Origin: an uncultured Alphaproteobacteria bacterium
Lineage (GTDB): Bacteria > Pseudomonadota > Alphaproteobacteria > HIMB59
Length of the DNA stretch: 62,412 nt
Assembly (NCBI GenBank): GCA_902526965.1
Contig: CABZMT010000006.1
Coordinates: forward strand, 1 to 62,412
Reading direction: 5' to 3'
Shown in pieces: positions 1 to 62,412 of this stretch. Numbering within the stretch: the first letter of the stretch is position 1; the number at the start of each line of letters is the position of its first letter. The notes beneath the pieces were generated by a model, which did not search any database, had not been told where the DNA came from, and was given only the letters and a program-made list of their open reading frames with translations. Made by a program: the position numbers and the translations under genes.

Positions 1-1
1 T

Positions 2-214
2 CAAAATAAAAAGAAAATAAAAGAAGAATTAGGTGACTTATTATTTTCCTGTATTAATTTATCAAGAAAATTAGGACTTGATACTGAGACTGTTATCAGA
101 GACTCTAATAGAAAGTTTGAAAAACGTTTTAAAAAAATGGAAAAACAAATGAATAAAAAAAAATTAGAGTGGAATTTAAAAAACCTTGAAAAACAATGGC
201 AAAACTCAAAATAA
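2..214 (+). CDS. mazG: MazG nucleoside triphosphate pyrophosphohydrolase, C-terminal fragment
   Basis: This is the last 70 codons of a gene that begins before the window. The fragment carries the EELGDLLF block of the second MazG domain, which supplies metal-binding acidic residues, then a segment of the type NRKFEKRF and a lysine-rich tail ending in TAA. MazG hydrolyses non-canonical or excess (d)NTPs to the monophosphate and pyrophosphate in the cytoplasm. The stop lies 19 bases inside the following TolC-like gene, so the two are probably translated from one transcript. The reading frame was worked out by hand. The upstream part cannot be judged. Confidence 0.85.
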   Translation, partial: QNKKKIKEELGDLLFSCINLSRKLGLDTETVIRDSNRKFEKRFKKMEKQMNKKKLEWNLKNLEKQWQNSK

Positions 215-1470
215 TCCTATTTAGTATATTTTTTTCAGTTTTATCTAATAATTTGTTATCTTACGAAATTACAGATCTAATAAAAATTCTTATTGAAAAA
301 AATGAAACTAATTCAAAATTTAAATATGACAATTTAATAGAAGATAAAGATTTACAAAATGCTGACACGTTATATATACCGGAAATTGATTACTCATTTA
401 ATATCTCTAATAATTATTCAAGTACTATAAGTTCATCTAATTATAATTCAGATACTCATACTCTAAGTGCTACAGTTAATCTTTATAATGGTGGTTTTAG
501 TCAATTAAATTTAATTACAACACAAACAAGAAATCAGGCTTTTGATTATTTAAGGGAGTATAAAAAACAATTATTAATTAAAGAATTACTCAACGGCTAT
601 AGTAATTTGCAAGCATTAGTTTTTAAAAAGAAAAATCAACAGATGAATTTAGAGTTTTATAAAAAGAAAGTTCTAGAAGCAGAAATTTTATTTCAAGCAA
701 ATAGAACTACTAAAACTGAGTTATTGGATTTAGAAAATGAACTATTAGAAGCACAAACAGTACTATTAGATTTTGATAGACAGATAGATAACTTAATGCT
801 GCAAGTAAGTAAATTACTTGATTTAGAAATTAAAGATGAAGATGTAAATTTTGATTATGAAATTGACGTATCAAACAATCAAATTAATAAGAAATTATTT
901 TCAGATTTAATGGGATCTTCTTATGGTCAATATTTATCTTTTATAGAAAATACATATTTACCTGAGTTGGAAATGAGTAAAAAAGATCTGAGACCGTCAG
1001 TTGATCTGTCATACTCTTTAAGTGAAAGTCAAAATTACTCTGCAACAATTGATCATAGAAGATCCTCTTCACTATCTTTGGTATTAACTGTACCTATTTA
1101 TGATGGCTACAAAGATGAAAATAATTTTGATATAGAACAATACAATTATCAAAAAAAATTGCTTGAACATAAAGATTTGAAGAGAGATATGTTAAATACA
1201 TATCTAGAGGCATGGAATAACTATAATTATTATTTAAATAAAATTGATAACCAAGTGAAAATTATGGATACCTTGAAACTGAAATTAAAAGGTAATGAAA
1301 TACTGTACAAGGCACAGAAAATTAATATCACTGAATTAATAGAAAGTCAGAACGACTTAAATGATGCGCAAAATATTTTATTAGATTTGAATTCTCTCAG
1401 AAAATATTATTTAATAGATATTCTTATTTTTAACGGGGATTTAAATACTATTATTAATGGATTGGGATAG
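196..1470 (+). CDS. TolC-like outer-membrane efflux protein
   Basis: A 424-residue protein with an N-terminal signal peptide (lysine at 3 and 5, hydrophobic stretch to about residue 20). Two similar halves follow, rich in Gln, Asn and Leu coiled-coil segments alternating with Tyr/Ser-rich beta-strand segments (about 60-110 and 265-310). This is the layout of the outer membrane efflux (TolC/OEP) family, which forms trimeric periplasm-spanning exit ducts. No membrane-fusion or inner-membrane pump gene is in the window, so the partner and substrate are unknown. The start overlaps mazG by 19 bases and the end overlaps the LysR gene by 14, suggesting one transcript. Confidence 0.8.
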   Translation: MAKLKIILFSIFFSVLSNNLLSYEITDLIKILIEKNETNSKFKYDNLIEDKDLQNADTLYIPEIDYSFNISNNYSSTISSSNYNSDTHTLSATVNLYNGGFSQLNLITTQTRNQAFDYLREYKKQLLIKELLNGYSNLQALVFKKKNQQMNLEFYKKKVLEAEILFQANRTTKTELLDLENELLEAQTVLLDFDRQIDNLMLQVSKLLDLEIKDEDVNFDYEIDVSNNQINKKLFSDLMGSSYGQYLSFIENTYLPELEMSKKDLRPSVDLSYSLSESQNYSATIDHRRSSSLSLVLTVPIYDGYKDENNFDIEQYNYQKKLLEHKDLKRDMLNTYLEAWNNYNYYLNKIDNQVKIMDTLKLKLKGNEILYKAQKINITELIESQNDLNDAQNILLDLNSLRKYYLIDILIFNGDLNTIINGLG

Positions 1471-2350
1471 ATTAAAAACATTTTATCATGTTGCTACAGC
1501 TGGTAGCATATCTAGAGCCATGGATACAATCCATCTCAGTCAGTCAGCGATTACAAGACAAATACAATCTTTAGAACACAGTCTAAAGACGAAGCTTTTT
1601 AAAAGACACACCAAGGGTATAACTCTTACAGAACAAGGTACATATCTTTTTGAAGAGACTGAGAAAATATTTGCTGATTTAAATTCTATTGAAAAAAAGA
1701 TAGTTGAGTATAAGTCAGTTCCCACTGGAAACCTGTCTATCAACACAACAGTTGCATTTGGCTCTATGTGGCTTAGTCCAAGAATAAATGAATTTATTCA
1801 TGGATACCCAGAGATTAATCTTAAATTAAACTATTCTGAAGACGAGCAAGATATGCTTCGCCAAGATTATGATATTGGTTTGTGGATGAGAAAACCTAAA
1901 CATTTGGACCTAGTGTCAAAACACATCGCAACTATTAAATATCATATCTATGGTTCTGCAAATTATATCAACGAAATGGGTATGCCACTGAGAAGATCTG
2001 AGCTGAATAGTCATCGTTTGATAACTTATGGTATAGGTAAGCCCTCTCCTCTCTCCGATACTAATTGGATATTAAAAACAGGTGTGAAAAAAAACCAAAA
2101 AAATAGAAGACCTCATATAACTATTAACAATCTCTATGGTCTATTAGTTGCAGTTGAAACTGGTGCAGGTTTAGCAGCATTACCTGATTATATGGCACAA
2201 CATAAAGCACACTTGGTTAAAGTATTGCCTGATATTCAAGGACCAAATTATGAAGTCCATATGGTTTATCATGAAAATTTAAAAGGAAGTTTAAAATTAA
2301 TTGCTTTTAGAGATTTCCTAATGAATAAAATAAGTCAGTGGAGATTTTGA
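1457..2350 (+). CDS. LysR-family transcriptional regulator
   Basis: A 297-residue LysR-type regulator. Residues 1-60 form the winged helix-turn-helix, with GSISRAMDTIHLSQSAITRQ as recognition region and a family-typical first helix (LKTFYHVATAGS). The remainder is a periplasmic-binding-protein-like effector domain. It overlaps the TolC-like gene by 14 bases and ends 41 bases before the ArgD-like gene on the same strand. That position makes either neighbour, or the opposing ArgB/ArgC/P-loop genes, possible targets. LysR proteins usually sense a metabolite of the pathway they control; the ligand cannot be read from the sequence. Confidence 0.9.
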   Translation: MDWDRLKTFYHVATAGSISRAMDTIHLSQSAITRQIQSLEHSLKTKLFKRHTKGITLTEQGTYLFEETEKIFADLNSIEKKIVEYKSVPTGNLSINTTVAFGSMWLSPRINEFIHGYPEINLKLNYSEDEQDMLRQDYDIGLWMRKPKHLDLVSKHIATIKYHIYGSANYINEMGMPLRRSELNSHRLITYGIGKPSPLSDTNWILKTGVKKNQKNRRPHITINNLYGLLVAVETGAGLAALPDYMAQHKAHLVKVLPDIQGPNYEVHMVYHENLKGSLKLIAFRDFLMNKISQWRF

Positions 2351-2391
2351 CTTTAAAAATTTCCTTATTTCATTAAAAGTTAAGTATAAGT

Positions 2392-3552
2392 ATGAATAAT
2401 TTATTAAAAACCTACAAATTTAGTAATTTTAAAGTTATCAAAGGACGAGGGTGTTATTTACACACTTCAAATAATAAAAAATTATTAGATTTTTCAGCTG
2501 GTGTGGCAGTTAATTCTCTTGGTTATAATCACCCAATTGTTAAAAAAAGTTTACAAGATCAAATAAAAACAGGCATAACTCATTTGTCTGGCTCACAAAT
2601 GCATGAGTTCAAGACTAAATTATCTAAATTATTATCTGAAAATTCTAACAAAGGTGATGTGTTCTTTTCTAATTCAGGTGCAGAAAGCATTGAAGCTGCA
2701 TTAAAAATAGCAAGAAACTATGGAAGTAAAAAGGGCAAAGATGAGATTATTGCTATGACTTCCTCTTTTCATGGTAGAACAATTGGAGCCTTATCAGTTG
2801 GTAGTAATAAAAAATATAAGACAGATATTGGACCTGTACCAGGGAAAGTAAAGTTTTGTAAGTTTAATGATGCCTCTCATCTTAAAAAACTAGTTAATAA
2901 AAAAACAATAGCCATTATCATAGAGTTTATTCAAGGAGATGGTGGTATCAATATTTGTAGTAAAACCTTTGCTAAAGCAATAAAAGATATTTGTAAAAGT
3001 AAGAAAATTTTGTTAATTGGAGATGAAATACAAGGCGGTATAGGTCGAACAGGAAAAATTTTTGCGTACAAACATTATGGTGTTAATCCAGATATAATAA
3101 CCTCTGCTAAAGGATTAGGTTCTGGCATCCCCATAGGTGCAACAATAGTAAAAAAATATATATCAAAGATAATTTCCACTGGTTTTCATGGTTCTACGTT
3201 TGGTGGAGGTATGCTTCAGACAAGAATTTCTTATAACGTATTGAAGTATATAAATACTAAATCTTTTTTAAATAAAGTACTGATTAATGGTAAATTATTA
3301 TCGCGCTTACTTAAAAAAATGCATGACAATCACATAGATAAAATAGTTGATACAAGATGCCTAGGTTTGATGGCTGGTATAGAATTTAGAAATAATGAAA
3401 TAGCTTTGAAAACATATAATAAAATGGCCAAAAATGGACTTATATCAACACTAATACAAGATAAAATAATACGTCTTACACCTCCTCTAATTGTTTCAAA
3501 AAATGAAATAAATAAGGCTACTCAGATAGTTGCTAAATCTTTAAGAAATTAG
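2392..3552 (+). CDS. argD: ArgD-like acetylornithine/class III aminotransferase
   Basis: A 386-residue class III PLP aminotransferase. Visible motifs are FSAGVAVNSLGYNHP near the N-terminus, the phosphate-binding NSGAESIEAALKIAR, SSFHGRT, GDEIQGGIGRTG and the PLP-lysine segment SAKGLGSGIPIGA. This is the ArgD/LysJ pattern, converting N-acetyl-glutamate semialdehyde plus glutamate to N-acetylornithine and 2-oxoglutarate. The gene ends base-to-base against the stop of the ArgB-like kinase on the opposite strand, so kinase, reductase and aminotransferase of one route sit together but face each other. Substrate is inferred from family and neighbours. LysJ-like or diaminobutyrate-type activity cannot be excluded. 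Confidence 0.85.
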   Translation: MNNLLKTYKFSNFKVIKGRGCYLHTSNNKKLLDFSAGVAVNSLGYNHPIVKKSLQDQIKTGITHLSGSQMHEFKTKLSKLLSENSNKGDVFFSNSGAESIEAALKIARNYGSKKGKDEIIAMTSSFHGRTIGALSVGSNKKYKTDIGPVPGKVKFCKFNDASHLKKLVNKKTIAIIIEFIQGDGGINICSKTFAKAIKDICKSKKILLIGDEIQGGIGRTGKIFAYKHYGVNPDIITSAKGLGSGIPIGATIVKKYISKIISTGFHGSTFGGGMLQTRISYNVLKYINTKSFLNKVLINGKLLSRLLKKMHDNHIDKIVDTRCLGLMAGIEFRNNEIALKTYNKMAKNGLISTLIQDKIIRLTPPLIVSKNEINKATQIVAKSLRN

Positions 3553-4404
3553 TTAATAATCAAGGGATTGTTTTTGAAAGACTGTACCAATACCCTCTTC
3601 TGTCTCTAACTCATTTATAAGAGCGTTCTTTATTTCACCACTAATAATGTGTATTTTTTGAACGCCTTGGTTAAGTGCCTTTAAGGAGTTTTCAACTTTT
3701 ACAATCATTCCGTTAGATATAATTTTTTCATCAAAAAGCTTTTTTGCTACGTTTTCATCAACTGCAGAAATTCTTTTTCCTTCAGTATCCTTTATAAAAG
3801 GAACGTCTGATATAAAAATTAATTTACTTGCAGACAAATTAATTGCTAATTCTGTAGCAATAGTATCGGCGTTAACATTTAATACTTCAGAAGTATTTTT
3901 ATCTAAAACTAAACTCGGCATAATAATCATATCATGTTCCTTAAATAAGTTTTTGATTTGTAATGCATCAACTGATACAACATCTCCTACTTGACCATAG
4001 TCAACTCCATCAATCAATTCTCTTTTCTTTGCGGCAATGAAGTCTTTTTTAGAAATAGGAATTGGAAAATTTCTAATATTATAACGTGAGCTCAAACTAA
4101 ATATATCAATCAATATTTGACCAGAAATTTTCTTTGCTGCCTCTATATCATCAGAAGAAGTTATTCTTCTTCCATTTAATTTTTTTGGCTCTATACCATG
4201 AACGTTAATCATATAATTATCTAGCTGCCGACCAAATCCAAAGACCAATACTACTTTTAATTTGGTAATAGAATTTAAGAGTTCTTTTATGTCACTAATA
4301 ACATTATCGATGTTTTCTTGATTATCACAAATTTTACCACTTACTTTAATTACAAGAATTGAATTTTGTAATATGGACTGATAAAAACTTTGATTTTTAA
4401 TCAT
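3553..4404 (-). CDS. argB: Divergent acetylglutamate kinase (ArgB-like)
   Basis: A 283-residue amino-acid-kinase-fold protein. The acetylglutamate pocket is recognisable: NGRRIT (residues 77-82, arginine for the substrate carboxylate), LNVNADTIA (175-183), ISDVPFI, and SNGMIVKV with the conserved lysine K236, then EEGIGT at the C-terminus. The nucleotide/phosphate loops are altered: the usual K-x-G-G is K20-V-S-G and the usual HGGG is F55-G-F-G. It should phosphorylate N-acetylglutamate, or a related N-acyl acid, at the gamma-carboxylate. ArgC stop and ArgB start overlap by 4 bases. Whether these changes leave normal kinase activity is unknown. Confidence 0.75.
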   Translation of the reverse strand: MIKNQSFYQSILQNSILVIKVSGKICDNQENIDNVISDIKELLNSITKLKVVLVFGFGRQLDNYMINVHGIEPKKLNGRRITSSDDIEAAKKISGQILIDIFSLSSRYNIRNFPIPISKKDFIAAKKRELIDGVDYGQVGDVVSVDALQIKNLFKEHDMIIMPSLVLDKNTSEVLNVNADTIATELAINLSASKLIFISDVPFIKDTEGKRISAVDENVAKKLFDEKIISNGMIVKVENSLKALNQGVQKIHIISGEIKNALINELETEEGIGTVFQKQSLDY

Positions 4405-5393
4405 AGGTACAAAGGTATCATTTGATTTAATCCAAGTGCTTGATCTTGGTCAAAGATAAGGTTCATGCATTCTACGGCGTTACCAGATGCACCTTTCACT
4501 AAATTATCTAAGCATGCCTCAACAACAAAATGGTTCTCATCCTTAAAAGAAACGGCAATATCACAAAAGTTAGAGCCAACCACATTAGAGAGTTTTGTAT
4601 TATTCTGAATTCTTATAAAAGGAGCAGATTTAAAACAATCTACTAAACATGAGTCTAAAAAATCATTATTGACGGTTTCTTTTGTTTCGATGTGACTTGT
4701 TAAATATATACCTCTTGAAAAAGGCCCAGATAGTGGCACAAAAGATAGGTTTTTTCTTAAATTTGGAAAAGATTGATAAATTTCAGCCAAATGACGATGG
4801 GAATTGATATTATAAGAAAATATATCTTTAGATCTTGTTGAATGATGATTTTTGTTTGTTGGATTTTTACCACCACCACTAGATCCTGTAATAGCAGTTA
4901 CAGATACATTTTTAATTATGGAGTGAAATGGCAATAAAGATAACTGTGTTGTTAATGCAAAACATCCTGGGTTAGAAATATTTGAAGATTTTTTTATTTC
5001 ATCACCAGAATTTTCAATGAAGCCATATTGAAACTGACTTTGAGTATTAATATCAAAATTAGATTTATAATATTTATTATAATCCTCTTGATTAGAAATT
5101 CTAAAATCAGAACTCAGATCTATAATTTTAACTTTTGACATTAATTCTTTTACATATTCATCAGCTGATCCGTGAGGTAATGCTAAAAAAACACAATCTA
5201 AATTTTTAAAATCATCTAGATTATCTGTTTGTATGTCATTGAAATTTAATGATTGTAAATGAGTAAACTCCTCATCAATCGCTAACTCTCTTTGAAATAT
5301 TTTTGATAACTTTACATTTGGATGCATAGAGAGAATTCGTATTAATTCTATACCTAAATAACCATTAGCACCTATTATACCTACTTTAATCAT
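4401..5393 (-). CDS. argC: N-acetyl-gamma-glutamyl-phosphate reductase-like (ArgC/LysY family)
   Basis: A 330-residue NADPH-dependent acyl-phosphate reductase. Residues 4-14 (VGIIGANGYLG) are the Rossmann loop. ALPHG and DLSSDFR follow, the catalytic cysteine is C144 in NPGCFAL, and NSHRHLAE supplies the catalytic histidine. A block GSSGGGK (170-176) followed by two histidines at 183-184 resembles, from memory, the LysY-type segment more than the usual ArgC SGVSGAG. The C-terminal LVKGASGNAVECMNL is standard for the family. It reduces the product of the downstream kinase to the semialdehyde. It overlaps the P-loop gene by 8 bases and the kinase by 4, so the three form an operon. Confidence 0.85.
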   Translation of the reverse strand: MIKVGIIGANGYLGIELIRILSMHPNVKLSKIFQRELAIDEEFTHLQSLNFNDIQTDNLDDFKNLDCVFLALPHGSADEYVKELMSKVKIIDLSSDFRISNQEDYNKYYKSNFDINTQSQFQYGFIENSGDEIKKSSNISNPGCFALTTQLSLLPFHSIIKNVSVTAITGSSGGGKNPTNKNHHSTRSKDIFSYNINSHRHLAEIYQSFPNLRKNLSFVPLSGPFSRGIYLTSHIETKETVNNDFLDSCLVDCFKSAPFIRIQNNTKLSNVVGSNFCDIAVSFKDENHFVVEACLDNLVKGASGNAVECMNLIFDQDQALGLNQMIPLYL

Positions 5394-6432
5394 TATTAAT
5401 CCTATTGATTATCTTTGCAAAAACATTGACATGATTAGTTGAATTATAAATATTTAAAAAGTCTGAATTAGGTATAGAAAATTTATCGATAGATTGTTTG
5501 TAGGCAGAAACATTATTTGTAACAGGTCCGCTTATAATCAATAATTTATTGTCTAAATTATTTAATTTTAGGTTCTCAATAATATTTACTGCCCCTGATA
5601 CATCATAAGCACAAATGATAATTACTTCGATTGAGTCCGTAATTTCAGTATTTTGAATGATTTCCTTGGTTCCATAATCTCCATGATAGCCATCTCCTAA
5701 TTCCATTAAAATTATTTCTGCATCTTCTGACATATCACTAATAATAGAGGCGGAGCAATTTTGTATAGTTTCTTTGTCATTCATACAGGTACTAGGAAGA
5801 CCATAATCTACAAAATCTGATGTTTTATAAGCACCATTATCTTCATAAGAGTATAAATCTTTTTGGGAAGCAGTGCCTGCTAACTTACATGCATTAATTT
5901 TCTTATAATAGTTACTGAGTGTTTTAATTATAAAAGAAGTTACAGTCGTTTTTCCTGAGTCTATACCAGTGCCGATGACAGCTATAGATGGAATTTTATT
6001 TTTTATCTTCTTTTCTTTAATTTTAGAATAATCTGCTAAATTCAATTGTTTATTATTTTTATCTATAATTGATCCAAGCACTTCACATTCTGTAGCTGGG
6101 CCCAAGAGGATATTGAAATCTTTACAATTACCAATGACCCCTCCTAAATTTAAAATATGAATTTTATCATATTTATTTAATTCAGAGGGAACAGATCCTG
6201 TCATTCCTGAGGATGCAATCCTATTACCTAAAGCACCAATGATAATATCTTCTTCAGTTAATTCAGTAATTCTTCCAGAAATTAGCTCTAGCTTGTTATA
6301 ATTAGGATTAACTGTAATTACTTTTACTGCAATTAGTTGCCCTTGATTACAATTAATCAAATCAGAAATACTCAATTCATCGATATTATTGATGTTTTTA
6401 AGTACAGAGCCTATTTTTTTTGTATTAATCAT
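5386..6432 (-). CDS. P-loop protein of unknown function, possibly DUF1611/DgcN-like
   Basis: A 348-residue protein I cannot assign with certainty. Residues 30-125 look like a small beta-rich domain with several glycines. A linker follows, then a P-loop domain with Walker A GTGIDSGKTT (154-163) and an acidic strand IILMELGDGYHGDYG (240-254) in the Walker B position. The order resembles what I recall of DUF1611 proteins (a GK-TT loop, then an 'E-G-x-G-x-x-H' strand); one member, DgcN, is reported to N-acetylate glutamate. The gene leads an operon with ArgC- and ArgB-like genes, so making an N-acyl-glutamate substrate would fit. This is inference. A dethiobiotin-synthetase/MobB-like ligase is an alternative. 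Confidence 0.45.
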   Translation of the reverse strand: MINTKKIGSVLKNINNIDELSISDLINCNQGQLIAVKVITVNPNYNKLELISGRITELTEEDIIIGALGNRIASSGMTGSVPSELNKYDKIHILNLGGVIGNCKDFNILLGPATECEVLGSIIDKNNKQLNLADYSKIKEKKIKNKIPSIAVIGTGIDSGKTTVTSFIIKTLSNYYKKINACKLAGTASQKDLYSYEDNGAYKTSDFVDYGLPSTCMNDKETIQNCSASIISDMSEDAEIILMELGDGYHGDYGTKEIIQNTEITDSIEVIIICAYDVSGAVNIIENLKLNNLDNKLLIISGPVTNNVSAYKQSIDKFSIPNSDFLNIYNSTNHVNVFAKIINRINND

Positions 6433-6508
6433 CTTAAGGTTGGTTTTATATAATTATCAAGAATATAAGCAATATTTTATTTAATTGAAAATTTATAAGA
6501 ATATTAGA

Positions 6509-7696
6509 CTAAAGCTTTAAATTACGTACATTTTTAGCTGCTTGGCGAATTCTTTGCTCATTTTCTACTAAACCTATTCGTACAAAACCCTCACCATATT
6601 CGCCAAAAGCGATACCTGGCGAAACAGCTACTTCAGCTTTTGTCATTAAATCCTTAGCAAATTTTAAAGATCCCTTATTTTGGTATTTTTTGGGTATAGG
6701 TGCCCATGCAAACATACTCGCTTGAGGACTAGGGATATTCCAACCTGATCGTGACATAGACTCGACTAAGACATTTCTTCTGCTCTCATAAATAGACCTA
6801 ATTTCAGAGACACATGATTGAGATCCATTAAGAGCGGTAGCAGCTGCAACTTGAACAGGTGTGAAGGCTCCATAATCTAAGTAAGATTTAATTTTAGTTA
6901 GAGCTTCAATTAGTTTTTTATTTCCAACAGCAAAACCTATCCTCCAGCCAGCCATTGCATATGTCTTTGACATAGAAGTAAACTCAACAGCTATTTCTTT
7001 GGCTCGATGAACTTGTAAAATTGAAGGCGGTGGTTTCTTATCAAAGTATATTTCTGCATAAGCAAGATCAGATAAAACATATACATTATACTTTAACGCC
7101 ATCTTAATAATTTCCTTATAAAAATCTAAATCTACTACTTGTGCAGTTGGATTAGAGGGAAAAGAAACAATTAATGCCACAGGCGAAGGTGAACTATTTC
7201 TTATAGAGCGATCTAATCTTTCTAAGTATGTCTCAGGATCAAAGATACCATCTTTCATGGTTTGTAGATGTCTTAGTGAAGCGCCTGCTATGATAAATCC
7301 ATAGGGGTGAATAGGATATGAAGGGTTAGGTGAGATAATAATATCCCCAGGTGTTGAAATTGCTTGAGCTAAGTTAGCCAACCCCTCTTTTGAACCCAAA
7401 GTTACTATAACCTCACTGTCAGGATTTAATTTAACACCAAATCTTTTTTGATAATATTTAGCTTGTGCTTTTCTTAAACCAGGCACCCCTTTGCTCATAG
7501 AATATCTACCTGTTCCTGGTTTATCAGTCACTTCTTTTAATTTGTCTCTTATATGTTTAGGTGTTGGCATATCTGGATTTCCCATACCAAAATCAATAAT
7601 ATCTCTCCCATTTTTTCTGAGTTTTGCTTTAAGTTTATTTATCTCTCCAAATATATAGGGAGGTAAACGATCAATTCTGTTAAAATCTTGCTTCAC
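6509..7696 (-). CDS. alaC: Class I PLP aminotransferase, AlaC-like (glutamate-pyruvate type)
   Basis: A 395-residue fold-type I aminotransferase starting at GTG. It opens with a segment of the type DRLPPYIFGEINKLK and then shows IDFGMGNPDMPTP, GKFGV-type helices, SFPSNPTAQ, DLAYAEIYFD and the PLP lysine in SMSKTYAMAGWRIGF. These match the AlaC/YfdZ alanine aminotransferase branch, related to LL-diaminopimelate aminotransferases. In many alphaproteobacteria this gene precedes homoserine dehydrogenase, but here it follows a PhzF-like gene by 60 bases and precedes the P-loop/ArgC/ArgB genes by 76. Expected role: alanine and pyruvate interconversion with glutamate. Confidence 0.85.
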   Translation of the reverse strand: MKQDFNRIDRLPPYIFGEINKLKAKLRKNGRDIIDFGMGNPDMPTPKHIRDKLKEVTDKPGTGRYSMSKGVPGLRKAQAKYYQKRFGVKLNPDSEVIVTLGSKEGLANLAQAISTPGDIIISPNPSYPIHPYGFIIAGASLRHLQTMKDGIFDPETYLERLDRSIRNSSPSPVALIVSFPSNPTAQVVDLDFYKEIIKMALKYNVYVLSDLAYAEIYFDKKPPPSILQVHRAKEIAVEFTSMSKTYAMAGWRIGFAVGNKKLIEALTKIKSYLDYGAFTPVQVAAATALNGSQSCVSEIRSIYESRRNVLVESMSRSGWNIPSPQASMFAWAPIPKKYQNKGSLKFAKDLMTKAEVAVSPGIAFGEYGEGFVRIGLVENEQRIRQAAKNVRNLKL

Positions 7697-7736
7697 AATG
7701 TTTAAAATAGATTTTTTTATAAATATCTAAAGTATT

Positions 7737-7755
7737 AAAATATTCAAAATATTTT
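7737..7755. repeat. 8-bp inverted repeat directly after the PhzF-like stop
   Basis: AAAATATT and AATATTTT are separated by 3 bases, giving a perfect hairpin 1 base beyond the stop of the PhzF-like gene. All stem pairs are A-T and no T-run follows on the minus strand, so termination of the guaB-guaA-phzF transcript is only a weak possibility. It also lies 41 bases upstream of the alaC start and could be an operator. Confidence 0.35.
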
Positions 7756-7756
7756 T

Positions 7757-8546
7757 TTAGGCTAGTTCTATTTCACCTCTAAAAAAAGTTATAGCCTCTC
7801 CACCTATGAGAACTCTATCATTCATGTCTGTGCAATGAACTTTTCCTCCTCTTTCAGAAATTTGAAAAGCAATCATCTCTTTTTTATTGAGTATTTTAGA
7901 CCAATATGGAATTAATTCACAATGAGAGGAGCCTGTTACAGGATCTTCAGGTATACCCAATTTTGGAGCAAAATTCCTTGATACAAAATCTGACTCATCT
8001 CCTCTTGCTGTAATTACAACAGAAGGGTAATTAAGTTTCTTTAACTTTTCTAAATCTGGCTTTATAGATTTAATATCGTTTTGATTTTCAAATACAGCTA
8101 TTAAGTCTCTATGTGCTAATAGTTCAATAGGAGTTTTACCTAATGCTTCAAAAATATCAGATGTCGCTTTAGCAGCTTTTGGTGGTCTTGAAGGAAAGTC
8201 CATTAAATAAAGATTTTTATTAAAAGAAACATTTAAGGTATCGCCTATTTTTGTTTTGAAACTCAATGATCTTATATTAGTTTTATATTCATTTATTAAA
8301 ATATGAGCAGTTGCTAAAGTTGGGTGGCCAGCTAGATCCAACTCAGTTTTAGGAGTAAACCACCTTATATAAAATTTTTCTCCCTCATCTATGTAGAATG
8401 CCGTTTCTGATAAATTATTCTCCATAGCTATATTTTGCATTATTTGATCAGGTAACCATTCTTTTAAAGGGCATACAGCTGCAGGATTTCCTTTAAAAAT
8501 TTTAGAGGCAAAAGCATCAACTTGGTAAATAGGAATTTTCAATTTT

Positions 8547-8560
<14 letters not shown>
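7757..8560 (-). CDS. PhzF family isomerase-like protein
   Basis: A 267-residue PhzF/YddE-type protein with two related halves. The N-terminal half has IYQVDAFASKIFKGNPAAVC and NLSETAFYI, which holds the catalytic glutamate; the C-terminal half has PEDPVTGSSHCELIPYW. Family members are cytoplasmic epimerases or isomerases of small amino or hydroxy acids, and most have unknown physiological substrates. The listed start is a TTG overlapping the end of guaA by 14 bases. A second in-frame TTG at 8542, with GGGA about 10 bases upstream, is equally plausible and would leave 4 bases after guaA. Either way it is probably cotranscribed with guaBA. Confidence 0.85.
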
Positions 8561-11569
<3,009 letters not shown>

Positions 11570-11592
11570 TTATATTAAAATCAAGGACTGAA

Positions 11593-11937
11593 CTAAGAGA
11601 GTTTTCTTCCGTCATTAAGACCAGCGTCGTAATCTAAAGGATCGACATCATCTAAACATCCTAAATTTATACCCATACCGTTTGGATCTGTTCTTCGATT
11701 ATGATGAGTATAAATACCACAATGTTTGCAAAAAAAATGTTCAGCTAAGTTTAAATTGAACTGATAAAGTGATAAATCACTCTCTCCTTTTAAAAGTTTA
11801 AAGTTATCCTTAGGTACCATAATCATCTTTGCATTTTTTCTTATGCATATTGAGCAGTTACATTGCATAATTTTATCGAGATCGGACTCAATTTCAAATT
11901 CAATTGCCTTGCAATGACAAGAACCCTTATGATGCAC
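11593..11937 (-). CDS. GFA/CENP-V family zinc-binding protein
   Basis: A 114-residue protein of the glutathione-dependent formaldehyde-activating enzyme (GFA) fold. Zinc-ligand cysteines are visible as CHCKAIEFE near residue 7, CNCSIC at about 27-32 and CKHCGIYTHH near 70. Most small GFA proteins have no demonstrated formaldehyde activity, so the function is open. Translation appears to start at GTG (11937), 11 bases inside the end of the alpha/beta hydrolase gene. It probably belongs to the metY - hydrolase - GFA - guaB transcript. Confidence 0.8.
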   Translation of the reverse strand: MHHKGSCHCKAIEFEIESDLDKIMQCNCSICIRKNAKMIMVPKDNFKLLKGESDLSLYQFNLNLAEHFFCKHCGIYTHHNRRTDPNGMGINLGCLDDVDPLDYDAGLNDGRKLS

Positions 11938-12736
11938 TTCTATGTTCCCTAAAAAAGTTTTTTAATAAATTTTTAGTTTCACTTGCAGTTTCTAAAATTG
12001 CCATATGTCCTGACTCTTCAAGAACGATAGTCTTAGAGTCTTTTATTTTAGACGCTAACTCTAATCCAACTTTTTTAGGTGTCATTTTATCATGCTTACC
12101 AACAATGCATAAAGTAGGATGATTTACACTTTCTGCAGCTTTCAGTCCATTTGTGTAAATATCACATGCATTAAAGTCTGTGCCTAGTGTTCCATTGTTA
12201 TTAGATGACACTAATTGACCGCCCATTCCTAAATGGCTTAACCCTGGAACAGGATGGCCACCTTTATGTCCTAAAGGTCCGTGTACCCAATCCATCATTA
12301 AATCGACAGCTTTTTGATCTTTGTTTAATGCTAAGTCTAAAAGCTCTGTATTCATTTTCATGGACATTGATCCATTTATTAAAGCCAGAAGTTCTAATTT
12401 ATCAGGATGTCTTTGAGCAAATTCTAAACCAACTAAACATCCTTGTGAATGGCCGACATAAGAAGTCTTCTCTATACCTAAAGAAGTTATTAGATCAGCA
12501 ATCCAATCAGCCATTTCCTCAATTGTTTTTAAAGCAGGACCCTCAGACTCACCATGACCTGGTAAATCAACGGCTATCGTATTGTATCCGTGAAAAGCAA
12601 AATACCGTGTTTGAAGAACCCAAGTAACATGAGTCAAACCACTTCCATGAACAAATACAATAGTTGGTTGTTTTTTATCTATCTCTCTTCCACTAGAAGT
12701 ATAATAAGCATCTTTTTCGTTTATCTTTATCTTCAT
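11927..12736 (-). CDS. Alpha/beta-fold hydrolase
   Basis: A 269-residue alpha/beta hydrolase. The oxyanion-hole segment is VFVHGSGLTH, the nucleophile elbow is GHSQG, a late aspartate lies in VGKHDKMTP, and the catalytic histidine is in ESGHMAILE. Nothing marks the substrate: the family includes esterases, haloperoxidase-like and C-C hydrolases. Its start overlaps the metY stop by 4 bases and its end overlaps the GFA gene by 11, so all three are likely translated together. A role on an acyl-homoserine or other methionine-related ester is possible but unsupported. Confidence 0.85.
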   Translation of the reverse strand: MKIKINEKDAYYTSSGREIDKKQPTIVFVHGSGLTHVTWVLQTRYFAFHGYNTIAVDLPGHGESEGPALKTIEEMADWIADLITSLGIEKTSYVGHSQGCLVGLEFAQRHPDKLELLALINGSMSMKMNTELLDLALNKDQKAVDLMMDWVHGPLGHKGGHPVPGLSHLGMGGQLVSSNNNGTLGTDFNACDIYTNGLKAAESVNHPTLCIVGKHDKMTPKKVGLELASKIKDSKTIVLEESGHMAILETASETKNLLKNFFREHRSAS

Positions 12737-14046
12737 TTAGAAGCAACAAGTCTTGGTCTTTGTGATGCCTTAAATCCCATGTCAAAATCAGTCATAATAT
12801 CTTCCATATCCTCAAGTCCTACTGAAAATCTAATCATATCCTCTGTTAAACCAGCTAACTCTAATGATTTCTTATCCATTTGTGAGTGTGTTGCGGATGC
12901 AGGATGAATAACCAGAGATTTTGCATCACCAACATTGGCAAGGTGAGAGGTTAGCTTCAAGGCATTTATAAATGCATGACCTGCCTCTTTTCCACCCTTA
13001 ATACCAAATGCTATCATAGAACCAGCTCCTTTTGGCATTAACTTAGATGCTACTTTGTGATCTGGATGATCAGGTAAACTTGGATGATTAACCCAAGATA
13101 CGCTCTCATTGTTTGTTAAGTAATCAAGCATAATTTGAGTATTGGATAAATGTTTTTCCATTCTGACTGATAAAGTTTCAATACCTATTAAGATATTAAA
13201 AGCATTGGTTGGACTCATACATGGGCCAAAATCTCTCATACCTTCAGCCCTAGCTCTCATTGTAAAAGCAGCGGGTCCAAATTCTTCTGCAAAAGATAAA
13301 CCATGATAACCCTCATATGGCTCAGTCATTGTTGGAAATTTATTTCCTTTAGTCCAATCAAAATCACCCTTTTCAACAATAATACCACCCATTGAAGTTC
13401 CATGACCAGCCATCCACTTTGTTAGAGAGTGAGTTATGATATCAGCACCTAAATCAAATAAATTACATAGATATGGAGTGTTAAATGTCCCATCAACCAT
13501 GAGAGGTATATTTGCTTCCTTTGCAATTTTAGAAATTTCAGGTAAGTCCATTATTTCAATACCAGGGTTTCCTATAAGCTCTCCCCAAATACATTTTGTA
13601 TTTGGTTGAATTGCATTTTTAAAACCCTCTGTGTCTCTTGGTTTTACAAATGTTGTATCTATGCCAAATCTTTTTAAAGTTAATCTTAATAAATTAAATG
13701 ATCCTCCATAAAGCTGTGAAGAGGAAACAACATGATCACCAGCACTACAAATGTTTAAAATAGCTAGAGTCATAGCACTCATTCCTGAAGCAGTAGCTAA
13801 AGCAGCAGAACCACCCTCAAGCGCAGCAACTCTCTCTTCAAGTACTGAGATTGTAGGATTTGATATTCTACTATAAATATGTCCTCCCTCTTCAAGATTG
13901 AACAATGCAGCAGCATGGTCCGCGTCTTGAAATAAATAAGAGGTTGTTTGATAAATTGGAACAGCACGTGAGCCAAAATTTTTATCTGGCTGATGCCCAC
14001 TATGTAATGTTTTAGTGTTAAATTTGTATGTTTTGGGATCTGTCAT
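12733..14046 (-). CDS. metY: O-acetylhomoserine sulfhydrylase (Cys/Met metabolism PLP enzyme)
   Basis: A 437-residue enzyme of the Cys/Met gamma-family. It opens KFNTKTLHSGHQPD and shows YSRISNPT, ALEGGSAALATASGMSAM, LMVDGTFNTPYL and the PLP-lysine segment ITHSLTKWMAGHGTSMGG. The length fits MetY rather than the shorter MetB or MetC. It makes homocysteine from O-acetylhomoserine and sulfide (direct sulfhydrylation). The start is ATG with an 89-base non-coding stretch upstream holding an 18-base palindrome, so this is probably the first gene of the metY-hydrolase-GFA-gua run. No SAM riboswitch was recognised there. Confidence 0.93.
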   Translation of the reverse strand: MTDPKTYKFNTKTLHSGHQPDKNFGSRAVPIYQTTSYLFQDADHAAALFNLEEGGHIYSRISNPTISVLEERVAALEGGSAALATASGMSAMTLAILNICSAGDHVVSSSQLYGGSFNLLRLTLKRFGIDTTFVKPRDTEGFKNAIQPNTKCIWGELIGNPGIEIMDLPEISKIAKEANIPLMVDGTFNTPYLCNLFDLGADIITHSLTKWMAGHGTSMGGIIVEKGDFDWTKGNKFPTMTEPYEGYHGLSFAEEFGPAAFTMRARAEGMRDFGPCMSPTNAFNILIGIETLSVRMEKHLSNTQIMLDYLTNNESVSWVNHPSLPDHPDHKVASKLMPKGAGSMIAFGIKGGKEAGHAFINALKLTSHLANVGDAKSLVIHPASATHSQMDKKSLELAGLTEDMIRFSVGLEDMEDIMTDFDMGFKASQRPRLVASK

Positions 14047-14061
14047 GATGCTTAAAACATA

Positions 14062-14079
14062 TCATATATTTATATATGA
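14062..14079. promoter_or_regulatory. Palindrome upstream of metY (candidate operator)
   Basis: TCATATAT and ATATATGA form a perfect 8-bp inverted repeat with a 2-base centre, 16 bases upstream of the metY start codon. A dimeric repressor site, for example for a methionine or SAH-responsive regulator, is possible. An AT-only palindrome can also occur by chance in DNA this AT-rich. The rest of the 89-base gap shows no other clear signal. Confidence 0.35.
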
Positions 14080-14135
14080 AAGTAATGGAAAAAAAGTCTC
14101 AGATAACCTTATTATGAATAAATTACATGCCTTAA

Positions 14136-15863
14136 TTAATAGTTTGTAATCCACATAGTTTGATAAGCTTTAAGAGTAATTGTAGATTTAATATCAATAA
14201 TTATTTCATTAGAAATTAAGTCCCACCACTCATTAGAGGAAATTAAATTTAGTTCTGATAAATCTAAATATTGAAAAACATTAGTAACGTTGCTAACACA
14301 AAAAATAGATTGTCTTTTATCGTGACTTTGTCTCCAAAAACCAAAAAAGTTTTTTCCCAAATTAAATGTAAATTGAGTGGCGTTCGGATGAAAAGCTGGT
14401 TGATCTTTTCTAATATCAATTAATTTTGATAACTCACTGTAGATCTGATTATTTAAGGAGTCTTTGTCACTAAGTAATTTATCAATTTCATCATATTCCC
14501 ATGATCTTCTATTGATAGATCTCTTGTTATTTGTCTTCTCAACTTGTTTATAGTCATTGGTAGATCCAACGAGACTGTGTATATAAATAGCTGGTATACC
14601 CTCAATACCTAACATCATTGAATGACAACATATAAATCTTTCTAACTGCATGTGATCCGTTCCAAAAAAAGTACCTTTAAGAGCATCAAGCAGGGAAATG
14701 TTTATTTCATAGACAGACTCTGTGTTATCAACTTTTTTTCTTTTGGTAGTCTGACCGCCAAAATCAGTCATAATATCAACTAATGTGTCTCTTTCTTTAT
14801 CAGTTAAAATACCCTCTGTAGGTCTAAGACCAATTCCATCATGAGAAGCTATAAAATTAAAATAAGAGGTATTATCTTTGGCAGGGGGCATGCCCATTGA
14901 CCACTTTCTAATAGCTGTGCTGTCACCCATTACCAAAGTCCAAAGCAATAAAGGAGGTAAAGCAAAGTTATATATTGCATTAGCCTCATCATTTTCTCCA
15001 AAATAACTAAGATTTTCTAAATTTGGTAAATTCGTTTCAGTTATAAGAAGAGTATTTTTACTATATGCATTTAAAAGAGTCCTAATGAGTTTAACAACTT
15101 CATGTGTTTGAGGTAAGTTTAAACAATTAGTTCCATATTCTTTCCACAAAAAAGCGATAGCATCTAATCGAAATACTCTGATACCATTTTTCAAATATAA
15201 ATGAATTAATTTAATAAAGAAAAAAAGAACCTTAGGGTTTTTGAAATTAAAATCAACCTGGTCATGGCTAAACGTGCACCACAAATAAAAAATCTCATTA
15301 TTAATTGAATACTTTTTAAAAAGATCTGAGCTTCTTGGACGTACAACACTCTCATATCCCTCTTGTACATTTTTCAGTTTGATAAAAAAATTTTGTGTAT
15401 CTTCTTTATTTTCAATAAAGTTTTTGAAATATTTACTTTTTATAGAGGCATGATTTATAACTATATCGCTCATAACTCTAAAATCTTTTGACAATAATTT
15501 CATATCTTGCCAGTTACCTAAATCAGGTCTTACAATTTCATAATCTGTTATAGAAAATCCGTCATCAGAGCTATATGGAAAAAAGGGTAGAATATGAACA
15601 TTATTAAAATGTTTCTTACAGTATTTATTTAAAAATTTAGATAGTGCTTTTAATTTATTATCAGAGGTTTCTACAATAGAGTCACCATATGATATTAAAA
15701 AAATATCCTTTTGTGACCAATTAGGTTCAGTAATACCCTGGTCTTTGTTTTCAAACAAATCTAAAACCTTATTAATTAACTTTAAGATCTCATTTTGATC
15801 TAAGATATCTTTATAAATAATTTGAAAATGGATATTTAAATTATTTTTTAATTCTTCTCTCAA
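14136..15863 (-). CDS. GH13_18 phosphorylase, probably glucosylglycerate phosphorylase
   Basis: A 575-residue GH13 subfamily 18 protein related to sucrose phosphorylase. Catalytic residues are visible: nucleophile D234 in FRLDAIAFLWKEYGT, acid/base E276 in LLITETNLPN and stabiliser D342 in NFIASHDGIGLRPTEG. The LDAIAFLWKE and PQTHEV segments match the YcjM/glucosylglycerate phosphorylase branch as I recall it, rather than sucrose phosphorylase (RLDAFGYA). Expected reaction: glucosylglycerate plus phosphate to glucose 1-phosphate and D-glycerate. It is last in the operon, 1 base after the synthase gene. Start is TTG at 15863. Sucrose or glucosylglycerol as substrate remains possible. Confidence 0.8.
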   Translation of the reverse strand: MREELKNNLNIHFQIIYKDILDQNEILKLINKVLDLFENKDQGITEPNWSQKDIFLISYGDSIVETSDNKLKALSKFLNKYCKKHFNNVHILPFFPYSSDDGFSITDYEIVRPDLGNWQDMKLLSKDFRVMSDIVINHASIKSKYFKNFIENKEDTQNFFIKLKNVQEGYESVVRPRSSDLFKKYSINNEIFYLWCTFSHDQVDFNFKNPKVLFFFIKLIHLYLKNGIRVFRLDAIAFLWKEYGTNCLNLPQTHEVVKLIRTLLNAYSKNTLLITETNLPNLENLSYFGENDEANAIYNFALPPLLLWTLVMGDSTAIRKWSMGMPPAKDNTSYFNFIASHDGIGLRPTEGILTDKERDTLVDIMTDFGGQTTKRKKVDNTESVYEINISLLDALKGTFFGTDHMQLERFICCHSMMLGIEGIPAIYIHSLVGSTNDYKQVEKTNNKRSINRRSWEYDEIDKLLSDKDSLNNQIYSELSKLIDIRKDQPAFHPNATQFTFNLGKNFFGFWRQSHDKRQSIFCVSNVTNVFQYLDLSELNLISSNEWWDLISNEIIIDIKSTITLKAYQTMWITNY

Positions 15864-15864
15864 C

Positions 15865-17076
15865 TTATGCGTTATCTTCTTTTACAGCTTTGTTAAAACT
15901 ATCTAGAATTGTTGGATCTGCACTGTCAATTCTTCTCCATGTTGGGATGTTGGGATTTTCACTTGGGGACTCTAAAAAAATCTTACCTGCTTCAATAATA
16001 TTTTGTGCAAATAGCTCAACCATTTCCTCTTCTTTATGTACATCAAAGTCCAAGCCATTCATTTCAGCGTCTGTTTTGTATATCTGAACCATATCAAGAG
16101 CCATACGAAAATATGTAGCTTTTAATGAACGAAATTTTTCATGAGAAAATACTTGACCTTGTGTAGCCAGTTTTCTAAAGATAGCTTTAGATATATCAAT
16201 GGTCATTTTAGATAAACCTTTTTGTCTATTATTTTTCGAAACTTCTTGGTGTTTATGTTCATAGGTTTCTGCTAAATCAACTTGGCAAATACGATTATTA
16301 GCAAAGTTTCTATACATTTCAGACAGTATACCAACCTCCAAACCCCAATCATGAGGAACTCTGATATCATTCAAAAGATCATACTTGAATGAGAATTCAC
16401 CAGCTAAAGGATATTTGAATATATCTAGAAAGTTAAGATATTCATTATAACCAACCATTTTTTGTAAAGATTTTACTAAAGGAGTTACTAGTAATCTTGT
16501 AACTCTTCCATTCATTTTTCCTTGAGCTACGCGGGGATAAAAACCTTTGCAAAAATCAAAAGAAAACTTTGGGTTTGCAACAGGATAAAATAACTTTGCT
16601 AATAAATTTTTATCATAAGTCACAATATCACAATCGTGCATAGCTACTGTTCCAGAGTCTTTTAAAGAAATTACAAAACCCATGCAATACCATATGTTTC
16701 TGCCTTTACCTTTTTGTAATGGAGATAAATCTAAATCAGATAAGGCTTGATCTATTTTTTTTAATCTTGGACCATCGTTCCAAAGGATAAAAGTTTTTTG
16801 TGGAAGGACTGAAAAAAACTTTTTAGCTTTTACAAATTCATTTTTATTTGCTTGATCTAAGCCAATAACTACATTTTTGATATATTTTACTTTCTTTAAA
16901 GTATTAACAATATACGTCAAGGCAGGTTTTTCTAACTCAGAATAAAGAGAAGGTAAAATTAAAGTCATAGGAGATTTTTTTGAAAAAGATAAAAGATCTT
17001 TTTCAATTTGTTCAATTTTTTTTGTATTGAAATTATGAAGTGTTGCTATGACACCATTTTGATGAAAATCAGGCAT
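15865..17076 (-). CDS. gpgS: Glucosyl-3-phosphoglycerate synthase (GT81)
   Basis: A 403-residue GT-A glycosyltransferase. The metal/nucleotide motif is H147-D-C-D150, followed by a segment FDFCKGFYPRVAQGKMNGRV and VTRLLVTPL, typical of GpgS proteins. It transfers glucose from a nucleotide sugar to 3-phosphoglycerate, giving glucosyl-3-phosphoglycerate. The upstream neighbour is a MPGP-type phosphatase (2 bases between genes) and the downstream neighbour is the GH13_18 phosphorylase, as expected for glucosylglycerate metabolism. A mannosyl-transferring homologue is the main alternative; the GH13_18 partner favours glucose. Confidence 0.85.
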   Translation of the reverse strand: MPDFHQNGVIATLHNFNTKKIEQIEKDLLSFSKKSPMTLILPSLYSELEKPALTYIVNTLKKVKYIKNVVIGLDQANKNEFVKAKKFFSVLPQKTFILWNDGPRLKKIDQALSDLDLSPLQKGKGRNIWYCMGFVISLKDSGTVAMHDCDIVTYDKNLLAKLFYPVANPKFSFDFCKGFYPRVAQGKMNGRVTRLLVTPLVKSLQKMVGYNEYLNFLDIFKYPLAGEFSFKYDLLNDIRVPHDWGLEVGILSEMYRNFANNRICQVDLAETYEHKHQEVSKNNRQKGLSKMTIDISKAIFRKLATQGQVFSHEKFRSLKATYFRMALDMVQIYKTDAEMNGLDFDVHKEEEMVELFAQNIIEAGKIFLESPSENPNIPTWRRIDSADPTILDSFNKAVKEDNA

Positions 17077-17078
17077 GC

Positions 17079-17912
17079 TTAAAAAATTTTATTCTCCAAT
17101 TTAGTGTTCAATTTATATAGGACTTGACTCCAACCGTCGGGTGCAAACTTTGATGATTTTATTATATTTTTTTTATTAGAACGCAACCTAGGGAAAGATC
17201 CAGATGGATTTTTTATAAGACAAGAGTAACTGGCTGAATTTAACATATCAATATCATTTTTGCTGTCGCCAAGAGCGATAGTATTTTTAGAGTATGTACC
17301 ATAAAATTGATTATCATATATATGAGATATTAACTTTTTAGCTATTCTTTTGTTGCATACAGATGAAACTTGCGTAAATCTACTTCCTTGTATTAATATT
17401 CCCTGTTTTTCGAATTTAAGCTCATTTTTAAATTTTTTTAAATTTACCAAGCTATCCTCCCAAAGAATAATTTGGCTTGCCTCTCTATTTAGCATCTTAC
17501 TAGTATTATCTAATTTTGTGTATTTTTTTAAAATTTTAGAGGGAAGATCTTGGGCTATTAGAAGTTTAAATTTTTTTTGTTTTTTTAGTAAAAATTGATG
17601 CCAATTACTTGAGGATAATTTTGCAATTCTAATTTTCCAATATTTACCGTAATCAGATGAGTTCTTAATTTTCTTGAAACGATTTTTTGGAAAATATAAA
17701 AGTGCCCCATTCTCTGTACTAAAAGGCATATTGGTTAAGTTCAATTTTTTTAATAAATTTATAGACTCACTAAATGTCTTACTTGTATTAAAAATAACTT
17801 CATTTTGATTATTGATAATACTAGTAATAGTTTTTTTGTTATTACCGTATGAGTAATTTTCATGATCTAATAAAGTACCATCAAGATCAGTGAAGATTAG
17901 ATATTTTTTCAT
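17079..17912 (-). CDS. Glucosyl/mannosyl-3-phosphoglycerate phosphatase (HAD-IIB)
   Basis: A 277-residue HAD phosphatase of the MPGP family. DLDGTLLD (residues 9-16, D9 nucleophile), STENGALLYF, the cap-domain REASQIILWED and the metal site IALGDSKNDIDML are all present, with a late SAPDGW-like segment (KFAPDGW). It removes phosphate from the GpgS product to release glucosylglycerate. The start overlaps the glycerate kinase stop by 4 bases, and only 2 bases separate its stop from gpgS. Substrate assignment rests on the operon. Confidence 0.85.
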   Translation of the reverse strand: MKKYLIFTDLDGTLLDHENYSYGNNKKTITSIINNQNEVIFNTSKTFSESINLLKKLNLTNMPFSTENGALLYFPKNRFKKIKNSSDYGKYWKIRIAKLSSSNWHQFLLKKQKKFKLLIAQDLPSKILKKYTKLDNTSKMLNREASQIILWEDSLVNLKKFKNELKFEKQGILIQGSRFTQVSSVCNKRIAKKLISHIYDNQFYGTYSKNTIALGDSKNDIDMLNSASYSCLIKNPSGSFPRLRSNKKNIIKSSKFAPDGWSQVLYKLNTKLENKIF

Positions 17913-18760
17913 TTATATAAGATTATTTTAGTTTTTTGATTTTTGTCTAATGTAATTAAAACATTACATATATCAGGAGAAGTAAAAGACATCCATTTTG
18001 ACAATTTTTCATAATATTGGATAAATAGAAAGAGTTTCTTTTTAAGATGATTGTCCCTTCTCAATGAACGAAGACCTAATTCTTGTTTATATTTCCAGTT
18101 AATAACATATTTCCAGTTAGGTAGTTTGATAAAAATATAATAGTTGAACTTATTAAAAAGTTTTTGATATTCAACTAACGCTTGATTGTAAGCTGTTCTC
18201 CATATCATTTTGGGATCATTTATTTTTTCTAAGTCATTTATATTTTTTTTTAAATACTCGGGATTAATTGGTTTTGAGCCAACACACCACCCTTCTAAAA
18301 TTATTAAATCTGCTTTATTAATTTTTCTATTATGTTTTTTTTTATTATCAGTTACCTTGTCAAATATCGGAATATATACTGGAAAATTATTTCTCTTTAA
18401 TTTATCAACCGTCTCAATAAGTAATTTTAAATTATGTGTACATGGAACACCTCTGGTATCAAATAAATTAGTTTTCAATTTTTTTGCCAACTGTTTTCTT
18501 TGATAAGATGATAAATAAAAGTCATCAATACTAAGAATTACAACGCTTTTAAAATAAAATTTTTTAAAATATTTTTTAATTTGCATTGATAATGTTGATT
18601 TACCAGAACCTTGTGATCCAGCTATCATTAATGTTTTTTTATTTTTTATTTGATTGAATAAGTCTACGTATGATTTAGCTATTTTATTAGATAAATCAGA
18701 TCCAGTAAGCTCTTTGTGGGATTTTGATAAGAAGTCTAACTTTTTTTTAATATCAGACAT
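17909..18760 (-). CDS. D-glycerate 3-kinase (P-loop, GLYK type)
   Basis: A 283-residue P-loop kinase. Walker A is GSQGSGKS (48-55), followed by SIDDFYLS (78-84), the family segment FDTRGVPCTHN (100-110), PIFDKVTD and LEGWCVGSKP. This is the plant/cyanobacterial GLYK-type glycerate kinase, distantly related to uridine kinases. It phosphorylates D-glycerate to 3-phosphoglycerate, which closes the cycle with the phosphorylase. It is the first protein gene of the operon: its ATG lies just 10 bases after the encoded CCA of tRNA-Arg, with no Shine-Dalgarno sequence in that spacer. It may be translated from a processed, near-leaderless mRNA. Confidence 0.8.
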   Translation of the reverse strand: MSDIKKKLDFLSKSHKELTGSDLSNKIAKSYVDLFNQIKNKKTLMIAGSQGSGKSTLSMQIKKYFKKFYFKSVVILSIDDFYLSSYQRKQLAKKLKTNLFDTRGVPCTHNLKLLIETVDKLKRNNFPVYIPIFDKVTDNKKKHNRKINKADLIILEGWCVGSKPINPEYLKKNINDLEKINDPKMIWRTAYNQALVEYQKLFNKFNYYIFIKLPNWKYVINWKYKQELGLRSLRRDNHLKKKLFLFIQYYEKLSKWMSFTSPDICNVLITLDKNQKTKIILYK

Positions 18761-18770
18761 GATGTTGTAT

Positions 18771-18847
18771 TGGCGCGCTCTGCAGGATTCGAACCTGCGA
18801 CCCTCTGCTTAGAAGGCAGATGCTCTATCCAGCTGAGCTAAGAGCGC
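18771..18847 (-). tRNA. tRNA-Arg (anticodon TCT)
   Basis: A 77-base cloverleaf on the minus strand. The 7-bp acceptor GCGCTCT/AGAGCGC is perfect, with G discriminator and encoded CCA. The anticodon stem is TCTGC/GCAGA with loop CTTCTAA, so the anticodon is TCT (reads AGA). The T-arm has GCAGGTTCGAATCCTGC. AGA is the dominant arginine codon in AT-rich DNA. Its 3' end is 10 bases from the glycerate kinase start, so the tRNA heads that operon. Confidence 0.97.
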
Positions 18848-18910
18848 ATTTATTGGAATATTTACCACTTCAACTTTATATTTTCTACTTTAATATGCAT
18901 TAATTTTTAA

Positions 18911-19687
18911 ATGAACAACACATTAATAAAGGTAGAGAATTTAGTAAAAACTTTTGGTGGTTTAGTAGCGCTTAATGACTGCTCCTTAGAAATTAAAGAT
19001 AAAGCCATTACTGGTATTATAGGGCCTAATGGCTCTGGCAAAACGACATTATTTAACGTCATAACTGGAAATCTTAAACCAGACACAGGGAAAGTTTTCT
19101 ATAATGGTGTTGAAATCACAAATGAAGAGTCGCACGACTTGTTTCATTTAGGCGTATTAAGGACATTTCAAATTGCACACGAATTTTCAAATATGACAGT
19201 TATTGAAAATTTAATGGTAGTTCCAGGTAATCAAAAGGGTGAAAAACTTCTTTACTCTCTTATGAATAATCGACAAATAAAAAAAGAGGATGAGATTATA
19301 AAAGATAAGGCTATGGATGTTCTAAAATTTCTTAAGATAGAACACTTAAAAAATGAAAGAGCTGGAAATCTCTCTGGAGGACAAAAGAAATTATTAGAAT
19401 TGGCGAGAACTATGATGGTTGATGCAAAAATAGTTTTCTTAGATGAAGTTGGGGCAGGTGTTAATAAAACTCTTTTAAAAGATATTAGTGAGTCGATTTT
19501 AAAACTTAATCAGGATAAAGGTTACACATTTTGTATGATTGAGCATGATTTTAATTTTATAAGTGAGTTATGTGACCCAGTTATTGTTTTAGCAGAAGGA
19601 TCAGTTCTCTTTAAAGGTTCTGCTGAAGAGGTTAAGTCAAATGAACAGGTTATTGAGTCCTATTTGGGTAAGGGATTAAAAAAATAA
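18911..19687 (+). CDS. livG: Branched-chain amino-acid-type ABC transporter ATPase LivG
   Basis: A 258-residue ABC ATPase. Walker A is GPNGSGKTT, the signature is LSGGQKKLLELAR, and Walker B reads VFLDEVGAGV. Most LivG proteins have DEP at that place; here it is DEV, though the catalytic glutamate is kept. Together with LivF it powers uptake through LivH/LivM. The gene opens a plus-strand operon 63 bases from the divergent tRNA-Arg, and no Shine-Dalgarno motif is visible before its ATG. Its stop overlaps the livF start by one base (TAATG). Confidence 0.93.
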   Translation: MNNTLIKVENLVKTFGGLVALNDCSLEIKDKAITGIIGPNGSGKTTLFNVITGNLKPDTGKVFYNGVEITNEESHDLFHLGVLRTFQIAHEFSNMTVIENLMVVPGNQKGEKLLYSLMNNRQIKKEDEIIKDKAMDVLKFLKIEHLKNERAGNLSGGQKKLLELARTMMVDAKIVFLDEVGAGVNKTLLKDISESILKLNQDKGYTFCMIEHDFNFISELCDPVIVLAEGSVLFKGSAEEVKSNEQVIESYLGKGLKK

Positions 19688-20388
19688 TGTTTTTTTCAGC
19701 GACAAATCTAACAGGAGGATACGGTGGTGTTAACATTATTGAAGAGTGTTCTTTCAATGTAGATCGTGGAGAGATTGTGTCAATTCTGGGCCCCAATGGT
19801 GCTGGAAAATCAACGGCAATGAGAGCCATGCTTGGTATATTAGACTTAAAAGATGGTAATGTATTGCTAGATGGTAAAGATATTACAAATCTAAAAACAC
19901 AAGACCGAATAAAACTAGGCTTATCGTTCGTACCTCAAATTAAAAATATATTTACAGAGTTAACAGTAAAAGAAAATTTAGAGATGGGAGCGTTTATCAA
20001 TGACGATAATCTAGCTTCTAGAATAGAGGAAATGTATGATCTATTCCCTATAATTAAAGAAAAGAAGGATCAGTTTGCTGGTGAGTTATCTGGTGGACAA
20101 AGGCAACAAGTGGCAATAGCAAGGGCATTAATGACTGATCCTGATGTTTTAATGCTCGATGAGCCTACAGCAGGTGTCTCACCTGTTATTATGACTGAAT
20201 TATTTCAACACATCCTGAATATTAAAAAGCAAAATATTGCTATCCTAATGGTTGAGCAAAATGCACGACAAGCTTTAGAAGTATCTGACCGGGGTTATAT
20301 ATTAGTGACAGGAAAGAATGCATACGAAGGTAAAGGTGACTACCTACTAAAAGATAAAGATATCAGAAAAGCTTTTTTGGGTGGATAA
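19687..20388 (+). CDS. livF: Branched-chain amino-acid-type ABC transporter ATPase LivF
   Basis: A 233-residue ABC ATPase with Walker A GPNGAGKST, signature LSGGQRQQVAIAR and Walker B LMLDEPTAGVSP, closing with the LivF-type tail KDIRKAFLGG. It is the second nucleotide-binding subunit of the Liv system. It starts on the last base of the livG stop and abuts livH directly, consistent with a single transcript and a fixed stoichiometry. Confidence 0.95.
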   Translation: MFFSATNLTGGYGGVNIIEECSFNVDRGEIVSILGPNGAGKSTAMRAMLGILDLKDGNVLLDGKDITNLKTQDRIKLGLSFVPQIKNIFTELTVKENLEMGAFINDDNLASRIEEMYDLFPIIKEKKDQFAGELSGGQRQQVAIARALMTDPDVLMLDEPTAGVSPVIMTELFQHILNIKKQNIAILMVEQNARQALEVSDRGYILVTGKNAYEGKGDYLLKDKDIRKAFLGG

Positions 20389-21399
20389 ATGGATTTTTTA
20401 AACTCTATCATACTACTAACTAACTTTATTATCATACCTGGTATCACTTATGGATCTCAATTGGCGCTTGGTGCTATTGGGGTAACTTTGATTTATGGAG
20501 TGTTAAGATTTGCTAACTTTGCCTATGGAGACTTAATGGCTTTTGGAACTATGGTTGTAATTCTTATGACATGGTATTTACAGTCAAAGGGAATTTCATT
20601 TGGATTGCTTCCAACGGCTCTTCTAGCTTTACCTATTGGCATCTTATTGACAATTGCTGTGAGCTTATTCTTTGACAAGACAGTTTTTGAATATTACAGA
20701 AATAAAAAAAGTAATCCTGTAACTTTTATAGTTGTGAGCCTTGGTATTATGTTTGTTTTAAATGCAGTGGTGAGAATTATCATTGGGCCAAATGATATAA
20801 ATTTTATGGATGGACATAAATTCATAATGAAAGCGAGAGAATTTAAACAATTAACAGGTTTAAATGAAGGTCTAGCAATAAAATCTACACAAGTAATTAC
20901 ATTGGTAACAACTATAATCACCTGCTCAATACTTTTTTATTTTTTAAATAAAACAAAAACTGGAAAATCAATGAGGGCATATTCAAATAATGAAGACCTA
21001 GCCCTACTCTCAGGCATTGACCCAAAAAAAATAGTTTTAATAACATGGGTAATAGTTTCTATTTTAGCGACTGTTGCAGGAACATTATATGGATTAGACA
21101 AGAGCTTTAAGCCCTTTACCTATTTCAATAATCTTCTTCCTATCTTTGCAGCAACAATAGTTGGAGGGATAGGTAATCCTTTAGGGGCATTCTATGGGGG
21201 CTTTTTGATAGCATTCTCTGAAATAGGTCTTACCTATGCATATAAAAAATTCTTTAAATATATTATGCCAGAAAGTTTAGAGCCGAGTACGCTTATACAA
21301 TTTATCTCAACTGATTATAAATTTGCTATCTCTTTTGCAATATTGATAGTTGTTCTCATATTTAGGCCAAATGGTATTTTTAAAGGGAAAGTAATATGA
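20389..21399 (+). CDS. livH: Branched-chain amino-acid-type ABC transporter permease LivH
   Basis: A 336-residue inner-membrane permease of the BPD_transp_2 family, with about eight hydrophobic segments. Family-typical segments are QLALGAIGVTLIYGVLRFANFAYGDLMAFGT near the N-terminus (here split in parts) and GGIGNPLGAFYGG in the later loop. The ATG follows the livF stop immediately, and the last four bases overlap livM. The transported compound (leucine-type amino acid, urea or amide) is not decided by the permease. Confidence 0.93.
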   Translation: MDFLNSIILLTNFIIIPGITYGSQLALGAIGVTLIYGVLRFANFAYGDLMAFGTMVVILMTWYLQSKGISFGLLPTALLALPIGILLTIAVSLFFDKTVFEYYRNKKSNPVTFIVVSLGIMFVLNAVVRIIIGPNDINFMDGHKFIMKAREFKQLTGLNEGLAIKSTQVITLVTTIITCSILFYFLNKTKTGKSMRAYSNNEDLALLSGIDPKKIVLITWVIVSILATVAGTLYGLDKSFKPFTYFNNLLPIFAATIVGGIGNPLGAFYGGFLIAFSEIGLTYAYKKFFKYIMPESLEPSTLIQFISTDYKFAISFAILIVVLIFRPNGIFKGKVI

Positions 21400-22766
21400 T
21401 CAAAAATATAGACTTTAGAATTTGTTTCTCTGTGATGACTATATTAACAGTTTTAGTTGGCCTGTTTCAGTCCTGGGGCATCGCTCTATCAATGTTAAAT
21501 CTATGTTTGATATCTGCGGTTATGGCAATGGGGGTAAATATACAATGGGGATTTGCGGGGTTAATAAACTTTGGTGTAATGGGTTTTTTAGCAATAGGAG
21601 GGCTTGCAACTGTTTTAGTTTCTGTGCCACCTGTGCATGAAGCATGGAGTGCTGGAGGTATAGGTATTTTAATATCAGGATTATTTTTAGCAGCTGTTGT
21701 TATTAGCGTATTTATGATTAATAAAAAATTATCGAAACATAAATATAAAAACTATTTTGTATTCTTAATTATAATTTTATCTATCCCTTTACTAAAATTC
21801 ATAGCAGGACCATCAATTAGTAAAATTGAGTCTATAAATGCTGCTACTTCTGGATTCCTTGGGGGTGCGAATTTACCAATTATTTTCTCTTGGTTTGTAG
21901 GAGCAATTTTATCTGCCTTAGTGGCTTTTGTTGTAGGAAAGGTATGTTTGGGATTAAGATCAGATTATTTAGCTATTTCTACTCTGTTGGTATCAGGAAT
22001 TATAATTACGATTGTAAAACATGAAGAGTGGCTATCAAGAGGTGTTAAGAATGTTATTGGTCTAAAGAGACCCGTTCCTTATGAAGTGAATTTACAAGAG
22101 TCAGAATGGTTTATTAATTTAGTTCAGTTTTTTAACTCCTCAAAGTTATCCAATGTTTTAGACCCTGAAGTAAAAATTTCTTTACTTAATCAATTAGTAA
22201 TTACCTCTTCAGGTGTTTTTGTGAAACTTTGTTTTAGTTTGATTTTTTTAGTCGTTGTATTTGTAATTCTATATTTCTCAGAAAAAGCTTTAAATTCTCC
22301 CTGGGGTAGAATGATGAGAGCCATAAGAGACAATGAAGAAGCAGCTAGGGCTATGGGTAAAAATGTTGTTAAACAGCATTTGTTTATTTTTATGTTAGGT
22401 TCAGCGATTATTGGATTTGCAGGTGCAATGCTCGTTACTTATGACGGTCTTTTTACTCCATCAAGTTATCAACCACTAAGATATACTTTTTTAATATGGG
22501 TGATGGTCCTCTTAGGTGGTACAGGGAATAATTATGGAGCAGTACTTGGAGGGTTTGTAGTCTGGTTTATTTGGATACAATCAGCACCATTTGCAATGGT
22601 TGTAATTAACTTATTCACTGGCCATTTAGATGAAACTAGTTACATCAAAGATCATCTTCAAAATAGTGTTCCATACTTTCGATATTTAATGATGGGTTTG
22701 GGCCTACTATTAGTTATGAGATACAGACCGAAAGGATTACTTCCGGAAAAGGTTATAAAAAATTAA
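21396..22766 (+). CDS. livM: Branched-chain amino-acid-type ABC transporter permease LivM
   Basis: A 456-residue permease, longer than LivH through an extended central region (about residues 90-160). The MGVNIQWGFAGLINFGVMGF block and the loop SPWGRMMRAIRDNEEAARAMGKN, an EAA-like ATPase contact, mark LivM; LLGGTGNNYGAVLGG is the second conserved stretch. It is the last gene of the operon. A clear bidirectional terminator follows at 22776-22808 before the convergent binding-protein gene. Confidence 0.93.
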   Translation: MIKNIDFRICFSVMTILTVLVGLFQSWGIALSMLNLCLISAVMAMGVNIQWGFAGLINFGVMGFLAIGGLATVLVSVPPVHEAWSAGGIGILISGLFLAAVVISVFMINKKLSKHKYKNYFVFLIIILSIPLLKFIAGPSISKIESINAATSGFLGGANLPIIFSWFVGAILSALVAFVVGKVCLGLRSDYLAISTLLVSGIIITIVKHEEWLSRGVKNVIGLKRPVPYEVNLQESEWFINLVQFFNSSKLSNVLDPEVKISLLNQLVITSSGVFVKLCFSLIFLVVVFVILYFSEKALNSPWGRMMRAIRDNEEAARAMGKNVVKQHLFIFMLGSAIIGFAGAMLVTYDGLFTPSSYQPLRYTFLIWVMVLLGGTGNNYGAVLGGFVVWFIWIQSAPFAMVVINLFTGHLDETSYIKDHLQNSVPYFRYLMMGLGLLLVMRYRPKGLLPEKVIKN

Positions 22767-22775
22767 AGAAAATTA

Positions 22776-22808
22776 TTTAGCCCCACCTAAAAGATGAGGC
22801 TAAATTTT
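22776..22808. terminator. Bidirectional intrinsic terminator between livM and livK
   Basis: TTTAGCC (22776-22782) pairs with GGCTAAA (22798-22804) around a 15-base loop, followed by TTTT on the plus strand and by an A/T-rich tract on the minus strand. It sits between convergent livM and the binding-protein gene and is the clearest terminator in the window. Confidence 0.75.
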
Positions 22809-22813
22809 AATGT

Positions 22814-23989
22814 TTATCTTTGAGCTACGTCTGTGAATTGACCGCCTTCAATTCCTTTTTCAAGGAATGCTCCAAATGCTTCTCCCACTTCTGTGAAGTT
22901 AACATCTGTTGCTCCGTCATAGTCAACTGCGAAACCTGCACAAGCAAGCTCAAGACCTTTACCTAGTTCACCGGCATAAATCTTTGTACCAGGACCATTA
23001 GCTACACTCATAATATTTGCAGCTACAGTTGCACTATCATCAGATCCACCTTTACACATTGCAAGCATTATTAATGCTGCAGCATCGTAAGACTCTCCAA
23101 CATAAACTGAAGGGTCAACACCATTTGCTTCGGCGTATGCTTTAAACTTCATAGCACCAGCGCCTAATGAACCGGGCATAGAGCCAAAAGATCCATCAAG
23201 ATCAGAACCAAAAGTATCTGTTAATGAAGCACCAATCATTCCATCAGAAAGCACAAATGTATCAAAAGCACCACTATCAAGTGATCCCTGTATAATTTGA
23301 TTTCCACCTTGGTCTAAATAACCAATAACAACTAATGCATCACCACCTGCAGATGAAAGAACACCTACCTCTGCACTATAGTCAGCTTTATCACCTTCGT
23401 GAGCAGTTTTCGCTGTAACTTCGATACCTCTTGCATTAGCGGCAGCTTCGTATACATCAGCTAAACCGACACCATAGTCGGTGTTAACATAAGTAATTGC
23501 AACACTTGTAATACCTCTGTCGTTAGTAATGTCTGCTAATACTTCTCCGCCTCTAGCATCAGAGGGAGCTGTTCTAAAAAATAGACCATTATCCTCTGCT
23601 GTAGTTAAAGCAGGTGAAGTCGCAGATGGTGAAATCATTGGTACACCATTAGGAACAGCTACGTTAGAAAGAACCGCACCTGTAACACCAGAACAGTCTG
23701 CTCCCATGATAGCTGTAACGCCTTGAGATATTAAAAATTCAGCCGCAGATGCAGCTGCTGCTGAGTCGATACATGTTGAGTCAGCTCTAATTGAGCTAAC
23801 TGTAGAACCACCTAGAAGTGCACCTGAGTCTGAAGCTTCGTTAAAAGCTAACTCAGCGCCTGCAGCCATACCTGGCGTTAATGATTCAATAGGTCCTGTA
23901 AAACCTAAAATAATGCCAACTTTAACTTCTTTAGCGTATGACGTGCTAAACATAAATAAAGCAAGCAGAGTTGTAATGAACTTAATCAT
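22814..23989 (-). CDS. Liv-type ABC transporter substrate-binding protein
   Basis: A 391-residue periplasmic binding protein. Residues 1-19 are a signal peptide ending around TSYAKE. The mature part starts VKVGIILGFTGPIESLTPGM and shows VAITYVNTDYGVGLADVYEAAA and YVGESYDAAALIMLAM, typical of the leucine-binding family (Peripla_BP_6). It faces the livGFHM genes convergently, so the pair are separate transcripts. The coding strand is visibly richer in G+C than its neighbours because the protein is rich in Ala, Gly, Asp and Val. That is usual for an abundant binding protein. The ligand is not deduced. Confidence 0.93.
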   Translation of the reverse strand: MIKFITTLLALFMFSTSYAKEVKVGIILGFTGPIESLTPGMAAGAELAFNEASDSGALLGGSTVSSIRADSTCIDSAAAASAAEFLISQGVTAIMGADCSGVTGAVLSNVAVPNGVPMISPSATSPALTTAEDNGLFFRTAPSDARGGEVLADITNDRGITSVAITYVNTDYGVGLADVYEAAANARGIEVTAKTAHEGDKADYSAEVGVLSSAGGDALVVIGYLDQGGNQIIQGSLDSGAFDTFVLSDGMIGASLTDTFGSDLDGSFGSMPGSLGAGAMKFKAYAEANGVDPSVYVGESYDAAALIMLAMCKGGSDDSATVAANIMSVANGPGTKIYAGELGKGLELACAGFAVDYDGATDVNFTEVGEAFGAFLEKGIEGGQFTDVAQR

Positions 23990-23992
23990 TTC

Positions 23993-24038
23993 TTTCCCCC
24001 TTATTAATTAATAATTATGCAGTGATAATAGTATTATA
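23993..24038 (-). promoter_or_regulatory. livK-type promoter -10 and strong ribosome binding site
   Basis: Reading the minus strand, a consensus TATAAT lies at 24033-24038, about 43 bases before the start codon, and AAGGGGGAAAG lies a few bases before the ATG at 23989. This is the strongest Shine-Dalgarno match seen in the window, fitting high expression of the binding protein. The -35 is poor. Confidence 0.5.
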
Positions 24039-24062
24039 TTTTGAAAAATGAATATTTAATTA

Positions 24063-24371
24063 TTAATGGGTCCAGGAGGTTTTTCTATTATTTGAAAAAT
24101 TACTCGCATAACTCTTTGGTTTTACTTGTTTATAAGTTTGATCTACGACCTTGTATTCATATGAGTTCTTTTGACACCATAAAATAGCATCATCTAGATT
24201 ATCAAAATTGAGTTTTAGCTGCTTAGTTGTGTTTTTTGAACTATTCCATCCCATTAAAACATCTTTTTGAAGACTAGGGTCAAATTCAAATTCAATAATC
24301 CATAATTTAGTTTTTTTTAGACCCGATTGCATATTTGTTTTTGAGGGTCTTTTGATTGTAGCTTTTTTCAT
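24063..24371 (-). CDS. NADH dehydrogenase accessory subunit (NDUFS4/ETC complex I family)
   Basis: A 102-residue protein of the ETC complex I conserved-region family, the bacterial homologue of mitochondrial NDUFS4 (18-kDa accessory subunit). The core is LWIIEFEF, LMGWNSSKNTTKQLKLNFDN (W and G conserved) and AILWCQKN. It stabilises the NADH-binding arm of complex I and is found in alphaproteobacteria. The ATG at 24371 is 11 bases downstream of the tRNA-Pro CCA, with AGAAGAAA as a modest ribosome site. It therefore depends on the tRNA promoter or on processing of a joint transcript. Confidence 0.8.
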   Translation of the reverse strand: MKKATIKRPSKTNMQSGLKKTKLWIIEFEFDPSLQKDVLMGWNSSKNTTKQLKLNFDNLDDAILWCQKNSYEYKVVDQTYKQVKPKSYASNFSNNRKTSWTH

Positions 24372-24382
24372 TATTTTCTTCT

Positions 24383-24459
<77 letters not shown>

Positions 24460-24468
24460 AGTATTGAA

Positions 24469-24498
24469 TATATATACTTTTGTCTTATAAATAGTCAA
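24469..24498 (-). promoter_or_regulatory. Sigma70-type promoter of tRNA-Pro
   Basis: On the minus strand TTGACT (24493-24498) is followed by overlapping TATATA hexamers at 24471-24476 (16-base spacer) and 24469-24474 (18-base spacer), just upstream of the tRNA 5' end at 24459. It is the best -35/-10 pair I found and would also drive the NDUFS4-like gene. Confidence 0.55.
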
Positions 24499-24511
24499 AC
24501 AGTTAAATTAC

Positions 24512-25087
24512 ATGCAAAAAGTAAGTAAAATAAAAAAAACCCTTTTATCAAAAAGTTTTTTCAGATTTTGGAAATACCAATTTTTAATCAAGAGCTATAA
24601 CAAAAAAATTAAACCCTATAAAATTAATAGAGAAATTTTGAACATAGGTGATGTTGTATTTGCATTATGTTTTAGCCCGGAGGAAAAAAAATTTTATTTA
24701 ATAAAACAATTTAGGCCATTTTACTTTGTTAGAGGTAAAAATTTAAAATATGAAATTGTTGGTGGTCTGGTTGATAAAGGTGAAAGTTTAATAACAGCCT
24801 TAAAAAGAGAAATTAAAGAAGAAATTGGAGTTAAAACAAAAAAAATATTCAAACTAACTACATATTGTCCAGTGCCAGGTTACTCTGATGAAATCGTTCA
24901 TGTTTACTATGCCGAGGTAGAAAAAATTAAATTTAAATCACATTACAATAAGAATGAAAATGAAGAAATAAAAATTTTTAAACTAACACTTTCTCAATTA
25001 AAAAAAATTAATGAAAGTAAAACAATTCAAAACGTGCTCACAAAAATTTCGATATATGAATATTTAAAAAAATTTAAAAAGAGTTAA
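24512..25087 (+). CDS. NUDIX hydrolase, ADP-ribose pyrophosphatase-like
   Basis: A 191-residue NUDIX protein. The box GGLVDKGESLITALKREI followed by KEEIGV (about residues 84-106) fits G-x5-E-x7-REUXEEXGU with every catalytic acidic residue present. The upstream LIKQFRPFYF and downstream YYAEVEKI resemble the ADP-sugar pyrophosphatase (NudF) branch. It hydrolyses nucleoside diphosphate-X compounds. It starts divergently from tRNA-Pro, and its last 14 bases overlap the end of serA on the other strand, with no terminator. Confidence 0.85.
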   Translation: MQKVSKIKKTLLSKSFFRFWKYQFLIKSYNKKIKPYKINREILNIGDVVFALCFSPEEKKFYLIKQFRPFYFVRGKNLKYEIVGGLVDKGESLITALKREIKEEIGVKTKKIFKLTTYCPVPGYSDEIVHVYYAEVEKIKFKSHYNKNENEEIKIFKLTLSQLKKINESKTIQNVLTKISIYEYLKKFKKS

Positions 25088-26015
25088 CGTTATTAACTAT
25101 TTTATTATCTTTTAAGAAATCAGCAACTTGGTTTGCTACATCAATAGCAACATTAGATTGTGCTTCTTTTGAGGAAGCACCTAAATGTGGAGTTAAAAGT
25201 AAATTTTTAGCTCCAAACATAACGTTATCTGTTGCAGGTTCATTTTCATAAACATCGATAGCTGCCCCAGCTATAACTCCATTGTTTAAAGCGTCTTTTA
25301 AATCCACTTCATTGATTAAACCACCTCTGGCACAATTTATAATAACTGATGTAGGTTTCATGGTAGAAAGGGTTTCTTTATTAAACATATATTTAGTTTC
25401 ATCGTTTAATTTTGTATGAATTGAAACAATATCAGCTTCCTTTATTAACTGCTCAGTTGAAACTTTATTTGCTTTAAATCTAGATAGATCTTCATCACTA
25501 GCTGATTTAGAGTTAGTAATAATGTTCATTCCAATTGTTGAGCATATTTCAGCAACTCTTTGACCAATATTACCATAACCAACTATTCCAAGTGTTTTTC
25601 CTTTTAATTCAGTTCCAATAAACTTAGGTTTTTCCCACTTTCCTTGATGAGTCGAGTCATTAGCTAAATGTATATTTCTCATAAGTGAAAACATTAATCC
25701 CACACTTAACTCTGCAGTTGCCTCAAGATTTCCTAAGGGAGTGTTCATTACTAAAATTTTATTTTTTGTTGCTTGATCGAGATCAACATTATCAACACCT
25801 ACCCCTGCTCTTCCTATAACTTTAAGGTTTTTGCAGTCAGCAAGTATATCAGACGTTAGTTTAGTGGCAGATCTGATTAAAATACCATCATATTGATCAA
25901 TTACTTCTTTGAGTTCCTCTGGAGACATTCCAATCTTTATATCGTATTTAATTTGTTTAGATTTAAGAACGTCTTCAACTTTATTACTCATTTTATCAGA
26001 AATTAAAATCTTCAT
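25074..26015 (-). CDS. serA: D-3-phosphoglycerate dehydrogenase (short form)
   Basis: A 313-residue D-isomer 2-hydroxyacid dehydrogenase. VIGRAGVGVDN, the NAD-binding GKTLGIVGYGNIGQRVA, NCARGGLINE (catalytic arginine) and LTPHLGASSKEA (catalytic histidine) are present. It lacks the C-terminal ACT and intervening domains of feedback-inhibited SerA. Its start overlaps the serC stop (TAATG on the minus strand), so the first two serine steps are cotranscribed. Other hydroxyacid dehydrogenase activities are possible, but the serC neighbour makes SerA most likely. Confidence 0.9.
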   Translation of the reverse strand: MKILISDKMSNKVEDVLKSKQIKYDIKIGMSPEELKEVIDQYDGILIRSATKLTSDILADCKNLKVIGRAGVGVDNVDLDQATKNKILVMNTPLGNLEATAELSVGLMFSLMRNIHLANDSTHQGKWEKPKFIGTELKGKTLGIVGYGNIGQRVAEICSTIGMNIITNSKSASDEDLSRFKANKVSTEQLIKEADIVSIHTKLNDETKYMFNKETLSTMKPTSVIINCARGGLINEVDLKDALNNGVIAGAAIDVYENEPATDNVMFGAKNLLLTPHLGASSKEAQSNVAIDVANQVADFLKDNKIVNNVNSF

Positions 26016-27175
26016 TATTTATACCTTTCCATTGTTTCAAAAAAGGACCACTCAATCCATGGTAAAACTTTTTCAATATCAGAGGCCTCTACGGTTGCGC
26101 CTCCCCAAATCCTTATACCAGCTGGTGCATCTTTATAAGCATTAATATCATAACCAGCATCTTCCCTCTCTAATGTAGAGCAAACCTCTTTTACTAATTT
26201 TTTTTGGTTGTCACTGTCTAAAGCAACAAAATCAGGATGTGTAAACTTAAAGCATATGCTTGTTGAAGAATAGGTATTTGGATCCACAGCCAAAAACTCA
26301 ACCCAATCCCTTTGTTCAATCCAATCTCTTATGACTTGAAGATTTTTTTTTGATCGTAAAATAAGCTCTTTTTGACCACCTATTTCGATACACCAATTCA
26401 AAGCATCTAAAGCATCCTCAGCAGCAAGTAAAGATGGTGTATTAATTGTAGCTCCCTCAAAGATATCTTTAGCAAATTTTTTATTTTTAGCTAATTGAAA
26501 AATTTTTGGCATTGGCCAGGAAGGCTCATAAGTCTCTAATCTTTCAACAGCTTTTGGAGATAAGGCAATCATTCCATGTGCAGCCTCTCCACCTAAAACT
26601 TTTTGCCAAGACCAAGTAACAACATCTAATTTTTTAAAATCCATATCCATTGCAAATACAGCAGATGTTGCATCACAAATGGATAGACCTTCTCTCTCGT
26701 CTGGTATCCAGTCGGCATTAGGTATACAAACACCTGAGGTTGTACCATTCCAAGTAAAAACAACATCGTTATTAAAATTTACTTTAGTCAAATCTGGAAG
26801 TTCCCCATAGTTATCAGTTTTATGAACAGTGACATTTTCTAGTTTTAACTGTTTTGTAATATCTTTAACCCAAGTCAATCCAAAGGTTTCCCAACCACAA
26901 ACTTCGACACCTTTTAATCCTAAAAGACTCCACATAGCCATTTCTATAGCCCCAGTATCTGAAGCAGGTACAATACCCACTAAATAATCATCAGGTAATT
27001 CGAGTACCTCTTTTGATTTAACTATAACTTCGTTTAATTTTGCTTTACCACTTTTAGCTCTATGGGATCTTCCTAATACCGCATCACTTAATGCATCTAA
27101 TTTCCAACCAGGTCTTTTAGAACAGGGTCCTGATGAAAAAAATGGATGATTTGGTTTAATAGTGGGTTTTTGCAT
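26015..27175 (-). CDS. serC: Phosphoserine aminotransferase
   Basis: A 386-residue class V aminotransferase of the alphaproteobacterial/archaeal SerC subtype. [16 protein letters not shown] opens the protein. [37 protein letters not shown] and the PLP lysine in [15 protein letters not shown] follow. It converts 3-phosphohydroxypyruvate and glutamate to phosphoserine. It heads serC-serA, 28 bases after the DUF1015 gene on the same strand. Confidence 0.95.
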
Positions 27176-27203
27176 TGTTTATATTACTCCTCAGTTTTAA
27201 GAT

Positions 27204-28346
27204 TTATTCAATAATTTTATAAAAAAATAGCCCATCTAGTGGCTTTGGCTCAAACCAAGTAGCTTTGGGCGGCATAAATTTCAAATTTTTTGAAAAATCT
27301 ATAACTAAATCCATACTAACTGGTCTCATCAATGTTGATAGATCTGTTATACCTGTATCAACTTGATTAATCAAATAATCAGTCCCTAGTGTGGGTGGGA
27401 CGAATTCTACCCTTTCATCATTAGTTTCATCATAAATATTTAATATTTCTTTTAAAACAAACTCTCCAAAATCAATGCAATCTGCACCATTTGTAGAATA
27501 ATTAACTTTCAAATCGATTTTAAAAAATTTACCTTCGAAGTAGATTACAAAAAAACGGTCTATCTTCTCATGATAATTTAGCTCCTTAATATGAAAAAAT
27601 TTTTTTAAATCAGTCAAAAACGAATCTTTTTTATAATTTTTAGGGAACTTAATGCTTCTATTATAAGGCAAGTTTAAGCACTTAGATTTTGGGAAAACTA
27701 TTGATAAAAACTTAGTATCTTTATCTACATCTAATTGTGCAAAACCTTCAATTCTATGATGGCCATCTGCAACAAAAAGTTCCTTAAAATTTATACCACT
27801 AAAGTCAGTGTTAGTTTTATATATAGAGTGAGTATACTTACCTGATTTAAACTTTATAATTGGTTTTTTATCGTGATGGATATCAAGATTTAGATCAATA
27901 TTTTCATCATCGTAAAAAAGATAAATAGGGCTTAATTGGAATTTAACTTTAGATAATTGATCAGCTCTTTCTTTTCCTTTACTAACTAAAATCTTTTCGT
28001 GAGGCTTAATATTTCTATTAATATAATCTTGAATATTTAATAAGGAAATTAACCCCGTCTGAGAATGGTTTTCTGAATCAATCCTATATAAAAAATACTC
28101 TTTTTCTGATTTATAAATAATTTCTTCATCAATAAGTTTTTGATAGTATTTCTTTGATAAGTCAAAAAAATCTTCCTCAGAAAGATTTTTGTTAAAATAA
28201 ATATCAGGTCTTAATATTTGTAAAAGATTAAGTTTATGTACTTGTTCAGAGGTAAAGTTGTAATCAATTATATCTGTACTCGGTGATATGATTGATTGTA
28301 GATATTTATTGTTTAGTACATAAGTATTTGGTAATAATGGCTTCAT
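27204..28346 (-). CDS. DUF1015 family protein
   Basis: A 380-residue protein with the DUF1015 pattern: PLLPNTYVLN at the start, a central FVADGHHRIEGFAQ segment (histidines in a HH pair near an aspartate), and LGTDYLINQ and FMPPKATWFEPKPLDGLF at the end. The family is uncharacterised, widespread, and often adjacent to serine-biosynthesis genes as here (28 bases before serC). The HHR segment suggests a metal- or phosphate-binding site, which is inference. It is missing some standard spacing and appears slightly short. Confidence 0.8.
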   Translation of the reverse strand: MKPLLPNTYVLNNKYLQSIISPSTDIIDYNFTSEQVHKLNLLQILRPDIYFNKNLSEEDFFDLSKKYYQKLIDEEIIYKSEKEYFLYRIDSENHSQTGLISLLNIQDYINRNIKPHEKILVSKGKERADQLSKVKFQLSPIYLFYDDENIDLNLDIHHDKKPIIKFKSGKYTHSIYKTNTDFSGINFKELFVADGHHRIEGFAQLDVDKDTKFLSIVFPKSKCLNLPYNRSIKFPKNYKKDSFLTDLKKFFHIKELNYHEKIDRFFVIYFEGKFFKIDLKVNYSTNGADCIDFGEFVLKEILNIYDETNDERVEFVPPTLGTDYLINQVDTGITDLSTLMRPVSMDLVIDFSKNLKFMPPKATWFEPKPLDGLFFYKIIE

Positions 28347-28348
28347 TT

Positions 28349-28438
28349 ATGAATAAGAAAAAAATACCTTACTATTTTGCTTTAATGATTGCGTTGGTAT
28401 TCTTTTTTTATGGAATATTTTCAGTTTTAATACACTAA
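28349..28438 (+). CDS. Possible 29-residue single-pass membrane protein
   Basis: A short plus-strand ORF that fills the space between two minus-strand genes. The ATG (28349) lies 2 bases beyond the DUF1015 start codon and the TAA overlaps the stop of the next gene by 4 bases. The product has a basic N-terminus (MNKKKIPYY), a hydrophobic stretch of about 18 residues (FALMIALVFFFYGIFSVL) and a two-residue tail: an N-in single-span layout. No clear ribosome site is seen; an alternative ATG at 28337 would add four residues. It could be a chance ORF in AT-rich DNA. Confidence 0.4.
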   Translation: MNKKKIPYYFALMIALVFFFYGIFSVLIH

Positions 28439-28737
28439 TCTTCTTTATTTGTTGAATTAGGAAGGTTCTTCTCTTCATACCAAATTGATTTATCAGGAAT
28501 ATTTCCATCCCATAAATAACTTTCATAATCAAATTTAGGCATGCCCTTATCAGACCTTTCATAATAAAGTCCAAACTCTCTACAGTATTCTGATAGCTGG
28601 TCAGCTTCGATTTCTAATATATTTAATTTTTCCCATTTTTTAGATGATGCTACCCATTTAAAGCCTTTTGATTTAAGCCAATCTTTGTGGTAGTAAGTCT
28701 CAGAACCGGATACCGAGAATGTAATATTTTCACTCAT
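28435..28737 (-). CDS. Small hypothetical protein, weakly DUF5710-like
   Basis: A 100-residue protein. I chose the ATG at 28737, which has AGAGG 7 bases upstream, over the ATG at 28794 inside the Gfo/Idh gene. Residues 14-35 (YYHKDWLKSKGFKW then SSKKWEK) resemble the DUF5710-type pattern in which an acidic/lysine residue is followed by GxKW and KxW. The second half is acidic and aromatic without a known motif. No signal or membrane segment. Its start overlaps the Gfo/Idh gene end by 8 bases. Function unknown. Confidence 0.6.
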   Translation of the reverse strand: MSENITFSVSGSETYYHKDWLKSKGFKWVASSKKWEKLNILEIEADQLSEYCREFGLYYERSDKGMPKFDYESYLWDGNIPDKSIWYEEKNLPNSTNKED

Positions 28738-29560
28738 AAAGAACCTCTTGAAATAATTTGTACGGATAATATGTAAAAATAGATAAGTTTTCAAAAGAAT
28801 TCTTTGAATTTACAAAAGAATTTAGATCTTCAGAATTATAAAGGGTTTTATTTGTGTCAAATGACCCCTCTTTTGATTTAATTGCTGTGTCAGTATTAAA
28901 AACATCACTTTTTAACATAATTTTTATTTTTAATTGTTCATTTATGTCAATCTCACATTTTAAGCTGTTTATTTTATTTGTTATTTTATCAATACTTTTA
29001 TCCTTCACAAAAATTGTAATTTTTTGGTTACGGTACATGTAAATTAAGTAAAAGAGATCTGGGCACAGATCAAACAAAATATCTTTAGTATCTAAACTAT
29101 TTTTAAAATCATTAGAATACTGGAAATTTTTTACATAAGTAATTGCATTTTGATTAGTAGTTTCTTTATAAAGCTTTTTAAAATTTATTTCATTTATTAA
29201 AAAAAGATTATTTATTAATTTTGACTCGACTAATTTATTGAAATACACCAAGTCATTTGAACTACTAATAATTGGGTAATCAGTTATAACTTTGATATTA
29301 TTTTTCAAACAAAGATAAATATACTCAAACTTAATGCCCGAAGGTAAAAAATTTAAAATAAAATCTACTTCTTTGTCGTAAATAAGATCTTCATACGAGC
29401 CATAATATTTATTAAAATTGTGAGACTTACAAAATGCTTGAGCGGCATCAGTGTTTCTTGAACTATTTGCATAAAGGTTAAGTATGTTTGATAGTTTATT
29501 TTTTTTTATAAAGTCAATTGATTTTTGATCTGAGCTAAGTATAGCTAAATTGCTTTTCAT
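28730..29560 (-). CDS. Gfo/Idh/MocA-like Rossmann protein, divergent
   Basis: A 276-residue protein whose first 120 residues follow the NAD(P)-binding oxidoreductase layout: hydrophobic strand LAILSS, YANSSRNTDAAQAFCKSHN, YGSYEDLIYDKEVDFILNFLPS and a helix/strand ending ITDYPI where EKP usually stands. The family's G-x-G-x-x-G loop is not intact (SSDQKS), and the C-terminal half is low-complexity and short. It may be a degenerate oxidoreductase or an NAD-independent relative. The ATG start is 23 bases from the divergent gpt-like gene. Confidence 0.6.
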   Translation of the reverse strand: MKSNLAILSSDQKSIDFIKKNKLSNILNLYANSSRNTDAAQAFCKSHNFNKYYGSYEDLIYDKEVDFILNFLPSGIKFEYIYLCLKNNIKVITDYPIISSSNDLVYFNKLVESKLINNLFLINEINFKKLYKETTNQNAITYVKNFQYSNDFKNSLDTKDILFDLCPDLFYLIYMYRNQKITIFVKDKSIDKITNKINSLKCEIDINEQLKIKIMLKSDVFNTDTAIKSKEGSFDTNKTLYNSEDLNSFVNSKNSFENLSIFTYYPYKLFQEVLYE

Positions 29561-29583
29561 TTATTTTTTATTATAATCCATGG

Positions 29584-30009
29584 ATGAAACAGGTTTTTTT
29601 AAGCTATCACGATATACACACAGATTGTATAAAATTAGCAAAACTAATAAAAAAAAAATATAAACCCCAAAAACTTATTTTGATTTCTAGAGGTGGGCTC
29701 ATACCGGGCTCTATAATAGCCAATTATTTGGGGATACAGGATATTGATGTAATTGCTCTTAAAACCTATGCCGATAGGAAAAAAAATTCAAATATAAAAA
29801 TCTTTAAAAGAATAAAATCAGAAAAAAAGTTAGTTGTTATTGACGACTTAGTGGATAGCGGCGATACAGCTAAAATAGTTAAGGAAATGATGCCTAATTC
29901 AAAGTTTGTAGTTTTATATGCAAAAACCTCTGGAAAAAAGCAAGCCGATCTTCATCTATATGATTTTAGGGACAAAGACTGGCTTGTTTTTCCTTGGGAA
30001 CAGGATTAA
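29584..30009 (+). CDS. gpt: Purine phosphoribosyltransferase (Gpt/xanthine type)
   Basis: A 141-residue type I phosphoribosyltransferase. ILISRGGLIPG is the pyrophosphate loop and LVVIDDLVDSGDT (residues 83-95) is the PRPP-binding motif. Short length and the tail DWLVFPWEQ match xanthine/guanine phosphoribosyltransferases (Gpt). It would convert imported guanine or xanthine to GMP/XMP with PRPP. Its stop lies 20 bases from the convergent BMP-type nucleoside-binding protein gene, so salvage enzyme and transporter are neighbours. A tRNA-Pro-like promoter was not seen upstream. Confidence 0.85.
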   Translation: MKQVFLSYHDIHTDCIKLAKLIKKKYKPQKLILISRGGLIPGSIIANYLGIQDIDVIALKTYADRKKNSNIKIFKRIKSEKKLVVIDDLVDSGDTAKIVKEMMPNSKFVVLYAKTSGKKQADLHLYDFRDKDWLVFPWEQD

Positions 30010-30029
30010 TTAAATATTTACTTTTGTAC

Positions 30030-31100
30030 TTATTGAGGTACCTCTCCGTCTATACCCTGAACATAGAACATCATTCCAGCGAGCATCCCATCATCAGCGA
30101 CTTCGCCTTCTTTAACAACTAATTCTCCAGCTTGGTTGTATATTGGGCCTTCAAATGAATGAAGGGTTCCATTCTCAATAGCGGTCTCCATGTTTTTAGC
30201 TTCTAAAATTAAATCTAAAGGTAAAAGTTTTGTGTTATATGGTGACATTTCCACCATACCTTCCTTAAAACCTTGCCATGTGTCCTCTGAACCCCAAGTA
30301 CCATCAACAACAGCTTGAGCCTTTGCGGCATAATAAGGGCCCCAAATATCTTCGATTGAAGTCATGTGGGCATTTGGACAGAAAGCTTCTTGATTTGAAG
30401 CTTGACCAAAAGCAAGTACTCCAGCCTTTTCGGCAGCTTGGCAAGGAGCATACGAGTCAGTATGTTGAACAATTATATCAGCTCCTTGATTAATTAATGT
30501 ATTGGCAGCATCTGCTTCCTTTCCTGGATCGTACCAAGAGTAATTCCATATAATTTTAATTTTAACGTCTGGATTTACTTTTGCAGCAGCTAGGTAAAAG
30601 GCATTAATACCTCTTATAACTTCTGGTATTGGAAATGACACTATGTAACCTATTGTATTTGTCTTGGTCATTTTACCTGCGATATGACCAATAATAGTTC
30701 TACCCTCATAAAATCTTGCGGAATATGTTGATACATTATCCATTCTCTTAAACCCTGTAGCATGTTCAAATTTTACGTCTGGAAATTCTTCTGCTACTTC
30801 AAGAGTTTGGTCCATGTAGTTAAATGATGTAGTAAAAATTAAGTCATGACCTGAGGCAGCAAGTTTTCTTATGGCTCTTACAGCATCAGCATTTTCTGGG
30901 ACATTTTCTATGTAAGTTGTTGAAATAGAGTCTCCTAAAGCATTTTCCATATAAATTCTGCCTTGATCATGCATATAAGTCCATCCATGATCTCCTGGAG
31001 GGCCAATGTATATAAAACCAATTTTCTTTTGATCAGCTTGAAGAGCAGATACAGAAATTATGGTGAAAAATGAGAGAATAGTTAGTATTTTTCTTATCAT
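30030..31100 (-). CDS. BMP-family nucleoside/purine-binding protein
   Basis: A 356-residue periplasmic binding protein. A signal peptide covers residues 1-21 (charged start, hydrophobic IISVSALQA). The mature protein has IGFIYIGPPGDHGWTYMHDQ, IRKLAASGHDLIFTTSFNYM, VNPDVKIKIIWNYSWYDPGK and GADIIVQHTD, typical of the BMP/PnrA family. Such proteins bind nucleosides or purines. The permeases and ATPase follow, downstream on the same strand in mirrored order (binding protein is last). No lipobox cysteine is visible, as in other Gram-negative members. Confidence 0.88.
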   Translation of the reverse strand: MIRKILTILSFFTIISVSALQADQKKIGFIYIGPPGDHGWTYMHDQGRIYMENALGDSISTTYIENVPENADAVRAIRKLAASGHDLIFTTSFNYMDQTLEVAEEFPDVKFEHATGFKRMDNVSTYSARFYEGRTIIGHIAGKMTKTNTIGYIVSFPIPEVIRGINAFYLAAAKVNPDVKIKIIWNYSWYDPGKEADAANTLINQGADIIVQHTDSYAPCQAAEKAGVLAFGQASNQEAFCPNAHMTSIEDIWGPYYAAKAQAVVDGTWGSEDTWQGFKEGMVEMSPYNTKLLPLDLILEAKNMETAIENGTLHSFEGPIYNQAGELVVKEGEVADDGMLAGMMFYVQGIDGEVPQ

Positions 31101-31138
31101 ATTTAAAATCCTATCTTTTTAAAAAGTTTAATAACTTT

Positions 31139-31171
31139 ATTATAAAACTATTTTCATTAATAAATAATGAA
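31139..31171 (-). promoter_or_regulatory. Candidate promoter and operator of the BMP gene
   Basis: In the 154-base gap before the BMP gene, minus-strand TATAAT lies at 31139-31144. A 7-bp inverted repeat TTCATTA-N5-TAATGAA (31153-31171) covers the place where its -35 would lie. A repressor acting there is plausible. The -35 itself is poor and the remaining gap (31172-31254) is featureless AT-rich DNA. Confidence 0.4.
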
Positions 31172-31254
31172 TCTAGTTAATAATAAATATGTGATAAATT
31201 TATAACAAAAAAAGAAATAGATACCCTTAATATGAAAAAAAATAAGTGGATAAC

Positions 31255-32124
31255 CTATTGATTTTTTTCAAAAGGTATATTTAAAGAAGCTGGGGCACTC
31301 AACTTAAGTCTTAATTTATTGGATGAGATAAAAACTAATACTATAATTGTTGCTAAATATGGCATCATATTAAAAAATTGTCCCGGTAATTTAACACCAA
31401 TAGCTTGAAGGTTCATTTGCATTATAGCTACTCCACCAAAAATATAGGCACCAACTAAAAGCCTCCAAGGTTTCCAAGTAGCAAAAACTACCAGAGCTAA
31501 AGCTATCCATCCTCTTCCAGCTGTCATTCCCTCTTGCCACATAGGTGCGTAACAAATAGAAATATAGAAACCTGCAAGAGAGCTCATTACTCCTCCAAAT
31601 ATGATAGTCATGTATCTAGTTTTTATGACATTATAACCAAGAGCATAGGCAGAATTATGGTTTTCTCCAACTGCTCTGACAATCAGACCCGGTTTAGTTT
31701 TAGATAAAAAATAACTCGCCATAAATACTAATAAGAACGAAATAACTATGAAGTAATATGGGTTTAATCCCTCAATAGGAGTTCCGCTAAATTTTTTTCC
31801 AAGCATTGCACTTAAACCGATACCAAATATTGTTAAGGCAAGACCAGTTGCTATCTGATTAGTCATCAAATTTAGAACCAGAAAGGCAAATATACCTGAA
31901 AGAATAACTCCAGATATAATAGAAAAAAATAAAGAATAAAAATAATTACCCGTTAAAACTAAAGTTATAAAACCTGTAACGGCGCCTACTAACATTAAGC
32001 CTTCAAGTCCAAGATTAAGAACTCCACTTTTTTCAGTGACTAATTCACCAATACCAGCAAATACTAGAGGTGTAGTTGATATTAAAACTATATTAAAAAT
32101 ACCAATAACAAGCTCTATATTCAT
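31255..32124 (-). CDS. Nucleoside ABC transporter permease (second permease)
   Basis: A 289-residue membrane protein of the BPD_transp_2 family used by BMP-type transporters. TPLVFAGIGELVTEKSGVLNLGLEGLMLVGA is the N-terminal hallmark (in segments), and GRGWIALALVVFATW and the late EGMTAG region mark this permease of the pair (NupQ/YufQ type). It pairs with the preceding permease, whose stop overlaps its ATG by 4 bases. The operon is ATPase, permease, permease, then the separately promoted binding protein. Confidence 0.9.
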   Translation of the reverse strand: MNIELVIGIFNIVLISTTPLVFAGIGELVTEKSGVLNLGLEGLMLVGAVTGFITLVLTGNYFYSLFFSIISGVILSGIFAFLVLNLMTNQIATGLALTIFGIGLSAMLGKKFSGTPIEGLNPYYFIVISFLLVFMASYFLSKTKPGLIVRAVGENHNSAYALGYNVIKTRYMTIIFGGVMSSLAGFYISICYAPMWQEGMTAGRGWIALALVVFATWKPWRLLVGAYIFGGVAIMQMNLQAIGVKLPGQFFNMMPYLATIIVLVFISSNKLRLKLSAPASLNIPFEKNQ

Positions 32125-33173
32125 GATACAGAAACTTTATATTTGTTAAGAAAGTCAGTGCCTAATAAAAAAAATAAAACTAAGCCCTGAAAAACAAATC
32201 CCACGGCTGAGGGTATTTTTAAAAATAGTTGGGCATCTTCAGCACCCAAATAAGTTAAAGCGATCAATAATGATGATAAAATTATTCCAAGAGGATTTAA
32301 TCTTCCCAAAAAAGCAACAATAATTGCAGTAAAACCATAGTTCGGAGAAATATCTCTGTATAACAATCCTATTGGTCCAGAGACTTCAAATAACCCAGCT
32401 AATCCTGAGCAGGCACCACTAATTATGAAAGTATAAAAAATTAAATTTTTATATTTAAAACCTGCATATTGAGATGCTTTTGAACTGAAGCCAGAAACTC
32501 TTAATTTAAAGCCAAATAAAGTTTTGTTATAAACAATGTATGAGATGAAACAAATTATTATAGCAAAATACACACCAATGTGAATTCGAAGGCCATCAAA
32601 TAACACCGGTAGTCTTCCAGCGTCTGGGAACGGCATTGATTTTGGGAGACCATATCCAGCTGGGTCTTTCCAGGGACCAACAACAAAATAATCGAGTATA
32701 AATAGTGCAACATAAGTCAGCATTAAACTAGTTAAAATCTCATTAGTATTAAATTTTGTTTTTAAAAGAGCTGGTATCGTAGCCCAAAAAGCACCTCCGA
32801 TAGCTCCAAATAAAATCATTAAAGGAAGTAAGAAAATACTTGTAGATTCATTAAATAATAGACCTATACCTCCTCCAAAGATAGCACCCATTGTTAACTG
32901 CCCTTCAGCTCCAATATTGTAAATATTATTTTTAAAGCAATATGATAAGCCAAGTGCGATGATAGCTAGTGGAGTAGCTTTAACAAATAATTCTGAGATA
33001 CCGTAAGAATTTGAAATTGGGCTAATAAAAAAGATTTTAAAAGATTCGATTGGACTTAAATCTAATATCAAAAAAATAAATGAGCCAAAAAATAGTGTTA
33101 AAAGAACTGCTACTAATGGGGATAAATAAAATATTAGATTAGAATAATCCTCTCTTAATTTAATGTTAATCAA
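32121..33173 (-). CDS. Nucleoside ABC transporter permease (first permease)
   Basis: A 350-residue permease (NupP/YufP type) with about eight to ten membrane spans. The segments NIYNIGAEGQLTMGAIFGG and FKAKFNTNEILTSLML-like KTKFNTNEILTSLMLTY are family-typical. The start appears to be TTG at 33173, 8 bases inside the end of the ATPase gene, since no ATG occurs before the first membrane segment. It works with the second permease and the ATPase to import nucleosides. Confidence 0.88.
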   Translation of the reverse strand: MINIKLREDYSNLIFYLSPLVAVLLTLFFGSFIFLILDLSPIESFKIFFISPISNSYGISELFVKATPLAIIALGLSYCFKNNIYNIGAEGQLTMGAIFGGGIGLLFNESTSIFLLPLMILFGAIGGAFWATIPALLKTKFNTNEILTSLMLTYVALFILDYFVVGPWKDPAGYGLPKSMPFPDAGRLPVLFDGLRIHIGVYFAIIICFISYIVYNKTLFGFKLRVSGFSSKASQYAGFKYKNLIFYTFIISGACSGLAGLFEVSGPIGLLYRDISPNYGFTAIIVAFLGRLNPLGIILSSLLIALTYLGAEDAQLFLKIPSAVGFVFQGLVLFFLLGTDFLNKYKVSVS

Positions 33174-34668
33174 ATAGACCGCCCATATACTTACCTAATT
33201 TAGTAATATCTATGTTCTCAACATTTAAAGATTTTGATAATGAACCCTTATATAAAACAGAAATATTATGACAAACTTCAAGGAGTTCATCCAAATCATG
33301 GGAAATAATGATTATTGAAACTCCTCTATGTGATAATTCTATTAAAGATTTTTTAATAAAAGCCTCAGAACCTGCATCTATACCCCATGTTGGTTGGGAT
33401 AAGATTAACAATTCAGGTTCAGACATGATTTCTCTTCCAATTATAAATTTTTGAAGATTACCACCTGACAGCTTACCAGCTTTGACATTAAATGATGGGG
33501 TATCAACATTGAAATTTTTGATGACATCTTTAGCGTAGGAATTAATTCTATCAAAATTAATAAAATCGCCTTTTTTAAAATAACTTTTATGATTCATGCT
33601 TAATAAAATATTTTCACTTAAAGACATTTCAGGAACTGCGCTATGACCTAATCTCTGTTCAGTCACATAAGAAATAGATAAAGATTTTCTTTGAAATGTA
33701 GATAATTTATTGATTTTAATATTTTTAAAAATAATATCTCCATTAAACTCAAAATCGTTCTCATTTAGTAAAATTTCCATTAGCTCTTTTTGGCCATTAC
33801 CAGCAACTCCAGCAATACCAAAAATTTGTCCCTTTTTTAAATTTAAATTAATTTTATTTAAATTAGTTGTGAATGGGTCTTGAGAAAATGAAGATAAATT
33901 ACTTAAACTTAATACATTCTCTGAGTAATTAACATTATTTATCTGTTTAGTTTTAGTTACTTTATAACCTAGCATCTTATAACCCAAACTTTCAGGATCT
34001 TCATTCTTAGTAGTTAAATTACTTATTACTTTTCCATTTCTCATAATTGTTACATGATCTGATAAATTAATAATCTCATCTAATTTATGAGATATAAAAA
34101 TTACTGTTAAACCATCGGATACTAATTTTTTAATTATTTTAAATAATTTATTAATCTCCTCTGGAGTTAAGACAGAGGTAGGTTCGTCCATTATTAAAAT
34201 TTTTGGATTATTTAAAAGAGATCTGACAATTTCTACAGATTGTCTTTGACCCACTGAAAGTGAACTTATAGGTGAATTTAGATTTAGATTAAAACCATAC
34301 TTATTGCATATAGTTTCAGATTTTGATTTAAGTTTATTTAGTGATATTTTTTCACTCATACCTAGTATTAGATTTTCTGCAACTGTAAGTGACTCAAATA
34401 AACTAAAATGTTGGAACACCATATTTATACCTAAGCTTTGTGCCTTGGTTGGTGAATTAATTGTTGCTAAGTCAGAATTAATTATGATTTGACCATAATC
34501 CGGTTTAACGTGTCCATACAAAATTTTTACTAAAGTTGATTTACCAGCACCATTTTCACCTAAAATTGCATGTATTGATTGTCTTATAATTTTAAAAGAA
34601 ACATTATTGTTTGCAACTACTCCTGGATACTCTTTACAGATATTCTGAAATTCGACTATTGGTTGCAT
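33166..34668 (-). CDS. Nucleoside ABC transporter ATPase (duplicated)
   Basis: A 500-residue protein with two fused ABC domains, as in NupO/RbsA-type importers. The first has Walker A GENGAGKST, signature LSVGQRQSVEI and Walker B ILIMDEPTSVL. The second has GVAGNGQKEL in the loop position, signature KLSGGNLQKFIIGRE and ILSQPTWGID, so its Walker A lysine is replaced and it is probably catalytically weak, as in relatives. It begins the operon. The 64-base gap to the glycosylase gene shows no clear promoter elements. Confidence 0.93.
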   Translation of the reverse strand: MQPIVEFQNICKEYPGVVANNNVSFKIIRQSIHAILGENGAGKSTLVKILYGHVKPDYGQIIINSDLATINSPTKAQSLGINMVFQHFSLFESLTVAENLILGMSEKISLNKLKSKSETICNKYGFNLNLNSPISSLSVGQRQSVEIVRSLLNNPKILIMDEPTSVLTPEEINKLFKIIKKLVSDGLTVIFISHKLDEIINLSDHVTIMRNGKVISNLTTKNEDPESLGYKMLGYKVTKTKQINNVNYSENVLSLSNLSSFSQDPFTTNLNKINLNLKKGQIFGIAGVAGNGQKELMEILLNENDFEFNGDIIFKNIKINKLSTFQRKSLSISYVTEQRLGHSAVPEMSLSENILLSMNHKSYFKKGDFINFDRINSYAKDVIKNFNVDTPSFNVKAGKLSGGNLQKFIIGREIMSEPELLILSQPTWGIDAGSEAFIKKSLIELSHRGVSIIIISHDLDELLEVCHNISVLYKGSLSKSLNVENIDITKLGKYMGGLFD

Positions 34669-34732
34669 AAATATTAATAGATTCTTTTTTTTAAAGATTA
34701 AATTGTTTTTTTTGATTTAGGATAAAATTTAT

Positions 34733-35320
34733 TTATAGATAAAGAGGTTCTGAGTCATATGAAGACCAAAGATACCAAGTAACAATTGTCGAATAATTCC
34801 CCCATTTTTTTGAATTATTAGAAAATTTTTTTAACTTTATATCATTATAATATTTCTTATAGGCGTTTATAAAGCCAAGATCACCTAAGGGCATGATATT
34901 TGGTAATCCTAAATAAAAAATAGAAAACATTTCGGCGGTCCATCTACCTATTCCAAAGATTTGTGTTAAATCTTTATTTACATTATTAAAAGAATTTTTA
35001 TTTAATTTAATCTTAGATACTAAATGGTAATTCTCTAAAAGAGAAATTAAACACTTTTTTTTATTGTTACTTAAAGGTAGTTCTTTTATCTTATTTTTAT
35101 TTTTTTGGAAATTAGTAAAATTTATAGGGCCTATAATATGCTTAGAATTTTTATAGATTGACATGGCTGCAGAAACAGATATCTGTTGGGAACAAATAGA
35201 TTTGAATAAAACATCAAATTTATTTTTATTAGTTTTTAACTGATGCTTTGGATTATAATATTTTTCAAATACTGGATCACATTTTAATAAATGATTACAA
35301 CCTTTTTTCCAGTAATTCAT
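34733..35320 (-). CDS. DNA-3-methyladenine glycosylase (AlkA-like, HhH-GPD)
   Basis: A 195-residue helix-hairpin-helix glycosylase. KSICSQQISVSAAMSIY is the family's early helix, LTQIFGIGRWTAEMF is the hairpin (about residues 114-128), and PLGDLGF carries the catalytic aspartate. It removes alkylated purines. The protein is shorter than AlkA and lacks its N-terminal domain, resembling the yeast MAG1/short bacterial branch. It starts one base before the dehydrogenase stop, so both are likely cotranscribed. Confidence 0.85.
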   Translation of the reverse strand: MNYWKKGCNHLLKCDPVFEKYYNPKHQLKTNKNKFDVLFKSICSQQISVSAAMSIYKNSKHIIGPINFTNFQKNKNKIKELPLSNNKKKCLISLLENYHLVSKIKLNKNSFNNVNKDLTQIFGIGRWTAEMFSIFYLGLPNIMPLGDLGFINAYKKYYNDIKLKKFSNNSKKWGNYSTIVTWYLWSSYDSEPLYL

Positions 35321-36186
35321 TAATCAATTAAAGATTTGACTAAACTAGAGGTGTCATATTTTTTATATACTGTACTTTGTAATTTTTTATATTTTTCATA
35401 AACACTCTTAGTAAGTTTAAGATTTAAGTCTAATTTTTTTGCATGTTGTAGTACATATTTTAAGTCTTTTGTCATTAGTTCTGTTGAAAAACCAAAGTCA
35501 AATTTATTTTTAACTATTGTAGGATACCTATTTGTAAATTGCCATGAACTTGCTGCTCCATTTTTCAACGCATTGAATATTTTATTTTGATCAAGTTTAT
35601 TCTTTCTACTGAATTGAAATGCTTCTGATATTGAGTACAGAATGCCGCAAATTAAAATTTGGTTAGTAAATTTAGCTAATTGTCCTGAACCAAGTTTTCC
35701 CATATATGTACAATTTTTTGAGTAAGCAGATATAATTTTTTTTGAATTATTAAAATTTAATTTATCACCACCAACCATTACTGATAATGAGCCTTTTTTT
35801 GCTCCCTCCTCTCCACCAGTTACAGGAGCATCAATGAATTTTAATTTTGGTTTGGATAATAATTTAGTAAGTAATTCTATTTGATTTAAAGATATTGTAG
35901 AGTGATCAATAATAGCTGTATTTTTCTTATAATTATTAGTTTTTATAAATTTCTTATAAAATGAGTTAATAGCGTTGTCATCTTTTAAACAGCTGATTAC
36001 AAAATCAAATTTTACATTATTAGTAAAATTATATTGAATACCAGAAAATTTTTTTTTCCATTTAGTCTCAATGGTATTGGTTCTATTATAAATATATAGA
36101 TTTATATTTTTTTGTTTAGATAAGAAACCGGCCATATGGAAGCCCATTTTACCAAGACCAACAAATAGAACTTTATAAGTTGGCAT
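35320..36186 (-). CDS. Beta-hydroxyacid dehydrogenase (3-hydroxyisobutyrate dehydrogenase family)
   Basis: A 288-residue oxidoreductase. VLFVGLGKMGFHMAGFL is the Rossmann start, DAPVTGGEEGAKKGSLSVMV is the substrate-binding hallmark, and GSGQLAKFTNQIL carries the catalytic lysine. Family members oxidise 3-hydroxyisobutyrate, tartronate semialdehyde, 6-phosphogluconate or succinic semialdehyde analogues; the substrate is not defined. I chose the ATG at 36186 rather than the upstream ATG at 36249, because the family fold begins directly there. That start overlaps the phosphatase gene by 14 bases. Confidence 0.85.
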   Translation of the reverse strand: MPTYKVLFVGLGKMGFHMAGFLSKQKNINLYIYNRTNTIETKWKKKFSGIQYNFTNNVKFDFVISCLKDDNAINSFYKKFIKTNNYKKNTAIIDHSTISLNQIELLTKLLSKPKLKFIDAPVTGGEEGAKKGSLSVMVGGDKLNFNNSKKIISAYSKNCTYMGKLGSGQLAKFTNQILICGILYSISEAFQFSRKNKLDQNKIFNALKNGAASSWQFTNRYPTIVKNKFDFGFSTELMTKDLKYVLQHAKKLDLNLKLTKSVYEKYKKLQSTVYKKYDTSSLVKSLID

Positions 36187-36889
36187 AGAAAATAATCTTT
36201 TTTTCCAACTTGGAAAAATCAAATTCCATATCTGGTAAGTTACTGTCAAAATTTAATAACTTTAAAAAACTCATTGCTGGAAATAAGTCCCATATTTTAG
36301 ATCCATAGACTGTCAAAAAAGATCTTTCACCTTCTATGGCCTCAATTACATCATAGCCTATTGATCTTGATCTAATTTTTTCTGTGTAGGAAGTAATAAT
36401 ATCTTTAAAGTAGACTTTGGCATGTTCGCCCAAAAAGCCAATTTGATTACTATAAATTTGAGGTTTTATTTGCTTATGGTTTTTAAATATAGACTGATTA
36501 AAGGTGTGGTAAAAAATGTCAGCAATTGGATCATAAATAATTGCAAATTCACACTTAGTATTTTTTATAAAAGATAACATTATAGCTACTTTATTAATTC
36601 CATTAATAAAGTTTCTAGTTCCATCTATGGGATCAACAGTTAAATATTCATCATCTTTAATTAATTCTGAGTTACCTTCTTCGGATATAATATTAGTGAA
36701 ACCTATTTTTTTAAAATATTCAATTAATTCGTTTTCTATAATAACATCATAACTAGTAACTTTAGAATTATCAATTTTTGTTGATACTTCATCTTCATTT
36801 AATTTACCTATCTTTGGAATAATTATATCACTTGCTATTTTCTTAAGATATGAGTGAGTATCTAAAAAAAAAGTATTTTTAATAATCAT
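36173..36889 (-). CDS. Inositol monophosphatase family protein
   Basis: A 238-residue FIG-superfamily phosphatase. Metal ligands are visible: EEGN (residues 70-73), DPIDGTRNF (86-94) and SKIWDLFPA late. The length is short for SuhB. Candidate substrates are inositol phosphate, histidinol phosphate or 3'-phosphoadenosine 5'-phosphate. It starts 11 bases inside the end of trkA and its end overlaps the dehydrogenase gene by 14. Confidence 0.85.
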   Translation of the reverse strand: MIIKNTFFLDTHSYLKKIASDIIIPKIGKLNEDEVSTKIDNSKVTSYDVIIENELIEYFKKIGFTNIISEEGNSELIKDDEYLTVDPIDGTRNFINGINKVAIMLSFIKNTKCEFAIIYDPIADIFYHTFNQSIFKNHKQIKPQIYSNQIGFLGEHAKVYFKDIITSYTEKIRSRSIGYDVIEAIEGERSFLTVYGSKIWDLFPAMSFLKLLNFDSNLPDMEFDFSKLEKKIIFYANL

Positions 36890-38207
36890 TAATAATTTTT
36901 TCTAAAACATGTGAGTCTTTTTGTGAAACACTTAAAATTAAAATATCATTATTTAAAGGAATATGATCGTTATTTTTTAATTCCAATGTTTCATTAGTTA
37001 AAGTACACACATGATTAATTACTTTTGACTTTTTAATATTTTCGTAAATTTCATTTTTATATTTAATTTCATATATTACATATTCATCTTTCAAGATGGA
37101 ATGATATGATAAAAGTGATCCTTTTGAAATTTTTTCAATAATTCTTGATGTTGTTAACTCTCGAGGATTTATAATAACATCAATACCTAAATCATTCGCA
37201 AAAGAAGAATAAGACTCATTATTAATAACTGAAATAACAGACTTTGAACCTCTTTTTTTGGCTATAATTGACAATATAGTATTAATTTGATCATTATCTG
37301 TAACAGTTATAACAAGATCAGAGTTATTTAATTTAATCTCTTCGTAGAGTGTTTGATCTAGTGCATCACCATGGAAAATTGTAGTATTTTTAAGAAGACC
37401 TGCTAGAAAATTACATCGCTCTTTATCTAATTCTAATATTTTTAAATTAATTTCCTGTTCATCCTGTTCTATTAAAGTTGATAAATTTTGACCAATATTA
37501 CCGCCACCAACTATTAAAACATCTAAAACATAATCTTTAAAACCAAAAAACTTTATTAGTTTATTTAAATATTTTTTCTTTATAAGTAAATAAAGTTGAT
37601 CTGATATAGATATATTCTTAAATTCAAAATTTATCTTATCCTCTTTACTATGACCTAAATAACACAAGTTATTAGTTTTAAAGAAAACTTTAATTTCCTG
37701 AAAAGTATGATTTTTAAATAAGTCAGAGGATTGCATTCCAATTAATAGATAGTCTTGTGTAATAAGAGACTCACTAAAAAAAGCACCAGGTAGATGAATC
37801 TTTTCAAAAATATTATTAGAAACTTCCCACTCAGGTGAAATTATATGATCGAGAAAACTATTGGACTCAATTAATAATAATTTATTCTCATCTAGTATCA
37901 AATTTTGGTTTCTAACCCTTGCTATAGATTTATCAACATTTAAAAATTCTTTAGCAAATTTACTTGTAATAATATTTTTCTCATCACTTCGTGTTACAGC
38001 AATAAAATAGTCAATTTTAGTATCAAAGTTTTTATAAAAGGAAGGGTTTAAAGGATCATCATAAATTGTTTTAATATCAAATCTTTCAGATAAATTTTTT
38101 AATTCATTGGCATCATCATCTAAAAGAAATACATTTTTACCTTGTTCTGATAATTTTTTTGCAAGATTTGCGCCAACTATTCCTGATCCCAATATAAGTA
38201 TGTTCAT
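36879..38207 (-). CDS. trkA: Trk potassium uptake regulator TrkA
   Basis: A 442-residue cytoplasmic protein with two RCK modules. The first Rossmann loop is LGSGIVGANLAKKLSEQ (residues 5-21), the second is VGGGNIGQNLSTLI near residue 235, and a TrkA-C domain follows each. It gates TrkH-type potassium channels by binding NAD(H)/nucleotides. In many alphaproteobacteria ntrY-ntrX-trkA are consecutive, as here; the usual following hfq is absent. Its stop lies inside the phosphatase gene and its start overlaps the ntrX stop by 1 base. Confidence 0.93.
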   Translation of the reverse strand: MNILILGSGIVGANLAKKLSEQGKNVFLLDDDANELKNLSERFDIKTIYDDPLNPSFYKNFDTKIDYFIAVTRSDEKNIITSKFAKEFLNVDKSIARVRNQNLILDENKLLLIESNSFLDHIISPEWEVSNNIFEKIHLPGAFFSESLITQDYLLIGMQSSDLFKNHTFQEIKVFFKTNNLCYLGHSKEDKINFEFKNISISDQLYLLIKKKYLNKLIKFFGFKDYVLDVLIVGGGNIGQNLSTLIEQDEQEINLKILELDKERCNFLAGLLKNTTIFHGDALDQTLYEEIKLNNSDLVITVTDNDQINTILSIIAKKRGSKSVISVINNESYSSFANDLGIDVIINPRELTTSRIIEKISKGSLLSYHSILKDEYVIYEIKYKNEIYENIKKSKVINHVCTLTNETLELKNNDHIPLNNDILILSVSQKDSHVLEKIINDY

Positions 38208-39454
38208 TAATCTATTTTAATATTGAGTGATTTAACTTTACGATACAAAGATACTCTGTCTAATCTAAGCATTTTTGCAGTTAAAGTCATATTGAAATTA
38301 TTTATTTTTAATTTTTGAAGTAAATAATCTTTTTCGAATTTATCCTTTGCCTCTTTGTAATTAAGATCATATAAATCAGCATTATTAATTGAATTTTTCA
38401 TTAAATCCTCAATTAATACTCTAGAAACAAATAAATTATTATCAGTCAATAGAGTAATTACATTTTCAGATAAATTCATTATCTCAAATATGTTTCCAGG
38501 CCAGGTATGGTTTAATAATAACTGTTGAACATTATCATCTATCTCAATTCTATTTTCAAACTTCTTTAATGAAAAAATATTTAAATAATGTTTAAAAAGT
38601 GGGAAGATTTCATCTTTTCTAGATATTAAAGGGTTTAATAAAACTTTATAATCAATATTTTTTACAAATGGATCTTTCAAATCAATTTTTTTACTGTCAA
38701 AGATAATTGATGCATTGATTTTTTTACTTTTTACTAAATTTAAATAATTCAATAATTCAATTTGGTTAAAGTTTTCATAGTCATTTAAATATATAGTAAA
38801 ATAATTATGCAAAGAGCTTAACTTTAAAAGATCAGTCTCGTTCATTAGATTTTCATTAAGATTGATAAAAGTATCAGGATTATTTGAAGATAAACGCATA
38901 TGGATAGTATTAGCAAGAAAGTTTTTACCAATACCGTGTGGACCTGATATTAAAATTGAAGAATTATTTCTTATCTTATTGAGGGTTTTAAAAATATTCT
39001 CTATGTATTGTCCATAGCCAATGCTATCAATTTTTGAATGAAATGAAATTTTATTTCTATAATTATTGATAGTAACACGTTGTTTTAGCTCAAGAAGATT
39101 TTTCTGAATTATGTGAATAAGTTTTTTAGTCTCAAAAGGTTTTTCAATGAAATCATTTGCTCCTGCTTTAACAGACTCAATTGCATTATCTATGTTTGCA
39201 TGTCCACTAAATGATACAATTACAAGATTTTTATATCTATTTTTTAAGTATTCAATAATATCTATGCCTTGCTTGTTGCTATTTTTTAACCATAGATCAA
39301 CTAAAACTACATCATAATCAAAGCTTCTATGTTCTAATTCAACAAATTCTTTATGAGAGTTAGCATATGTAACTTCATAGCCTTGTTTTGATAGTATAAG
39401 AGAAATTTGTCTGCAAATTTCTAATTCATCGTCAATTACTAATATTTTTGTCAT
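38207..39454 (-). CDS. ntrX: NtrX-like response regulator with degenerate AAA+ domain
   Basis: A 415-residue response regulator. The receiver has IDDE (7-10), phosphoacceptor D53 and EKPF. An AAA+ region follows with GPHGIGKN (Walker A, last T/S replaced by N), no GAFTGA sigma54 contact loop, and IYLND where hhhhDE is expected. The Fis-type HTH is intact (TAKMLRLDRVSLYRKVKSL). It probably binds DNA and responds to NtrY but cannot activate sigma54 transcription. Its start overlaps ntrY by 23 bases. Confidence 0.85.
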   Translation of the reverse strand: MTKILVIDDELEICRQISLILSKQGYEVTYANSHKEFVELEHRSFDYDVVLVDLWLKNSNKQGIDIIEYLKNRYKNLVIVSFSGHANIDNAIESVKAGANDFIEKPFETKKLIHIIQKNLLELKQRVTINNYRNKISFHSKIDSIGYGQYIENIFKTLNKIRNNSSILISGPHGIGKNFLANTIHMRLSSNNPDTFINLNENLMNETDLLKLSSLHNYFTIYLNDYENFNQIELLNYLNLVKSKKINASIIFDSKKIDLKDPFVKNIDYKVLLNPLISRKDEIFPLFKHYLNIFSLKKFENRIEIDDNVQQLLLNHTWPGNIFEIMNLSENVITLLTDNNLFVSRVLIEDLMKNSINNADLYDLNYKEAKDKFEKDYLLQKLKINNFNMTLTAKMLRLDRVSLYRKVKSLNIKID

Positions 39455-41468
39455 TAAAAATTATTTCAATTTTAAATCCGGAATAACTGTTGGTTGTTAT
39501 ATTCATCTTATGAGAGTTGTCAGTAATTATTTTATCGATTAAAGATAAACCCAAACCAGTAGATTTTTTAGTTGAAAAATATGGTTTTTTTAAGTCATCA
39601 ATATTACCATCATAACCTGGGCCATTATCAAAAAAAGTAAAAATTAAGTTATTATTATTTAGTTTCAGTGTAATTTCGATTAAAGGATTTTTTGTTGAAT
39701 TTAGTGCTTCAATGGAGTTTTTAAAGAGATTATTAAAAATAATATCTAAATATGAATGGTCAAAATGAACATATAAGTTGTTTTCAATGTTATGATCAAT
39801 AATTATTTGATCATAGTTTCTTTTATACTCATCAATATAAACCAAACAAATCTCAGATAAATTTAATTTAGTAATATTTGCCTTAGGCAATCTAGCATAT
39901 GTAGAAAATTCATTTACTAAATTTTGAATTAAAAAAATTTGTCTTTTAATGGAAGTAATTGAATTAATTAATTCTTCATCTTTGAGTTGACTTTCAATAA
40001 ATTCAGTAGATAAGAGCATAGGTGTTAAAGGATTTTTAATTTCATGAGAGATTTTTCTTGCTAGGTCAGCTATTGCATTATTTTTTTCTGCAAATATTAA
40101 GTCAGTGTAATCATTGAAAATAATTATCTGATCAAATAAAGAATTATTATCAATGAATATAGATTTAACAAAAAAATACTTTTGAATATTTTCTAATTTT
40201 ACCTGTAAGTTTATTTCATATGATTTTCTGTAAAAATTTTGATTTTTAAAATGATTTGATAATAAATTAATAAAATTTTGAAATGAGGTATTTTTTTCTG
40301 TCTTAAATATAAAAGATGCAGAATTTTCAAAAATCATAGATTTATCATTTAAAACAAATATTCCGTAAGGTGAATTCTCAATGATATTATTTATAAAACT
40401 TAGTTGGTCATTAATGGTAGAATTAACTTTTTCTAAATTATTTTTTTGACTAATAATAGTTTTACTCATCTCATGAAACGAGTTTGTTAAAACAGAAATG
40501 TCGTCTTTATTATCTAATTTTTCATAATTCAATTGCTGATATTTTCCTTTACGGAGGTCTATGATAGAGTTGTTTAGTTCCCTTATAGGCTTAGCTAATC
40601 TAAAGCTAAAATTTGTTCCAATAATTATAAATATAAAAATTAAACTCGTTGAAAGAATTATGTAGATAGTAAAAAATGTAATTTGAATACCTCTTTTGTC
40701 ATTATCAAATGAATTGATAGCTTCATAAGACTGTATAATGTTTTGATAGTAATTTAATGTTTCTAAATCAATATTCTTTAATAATAATAAGTAATTTGTG
40801 CTATTTAGATTTACTTTAGAAAAAAGTTGATCATTAGAAAAAAAAATAGTTATATCAGTTTCACTAGTTTTACTAGCATTTCTTAAATTGTCGTCAGAAA
40901 GAAATATTTTTTCGTCAGATATATGTTCTATAAATTGATTACCATTATTATAATTGTAAACAGTAGTAATATTAAATCTTTGTATTATATCTCTATCTAT
41001 TAGTCTTTCAGCTAATACATAATTTCTAATAAATTTTGAATCTGTTATTAGATCTTTTTCAGTTTGATCAATATATTTTTGAGCCAATTGATAAGAATTA
41101 TTCACTGTAGATTTAAATGCAGGACCCAACCAAGTGCTTACTTCAATATTAAAGAAAATTGCTGATGCCATTAATATAATTCCACTAGGTATGACAGAAA
41201 ATAGTCCAAAAAAAAGAAAGAATTTATTAAAAAGTCGAAGACCTACCACTTCTCTATTTTTATATTTTAAATAATTTATTAAAAATATAGATAAATATAA
41301 AAGAAGGATTAAAAGAAAAACAAAATCTGCAATTAGAACATATTGAATCAGTTCAGCATTACGAACTATCTCATTTGATGAAATAAGTGAATATACAGTT
41401 AGAGCAAAAAGAGTTATAAAAATAGATATTAATATAGATGCAGAAAATTTATTAAAATAATTTGACAT
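39432..41468 (-). CDS. ntrY: NtrY-like sensor histidine kinase
   Basis: A 678-residue membrane kinase. Three hydrophobic segments lie in residues 10-110, a periplasmic-type loop is at 110-255, and a fourth segment at about 255-280 leads into a HAMP (PIRELNNSIIDLRKGKYQ). A PAS-like region (NNIIENSPYGIFVLND) and HisKA with LARKISHEIKNPLTP follow. The HATPase has NLFKNSIEALNST, FFDNGPGYDG and STGLGLSLIDKI. It senses nitrogen or redox/envelope state and phosphorylates NtrX. The start codon overlaps the divergent ispDF start by 7 bases. Confidence 0.9.
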   Translation of the reverse strand: MSNYFNKFSASILISIFITLFALTVYSLISSNEIVRNAELIQYVLIADFVFLLILLLYLSIFLINYLKYKNREVVGLRLFNKFFLFFGLFSVIPSGIILMASAIFFNIEVSTWLGPAFKSTVNNSYQLAQKYIDQTEKDLITDSKFIRNYVLAERLIDRDIIQRFNITTVYNYNNGNQFIEHISDEKIFLSDDNLRNASKTSETDITIFFSNDQLFSKVNLNSTNYLLLLKNIDLETLNYYQNIIQSYEAINSFDNDKRGIQITFFTIYIILSTSLIFIFIIIGTNFSFRLAKPIRELNNSIIDLRKGKYQQLNYEKLDNKDDISVLTNSFHEMSKTIISQKNNLEKVNSTINDQLSFINNIIENSPYGIFVLNDKSMIFENSASFIFKTEKNTSFQNFINLLSNHFKNQNFYRKSYEINLQVKLENIQKYFFVKSIFIDNNSLFDQIIIFNDYTDLIFAEKNNAIADLARKISHEIKNPLTPMLLSTEFIESQLKDEELINSITSIKRQIFLIQNLVNEFSTYARLPKANITKLNLSEICLVYIDEYKRNYDQIIIDHNIENNLYVHFDHSYLDIIFNNLFKNSIEALNSTKNPLIEITLKLNNNNLIFTFFDNGPGYDGNIDDLKKPYFSTKKSTGLGLSLIDKIITDNSHKMNITTNSYSGFKIEIIFNDKNISN

Positions 41469-42601
41469 TAATTTACTCTAAAATTCATTTCATTCTTCTA
41501 GCTGGTGGTGATAGTTTGCGGTTTTCATCCAATACTAATAAGCTGTTAGCTAAATTTAAAAACAAAAATTTACTTACTCATAATATTGATTTTATTAGAG
41601 AACTTAAATTTAAAAAGATAACTATAGTCATAAATACTATAAAAAAAGCTAATATTAGTGATTTTAATGACTTAGAAATAATAAAAGGAGGAAAAACTAG
41701 ATCAGAAAGTGTTAAAAATGCTTTAAACAAATCTAAATTTAAAACTAAATATGTTTTAATCCACGATGCAGCTAGACCTTTAAACTCTAAAAAAATTATT
41801 AAAAATATTATTAAAAATCTAATTGAAAAAAAATATGACTGTGTGGTTCCATTTAGCAAGTGTTCTGATACGGTAGTGGTAAATCATAAAAATCTTGATA
41901 GAGAAAAAATTAAACTTATAAAAACTCCTCAGGGTTTTGTCAAAAATAAAATTATTTATTTACACAAAAGAAATAATAAAAATAAAATAACTGATGATAG
42001 TCTACTTTTTAGAAACGAAAAAAATAAGTACAAAATAAAATATCTATTACAAAACGAAATAAATTTAAAAATAACATACAAAGAAGAGTTAAATTCATTA
42101 AATAAATTAATAAGTAATAATATTTTAGTTGGTATTGGTTATGATATTCATAAAATAAGAAAAACTATACAAAACAATTTGATCAAAATTGGAGGAATTA
42201 AGATAAAATCAAAAATTAAAGTTATTGCTCACTCAGATGGAGATGTGATACTTCATGCAATAACAGATTCAATACTTGGAGCTTTGTCTCAACGAGATAT
42301 AGGTACTTATTTTCCAAATACCAAAAGAAATTTGAATAGAAATTCAATAGATTTTTTAAATTATGCTTTAAAAAAAATGACTTTAAGAAAAATGCTAATT
42401 AACAATATTGATATAATGATAGTTTCAGAGGAACCTAAAATTAATCCTCATTTTGAGATAATCATAAGTAGTTTGTCAAAATTACTTAAAACAGATAAAA
42501 AAAATATTACTATTAAAGCTACTACAAATGAAAAATCTGGTCTTATTGGTAGTGGAGATTTTATTGCTTGTTGGTCCAATGTATCTCTTAGAGTAAACTA
42601 A
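41462..42601 (+). CDS. ispDF: Bifunctional MEP-pathway enzyme IspD/IspF
   Basis: A 379-residue fusion typical of alphaproteobacteria. Residues 1-220 are IspD (2-C-methylerythritol 4-phosphate cytidylyltransferase): [25 protein letters not shown] and IHDAARPL. From about 222 is IspF (MECDP synthase): GIGYDIHKI and [19 protein letters not shown], and a late [15 protein letters not shown]. It is used for isoprenoids. The apparent start is TTG at 41462, since no ATG precedes the nucleotide loop. The ORF starts 7 bases inside divergent ntrY, so both genes lack a separate promoter region. The end overlaps lipA by 4 bases. Confidence 0.92.
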
Positions 42602-43506
42602 ATAGCTTTTTTAAGTTTTTCAAAATCCTCATCTGCATGATAACTCGATCTTGTCATTGGTGATGATGAAATCATTTTAAAACCAATATTTAAACAGTAA
42701 TTATAGAGATTTTTGAATTCATCTGGAGAATAGAACTTGTGTACTTTTTCATGATGTATTGAGGGCTGAAGATACTGTCCAATGGTAACAAAATCTATAT
42801 TTGAATTTTTCATATCCTTTAATACCTCAATTATTTCTGAGTAATTTTCTCCCAATCCAATCATAATACCAGACTTAGTAAAAATGGTTTTATCAAATTC
42901 TTTCACCTCTCTTAATAATTTTAAACTCTCTAAGTAATTAGACCCAGGTCTGATTTGTTTATAAATCCTAGGAACAGTTTCTAAATTATGATTAAAAACA
43001 TCAGGTTTCACTTTTGCTATATCAATATAATTTCTATTTTTTCTTAAAAAATCTGGTGTGAGTATTTCTATAGTTGTTGTATTTGAAAGTTCCCTTATGT
43101 ATCTAATTGTATCGATAAAATGTTGAGCTCCACCGTCTGGTAAGTCATCTCTATCAACGCTCGTAACTACTACATGTTTTAATCCTAATTTGAGTACAGA
43201 TTTGGCAACATTTAATGGCTCCATAGGGTCAGGCGGATCAGCGGGTTTACCTGTTTTAACATTACAAAATGCACAAGCTCTAGTACAGGTATCTCCTAAT
43301 ATCATAAATGTTGCGTGCTTTTTTTCCCAGCATTCTCCTATATTTGGACATGCAGCTTCTTGACATACGGTAACCAAATTATGAGAATTAACTATATCTA
43401 GTGTTTCAAAATATTTTTTTGAAGTTGGGGCTTTAACTTTAAGCCAATTTGGTTTCTTAAGTGTAGTTGGGTTAAATTTTTTGATTTTTTCAGGATGTCT
43501 AATCAT
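42598..43506 (-). CDS. lipA: Lipoyl synthase
   Basis: A 302-residue radical SAM enzyme. The CTRACAFC motif binds the SAM cluster, and the auxiliary cluster cysteines lie in [28 protein letters not shown] and the late RSSYHADE are standard. It inserts two sulfurs into octanoyl groups on E2 and H proteins. It is last in the pdhABC-lpd-lipA run, 2 bases after lpdA, so the cofactor enzyme is coexpressed with its target. Its stop overlaps the convergent ispDF by 4 bases. Confidence 0.97.
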
Positions 43507-43508
43507 TT

Positions 43509-44882
43509 TTAAAAATGAAGAGGTTTTTCAAATGCAGATAGAACGCTTTCATGAATAGACTCTGATAAGGTAGGATGGGCAAATACAGTATTAATGAATT
43601 CATCTTCAGTTGATTCAGATGAAATTGCTAAACCAAATGTGGCTATCATTTCTGTTACATCTGGGCCGATAAGATGGGCACCCAAAACCTCTCCTGTCTC
43701 AGAACTAAAAAGAGTTTTAACAAAACCATATGAATTAGACATTGTTTGAGATTTACCATTTGCTAAAAAAGGAAAGTTACCTGTTTTGTAAGGTGTATTA
43801 TTATCTTTAAGTTGTTGCTCCGTAAAACCAACTGTGGCTATTTGAGGAAGGCTATAAATACAGCCAGGTATATGATTTTCTTTTGGCTTATGTGTGTCCT
43901 TTCCAGATGAAATATAACTTACACAGTTTATAGCATCATGCATAGCCTTATGAGCTAACCAAGGAGCACCAATAATATCACCAATAGCAAATAGACCACT
44001 TACATTGGTTTCATAGTTATGATTAGTGCCAATATAACCTGTATCTGTTAAATTTAAATTAAGTGTGCTTATAAAGTCTTTGTCTAGATTAGGTAAGACA
44101 CCTACGGAGAGTATCAATGCATCACAAACTACATTTTTATTATTATTTTTGAATGAGATATTCTTTTTTTCTTCAACTATATTCTCAATATTTGCTTTTA
44201 ATTCAAATTTAATACCTTTTTTCTCAAAAATTTTTTTTGCTTCATAAGAGATATCGTTATCAAATTGAGGAAGAATTTTACCTTGAGATTCAAATACAGT
44301 AACTTCTGATCCCAAAGCATTATAAATACTTGCAAACTCTATACCAATTGCACCTGATCCTATAATACATAGTTTTTTGGGAAGAAATTTAGGTGTCATA
44401 GCTTCTTTGGAACTCCAAATTGTATCTGAAAATTTGATATCACCTATTGTTCTAGGTTTGCAGCCTGTGGCAATAATCATATTTTTTGAGACAATTTCAT
44501 CAGATGGTGTTTTAACATAAAATTCGTTATCAATTTTTTTTGGATAAGCGCGGTGCTTATAAATATCTATTTTATTTTTTTTCATCAATAAGCTAACACC
44601 CTTAGATAAATTTTCTGATGCGGTTCTTGACATCTCAACGACTTTATTTAAAGCAATTTTAGAGAGGTCTTTTTTAGCTAGTCCAAAGTGATTAGCCTCT
44701 TCCATAAATTCTGCGGAGTGAAGTAGAGATTTTGTCGGAATACATCCCCAATTAAGGCACACTCCTCCTAACTTATCTTCTTCAAACAGGGCCACCTTAA
44801 TTCCAAGTTGAGCAGCTTTAATAGCAGCAACGTATCCACCAGGACCACCGCCAACGATTGATAAATCATATTTAATTGTCAT
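43509..44882 (-). CDS. lpdA: Dihydrolipoamide dehydrogenase (E3)
   Basis: A 457-residue FAD-disulfide oxidoreductase. [19 protein letters not shown] binds [19 protein letters not shown] has the redox cysteine pair, [17 protein letters not shown] binds NAD, and [13 protein letters not shown] supplies the catalytic His-Glu pair. It reoxidises the lipoyl arm of pyruvate (and possibly oxoglutarate) dehydrogenase. It starts 11 bases inside the end of the E2 gene. Confidence 0.97.
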
Positions 44883-46155
44883 CTGATATAATTTCCAAAT
44901 TTTGTACTATACTAGATAAAAATTGAGAAGCTAAAACACCATCGACGGCTCTATGATCACAAGATAATGTCAAATTTATAAAACTTCCTATTTCTATCTT
45001 TCCTTTGTCAACAAAAACATCCTCAAATATTTGACCTACTGCAAGTATATACGTTTGACCAGGCAGAATAATAGCATCAAAGCTGCGGATATTAAATGAT
45101 CCTAAATTAGATATACTTATTACTCCATCTGACAGATCAGAGGGAGTAAGTTTGTTATCTCTAGTTAAATTTATCTTATCATTAAGATTGGAGTTAATTT
45201 GTTTTAAAGAAAGGTCATTAATTTTTTTTAATACGGGCATTTTTAAACCAAATTTAGAGTCAACTGCAATGCCTATATTATAATGATCGTTAATAAAAAA
45301 TTCACCATTGTCTTTGTATGTACAATTTGAGTTTGGGAATGCTTTAAATGCTTTACATATAGCCTGCATTAAGATTGCATTTAGTGAATATTTATTACCT
45401 TTTAGTTTTTGATCTTTTCTAAATTTTAATAGATTAGTCATATTTACTCTAGTATTTAAATAAAAATGAGGAATATTGTTTTTTGAGTAAAGAGTTGCTT
45501 TTGCTATCGCCTGTCTTAATTTATTTATATTTGATTTGTCTGACAACTGATTTGATTCCATTACATCTCTCAGAATAATTCTATTATTTGGTCCTGAACC
45601 AATGATATTTGATAAATTCACTGATTTTTCAGTAGATATTTTTTTTGCAAGTGGAGATATAAATAATCTTAAAATACCATTTTCCTGGTCTTTGTTAATT
45701 TCTAGATCTTCGGAATGTATTCTTCTTGTGTTAGGTTTTATTTTAGAAATATCTATATTGTTTTTTAATGCTAATTTTTTTGCAAGTGGTGTAATTAAAA
45801 TATTATCAGAGGATAAATTTTGATCATTTTCAAAGATTGGTATTTTTGGAGTTTGTATTTTATTATTTGTATCTCTGCTTTTTAAAAAATTATTTATATC
45901 CTCTTGAGTGAAAGATAAATCATCTGAGATTATAGCAACTAACTGATTAACGTTTGCTGTTTCACCCTCCTTAAATATTATTTTAGCAACAAATCCATCC
46001 TCTGGTGACTCGTACTCCATGGTGGCTTTATCTGTTTCTACTTCAAACAAAACTTCACCACTTAATATTGGATCTTTTTCATTTTTTATCCATTTAACAA
46101 TTTTTCCTTCCTCCATTGTGGGAGACAAGGAAGGTAAATTAACTTCAAATAACAT
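44872..46155 (-). CDS. pdhC: Pyruvate dehydrogenase E2 (dihydrolipoamide acetyltransferase)
   Basis: A 427-residue E2 with one N-terminal lipoyl domain (lysine in ETDKATMEYESPEDG). A peripheral-subunit-binding domain near residues 125-160 carries the ITPLAKKLA stretch and a second SPLAKKIS/GPNNRIILRDVM segment. The acetyltransferase core ends in SCDHRAVDGVLASQFL with the catalytic histidine. Two PSBD-like motifs are suggested (SPLAKK appears twice). It follows pdhB directly. Confidence 0.95.
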   Translation of the reverse strand: MLFEVNLPSLSPTMEEGKIVKWIKNEKDPILSGEVLFEVETDKATMEYESPEDGFVAKIIFKEGETANVNQLVAIISDDLSFTQEDINNFLKSRDTNNKIQTPKIPIFENDQNLSSDNILITPLAKKLALKNNIDISKIKPNTRRIHSEDLEINKDQENGILRLFISPLAKKISTEKSVNLSNIIGSGPNNRIILRDVMESNQLSDKSNINKLRQAIAKATLYSKNNIPHFYLNTRVNMTNLLKFRKDQKLKGNKYSLNAILMQAICKAFKAFPNSNCTYKDNGEFFINDHYNIGIAVDSKFGLKMPVLKKINDLSLKQINSNLNDKINLTRDNKLTPSDLSDGVISISNLGSFNIRSFDAIILPGQTYILAVGQIFEDVFVDKGKIEIGSFINLTLSCDHRAVDGVLASQFLSSIVQNLEIISDDN

Positions 46156-47525
46156 TAACTTGTATAAGAAACATTTTTTACAGCAGATGTAATCTCGTCA
46201 GTACTAGGCAGTGCTAATTTTTCTAAATTTTCAGCGTAAGGCATTGGGACATCTTTACCGCTCACTTTAATTATTTCTGAGTCAAGGTAGTCAAAGCAAT
46301 TTGATTGTATAAGATAAGATAAGTGTGAACCAAAACTTGTATTGCCCCATCCATCCTCAACTATGACAACTCTATTTGTTTTCTTAACAGATTTGTAAAT
46401 AAGATCTTCATCCAAAGGTTTAATAGATCTAAGGTCAATTATATCTGGTTTTATACCTAACTTTTCTATTGAAGGAAGAGCATTCAATATTCGTTGAACT
46501 GACATTGAAAAACCAATGATAGTCACGTCACTACCCTCTTTTATAAGATTTGCTTTACCAATAGGTATTAGAAAATCATTTTCTTCAGGGACATTACTTT
46601 TTTCTTTGTAGAGTAATTCATGCTCTAAAAAAACAACAGGATTGGGATTTCGAATTGATGATTTTAATAAACCTTTTGCATCCCTTGCATTTGATGGCGC
46701 AACAACTAACAAGCCTGGTATATGAGAAAACCAGGAAATAAAACATTGACTATGTTGAGCACCTACTCTTGCAGCAGCACCATTTGGACCACGAAATACT
46801 ATAGGCACATTAATCTCTCCGCCTGACATGTACAAAGATTTAGCAGCTGAATTTACAATCTGATCAATTGCCTGCATTGAAAAGTTAAAGGTCATAAACT
46901 CACAAATTGGTTTGAGTCCAGACATAGCTGCACCTATAGCAAGACCAGTAAAACCGTGCTCAGAAATAGGGGTGTCTAGTACTCTTTTTGATCCAAACTT
47001 ATCTAAAAGGCCCTGGGTTACCTTATATGCACCATCATATTCAGCTACTTCTTCGCCTAAAAGAAAAACATCTTTATCAAAAATCATTTCCTCTTCAATA
47101 GCCTGATTCAAAGCCTCTCTCATTGTAATTTCTTTTTCAGACCAATTCTTTGTTTCCAAGCTATCTGATTGTTCTTTTAAAAGAGAACCCATAGAAATAT
47201 TAATTTCTTTGATATTCGTGTCGGCACCATTAGGTATCTTAGGTTGTGAACTTTCAATAGGTTTTTCTATTTTTTCTTCAATTTCCTCACCTTCAACAGA
47301 CAGTAATGCTATTTCTGTGTTGACGCTAATATTTTCAGAGCCCTCTTTAACTAATATTTTTTCAATTTTTCCATCATCTGGAGACTCAAGTTCCATAGTG
47401 GCTTTATCAGTTTCAATTTCTGCTAAAATATCACCAGAAAGTACATCATCTCCCTCTTTAACTAACCATTTTACTAAATTACCTGTTTCCATAGTTGGAG
47501 ATAATGCTGGAAGTAATATTTTCAT
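46155..47525 (-). CDS. pdhB: Pyruvate dehydrogenase E1 beta with N-terminal lipoyl domain
   Basis: A 456-residue E1 beta carrying its own lipoyl domain (LPALSPTMETGNLVKWL and EIETDKATMELESPDDG), as in alphaproteobacteria. An acidic linker follows at about 75-135. The transketolase-like domain begins at ITMREALNQAIEEEM and shows GPNGAAARVGAQHSQCF. It forms the E1 heterotetramer with PdhA, whose stop overlaps by 4 bases on the same strand. Lipoylation by LipA of this extra domain is expected. Confidence 0.95.
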   Translation of the reverse strand: MKILLPALSPTMETGNLVKWLVKEGDDVLSGDILAEIETDKATMELESPDDGKIEKILVKEGSENISVNTEIALLSVEGEEIEEKIEKPIESSQPKIPNGADTNIKEINISMGSLLKEQSDSLETKNWSEKEITMREALNQAIEEEMIFDKDVFLLGEEVAEYDGAYKVTQGLLDKFGSKRVLDTPISEHGFTGLAIGAAMSGLKPICEFMTFNFSMQAIDQIVNSAAKSLYMSGGEINVPIVFRGPNGAAARVGAQHSQCFISWFSHIPGLLVVAPSNARDAKGLLKSSIRNPNPVVFLEHELLYKEKSNVPEENDFLIPIGKANLIKEGSDVTIIGFSMSVQRILNALPSIEKLGIKPDIIDLRSIKPLDEDLIYKSVKKTNRVVIVEDGWGNTSFGSHLSYLIQSNCFDYLDSEIIKVSGKDVPMPYAENLEKLALPSTDEITSAVKNVSYTS

Positions 47526-48499
47526 AAATACACCTCAGTAAATAATTCTTTTATATCTGGAAGTGGTGAGTCTAATGAAAATTTTTCAACATCTTTAATT
47601 TGTTTTTTAATATCACTTTCAATATCTTTTATAGTGTCTTCTTCAAATTTATACTCTTTTAATAAACTTTCTTTCATCATTAGCACTGGGTCTATTTCTT
47701 TCATTTTGTTTACTTCATCTTTTGTCCTATAAAGACCAGGATCAGACATTGAGTGGCCTCTGAATCTGTAAGTATCCATTTCAATGATGTATGGTTTGGA
47801 GTTATTATTTATGTATTCTCTTGCTCTTATAGCAGCATCGCTCACTGTAAAGAAGTTCATACCGTCAACCTTTTCACCTTTAATGCCGAATACGGTAGCT
47901 CGTTCAAACAGCTCATTTCCTGCTGCTGATCTACCTATAGATGTTCCCATTCCGTATTTATTATTTTCAATGATGAACAATACAGGTAGCTCCCATAGTG
48001 ATGCTAAATTAAAAGCTTCAAATACTTGGCCATTACTCATTGCTCCATCACCAAGATAGACCCTAGAAATTTTTTTTTCATTTCTATATTTATGAGCAAA
48101 ACCAATACCAACACCTAAAGGTACTTGAGCACCAACAATTCCATGTCCACCATAGAACCTATTAGCTTTAGAGAACATGTGCATAGAACCGCCCTTACCT
48201 TTTGAAATCCCATCTTTTCTTCCAGTTAATTCTGACATAACTGATTTAGGATCTACACCACGAGCTAATATATGGCCATGATCTCTATATGCTGTGATAA
48301 CAGTGTCTTCTGAATTGATAGAGGAAAGAATACCTATTACTACTGCTTCTTGACCAATATACAAATGACAAAAACCTCCAATTTTTCCAGCACCATATAA
48401 TTGAGCTGCCTTTTCTTCAAATTTCCTTATTAAAAACATCTTTTCATAAAACTTTAATAGCTGCTCATTAGAGAAAGAATTACTAATTTTTTTATTCAT
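47522..48499 (-). CDS. pdhA: Pyruvate dehydrogenase E1 alpha
   Basis: A 325-residue thiamin-diphosphate subunit. GGFCHLYIGQEAV, YRDHGH, and the TPP motif GDGAMSNGQVFEAFNLASLW followed by FIIENNKYGMGT are present, and YRFRGHSMSDPGLYR contains the phosphorylation-loop equivalent. Length matches type I E1 alpha. It lies 3 bases after the ftsB-like gene and heads pdhABC-lpd-lipA. Confidence 0.97.
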   Translation of the reverse strand: MNKKISNSFSNEQLLKFYEKMFLIRKFEEKAAQLYGAGKIGGFCHLYIGQEAVVIGILSSINSEDTVITAYRDHGHILARGVDPKSVMSELTGRKDGISKGKGGSMHMFSKANRFYGGHGIVGAQVPLGVGIGFAHKYRNEKKISRVYLGDGAMSNGQVFEAFNLASLWELPVLFIIENNKYGMGTSIGRSAAGNELFERATVFGIKGEKVDGMNFFTVSDAAIRAREYINNNSKPYIIEMDTYRFRGHSMSDPGLYRTKDEVNKMKEIDPVLMMKESLLKEYKFEEDTIKDIESDIKKQIKDVEKFSLDSPLPDIKELFTEVYL

Positions 48500-48502
48500 G
48501 TT

Positions 48503-48790
48503 TTAATCTAGTTTTAGAATGGTCTCACCATCCTGAATATTTGGATTATTCTGTTTTGTAATTTCATCAATGTAATCATCTTTGTTAGAATAGAAAGAGT
48601 GTAAATCTATATTTATATCTAACATTTTTTGATCGAGATTAGATTGCAATTTTTTATACATTTTTTCTTCAAATTGGTAAATTAAGTAGTTTCCAATATT
48701 AAATTTTCCATAAACTGTATGATATATAAGGTAAATCAATACAAAAACAAAAAAGAAATTAATTAAACTACTAGCTTTTAAAAACTTCAC
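48503..48790 (-). CDS. FtsB/DivIC-type septum formation protein
   Basis: A 95-residue protein with one membrane segment (about residues 9-27, FFFVFVLIYLIYHTVYG). A coiled-coil-like region of about 40 residues follows (KMYKKLQSNLDQKMLDINIDLH), then an acidic tail. This is the FtsB/DivIC layout, and alphaproteobacteria keep the gene between eno and pdhA. It would act with FtsL/FtsQ at the division site. Start is GTG at 48790, 20 bases inside the eno end. Divergent; the coiled coil rather than sequence motifs supports the call. Confidence 0.7.
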   Translation of the reverse strand: MKFLKASSLINFFFVFVLIYLIYHTVYGKFNIGNYLIYQFEEKMYKKLQSNLDQKMLDINIDLHSFYSNKDDYIDEITKQNNPNIQDGETILKLD

Positions 48791-50042
48791 TTAATTCACC
48801 AGCATAGCCTTGAATTTTATCATTTTCTGATATTCTAAGTAACTGATTATATTTTGCAACTCTATCCGATCTGGCCAACGAACCTGTTTTTATTAAAGGA
48901 CAATGTGATGCAACGGCTAAATCTGAAATAAAAGAATCCTCTGTTTCGCCTGATCTATGAGACATTATAGAAGCAAAATTATTTTCTGTTGCTAATTTAA
49001 TAGCTTCTAAAGTTTCTGTTACTGTACCAATTTGATTTAATTTTATTAAGATGCTATTGGCTTGTTTCTCGTCAATGCCTGTTTTTAATTTTTGTATATT
49101 TGTTACAAAAAGGTCATCACCAACTAAACGAATTTTAGAACCAAGTTTACTTGTAATTTTCACCCAACCCTCATAGTCTTCTTCATTAAGCGCGTCTTCG
49201 ATTGAAAATATAGGATATTTATCACATATATTTTCATAAACACTGATCATTTCTTCAGTCGAATAAGAGTTACCTTCAAAGTTATATTTTCCATTTGAAT
49301 AAAATTCGCTAGAGGCTGCATCTAAAGAGATTTTAAAGTGATCATTTAGTTTAAAACCTGCTTTTAAAATTGAGTCACATATTAGGTCTAATACATCTAG
49401 ATGAGATTTTAAATTAGGAGCAAATCCTCCCTCATCACCAAGATTAGTATTAAGAGATCGGGATTTTAATTCTTTTTTAATATTTGTAATTACAGAGTGT
49501 GTAGAAGATAAGGCTTCAGTTAATGAGTTAAATCCTATTGGTAAAATCATAAATTCTTGAAAATCAACATCATTATCTGCGTGCTGACCACCATTAATTA
49601 CATTTAGCATTGGAACTGGGATAATTAAATTTTCAGTACCTTGAGATAAGAATATGGCTCCAAAATTTGAATAAGACCATGCCTTATAGTAAGCAAGGCT
49701 TAAAGATAAAATAGCATTTGCACCATATTTAGATTTATTTTCTGTACCATCAAGTTCTATTAAGAATTTATCAAAATCTCTAAAATCATTAAAAGACTTT
49801 TCTAAAATTATAGGTTTAATTAATTCATTAACATTAGATACTGCTTTAAGTACACCTTTACCGCTCATTCTATTAGAGTCTAAATCTCTTAATTCTAATG
49901 CCTCAAACTTTCCTGTTGAAGCCCCTGATGGAACCATTCCACGAAAAGGATATGGGATATTTTCAAAAATTAATTCACATTCAACTGTTGGGTTTCCCCG
50001 ACTATCAAAAATCTCTCTTGCTGTTACGTTTTTAAGTTTCAT
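48771..50042 (-). CDS. eno: Enolase
   Basis: A 423-residue enolase. AREIFDSRGNPTVE opens the protein, NVINGGQHADN follows, and the catalytic segments EDALNEEDYEGWVKIT, LVGDDLFVTN, LIKLNQIGTVTET and SHRSGETEDSFISDLAV are intact. It interconverts 2-phosphoglycerate and phosphoenolpyruvate. It follows kdsA on the minus strand with adjoining stop and start, in a run that also contains tpiA and pdh. Confidence 0.98.
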   Translation of the reverse strand: MKLKNVTAREIFDSRGNPTVECELIFENIPYPFRGMVPSGASTGKFEALELRDLDSNRMSGKGVLKAVSNVNELIKPIILEKSFNDFRDFDKFLIELDGTENKSKYGANAILSLSLAYYKAWSYSNFGAIFLSQGTENLIIPVPMLNVINGGQHADNDVDFQEFMILPIGFNSLTEALSSTHSVITNIKKELKSRSLNTNLGDEGGFAPNLKSHLDVLDLICDSILKAGFKLNDHFKISLDAASSEFYSNGKYNFEGNSYSTEEMISVYENICDKYPIFSIEDALNEEDYEGWVKITSKLGSKIRLVGDDLFVTNIQKLKTGIDEKQANSILIKLNQIGTVTETLEAIKLATENNFASIMSHRSGETEDSFISDLAVASHCPLIKTGSLARSDRVAKYNQLLRISENDKIQGYAGELSEVFKS

Positions 50043-50867
50043 TTATTTTGCCGCCTTATTTATTTTATTAATAGTATTTAAAAGTTTTGGCATTTTATGT
50101 AAATAAAGCATATTAGGGCCATCACTTAATGCTTTTTCCGGGTTTGGGTGTGTCTCAATAAAAAAACCTGCTATTCTCAATGAAGAAGCAGCTTTAGATA
50201 GAGGAACTACATATTCTCTAGCACCCCCACTTTTTTTTCCCAATCCACCTGGAAATTGTACGCTATGAGTTGAGTCAAAAATAATTGGATATCCAAATTC
50301 TTTCATAAAATGAATACCTTTAAAATCATTTATTAAGTAATTGTAACCAAATGAATTTCCTCTTTCAGTAATTAGTATTTTTTTATTATTTTCGTTTTCA
50401 ATTTTTTTAATGATATTTGAAACTTCTTTATGAGATAAGAATTGTCCCTTCTTAACATTTACAATCTTTTTTGTTTGTGCAGCAGATTTTATCAAGTCAG
50501 TTTGTCTGCATAAAAAAGCTGGAATCTGTATTACGTCTAAAAGTTCAGCTAACTTATCTACTTGGGAAGTCTCATGTACATCTGAAGTTATGGAAATTTT
50601 TAAATCATTTTTAAGATTTTTTAATATATCTAATGATTTATCAAAAGAAATTTTATTTCTAATAGTTTGGTCGGAACTTCTGTTAGCTTTATCAAAACTG
50701 CATTTAAATATTAAATTAAACTTTTCTTTTTTTGCATATTTAATTAAAGACTTTGCAATTTGTCTAACTAACTTTTCGTTTTCTAATAGGCATGGGCCGG
50801 ATATTAATGTAAGTCTATCAGTATCATTTTTGATTAATTGTTTAGATAAAAAAACTGATCTAGGCAT
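50043..50867 (-). CDS. kdsA: 3-deoxy-8-phosphooctulonate (KDO-8-P) synthase
   Basis: A 274-residue DAHP/KDO-8-P synthase. SGPCLLENEKL, FKCSFDKANRSS, the LDVIQIPAFLCRQTDL and NVKKGQFLS segments, TERGNSFGYN and FDSTHSVQFPGG are family-typical. It makes KDO-8-phosphate from PEP and arabinose-5-phosphate, the first committed step of the lipopolysaccharide core sugar, so the host is a Gram-negative with LPS. The start overlaps the pyrG stop by 8 bases. Confidence 0.97.
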   Translation of the reverse strand: MPRSVFLSKQLIKNDTDRLTLISGPCLLENEKLVRQIAKSLIKYAKKEKFNLIFKCSFDKANRSSDQTIRNKISFDKSLDILKNLKNDLKISITSDVHETSQVDKLAELLDVIQIPAFLCRQTDLIKSAAQTKKIVNVKKGQFLSHKEVSNIIKKIENENNKKILITERGNSFGYNYLINDFKGIHFMKEFGYPIIFDSTHSVQFPGGLGKKSGGAREYVVPLSKAASSLRIAGFFIETHPNPEKALSDGPNMLYLHKMPKLLNTINKINKAAK

Positions 50868-52479
50868 TTTTATTAATTAAACTATTTTTGATAAATGAGA
50901 AGAAAATAGGATGAGGTTTAAACGGCTTTGATTTTAGTTCTGGATGAAACTGAACACCTAAAAACCATTTATGATTTTTATTTTCGATAATTTCTAATAA
51001 TTTTTTATCTTTAGAAAAACCTGAAAAAACCAAACCTTTTTTTTCAATAAAAGATCTATATTTAGGGTTTACTTCATACCTATGTCTATGTCTTTCGTGA
51101 ATTAATTTTTTTTTATAAACTTTGGAAGCTAAAGATTTCTCTTTTATATAACAGGGATATGAACCCAATCTCATTGTAGCTCCTAAATCATTTTCTTTGG
51201 TCCTTTTAACCTTTTGATTTTTTTTACTCCATTCTGTCATTAAAGATATGACATTATTTGTATGTTTACCAAATTCAGAACTTCCGGAATTTTTCATTTT
51301 TAGTACATTTTTAGTGAATTCAATAATAGATAATTGCATACCTAAACAAATACCCAAGAAAGGAATTTGATTTTCTCTGGCATGCCTAATAGCTTCTATT
51401 TTTCCACTTATACCTCTATTCCCAAAACCTCCTGGTATCAAAATACCTGAAGCCTTAGCCAGTAGCTCTCCAACATTTTTTTTATTAATAGTTTCAGAGT
51501 CAATCCATTTTATTTTAACATTTGCTTTATTATGAACACCAGCATGATAAATAGCCTCATAGAGGGATTTATAACTGTCTTTTAAATGAACATATTTTCC
51601 AATAATAAATATATTTAATTCCTCTTTTGCCCTGGACTCTAAAACTTCGAAATTTGTCCATTTTGAGAGGTCTTTTTTCTTTGTAGATTTTATATTTAAA
51701 CTTTTGATAACTAGGTCATCTAATTTAGATTTAGATAACAGTGATGGAACTTGATAAATACTTCCTACATCATAAGAAGGTATCACCGCATTTGTAGGAA
51801 CGTTACAAAACAAACTAATTTTTTGAATTTCTTCATTCTTAATTTTTTTATTACTTCTACATACTATTATATCAGGCTGGATACCTGCATTTAATAGTTC
51901 TTTTACTGAATGTTGAGTAGGTTTCGTTTTAATTTCACCTGATGTCTCTATATAAGGAAGTAAAGTTAAATGTATAAGAAGAGTATCAAGTTGTCTTTCA
52001 TTTTTAAATTGTCTAATAGCTTCTAAAAAAGGAAGGCTTTCAATATCACCAACAGTACCACCTATTTCGCAGATTATTACGTCATCTTTATTAGTTGATT
52101 TTTTTATTGAGTTTTTAATTTCTTCTGTAACATGAGGTATTACTTGAACAGTTGAACCTAAATATTTACCCTTTCTTTCTTTAGATAAAATAGTTGAGTA
52201 AATTTTACCTGAGGATATTGAGTCATTTTTTGAACATTTTATGTCAGTAAATCTCTCATAATGCCCTAAATCTAAATCAGTCTCATAACCATCATCTGTT
52301 ACATAAACCTCACCATGTTGATATGGGCTCATTGTTCCAGGGTCAACGTTTAGATAAGGATCTAATTTTCGAATTTTAAGTTTGATACCTCGAGCTCTAA
52401 GAAGAGAGGCTAATGATGCAGTGACTATTCCCTTACCAAGTGATGATACAACACCTCCGGTAACGAAAATTAATTTCAC
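50860..52479 (-). CDS. pyrG: CTP synthase
   Basis: A 539-residue enzyme that aminates UTP. The synthetase domain starts FVTGGVVSSLGKGI, with YLNVDPGTMSPYQHGEV. The amidotransferase domain has the nucleophile cysteine in FLGICLGMQL and the histidine/glutamate of FLGVQFHPE. Start is GTG at 52479, overlapping the secG stop by 4 bases. It is placed in the conserved tpiA-secG-pyrG-kdsA-eno order. Confidence 0.98.
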   Translation of the reverse strand: MKLIFVTGGVVSSLGKGIVTASLASLLRARGIKLKIRKLDPYLNVDPGTMSPYQHGEVYVTDDGYETDLDLGHYERFTDIKCSKNDSISSGKIYSTILSKERKGKYLGSTVQVIPHVTEEIKNSIKKSTNKDDVIICEIGGTVGDIESLPFLEAIRQFKNERQLDTLLIHLTLLPYIETSGEIKTKPTQHSVKELLNAGIQPDIIVCRSNKKIKNEEIQKISLFCNVPTNAVIPSYDVGSIYQVPSLLSKSKLDDLVIKSLNIKSTKKKDLSKWTNFEVLESRAKEELNIFIIGKYVHLKDSYKSLYEAIYHAGVHNKANVKIKWIDSETINKKNVGELLAKASGILIPGGFGNRGISGKIEAIRHARENQIPFLGICLGMQLSIIEFTKNVLKMKNSGSSEFGKHTNNVISLMTEWSKKNQKVKRTKENDLGATMRLGSYPCYIKEKSLASKVYKKKLIHERHRHRYEVNPKYRSFIEKKGLVFSGFSKDKKLLEIIENKNHKWFLGVQFHPELKSKPFKPHPIFFSFIKNSLINKNA

Positions 52480-52799
52480 TGATTAGGCACTTCTGGAATC
52501 ATTTCCTCTAAAGACTCATCTAAAATAATTTCTTCCTGAATTGTCTCTAAATCAGTTGAAGAAGAATATTGTTTTGTGATAATTGCACCCATAAACAAAC
52601 ACCAAAATAAAAAACCAAAACCTAAAACATAAGTAATTTTTGTCATACCTGAAAATGAAGATTTGTTTGTTGTCATACCACCAGTAAGAGAAGTTTGAGT
52701 ACCCAAACCTAAACTTCCGCCTTCAGTTTTTTGGAATAATATTATTAGAATTAGAACTACTCCAATAATCGCACTTATAATTAGAAATAGGTTTATCAT
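52476..52799 (-). CDS. secG: Preprotein translocase subunit SecG
   Basis: A 107-residue membrane protein with two spans (about 5-22 and 53-73). Between them is FQKTEGGSLGLGTQTSLTGG, the SecG signature, including the Gly/Thr/Ser-rich loop. The C-terminus is acidic (EEIILDESLEEMIPEV). It assists SecYEG. It lies between tpiA (4 bases away) and pyrG. Confidence 0.92.
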   Translation of the reverse strand: MINLFLIISAIIGVVLILIILFQKTEGGSLGLGTQTSLTGGMTTNKSSFSGMTKITYVLGFGFLFWCLFMGAIITKQYSSSTDLETIQEEIILDESLEEMIPEVPNQ

Positions 52800-52803
52800 A
52801 ATG

Positions 52804-53514
52804 TCATTTAAAGTGTTTAATAAATGAAGAATTTGTAGAAGCCGAGCCTACTAAAACTCCGTTTAAATTTTGTAAACTTAAAATATCTTTAATATTTGAT
52901 AAATTTACCGAACCACCATATAAAATATTTATTTTTTTAAAAGAGTAATTTTCCAATATTTTTGATAAAAAACCCAAAATATCGTCAATTTCTGATAATT
53001 TGGGTGTTAATCCAGTACCAATTGACCATAGAGGCTCATAAGCTAAGACGACTTCTTCATAATTATTTGATTTTTTAAATATTTTATTGATTTGTTTTTT
53101 TAAGAAAACTTTGGTTTTTTTTGATTTATAAATATTTAAAGGTTCTCCGATACATACTATTGGCTTTATTTTATTAATTAAACAAAGATCTATTTTTTTT
53201 TGTACGATCAAATCTGTTTCACCAAAATTAGATCTGACTTCAGAATGTCCAAGAATACAATACTTAATCTTGTTATTCACTAAGTCTTCAATATCTATAG
53301 AGCCAGTACTTGCGCCTTTACCATGCAAATCTATATTTTGTGCAGCATATATATTTTTTGGATATCTAGATTTAAGAGAGAGATTATAAAAGTTATTTGG
53401 ACTACAAATAAGTTTGTACTTTTTTGTAGATGGAAGCTTTGATACGATTTTAGATAAGTTCATACTTTCGGCTATATTTAAATATGATTTCCAATTAAAT
53501 ATTATATATTTCAT
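52804..53514 (-). CDS. tpiA: Triosephosphate isomerase
   Basis: A 236-residue TIM-barrel enzyme. FNWKSYLN holds the catalytic lysine, CILGHSEVRSNFGETD the histidine, and AYEPLWSIGTGLTP the glutamate; ILYGGSVN closes the phosphate site. I chose ATG at 53514 instead of the in-frame TTG at 53532, which would add six residues. It is slightly shorter than the 250-residue norm. 31 bases separate it from the divergent ppiD start. Confidence 0.96.
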   Translation of the reverse strand: MKYIIFNWKSYLNIAESMNLSKIVSKLPSTKKYKLICSPNNFYNLSLKSRYPKNIYAAQNIDLHGKGASTGSIDIEDLVNNKIKYCILGHSEVRSNFGETDLIVQKKIDLCLINKIKPIVCIGEPLNIYKSKKTKVFLKKQINKIFKKSNNYEEVVLAYEPLWSIGTGLTPKLSEIDDILGFLSKILENYSFKKINILYGGSVNLSNIKDILSLQNLNGVLVGSASTNSSFIKHFK

Positions 53515-53545
53515 AGGGATAACTGATATCAAAATACTGAGATAA

Positions 53546-55087
53546 ATGAAAACTAAAAAATTAATTGTTATTATATTTAGTGCTGCACTTGGAATTAGTT
53601 TCTTGTTTATTGGATTTGGATCTTATGTTGGTAAGACTTATGTACTTAAAGTAGGAAATCAAAAGATATCATCTATTGAATTTTCTAGAGCATACGAGAA
53701 CTATAAATCTGAAAATAGCCTCTCTAACCTGTCAGAACAAGAGGAGTTATTCTCAAAAGTTCAATTCACAAATCAATATGTAAATGAATTAGTATTTATT
53801 AATTACTTAGACGAAAAAATTAGTATTAGCGATAATTCAAAAAAAGTAGTTTTAAAAAAATCACTAAATAATGATGAAATGTTCAGAAATTTAGACGAGG
53901 CATCCCTTCAAAATTATCTAAAAGAAATTGAAGGAAACATTTATATAGATTTATTTAATAATAGTCTTGATACACAGAGCTTAGTAAGTAATGAAATTAA
54001 TCCAGAACTTCTCATAGAAAAAGAGTTGAACATTTACGAAATTAAAAAGGATAATAGTCTGATTAATTATCAGCTAGAAGAAGAGTTTTACACTGATAAT
54101 GAATTATATGAAATCACAATAAACGAGATAAGTCTGAGAAATTATATACAAGAAGAAATTATAACCGATACGATTATAGAGAATTATTATAATGAAAATA
54201 TTACTACATTTATTGAGCCTAAAAATTATACATATGAACAAATAATTTTAGAAAATGATAGGAATGAAAGCTTTGTAGAGCTCAAAAATAATAATAATTC
54301 TCAATTTAAATTATTTGAAGACGTTAATGAAAAATTAATTTTGCCTCAAGTGCTTGATTATTTAAAAAAACTTAATGTTGGGGAAGAAAGTGAAAGTATT
54401 AAGATTGGTGAAAAATTCTTTTATGTAAAACTTTTATCATTCAAAGATGAATATCAATTGAATTTAAAAGATGCTTATGAAGATATAATGAAAACATTAA
54501 CACAATTAGAGATTGAAAATTTTGAAATGACGGATGAAATAAAAAATATTGATAGTTATAGTACAAATCAAATTTTTTTCTCTAATTCTTTTAATTTCTT
54601 AGAAAATATACCAGATCAATATAATTTTATTAACTTTAATCAATCATCTGGGGAAATAAAAAAAGATAATTTTTTATTTCAATTTAATATAAAAAAATTA
54701 TTTAAAGAAGATTTACCTATTGATATTAAAGAAAAATTTTTAATTTCATTTAGTAATTATAAAAAAAATATAGATACCTCTCATGGAGATGAATTATTAA
54801 ATAAAACTGGTACCGTAAAAGTAAATTACTTTACAGACTCACTCACTATTAAGAATAATTTTATTGAAGCAGAGGACTTGGAAAGAATTCTCATTATTAA
54901 AAATGATGAAAAATTAAAAGTGGTATTGCCAAATGAGGTTATATATTTAGATATAAATTCAATAGGATCTATAGACTCTTTAAATATTAAACAAAATATT
55001 GTCAATTTAATTTACTCAAATATCATAAAACAAATAAAAAATAACATAGATATAGAAGTAGATAACGAACAACTTATTCAGCTTTAA
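53546..55087 (+). CDS. PpiD/SurA-like periplasmic folding protein (divergent)
   Basis: A 513-residue protein anchored by one N-terminal membrane span (residues 6-25, LIVIIFSAALGISFLFIGFG). YVLKVGNQKISSIEFSRAYENYK and a SurA-N-type chaperone region to about residue 190 follow. The parvulin core (about 225-310: FIEPKNYTYEQIIL, then a glutamate-rich helix) lacks the conserved histidines I would expect of an active prolyl isomerase. It probably works as a periplasmic chaperone. In alphaproteobacteria a ppiD-type gene sits upstream of trpE, as here (1 base). Confidence 0.75.
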   Translation: MKTKKLIVIIFSAALGISFLFIGFGSYVGKTYVLKVGNQKISSIEFSRAYENYKSENSLSNLSEQEELFSKVQFTNQYVNELVFINYLDEKISISDNSKKVVLKKSLNNDEMFRNLDEASLQNYLKEIEGNIYIDLFNNSLDTQSLVSNEINPELLIEKELNIYEIKKDNSLINYQLEEEFYTDNELYEITINEISLRNYIQEEIITDTIIENYYNENITTFIEPKNYTYEQIILENDRNESFVELKNNNNSQFKLFEDVNEKLILPQVLDYLKKLNVGEESESIKIGEKFFYVKLLSFKDEYQLNLKDAYEDIMKTLTQLEIENFEMTDEIKNIDSYSTNQIFFSNSFNFLENIPDQYNFINFNQSSGEIKKDNFLFQFNIKKLFKEDLPIDIKEKFLISFSNYKKNIDTSHGDELLNKTGTVKVNYFTDSLTIKNNFIEAEDLERILIIKNDEKLKVVLPNEVIYLDINSIGSIDSLNIKQNIVNLIYSNIIKQIKNNIDIEVDNEQLIQL

Positions 55088-55088
55088 T

Positions 55089-56477
55089 ATGTACATACAC
55101 GGTAAAAAGGTTTTCATAGATACTGAAAATACAATTACGATTTACAATAAGCTTGCTAAAAAATTTAAAGACGTCTCTATTTTAGAGTCTGTAATTGGAG
55201 GCGATAATAAGGGAAGATATTCAATTATTCTCTTCAATGTAAATCAAAATATAGAAATCTTTCATAATTATGCGTTAATTAATAATCGAAAGAAAATCAT
55301 AAAATCACCAGATATCTTTATAAAGAATATTTATAAAAACTTAAAAATTAAAACATTATATGAACAAAATATACCACTCCCTGTGTTTATTGGTAATATT
55401 TGTTTTGATTTATGTAAATTTACACTTCCAAAATTAAGTTATGACCCTAGTAAAAATGAAATTGGAATTCCACTTGCGCACTTTGTTAAACCAACAAATT
55501 TAATAATAATTGATAATGTTCTCAACGAAACTCACTTAATTGAGGTTTCAAATAATAAGAGAATTCCAACTAAATCTTTAAAAAACTTAGAGAGTTTACT
55601 CAAATCACCCTTTCATAAATTTATCAAATTGAATGTTAAAAAATTAAAAAAGTTTAAAAATCATGTAAATAGAGAGGATTTTTTAAAAAGAGTAGATGAA
55701 ATCAAATCAGATATCAAGGTGGGTGAAATATTTCAGGCTGTTCTATCTCAAAGATTTTCTAATGAATATTTAATAGATCCTTTCAATTTTTATAGAGCCT
55801 TAAGATCAATTAATCCTTCTCCTTATCTTGTATTCTTAAACCTAAAAAACTATCAGATTATTTGTTCAAGTCCTGAAACTATGATCAAGGTAAAAAATAA
55901 AGAAATTACCTTAAGACCCATTGCTGGAACTAGAAGAAGAGGAAAAAATGAAATAGAAGATAATAATTTAAAAAACGAATTACTTAATGATAAAAAAGAG
56001 TTAGCAGAGCATTTAATGTTAGTAGATTTAGGTAGAAATGATGTAGGTCAAATTTCAAAAAATAATACAGTAAAAGTAACTGAACAAAATATAATAGAGT
56101 TTTACTCTCATGTTATGCATATAGTTAGCAATGTAACAGGAGTATTAAAAAATAATTTAACACCAATTGATGTTCTTTTTGCTGGTTTACCTGCTGGTAC
56201 TGTTTCGGGTGCACCTAAAATAAGAGCACTAGAAATATTAGAGAAACATGAACTTATAAATAGAGAATTTTACTCTGGATCAGTCTGTTATATAGATGCA
56301 AATGGAGATATGGACAGTTGTATCAACCTAAGAACAGCAATGATTAAAAATAAAAAGATATACGCTCAAAGTGGTGCAGGTATAGTTTTTGATAGTATAG
56401 CTAAAAACGAACACAGCGAGTGTATTAATAAAGCTAATGCTTTATTTGAGGCATACAAATTGGCTCATCAGATATAA
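55089..56477 (+). CDS. trpE: Anthranilate synthase component I
   Basis: A 462-residue chorismate-utilising enzyme. FQAVLSQRFS, PSPYLVFLNL, LRPIAGTRRRG, LAEHLMLVDLGRNDVGQ and GLPAGTVSGAPKIRA are standard. It converts chorismate and ammonia to anthranilate. It is 1 base after ppiD and overlaps trpG by one base (TAATG). No trp leader or attenuator is present in front of it. Confidence 0.97.
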   Translation: MYIHGKKVFIDTENTITIYNKLAKKFKDVSILESVIGGDNKGRYSIILFNVNQNIEIFHNYALINNRKKIIKSPDIFIKNIYKNLKIKTLYEQNIPLPVFIGNICFDLCKFTLPKLSYDPSKNEIGIPLAHFVKPTNLIIIDNVLNETHLIEVSNNKRIPTKSLKNLESLLKSPFHKFIKLNVKKLKKFKNHVNREDFLKRVDEIKSDIKVGEIFQAVLSQRFSNEYLIDPFNFYRALRSINPSPYLVFLNLKNYQIICSSPETMIKVKNKEITLRPIAGTRRRGKNEIEDNNLKNELLNDKKELAEHLMLVDLGRNDVGQISKNNTVKVTEQNIIEFYSHVMHIVSNVTGVLKNNLTPIDVLFAGLPAGTVSGAPKIRALEILEKHELINREFYSGSVCYIDANGDMDSCINLRTAMIKNKKIYAQSGAGIVFDSIAKNEHSECINKANALFEAYKLAHQI

Positions 56478-57046
56478 TGATTACATTAATAGATAATTAC
56501 GATAGCTTTACTTATAATCTTTATCACTGTCTGAGTAAGCATGATGATGTTTTAGTTATAAAGAATGACTTAATACTAAAGAATTTTGACAAAATAATTA
56601 ATAGTAAGGGTGTTGTGATTTCTCCTGGACCCAGTAATCCATTTAATGCAGGAGAATGTCTAGATTTAGTTCACCAAATTTACTCATTTATGCCAATATT
56701 AGGAGTGTGTTTAGGTCATCAGATACTGGGTGTATATTTTGGTGCTAAAATAGATACTCTAAAAATACCCATGCATGGGAAAGTATCGAATATTAAAAAA
56801 ATTAATGAATGTAAAATTTATAAAAATATTAATGTAAATTTTCAAGCAACGAGATATCACTCTTTATATCTAAATAGAGATAATTTTCCTAAAAATTTAA
56901 AAATAACTAGTATTTCTGATGATGATAAAAAAATAATGAGTTTTAGACATGAATTATTTTCAATATTTGGAGTGCAATATCATCCAGAAAGTATTGAAAC
57001 TGTTATTGGTTCTAAAATTGTAGATAATTTTATGGAGTGTATATGA
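56477..57046 (+). CDS. trpG: Anthranilate synthase component II (glutamine amidotransferase)
   Basis: A 189-residue class I amidotransferase supplying ammonia to TrpE. The nucleophile is C78 in ILGVCLGHQILG. The catalytic His/Glu are in QYHPESIET, and VISPGPSNPFNAGE is standard. It follows trpE by TAATG overlap and trpD overlaps its last bases (ATGA). Confidence 0.97.
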   Translation: MITLIDNYDSFTYNLYHCLSKHDDVLVIKNDLILKNFDKIINSKGVVISPGPSNPFNAGECLDLVHQIYSFMPILGVCLGHQILGVYFGAKIDTLKIPMHGKVSNIKKINECKIYKNINVNFQATRYHSLYLNRDNFPKNLKITSISDDDKKIMSFRHELFSIFGVQYHPESIETVIGSKIVDNFMECI

Positions 57047-58026
57047 AATATAACATAGGTGATACAGTTACTAAGAAAAATATAAAATATGTAATTAAAT
57101 ATTTATTTCATACAGATAATATAACTCATCAGGCAATAATCATTCATCAACTTAATAAATTAATTAATGATAGTGATATACTTTTATCATTAAGAAATTA
57201 CATCTTTAAAAATTCGAATAAAATTAAGCAATATCCTAATTCTTTAGATACATGTGGAACAGGTGGAGACGGATTAAAAACGCTCAATATATCTACTACA
57301 GTTGCAATCTTATTATCTTCTGTTGGAATACCCATAGCAAAACATGGAAATCGAGCAGCTAGTTCATTAAGTGGTTCCTCAGATATTATCTCTGAATTAA
57401 AAATACCAAATGAGAAGAATTCAAAAAAAATTATTAAAAGAATTTCAAATGATAAATTTGTATATTTGAATGCACCATTTTTTTATCCTAACTTAAGTAG
57501 AGTTGGAGAAGTTAGGAAAAAAATAGGAATAAAAACAATATTTAATTATATGGGTCCTACATTAAATCCATTAGGTGCAAAATTTCAAATATTAGGCACA
57601 ATAGATAAAGGTTCTGCAGAAATTATGTCAAAAATTTTATCAAAAATTAAAAATAAAAAATTTACTATTTTTTTTTCAGAGGATGGTTTAGATGAGATAA
57701 GTATATTTGCTCCAACAAATTTTTATTTTAAAAAAGAAAAAAGTATTATAAAGAAAAAAATTTCACACATGGTTTATAAAAAATACCTTACCTCAAAATT
57801 AAATTTTAAAGATATCAAAGGTGGTTTACCATCTTACAATGCAAATAGGTTAATTGAATTGTTTCAGGGAAAAAAAGATAGTTACAGAGATATTACAATA
57901 ATTAACTCTATTTATGCAATGCAAACCATTAAACCAGATTATAAGTTTGATAATTGCTTTGAAATTTTAAGTAATTCTTTAGATAATTCAATAGCTTTTA
58001 ATCATTTGAATAAAATTAAGAAGTGA
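57043..58026 (+). CDS. trpD: Anthranilate phosphoribosyltransferase
   Basis: A 327-residue enzyme joining PRPP and anthranilate. DTCGTGGDGLKTLNIST is the PRPP loop. HGNRAASSLSGSSDI, RKKIGIKTIFNYMGPTLNP and EDGLDEISIF are typical. I chose the ATG at 57043, with GGAG 6 bases upstream and an ATGA overlap with trpG, over the GTG at 57037. trpC starts on its last base. Confidence 0.97.
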   Translation: MKYNIGDTVTKKNIKYVIKYLFHTDNITHQAIIIHQLNKLINDSDILLSLRNYIFKNSNKIKQYPNSLDTCGTGGDGLKTLNISTTVAILLSSVGIPIAKHGNRAASSLSGSSDIISELKIPNEKNSKKIIKRISNDKFVYLNAPFFYPNLSRVGEVRKKIGIKTIFNYMGPTLNPLGAKFQILGTIDKGSAEIMSKILSKIKNKKFTIFFSEDGLDEISIFAPTNFYFKKEKSIIKKKISHMVYKKYLTSKLNFKDIKGGLPSYNANRLIELFQGKKDSYRDITIINSIYAMQTIKPDYKFDNCFEILSNSLDNSIAFNHLNKIKK

Positions 58027-58796
58027 TGAATATTTTAGATCAAATAGTTTTAGAGAAAAAAAATCACTTAGAATATTTAAGTCAAAAGTTAAATAAAAAA
58101 AATAATTTTAAGTCTACTAATTCAAACTCTTTTTTGAATGCCATAGAAAGTAATTTAAGTAAAAACAAAAATGCACTAATTGCAGAATTTAAGAGATACA
58201 GTCCATCTGTTAAAAGCTTTAATAAAGTTAGAAATCTACAAGATGTTATTGAACAATATCATAAATCAAAATGCTGCTGTATATCAATTTTAACTGACAA
58301 AAATTTTGGAGGTAGTTTAAATGATATAAATGTTGCTAAAAAAATATCTAATAAACCAATTATAAGAAAAGATTTTATAATTAATGAAGCACAAGTGTTT
58401 GAAACTAAAGAATTTGGCGCTGATGCAATATTATTGATTGCAAAAATTTTATCAAAATCAGAAATTAGAAAGTTATACAAATTAGCAAACAAAATTGGTT
58501 TGGATGTATTGATAGAAATTGAAAGTGTATTAGAAGCTAAGAAGATTAGAGATATAGACGCCAAATTAATTGGAATAAATAATAGAAATTTAAAAGAACA
58601 GAAGATTGATATTAATAAATCAATTAAATTATCTAAAGTATTAAATAATAAAATAATAATTAGTGAGAGTGGAGTTACGGTATCGAATATTAAGAAAATA
58701 AAAAATAATAGTGGAATATCATCTTTTTTAATTGGTGGAAGTATTTTAAATAATGAAGATAAAGTTAAATATATAAATAAATTATATAAAGCCTGA
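58026..58796 (+). CDS. trpC: Indole-3-glycerol phosphate synthase
   Basis: A 256-residue TIM barrel. LIAEFKRYSPS carries the phosphate-site lysine (usually EIKKASPS), and FGGSLNDI, IIRKDFIINE, INNRNLKEQ and LIGGSIL are present. It converts CdRP to indole-glycerol phosphate. The start is ATG at 58026, overlapping the trpD stop by one base (TGATG); an in-frame GTG lies one codon earlier. It ends on the moaC start. Confidence 0.95.
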   Translation: MNILDQIVLEKKNHLEYLSQKLNKKNNFKSTNSNSFLNAIESNLSKNKNALIAEFKRYSPSVKSFNKVRNLQDVIEQYHKSKCCCISILTDKNFGGSLNDINVAKKISNKPIIRKDFIINEAQVFETKEFGADAILLIAKILSKSEIRKLYKLANKIGLDVLIEIESVLEAKKIRDIDAKLIGINNRNLKEQKIDINKSIKLSKVLNNKIIISESGVTVSNIKKIKNNSGISSFLIGGSILNNEDKVKYINKLYKA

Positions 58797-59260
58797 TGAG
58801 TTTATCACACTTTAATAAAAAAAATAAAAATATTGAAATGGTTGATATTTCAAAAAAAAATAAAACTAAAAGATATGCAGAAGCTAAATCTAGATTAAAA
58901 ATTGATAGAAAACTTTTTCTTCTTCTTAAGAATGATAAAGAATTACAAAATAACTTGTATCATACAGCTAAAATAGCAGGTGTTTATGCAGCTAAAAATA
59001 CATCCCATCAAATTCCATTAACACATAATATACCAATTGACTATGTGTCTTTAACATTTGATTTGAAGGAAAATGAATACATTTTGTTAAAGAGTATAGT
59101 TAAATCAAATTATTCTACAGGATTAGAAATAGAAGCATTAAATAGCGTTTCTTGTGCATCTATAACAATTTTTGATATGCTAAAATCATATAAAAAAAAA
59201 ATTACTATTGAAAAAATAGAAATTGTAAAAAAAAGGGGAGGTAAAAATAATATTGGATGA
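58796..59260 (+). CDS. moaC: Molybdenum cofactor biosynthesis protein MoaC
   Basis: A 154-residue cyclic pyranopterin monophosphate synthase. MVDISKKNKTKRYAEAKSRLKI opens the fold (in pieces), THQIPLTHNIPIDYV-like THNIPIDYVSLTF holds the active-site segment and GLEIEALNSVSCASITIFDML completes it. It turns the MoaA product into cPMP. MoaA is not in the window. trpC and moaC share a TGATG junction, and the moeA start is inside its last bases. Confidence 0.95.
   Translation: MSLSHFNKKNKNIEMVDISKKNKTKRYAEAKSRLKIDRKLFLLLKNDKELQNNLYHTAKIAGVYAAKNTSHQIPLTHNIPIDYVSLTFDLKENEYILLKSIVKSNYSTGLEIEALNSVSCASITIFDMLKSYKKKITIEKIEIVKKRGGKNNIG
59235..59241 (+). promoter_or_regulatory. Strong ribosome binding site for moeA
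   Basis: GGGGAGG lies inside the end of moaC with an 11-base spacer to the TTG at 59253. It is the main reason for taking that TTG as the moeA start. Confidence 0.5.
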
Positions 59261-60371
59261 TATTTTTAAAACAATAAAATTAATTTCAAATTATCTTCCA
59301 AAAAAAAAATTATTAACTATTTATACAAAGAATTTAAAAAATAATAATCTTATTCAATCAGATATAGAAGTTCAAGATAATATACCCCCATTTAATCAAT
59401 CATCAATGGACGGTATAGCTATAACAAATATAAGTAAAAAATTTAAAATAGTTGGAAGATCAAAGTTAAATAATTTTAATAATATTAAAGTTAATAAAGA
59501 TGAGTGTTTGATAGTTAAAACTGGTTCTTTAATACCAAATAATATCAAATACATTATTCCTCAAGAACAAATATTTATTAATAAGAATTATGCTTTTGTA
59601 ATTAACTTTAACAAAAAAAATAAATTTATTAGAAAAAAAGGCCATATCTTTAAGAAGGGTGAGAAAATTAACCTTCAAAACAAATATTTATCTTTTAAAG
59701 AGTTAAGTAGTTTAAAAAGTCTGAAAGAAACCAAAATTAAAATATTAAAACCTTTAAAATTTAAAATTATATCTACTGGTAGTGAATTTACTAAAAAACA
59801 TTTTATTTTTCCCACTAATGGTTTTTATTTGAATAATTTTGTATTAATAAATAACCAGATAGTTGAAAAGAATATTCATTTAAGAGATGACCAAAAATTA
59901 CTACAAAAAGAAATTAATAATTCAAAATCAGATATTACAGTAATTATTGGAGGGACTGGTAAAAGTAAAGATGATATAGATTTTAATAATTTTAATTTAA
60001 TTGTAGATGGTCTCGACTTAAAACCAGGGAGACCATTTAAATTGTTTATAAAACAAAATAGGATTTATTTATTTTTCCCTGGTAACCCCTGCTCATCATT
60101 CGTATTAACCAATATAATTATAAAATCATTAATAGAAATTTATAACTTTAACAAATCTACTTTTAACCATGAGATAATAGATATTAAGAAAATTAAATTT
60201 AATTTCAAAAACTATAAAAGAAAATCTTTTTTATTTGGATTTAGAAATAATAAAAATATTAAAATATTTAATAATCAAGAGAGTTCTAATTTAAAAAATA
60301 TATTAAATGCAAATTGTCTAATTTATTATGATAGAACTACTAAATTAAGATTGTATCAGGTTAATGACTAA
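59253..60371 (+). CDS. moeA: Molybdopterin molybdenumtransferase MoeA
   Basis: A 372-residue protein, shorter than the usual 400-410. NQSSMDGIAI is the substrate-binding stretch (normally SAMDGYA), IIGGTGKSKDDIDF the conserved acidic loop (TGGVSVGDYD), KPGRPFKLF and FPGNPCSSFV follow. It inserts molybdate into adenylylated molybdopterin. It starts at TTG 59253 inside moaC, with GGGGAGG 11 bases upstream. The last bases overlap lexA. Confidence 0.9.
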   Translation: MDDIFKTIKLISNYLPKKKLLTIYTKNLKNNNLIQSDIEVQDNIPPFNQSSMDGIAITNISKKFKIVGRSKLNNFNNIKVNKDECLIVKTGSLIPNNIKYIIPQEQIFINKNYAFVINFNKKNKFIRKKGHIFKKGEKINLQNKYLSFKELSSLKSLKETKIKILKPLKFKIISTGSEFTKKHFIFPTNGFYLNNFVLINNQIVEKNIHLRDDQKLLQKEINNSKSDITVIIGGTGKSKDDIDFNNFNLIVDGLDLKPGRPFKLFIKQNRIYLFFPGNPCSSFVLTNIIIKSLIEIYNFNKSTFNHEIIDIKKIKFNFKNYKRKSFLFGFRNNKNIKIFNNQESSNLKNILNANCLIYYDRTTKLRLYQVND

Positions 60372-60942
60372 AAACGCAAAAAAGCTATTAGAATTTTTAA
60401 GAAAATACATTAAAAAAAATAAGATATCTCCAAACTATGAAGAGATGAAAGAGCATATGGGTTTAAAATCAAAATCATCCATTTTTCAATATTTAGAATA
60501 CCTAGAGGAATTAGGTCATATAAAAAAAGACAAATTAAAATCAAGATCTATTGAGTTAAATAGTGTAATACCATTCTATAATGAAATCTCTGCTGGTAAG
60601 CCAATAGATGTTCTAAATGATCAAATAGAGTATATTGATGTTAATAATTTTATAAAATCTGATAAAGCCAACTGTATTGCTTGTAAGGTGCATGGAGATT
60701 CAATGGAGTCGTATGGTATTTTTGAAGATGATATAATTATAGTAGAAAGAGTTACAAATTATAATTCAAATGATATTCACGCTGTTCAAATAGATGATAG
60801 TGAGATAACCCTTAAAAAGATAAAACTAATCAAAGATGAAATTGAGATATTTGGCGATCACAAAAACTTTTCTTCAGTCAGATATAAGAAAGATAGAGTC
60901 AAAATATTAGGTAAAATGGTCAATTTAGTCAGAAAATATTAA
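60364..60942 (+). CDS. lexA: LexA SOS repressor
   Basis: A 192-residue repressor. Residues 1-65 form a winged helix with TNYEEMKEHMGL-type NYEEMKEHMGLKSKSSIFQY. The autocleavage site A77-G78 is in EISAGKP, the serine S113 is in HGDSMES, and the lysine K151 is in EITLKKI, so it should be RecA-cleavable. It starts 8 bases inside the moeA end, and its stop is the gltX start (TAATG). No space for an own operator exists upstream. Confidence 0.95.
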   Translation: MTKNAKKLLEFLRKYIKKNKISPNYEEMKEHMGLKSKSSIFQYLEYLEELGHIKKDKLKSRSIELNSVIPFYNEISAGKPIDVLNDQIEYIDVNNFIKSDKANCIACKVHGDSMESYGIFEDDIIIVERVTNYNSNDIHAVQIDDSEITLKKIKLIKDEIEIFGDHKNFSSVRYKKDRVKILGKMVNLVRKY

Positions 60943-62177
60943 TGATAATAACAAGGTTTGCCCCCTCACCTACTGGAAATTTTCATATGGGTAGTTTAAG
61001 AACCGCAATTTATAATTTTTTATATGCTAAAAAGAACAAAGGAAAATTTTTGTTAAGAATTGAGGACACTGATAAAGAGAGGTCAAAACAAATTTATGAA
61101 GACGAAATCTTAAAGATTTTTAATATATTTAATCTTCAATTTGACAAACTACTTTATCAATCAAAGAATTTAAGTGTTCATCAAGAGTATTTAGAGAAAC
61201 TGATATCTACTGATTTAGCTTATCAGTCAGATGATGGACCTTATAAGTTTAGAGTAAAAAAAGATAACGATTTCTTTAAATATGATGATTTAATTCTAGG
61301 AGAAGTAAAAATACCTTCAAATACAATAGAAGATTTCTCGATAGCTAGATCTGATAAAACTCCCACATTTATATTATCAAATTTAATAGATGATGTTTTT
61401 GAAAATGTTACCAATGTAATTAGAGGTAATGATCATACCATTAATACGGTTAAGCAAAAAATGTTATCTAATGCTCTGAACTTCAAAGAAATACATTATG
61501 CTCACATTCCACTTATACATGATATTGAAGGAAAAAAATTATCTAAAAGAGATAATATAACTAATGTTGAGGATTACTTAAATGATGGTTACTTAGCAGC
61601 ATCTATATTTAATTTTATCATCAAATTAGGTAACAATTTTAATGATATTGAATACCTAAATATTTATGAAGCTGTTAAAAATTTTAATTTATCTAAGACA
61701 GTTTTATCACCTGCAAAATTTGATATTGAAAAGCTAAACTTTATTAATCAATATTATTTAAAAGAGTTATCTTTTTCAGATTTTAATAAATACTTAGAGA
61801 AAGATGTAAAAGATCAAGTTTCAAGTTTTAAGTTAGAGCCCATATATAAAGATATCTTAGAGAGATGTCATAAATATACAGAAATTAATTTAGAGGTAGT
61901 CAAACTTTATGATTTTTTTAAAAAAAATTCAGTTCTTGAGATTGATAAGAATGAAAAAGATTTGATTAAAAAAATTCATACAATTATTAATAATTTGCAT
62001 GATAATGATAATACTCTATCAATACTTGAAAAAAATGGCCTACCTTTAAAGAAAATTGGTAAGATAATAAGAAAAATTACAGTAAATTTTGAATCTAAGA
62101 TACCAATTGAAAAAATTTTTATATTCTTTGGTATTGAAAATATAAAAGAAAGGCTATTATTATATATAAATGATTGA
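60942..62177 (+). CDS. gltX: Glutamyl-tRNA synthetase
   Basis: A 411-residue class I synthetase, shorter than the 460-490 norm. RFAPSPTGNFHMGSLRTAIYNF carries the HIGH-type motif (here HMGS), LRIEDTDKERS and the KLSKR ATP motif follow, and the anticodon-binding part at the C-terminus is abbreviated and Lys/Asn-rich. Alphaproteobacteria often have two GltX copies with different tRNA preference, so this could be the discriminating or the non-discriminating one. The usual comEC between lexA and gltX is missing. Confidence 0.93.
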   Translation: MIITRFAPSPTGNFHMGSLRTAIYNFLYAKKNKGKFLLRIEDTDKERSKQIYEDEILKIFNIFNLQFDKLLYQSKNLSVHQEYLEKLISTDLAYQSDDGPYKFRVKKDNDFFKYDDLILGEVKIPSNTIEDFSIARSDKTPTFILSNLIDDVFENVTNVIRGNDHTINTVKQKMLSNALNFKEIHYAHIPLIHDIEGKKLSKRDNITNVEDYLNDGYLAASIFNFIIKLGNNFNDIEYLNIYEAVKNFNLSKTVLSPAKFDIEKLNFINQYYLKELSFSDFNKYLEKDVKDQVSSFKLEPIYKDILERCHKYTEINLEVVKLYDFFKKNSVLEIDKNEKDLIKKIHTIINNLHDNDNTLSILEKNGLPLKKIGKIIRKITVNFESKIPIEKIFIFFGIENIKERLLLYIND

Positions 62178-62412
62178 TGAAAAAAGATTTAAATTGGTTG
62201 ATACTAAAACTGGAAAAGAATATGAATTTGATGGTCTTAATGGCTCTATTGGACCTGATGTAATAAATATTTCATCTTTATACAAAAAAACAGGTCTGTT
62301 TACTTACGATCCAGGCTTTACATCAACCGCTGCTTGTAATTCTAAGATTACATATATTGATGGTGAGAAAGGTGTCCTCCAATACAGAGGTTACCCAATC
62401 GAGGAGCTTGCT
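62170..62412 (+). CDS. gltA: Citrate synthase, N-terminal part (runs off the window)
   Basis: The first 81 codons of citrate synthase. They show LVDTKTGKEYEFDGLNGSIG, YDPGFTSTAACNSKITYIDG, and GVLQYRGYPIEELA, the standard N-terminus. Its ATG overlaps the gltX end by 8 bases. The remainder lies beyond base 62412, so nothing can be said on the catalytic core. Confidence 0.95.
   Translation, partial: MIDEKRFKLVDTKTGKEYEFDGLNGSIGPDVINISSLYKKTGLFTYDPGFTSTAACNSKITYIDGEKGVLQYRGYPIEELA

Follow-up and report, generated by a model that had tools for sequence, protein, structure and literature searches.

A conserved 29-codon gene, probably for a one-helix membrane protein, in a genus of HIMB59 Alphaproteobacteria

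A small open reading frame between two genes on the opposite strand

We analysed a stretch of 62,412 nucleotides (hereafter the window; contig CABZMT010000006.1 of assembly GCA_902526965.1, which comprises 45 contigs and 1.09 Mb and is 79% complete) from an uncultured alphaproteobacterium of the HIMB59 lineage. On its plus strand, positions 28349-28438 hold an open reading frame (ORF) of 29 codons followed by TAA, with an ATG start and the product MNKKKIPYYFALMIALVFFFYGIFSVLIH. Both neighbours lie on the minus strand: the divergent one (27204-28346) encodes a DUF1015 protein (PF06245, E 3.6e-38), and the convergent one (28435-28737) a conserved protein of 100 amino acids. As the DUF1015 start codon sits at 28344-28346, 2 bases lie between the two start codons, while the gene of the 100-residue protein ends at 28435 and shares 4 bases with the end of the ORF. 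Downstream of DUF1015, a minus-strand gene at 26015-27175 encodes an aminotransferase that we take, from its sequence, to be SerC-like. An earlier note on this DNA had described the ORF in this way, and the coordinates bear it out in position, start spacing, overlap and strand; the basic N-terminus (NKKK) and the single hydrophobic span that it read in the product are also present, with a best 19-residue Kyte-Doolittle mean of 2.65 at residues 10-28, from which hydropathy alone predicts one membrane-spanning helix.

The ORF as called mechanically is longer, with an extra in-frame ATG four codons upstream (28337), which gives 33 amino acids, and an in-frame TTG at 28292, which gives 48. The ATG at 28349 is common to all 37 orthologues described below, and in the two most divergent loci (L068 and L069) the upstream ATG, inspected by eye, is off-frame and its own frame stops at once. 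The absence of a Shine-Dalgarno motif at the ORF says little, since motifs of this type are scarce nearby (3 of 21 neighbouring genes).

Conservation and coding selection

An orthologue (E 2.4e-5 or better) was found in 37 of the 52 genomes of the genus, that of the window included, with one strong match per genome. These 37 are exactly the genomes in which the match to DUF1015 extends to residue 1, and in every one of the 37 in which a contig reaches the site the orthologue lies at the same place. Among the other 15 genomes, serC, DUF1015 and a strong match to the 100-residue gene are all absent from 11, the assemblies of which are 63-86% complete, and in four (G008, G018, G020 and G023) the contig stops short of the site. 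No visible site thus shows a loss; in all 15 the region is either missing from the assembly or cut by a contig end. Neighbour order is identical in the 35 loci examined (31 and a further four), except where a contig end truncates a gene; a phosphoribosyltransferase neighbour was not found in one of these loci. The spacing to DUF1015 is also nearly constant, with 2 bases in 35 orthologues and 4 in two. All orthologues start with ATG, and 36 have 29 codons and one, from G002, has 28; the latter was left out of the 36-row counts of stops, frames and pN/pS, and in-frame stops occur in none of the 36. The same ORF at the same place in related genomes, free of stop codons and frameshifts, is therefore what all 37 reachable sites hold, as the earlier note had expected of a real gene.

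The pattern of substitution points in the same direction. On the DUF1015 tree of 35 genomes, from which G002 and G009 were omitted because their DUF1015 differs in length (both were kept in the residue table), changes at codon positions 1, 2 and 3 number 47, 14 and 100, with 90 synonymous and 71 nonsynonymous changes and an omega of about 0.26. Under neutrality a fraction of 0.25 would be synonymous, which gives a binomial P of about 9e-17 when changes are treated as independent, and the mean pairwise pN/pS of the 36 rows is 0.22. The low nonsynonymous rate that had been proposed as a check was thus found. Moreover, 29 of 29 relatives keep the ORF intact, here scored from the upstream ATG (33 amino acids) and in 29 of 31 loci, two being too short, whereas 11 control ATG ORFs of 22-71 amino acids located nearby are intact in 0 to 14 of the 29. 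In neutral simulations at two rates, 16% or 5% of leaves remained intact on average, and all 35 leaves remained intact in 0 of 200 simulations at each rate.

An open frame of this kind could in principle be a by-product of an opposite-strand frame or of a regulatory DNA site, and two observations lend themselves to such an explanation: frame -2 of the opposite strand, the sole other mostly stop-free frame, is open in 29 of the 36 orthologues, and the DNA directly upstream is strongly constrained. The changes are distributed otherwise, as 100 of the 161 fall at the third position of the plus frame, a site that in the minus frame is the second; frame -2 would have undergone 22 synonymous against 137 nonsynonymous changes, and the minus ORF, taken from its ATG, is intact in only 14 of 29 relatives. 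We consequently give this explanation scarcely any credence. Altogether, the coding status of the ORF is well supported by the sequence comparison, and it is very likely a real protein-coding gene whose protein sequence is under purifying selection; the suggestion of a possibly genuine small membrane protein is sustained by the intact orthologues, the selection, the control ORFs and the simulations.

The same data bear on a further explanation, namely that the ORF encodes the hydrophobic toxin of a type I toxin-antitoxin pair. Size and hydrophobicity would fit, TisB and Ibs being examples of such toxins, and the ORF lies antisense inside a run of minus-strand genes. That each of the 37 genomes has one strong match, always at the same place and under purifying selection, argues against it, as does the result of an Rfam search, which covers only the antitoxin RNAs in that database and gave nothing over threshold in 28000-28800; a toxin of this type seems very improbable. 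In that same search a CRISPR-repeat match stayed below threshold (23.9 against 45 bits) and was taken as chance.

Range of the family

Members of the HIMB59/AEGEAN-169 group are common ocean bacteria, and standard annotation tends to miss genes as small as this one. Among 162 genomes of the order, the strong matches are those same 37 only, and eight matches in the sister family all have E values of 0.0159 or worse. In a sample of 289 genomes of the class, 25 have a match at E 0.1 or better, three of which belong to the same genus (E 2.9e-18 or better); the other 22 matches are weak and mostly within longer frames, including the best of them (9.3e-5). Six of these 22 were read and rejected as orthologues. 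Ninety-one sister-family genomes have a DUF1015 match, and in the 14 that were read one long gene of 453-458 amino acids, presumably TrpB-like, lies upstream of DUF1015; ATG ORFs of at least 20 amino acids in those 14 genomes include none similar to the one described here. In viral contigs, five stretches fit a pattern and none was confirmed. A genus-specific protein family is, in our opinion, the best reading of these searches.

The 29-residue protein had no match in Pfam and NCBIfam up to E 1, a profile match to aa3 oxidase subunit IV (PF07835) being likewise absent; no match was found in PHROGs or, with the single sequence, in the PDB. When 14 members of the family were searched against Pfam, only sub-threshold matches to RELT (5 of 14), DUF2754 (one) and DltX (one) appeared, with a best E of 0.094, and these were rejected. 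With the profile, the PDB gave 18 matches at E about 6, to subunit 1 of ba3-type cytochrome c oxidase, which we took as chance. Open-licence papers that combine HIMB59 with small proteins, or AEGEAN-169 with small open reading frames, were not found, so that within this scope the family did not turn up in print. Judged by these searches, the protein family is new, and its kind, the one-helix small membrane protein, is already known. A near parallel is offered by those small-protein families of the global smORF catalogue (GMSC; PMC11364881) that are specific to one genus.

Conserved residues and proposed role of the protein

Seven residues are invariant in the 37 orthologues (M1, P7, Y8, A11, A15, Y21 and S25), and five are conserved in 36 of them (K5, with one gap, Y9, F18, G22 and H29), while amino-acid changes occur mostly at residues 2-4, 6, 10, 13 and 14. 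For three residue ranges and two angles, the conservation moment of the helix exceeds that of permutations, with P values between 0.0065 and 0.034, and the best face (residues 6-29, 100 degrees) comprises Y8, A11, L12, A15, F19, G22, V26 and H29. One packing face on the helix is moderately supported in this way, and a single face no more than that, because a best-of-seven heptad test was not significant (P 0.097) and the invariant P7 and Y21 lie off the best-conserved face; S25 lies at its edge.

Of the roles considered, an accessory one, in which the single helix would serve a membrane complex, is the likeliest. By the positive-inside rule, we infer that the lysine-bearing N-terminus of the single transmembrane helix is cytoplasmic, and in that orientation the conserved C-terminal histidine would stand at the outer edge of the membrane. 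The conserved face would pack against one of the helices in a larger membrane protein, stabilising or tuning this partner in the way that other one-helix microproteins act on theirs. KdpF, CydX, CydH, TorE/NapE and AcrZ are one-helix proteins of known partner complexes, and they share with the ORF product its size class and single membrane helix; they differ from it in that their partner complexes are known, whereas that of the ORF product is a proposal. Some points count against such packing: the immediate neighbours look soluble, permease-like genes, which we take to be ABC-transporter permeases, are 2.8 kb and more away (31255-32891), and a helix of 29 residues can also act alone. Overall, we would give roughly even chances to a reading in which the ORF is a translated and selected gene of a genus-specific inner-membrane family of 28-29 residues, with the one helix packing against a larger membrane protein and with a promoter that is probably its own.

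The main rival to an accessory role starts from the last of these points, with the microprotein acting alone or as a homo-oligomer so that, in starvation, membrane potential falls or membrane order changes. The model would be YohP of E. coli, a protein of 27 amino acids with a single membrane helix, which lowers membrane potential and brings on metabolic silencing (PMC12719787). Length class and the single helix are what the likeness to YohP rests on, and the small residues A11, A15, G22 and S25, invariant or nearly so, would also suit self-association. In contrast, the conserved tyrosine and histidine suggest a specific contact, and YohP occurs in most gammaproteobacteria and has homologues outside this group (PMC12719787), whereas the ORF family was found in one genus. 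Such an independent membrane effect appears to us unlikely.

Returning to the accessory protein, one special case would be a subunit of a respiratory complex, e.g., a heme-copper oxidase, as oxidases typically have small one-helix subunits. Subunit I of heme-copper oxidases was found in three of the five genus genomes searched, and COX4_pro_2 exceeded its cut-off in none of nine genomes, so the place of a small subunit could be free, although that search is weak (one of 14 controls detected). However, the ORF is not adjacent to oxidase genes, and heme-copper oxidase is equally found in three of four sister-family genomes (six of nine genomes overall), i.e., in a family where the ORF was not found. 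We regard an oxidase subunit as distinctly unlikely. A subunit of cytochrome bd, the partner complex of CydX and CydH, is also unlikely, because cytochrome bd (PF01654) was found in none of the nine genomes, five of them from this genus, in a search that detected it in 10 of 14 controls. In the AEGEAN-169 paper PMC10308909, cytochrome, oxidase and four further terms do not occur.

Constrained DUF1015 codons and a possible promoter

The first codons of the divergent gene show a constraint of their own. DUF1015 codons 3-8 (28323-28340) have zero third-position changes in 35 genomes, against a gene mean of 3.55 per site and 4 at codon 2. Across 21 neighbouring genes, compared with 16 to 20 sequences per gene and with G009 set aside, third-position change at the 5' end, taken relative to the whole gene, is lowest in DUF1015 (ratio 0.39; next 0.43 and 0.45), which also has a third-position sum over codons 3-9 of 1 against 7 to 35 in the 20 other genes, and the longest run of unchanged codons (6, against 4 in the next gene). 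Within DUF1015 itself the 5' end is less exceptional, as six of 364 15-codon segments, that of codons 2-16 included, have a third-position mean no higher than that of codons 2-16, and the lowest eight include segments starting at about codons 319-323.

Read on the plus strand, these codons hold TAATAAT (28332-28338), a possible -10 element, preceded by TTGTTT (28309-28314, within DUF1015 codons 11-13), which by eye would serve as a -35 element; the spacer is 17 bases, and the ATG of the ORF lies 10 bases past TAATAAT. Also by eye, TTGTTT or TTGTTA is present in 36 of the 37 orthologues, and TAATAAT in 34, with TATTAAT in the other three. A stricter pattern, extending from the element to the ATG, has a single occurrence in five of six genus genomes, namely at this site, and none in three sister-family genomes. 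A scan with the consensus promoter gave two sites against 3.8 expected by chance, and the proposed element is not among them. We infer that the small gene would probably be transcribed from its own promoter inside the first DUF1015 codons, to which this promoter-like element would belong, and that the resulting message would be almost leaderless. If the element is the promoter, the message would start near 28349, past the ATG at 28337, which favours the 29-residue form. The frozen codons may instead serve DUF1015's own translation start, and we retain this possibility beside a promoter for the small gene.

One may go further and suppose that, with the microprotein promoter within the first 16 codons of DUF1015, the short-leader message and a DUF1015-serC-serA transcript oppose each other, and that the microprotein is a lineage-specific membrane regulator set against that operon by transcription interference; this seems to us possible and rather doubtful. 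More generally, it appears that there is room for a selected gene of 29 codons even in a stretch where a streamlined ocean genome is packed very tightly; the control DNA of this gene probably overlaps another gene, and the 37 orthologues, with their clear conservation pattern, offer a basis for a partner search.

An adjoining divergent pair (28730-29560 on the minus strand and 29584-30009 on the plus strand, 23 bases apart) shows similar, weaker constraint, with ratios of 0.62 and 0.45. The gap between them (29561-29583) holds ATTATAAT, which is its own reverse complement and stands at a -10-like position in both directions, with very short leaders. Separately, the minus-strand gene at 22814-23989, which we take to encode a branched-chain amino acid binding protein, is also poor in third-position change at its 5' end (ratio 0.43), and it has no divergent neighbour among ORFs of at least 90 amino acids.

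Observations on neighbouring genes

In G007 (C1, 717767-718920) the match to serC is broken in two and carries stop codons, and in the other 40 genomes with serC it is a single piece without stops. The 100-residue neighbour (28435-28737, minus strand) is very conserved; at locus L127 (G019, C10, 10790-11090) its gene is split across two frames, by a frameshift or an assembly error. Residues 7-61 of this protein resemble a stretch of a 449-460-residue protein encoded elsewhere in the genome, which looks like a glycyl-tRNA synthetase (31-37% identity, E 2e-5 to 1e-3), and a 101-residue form of the neighbour matches the NCBIfam glycine--tRNA ligase at E 0.013. Judging by this similarity, the neighbour may be a synthetase insert present as a separate, free-standing copy.
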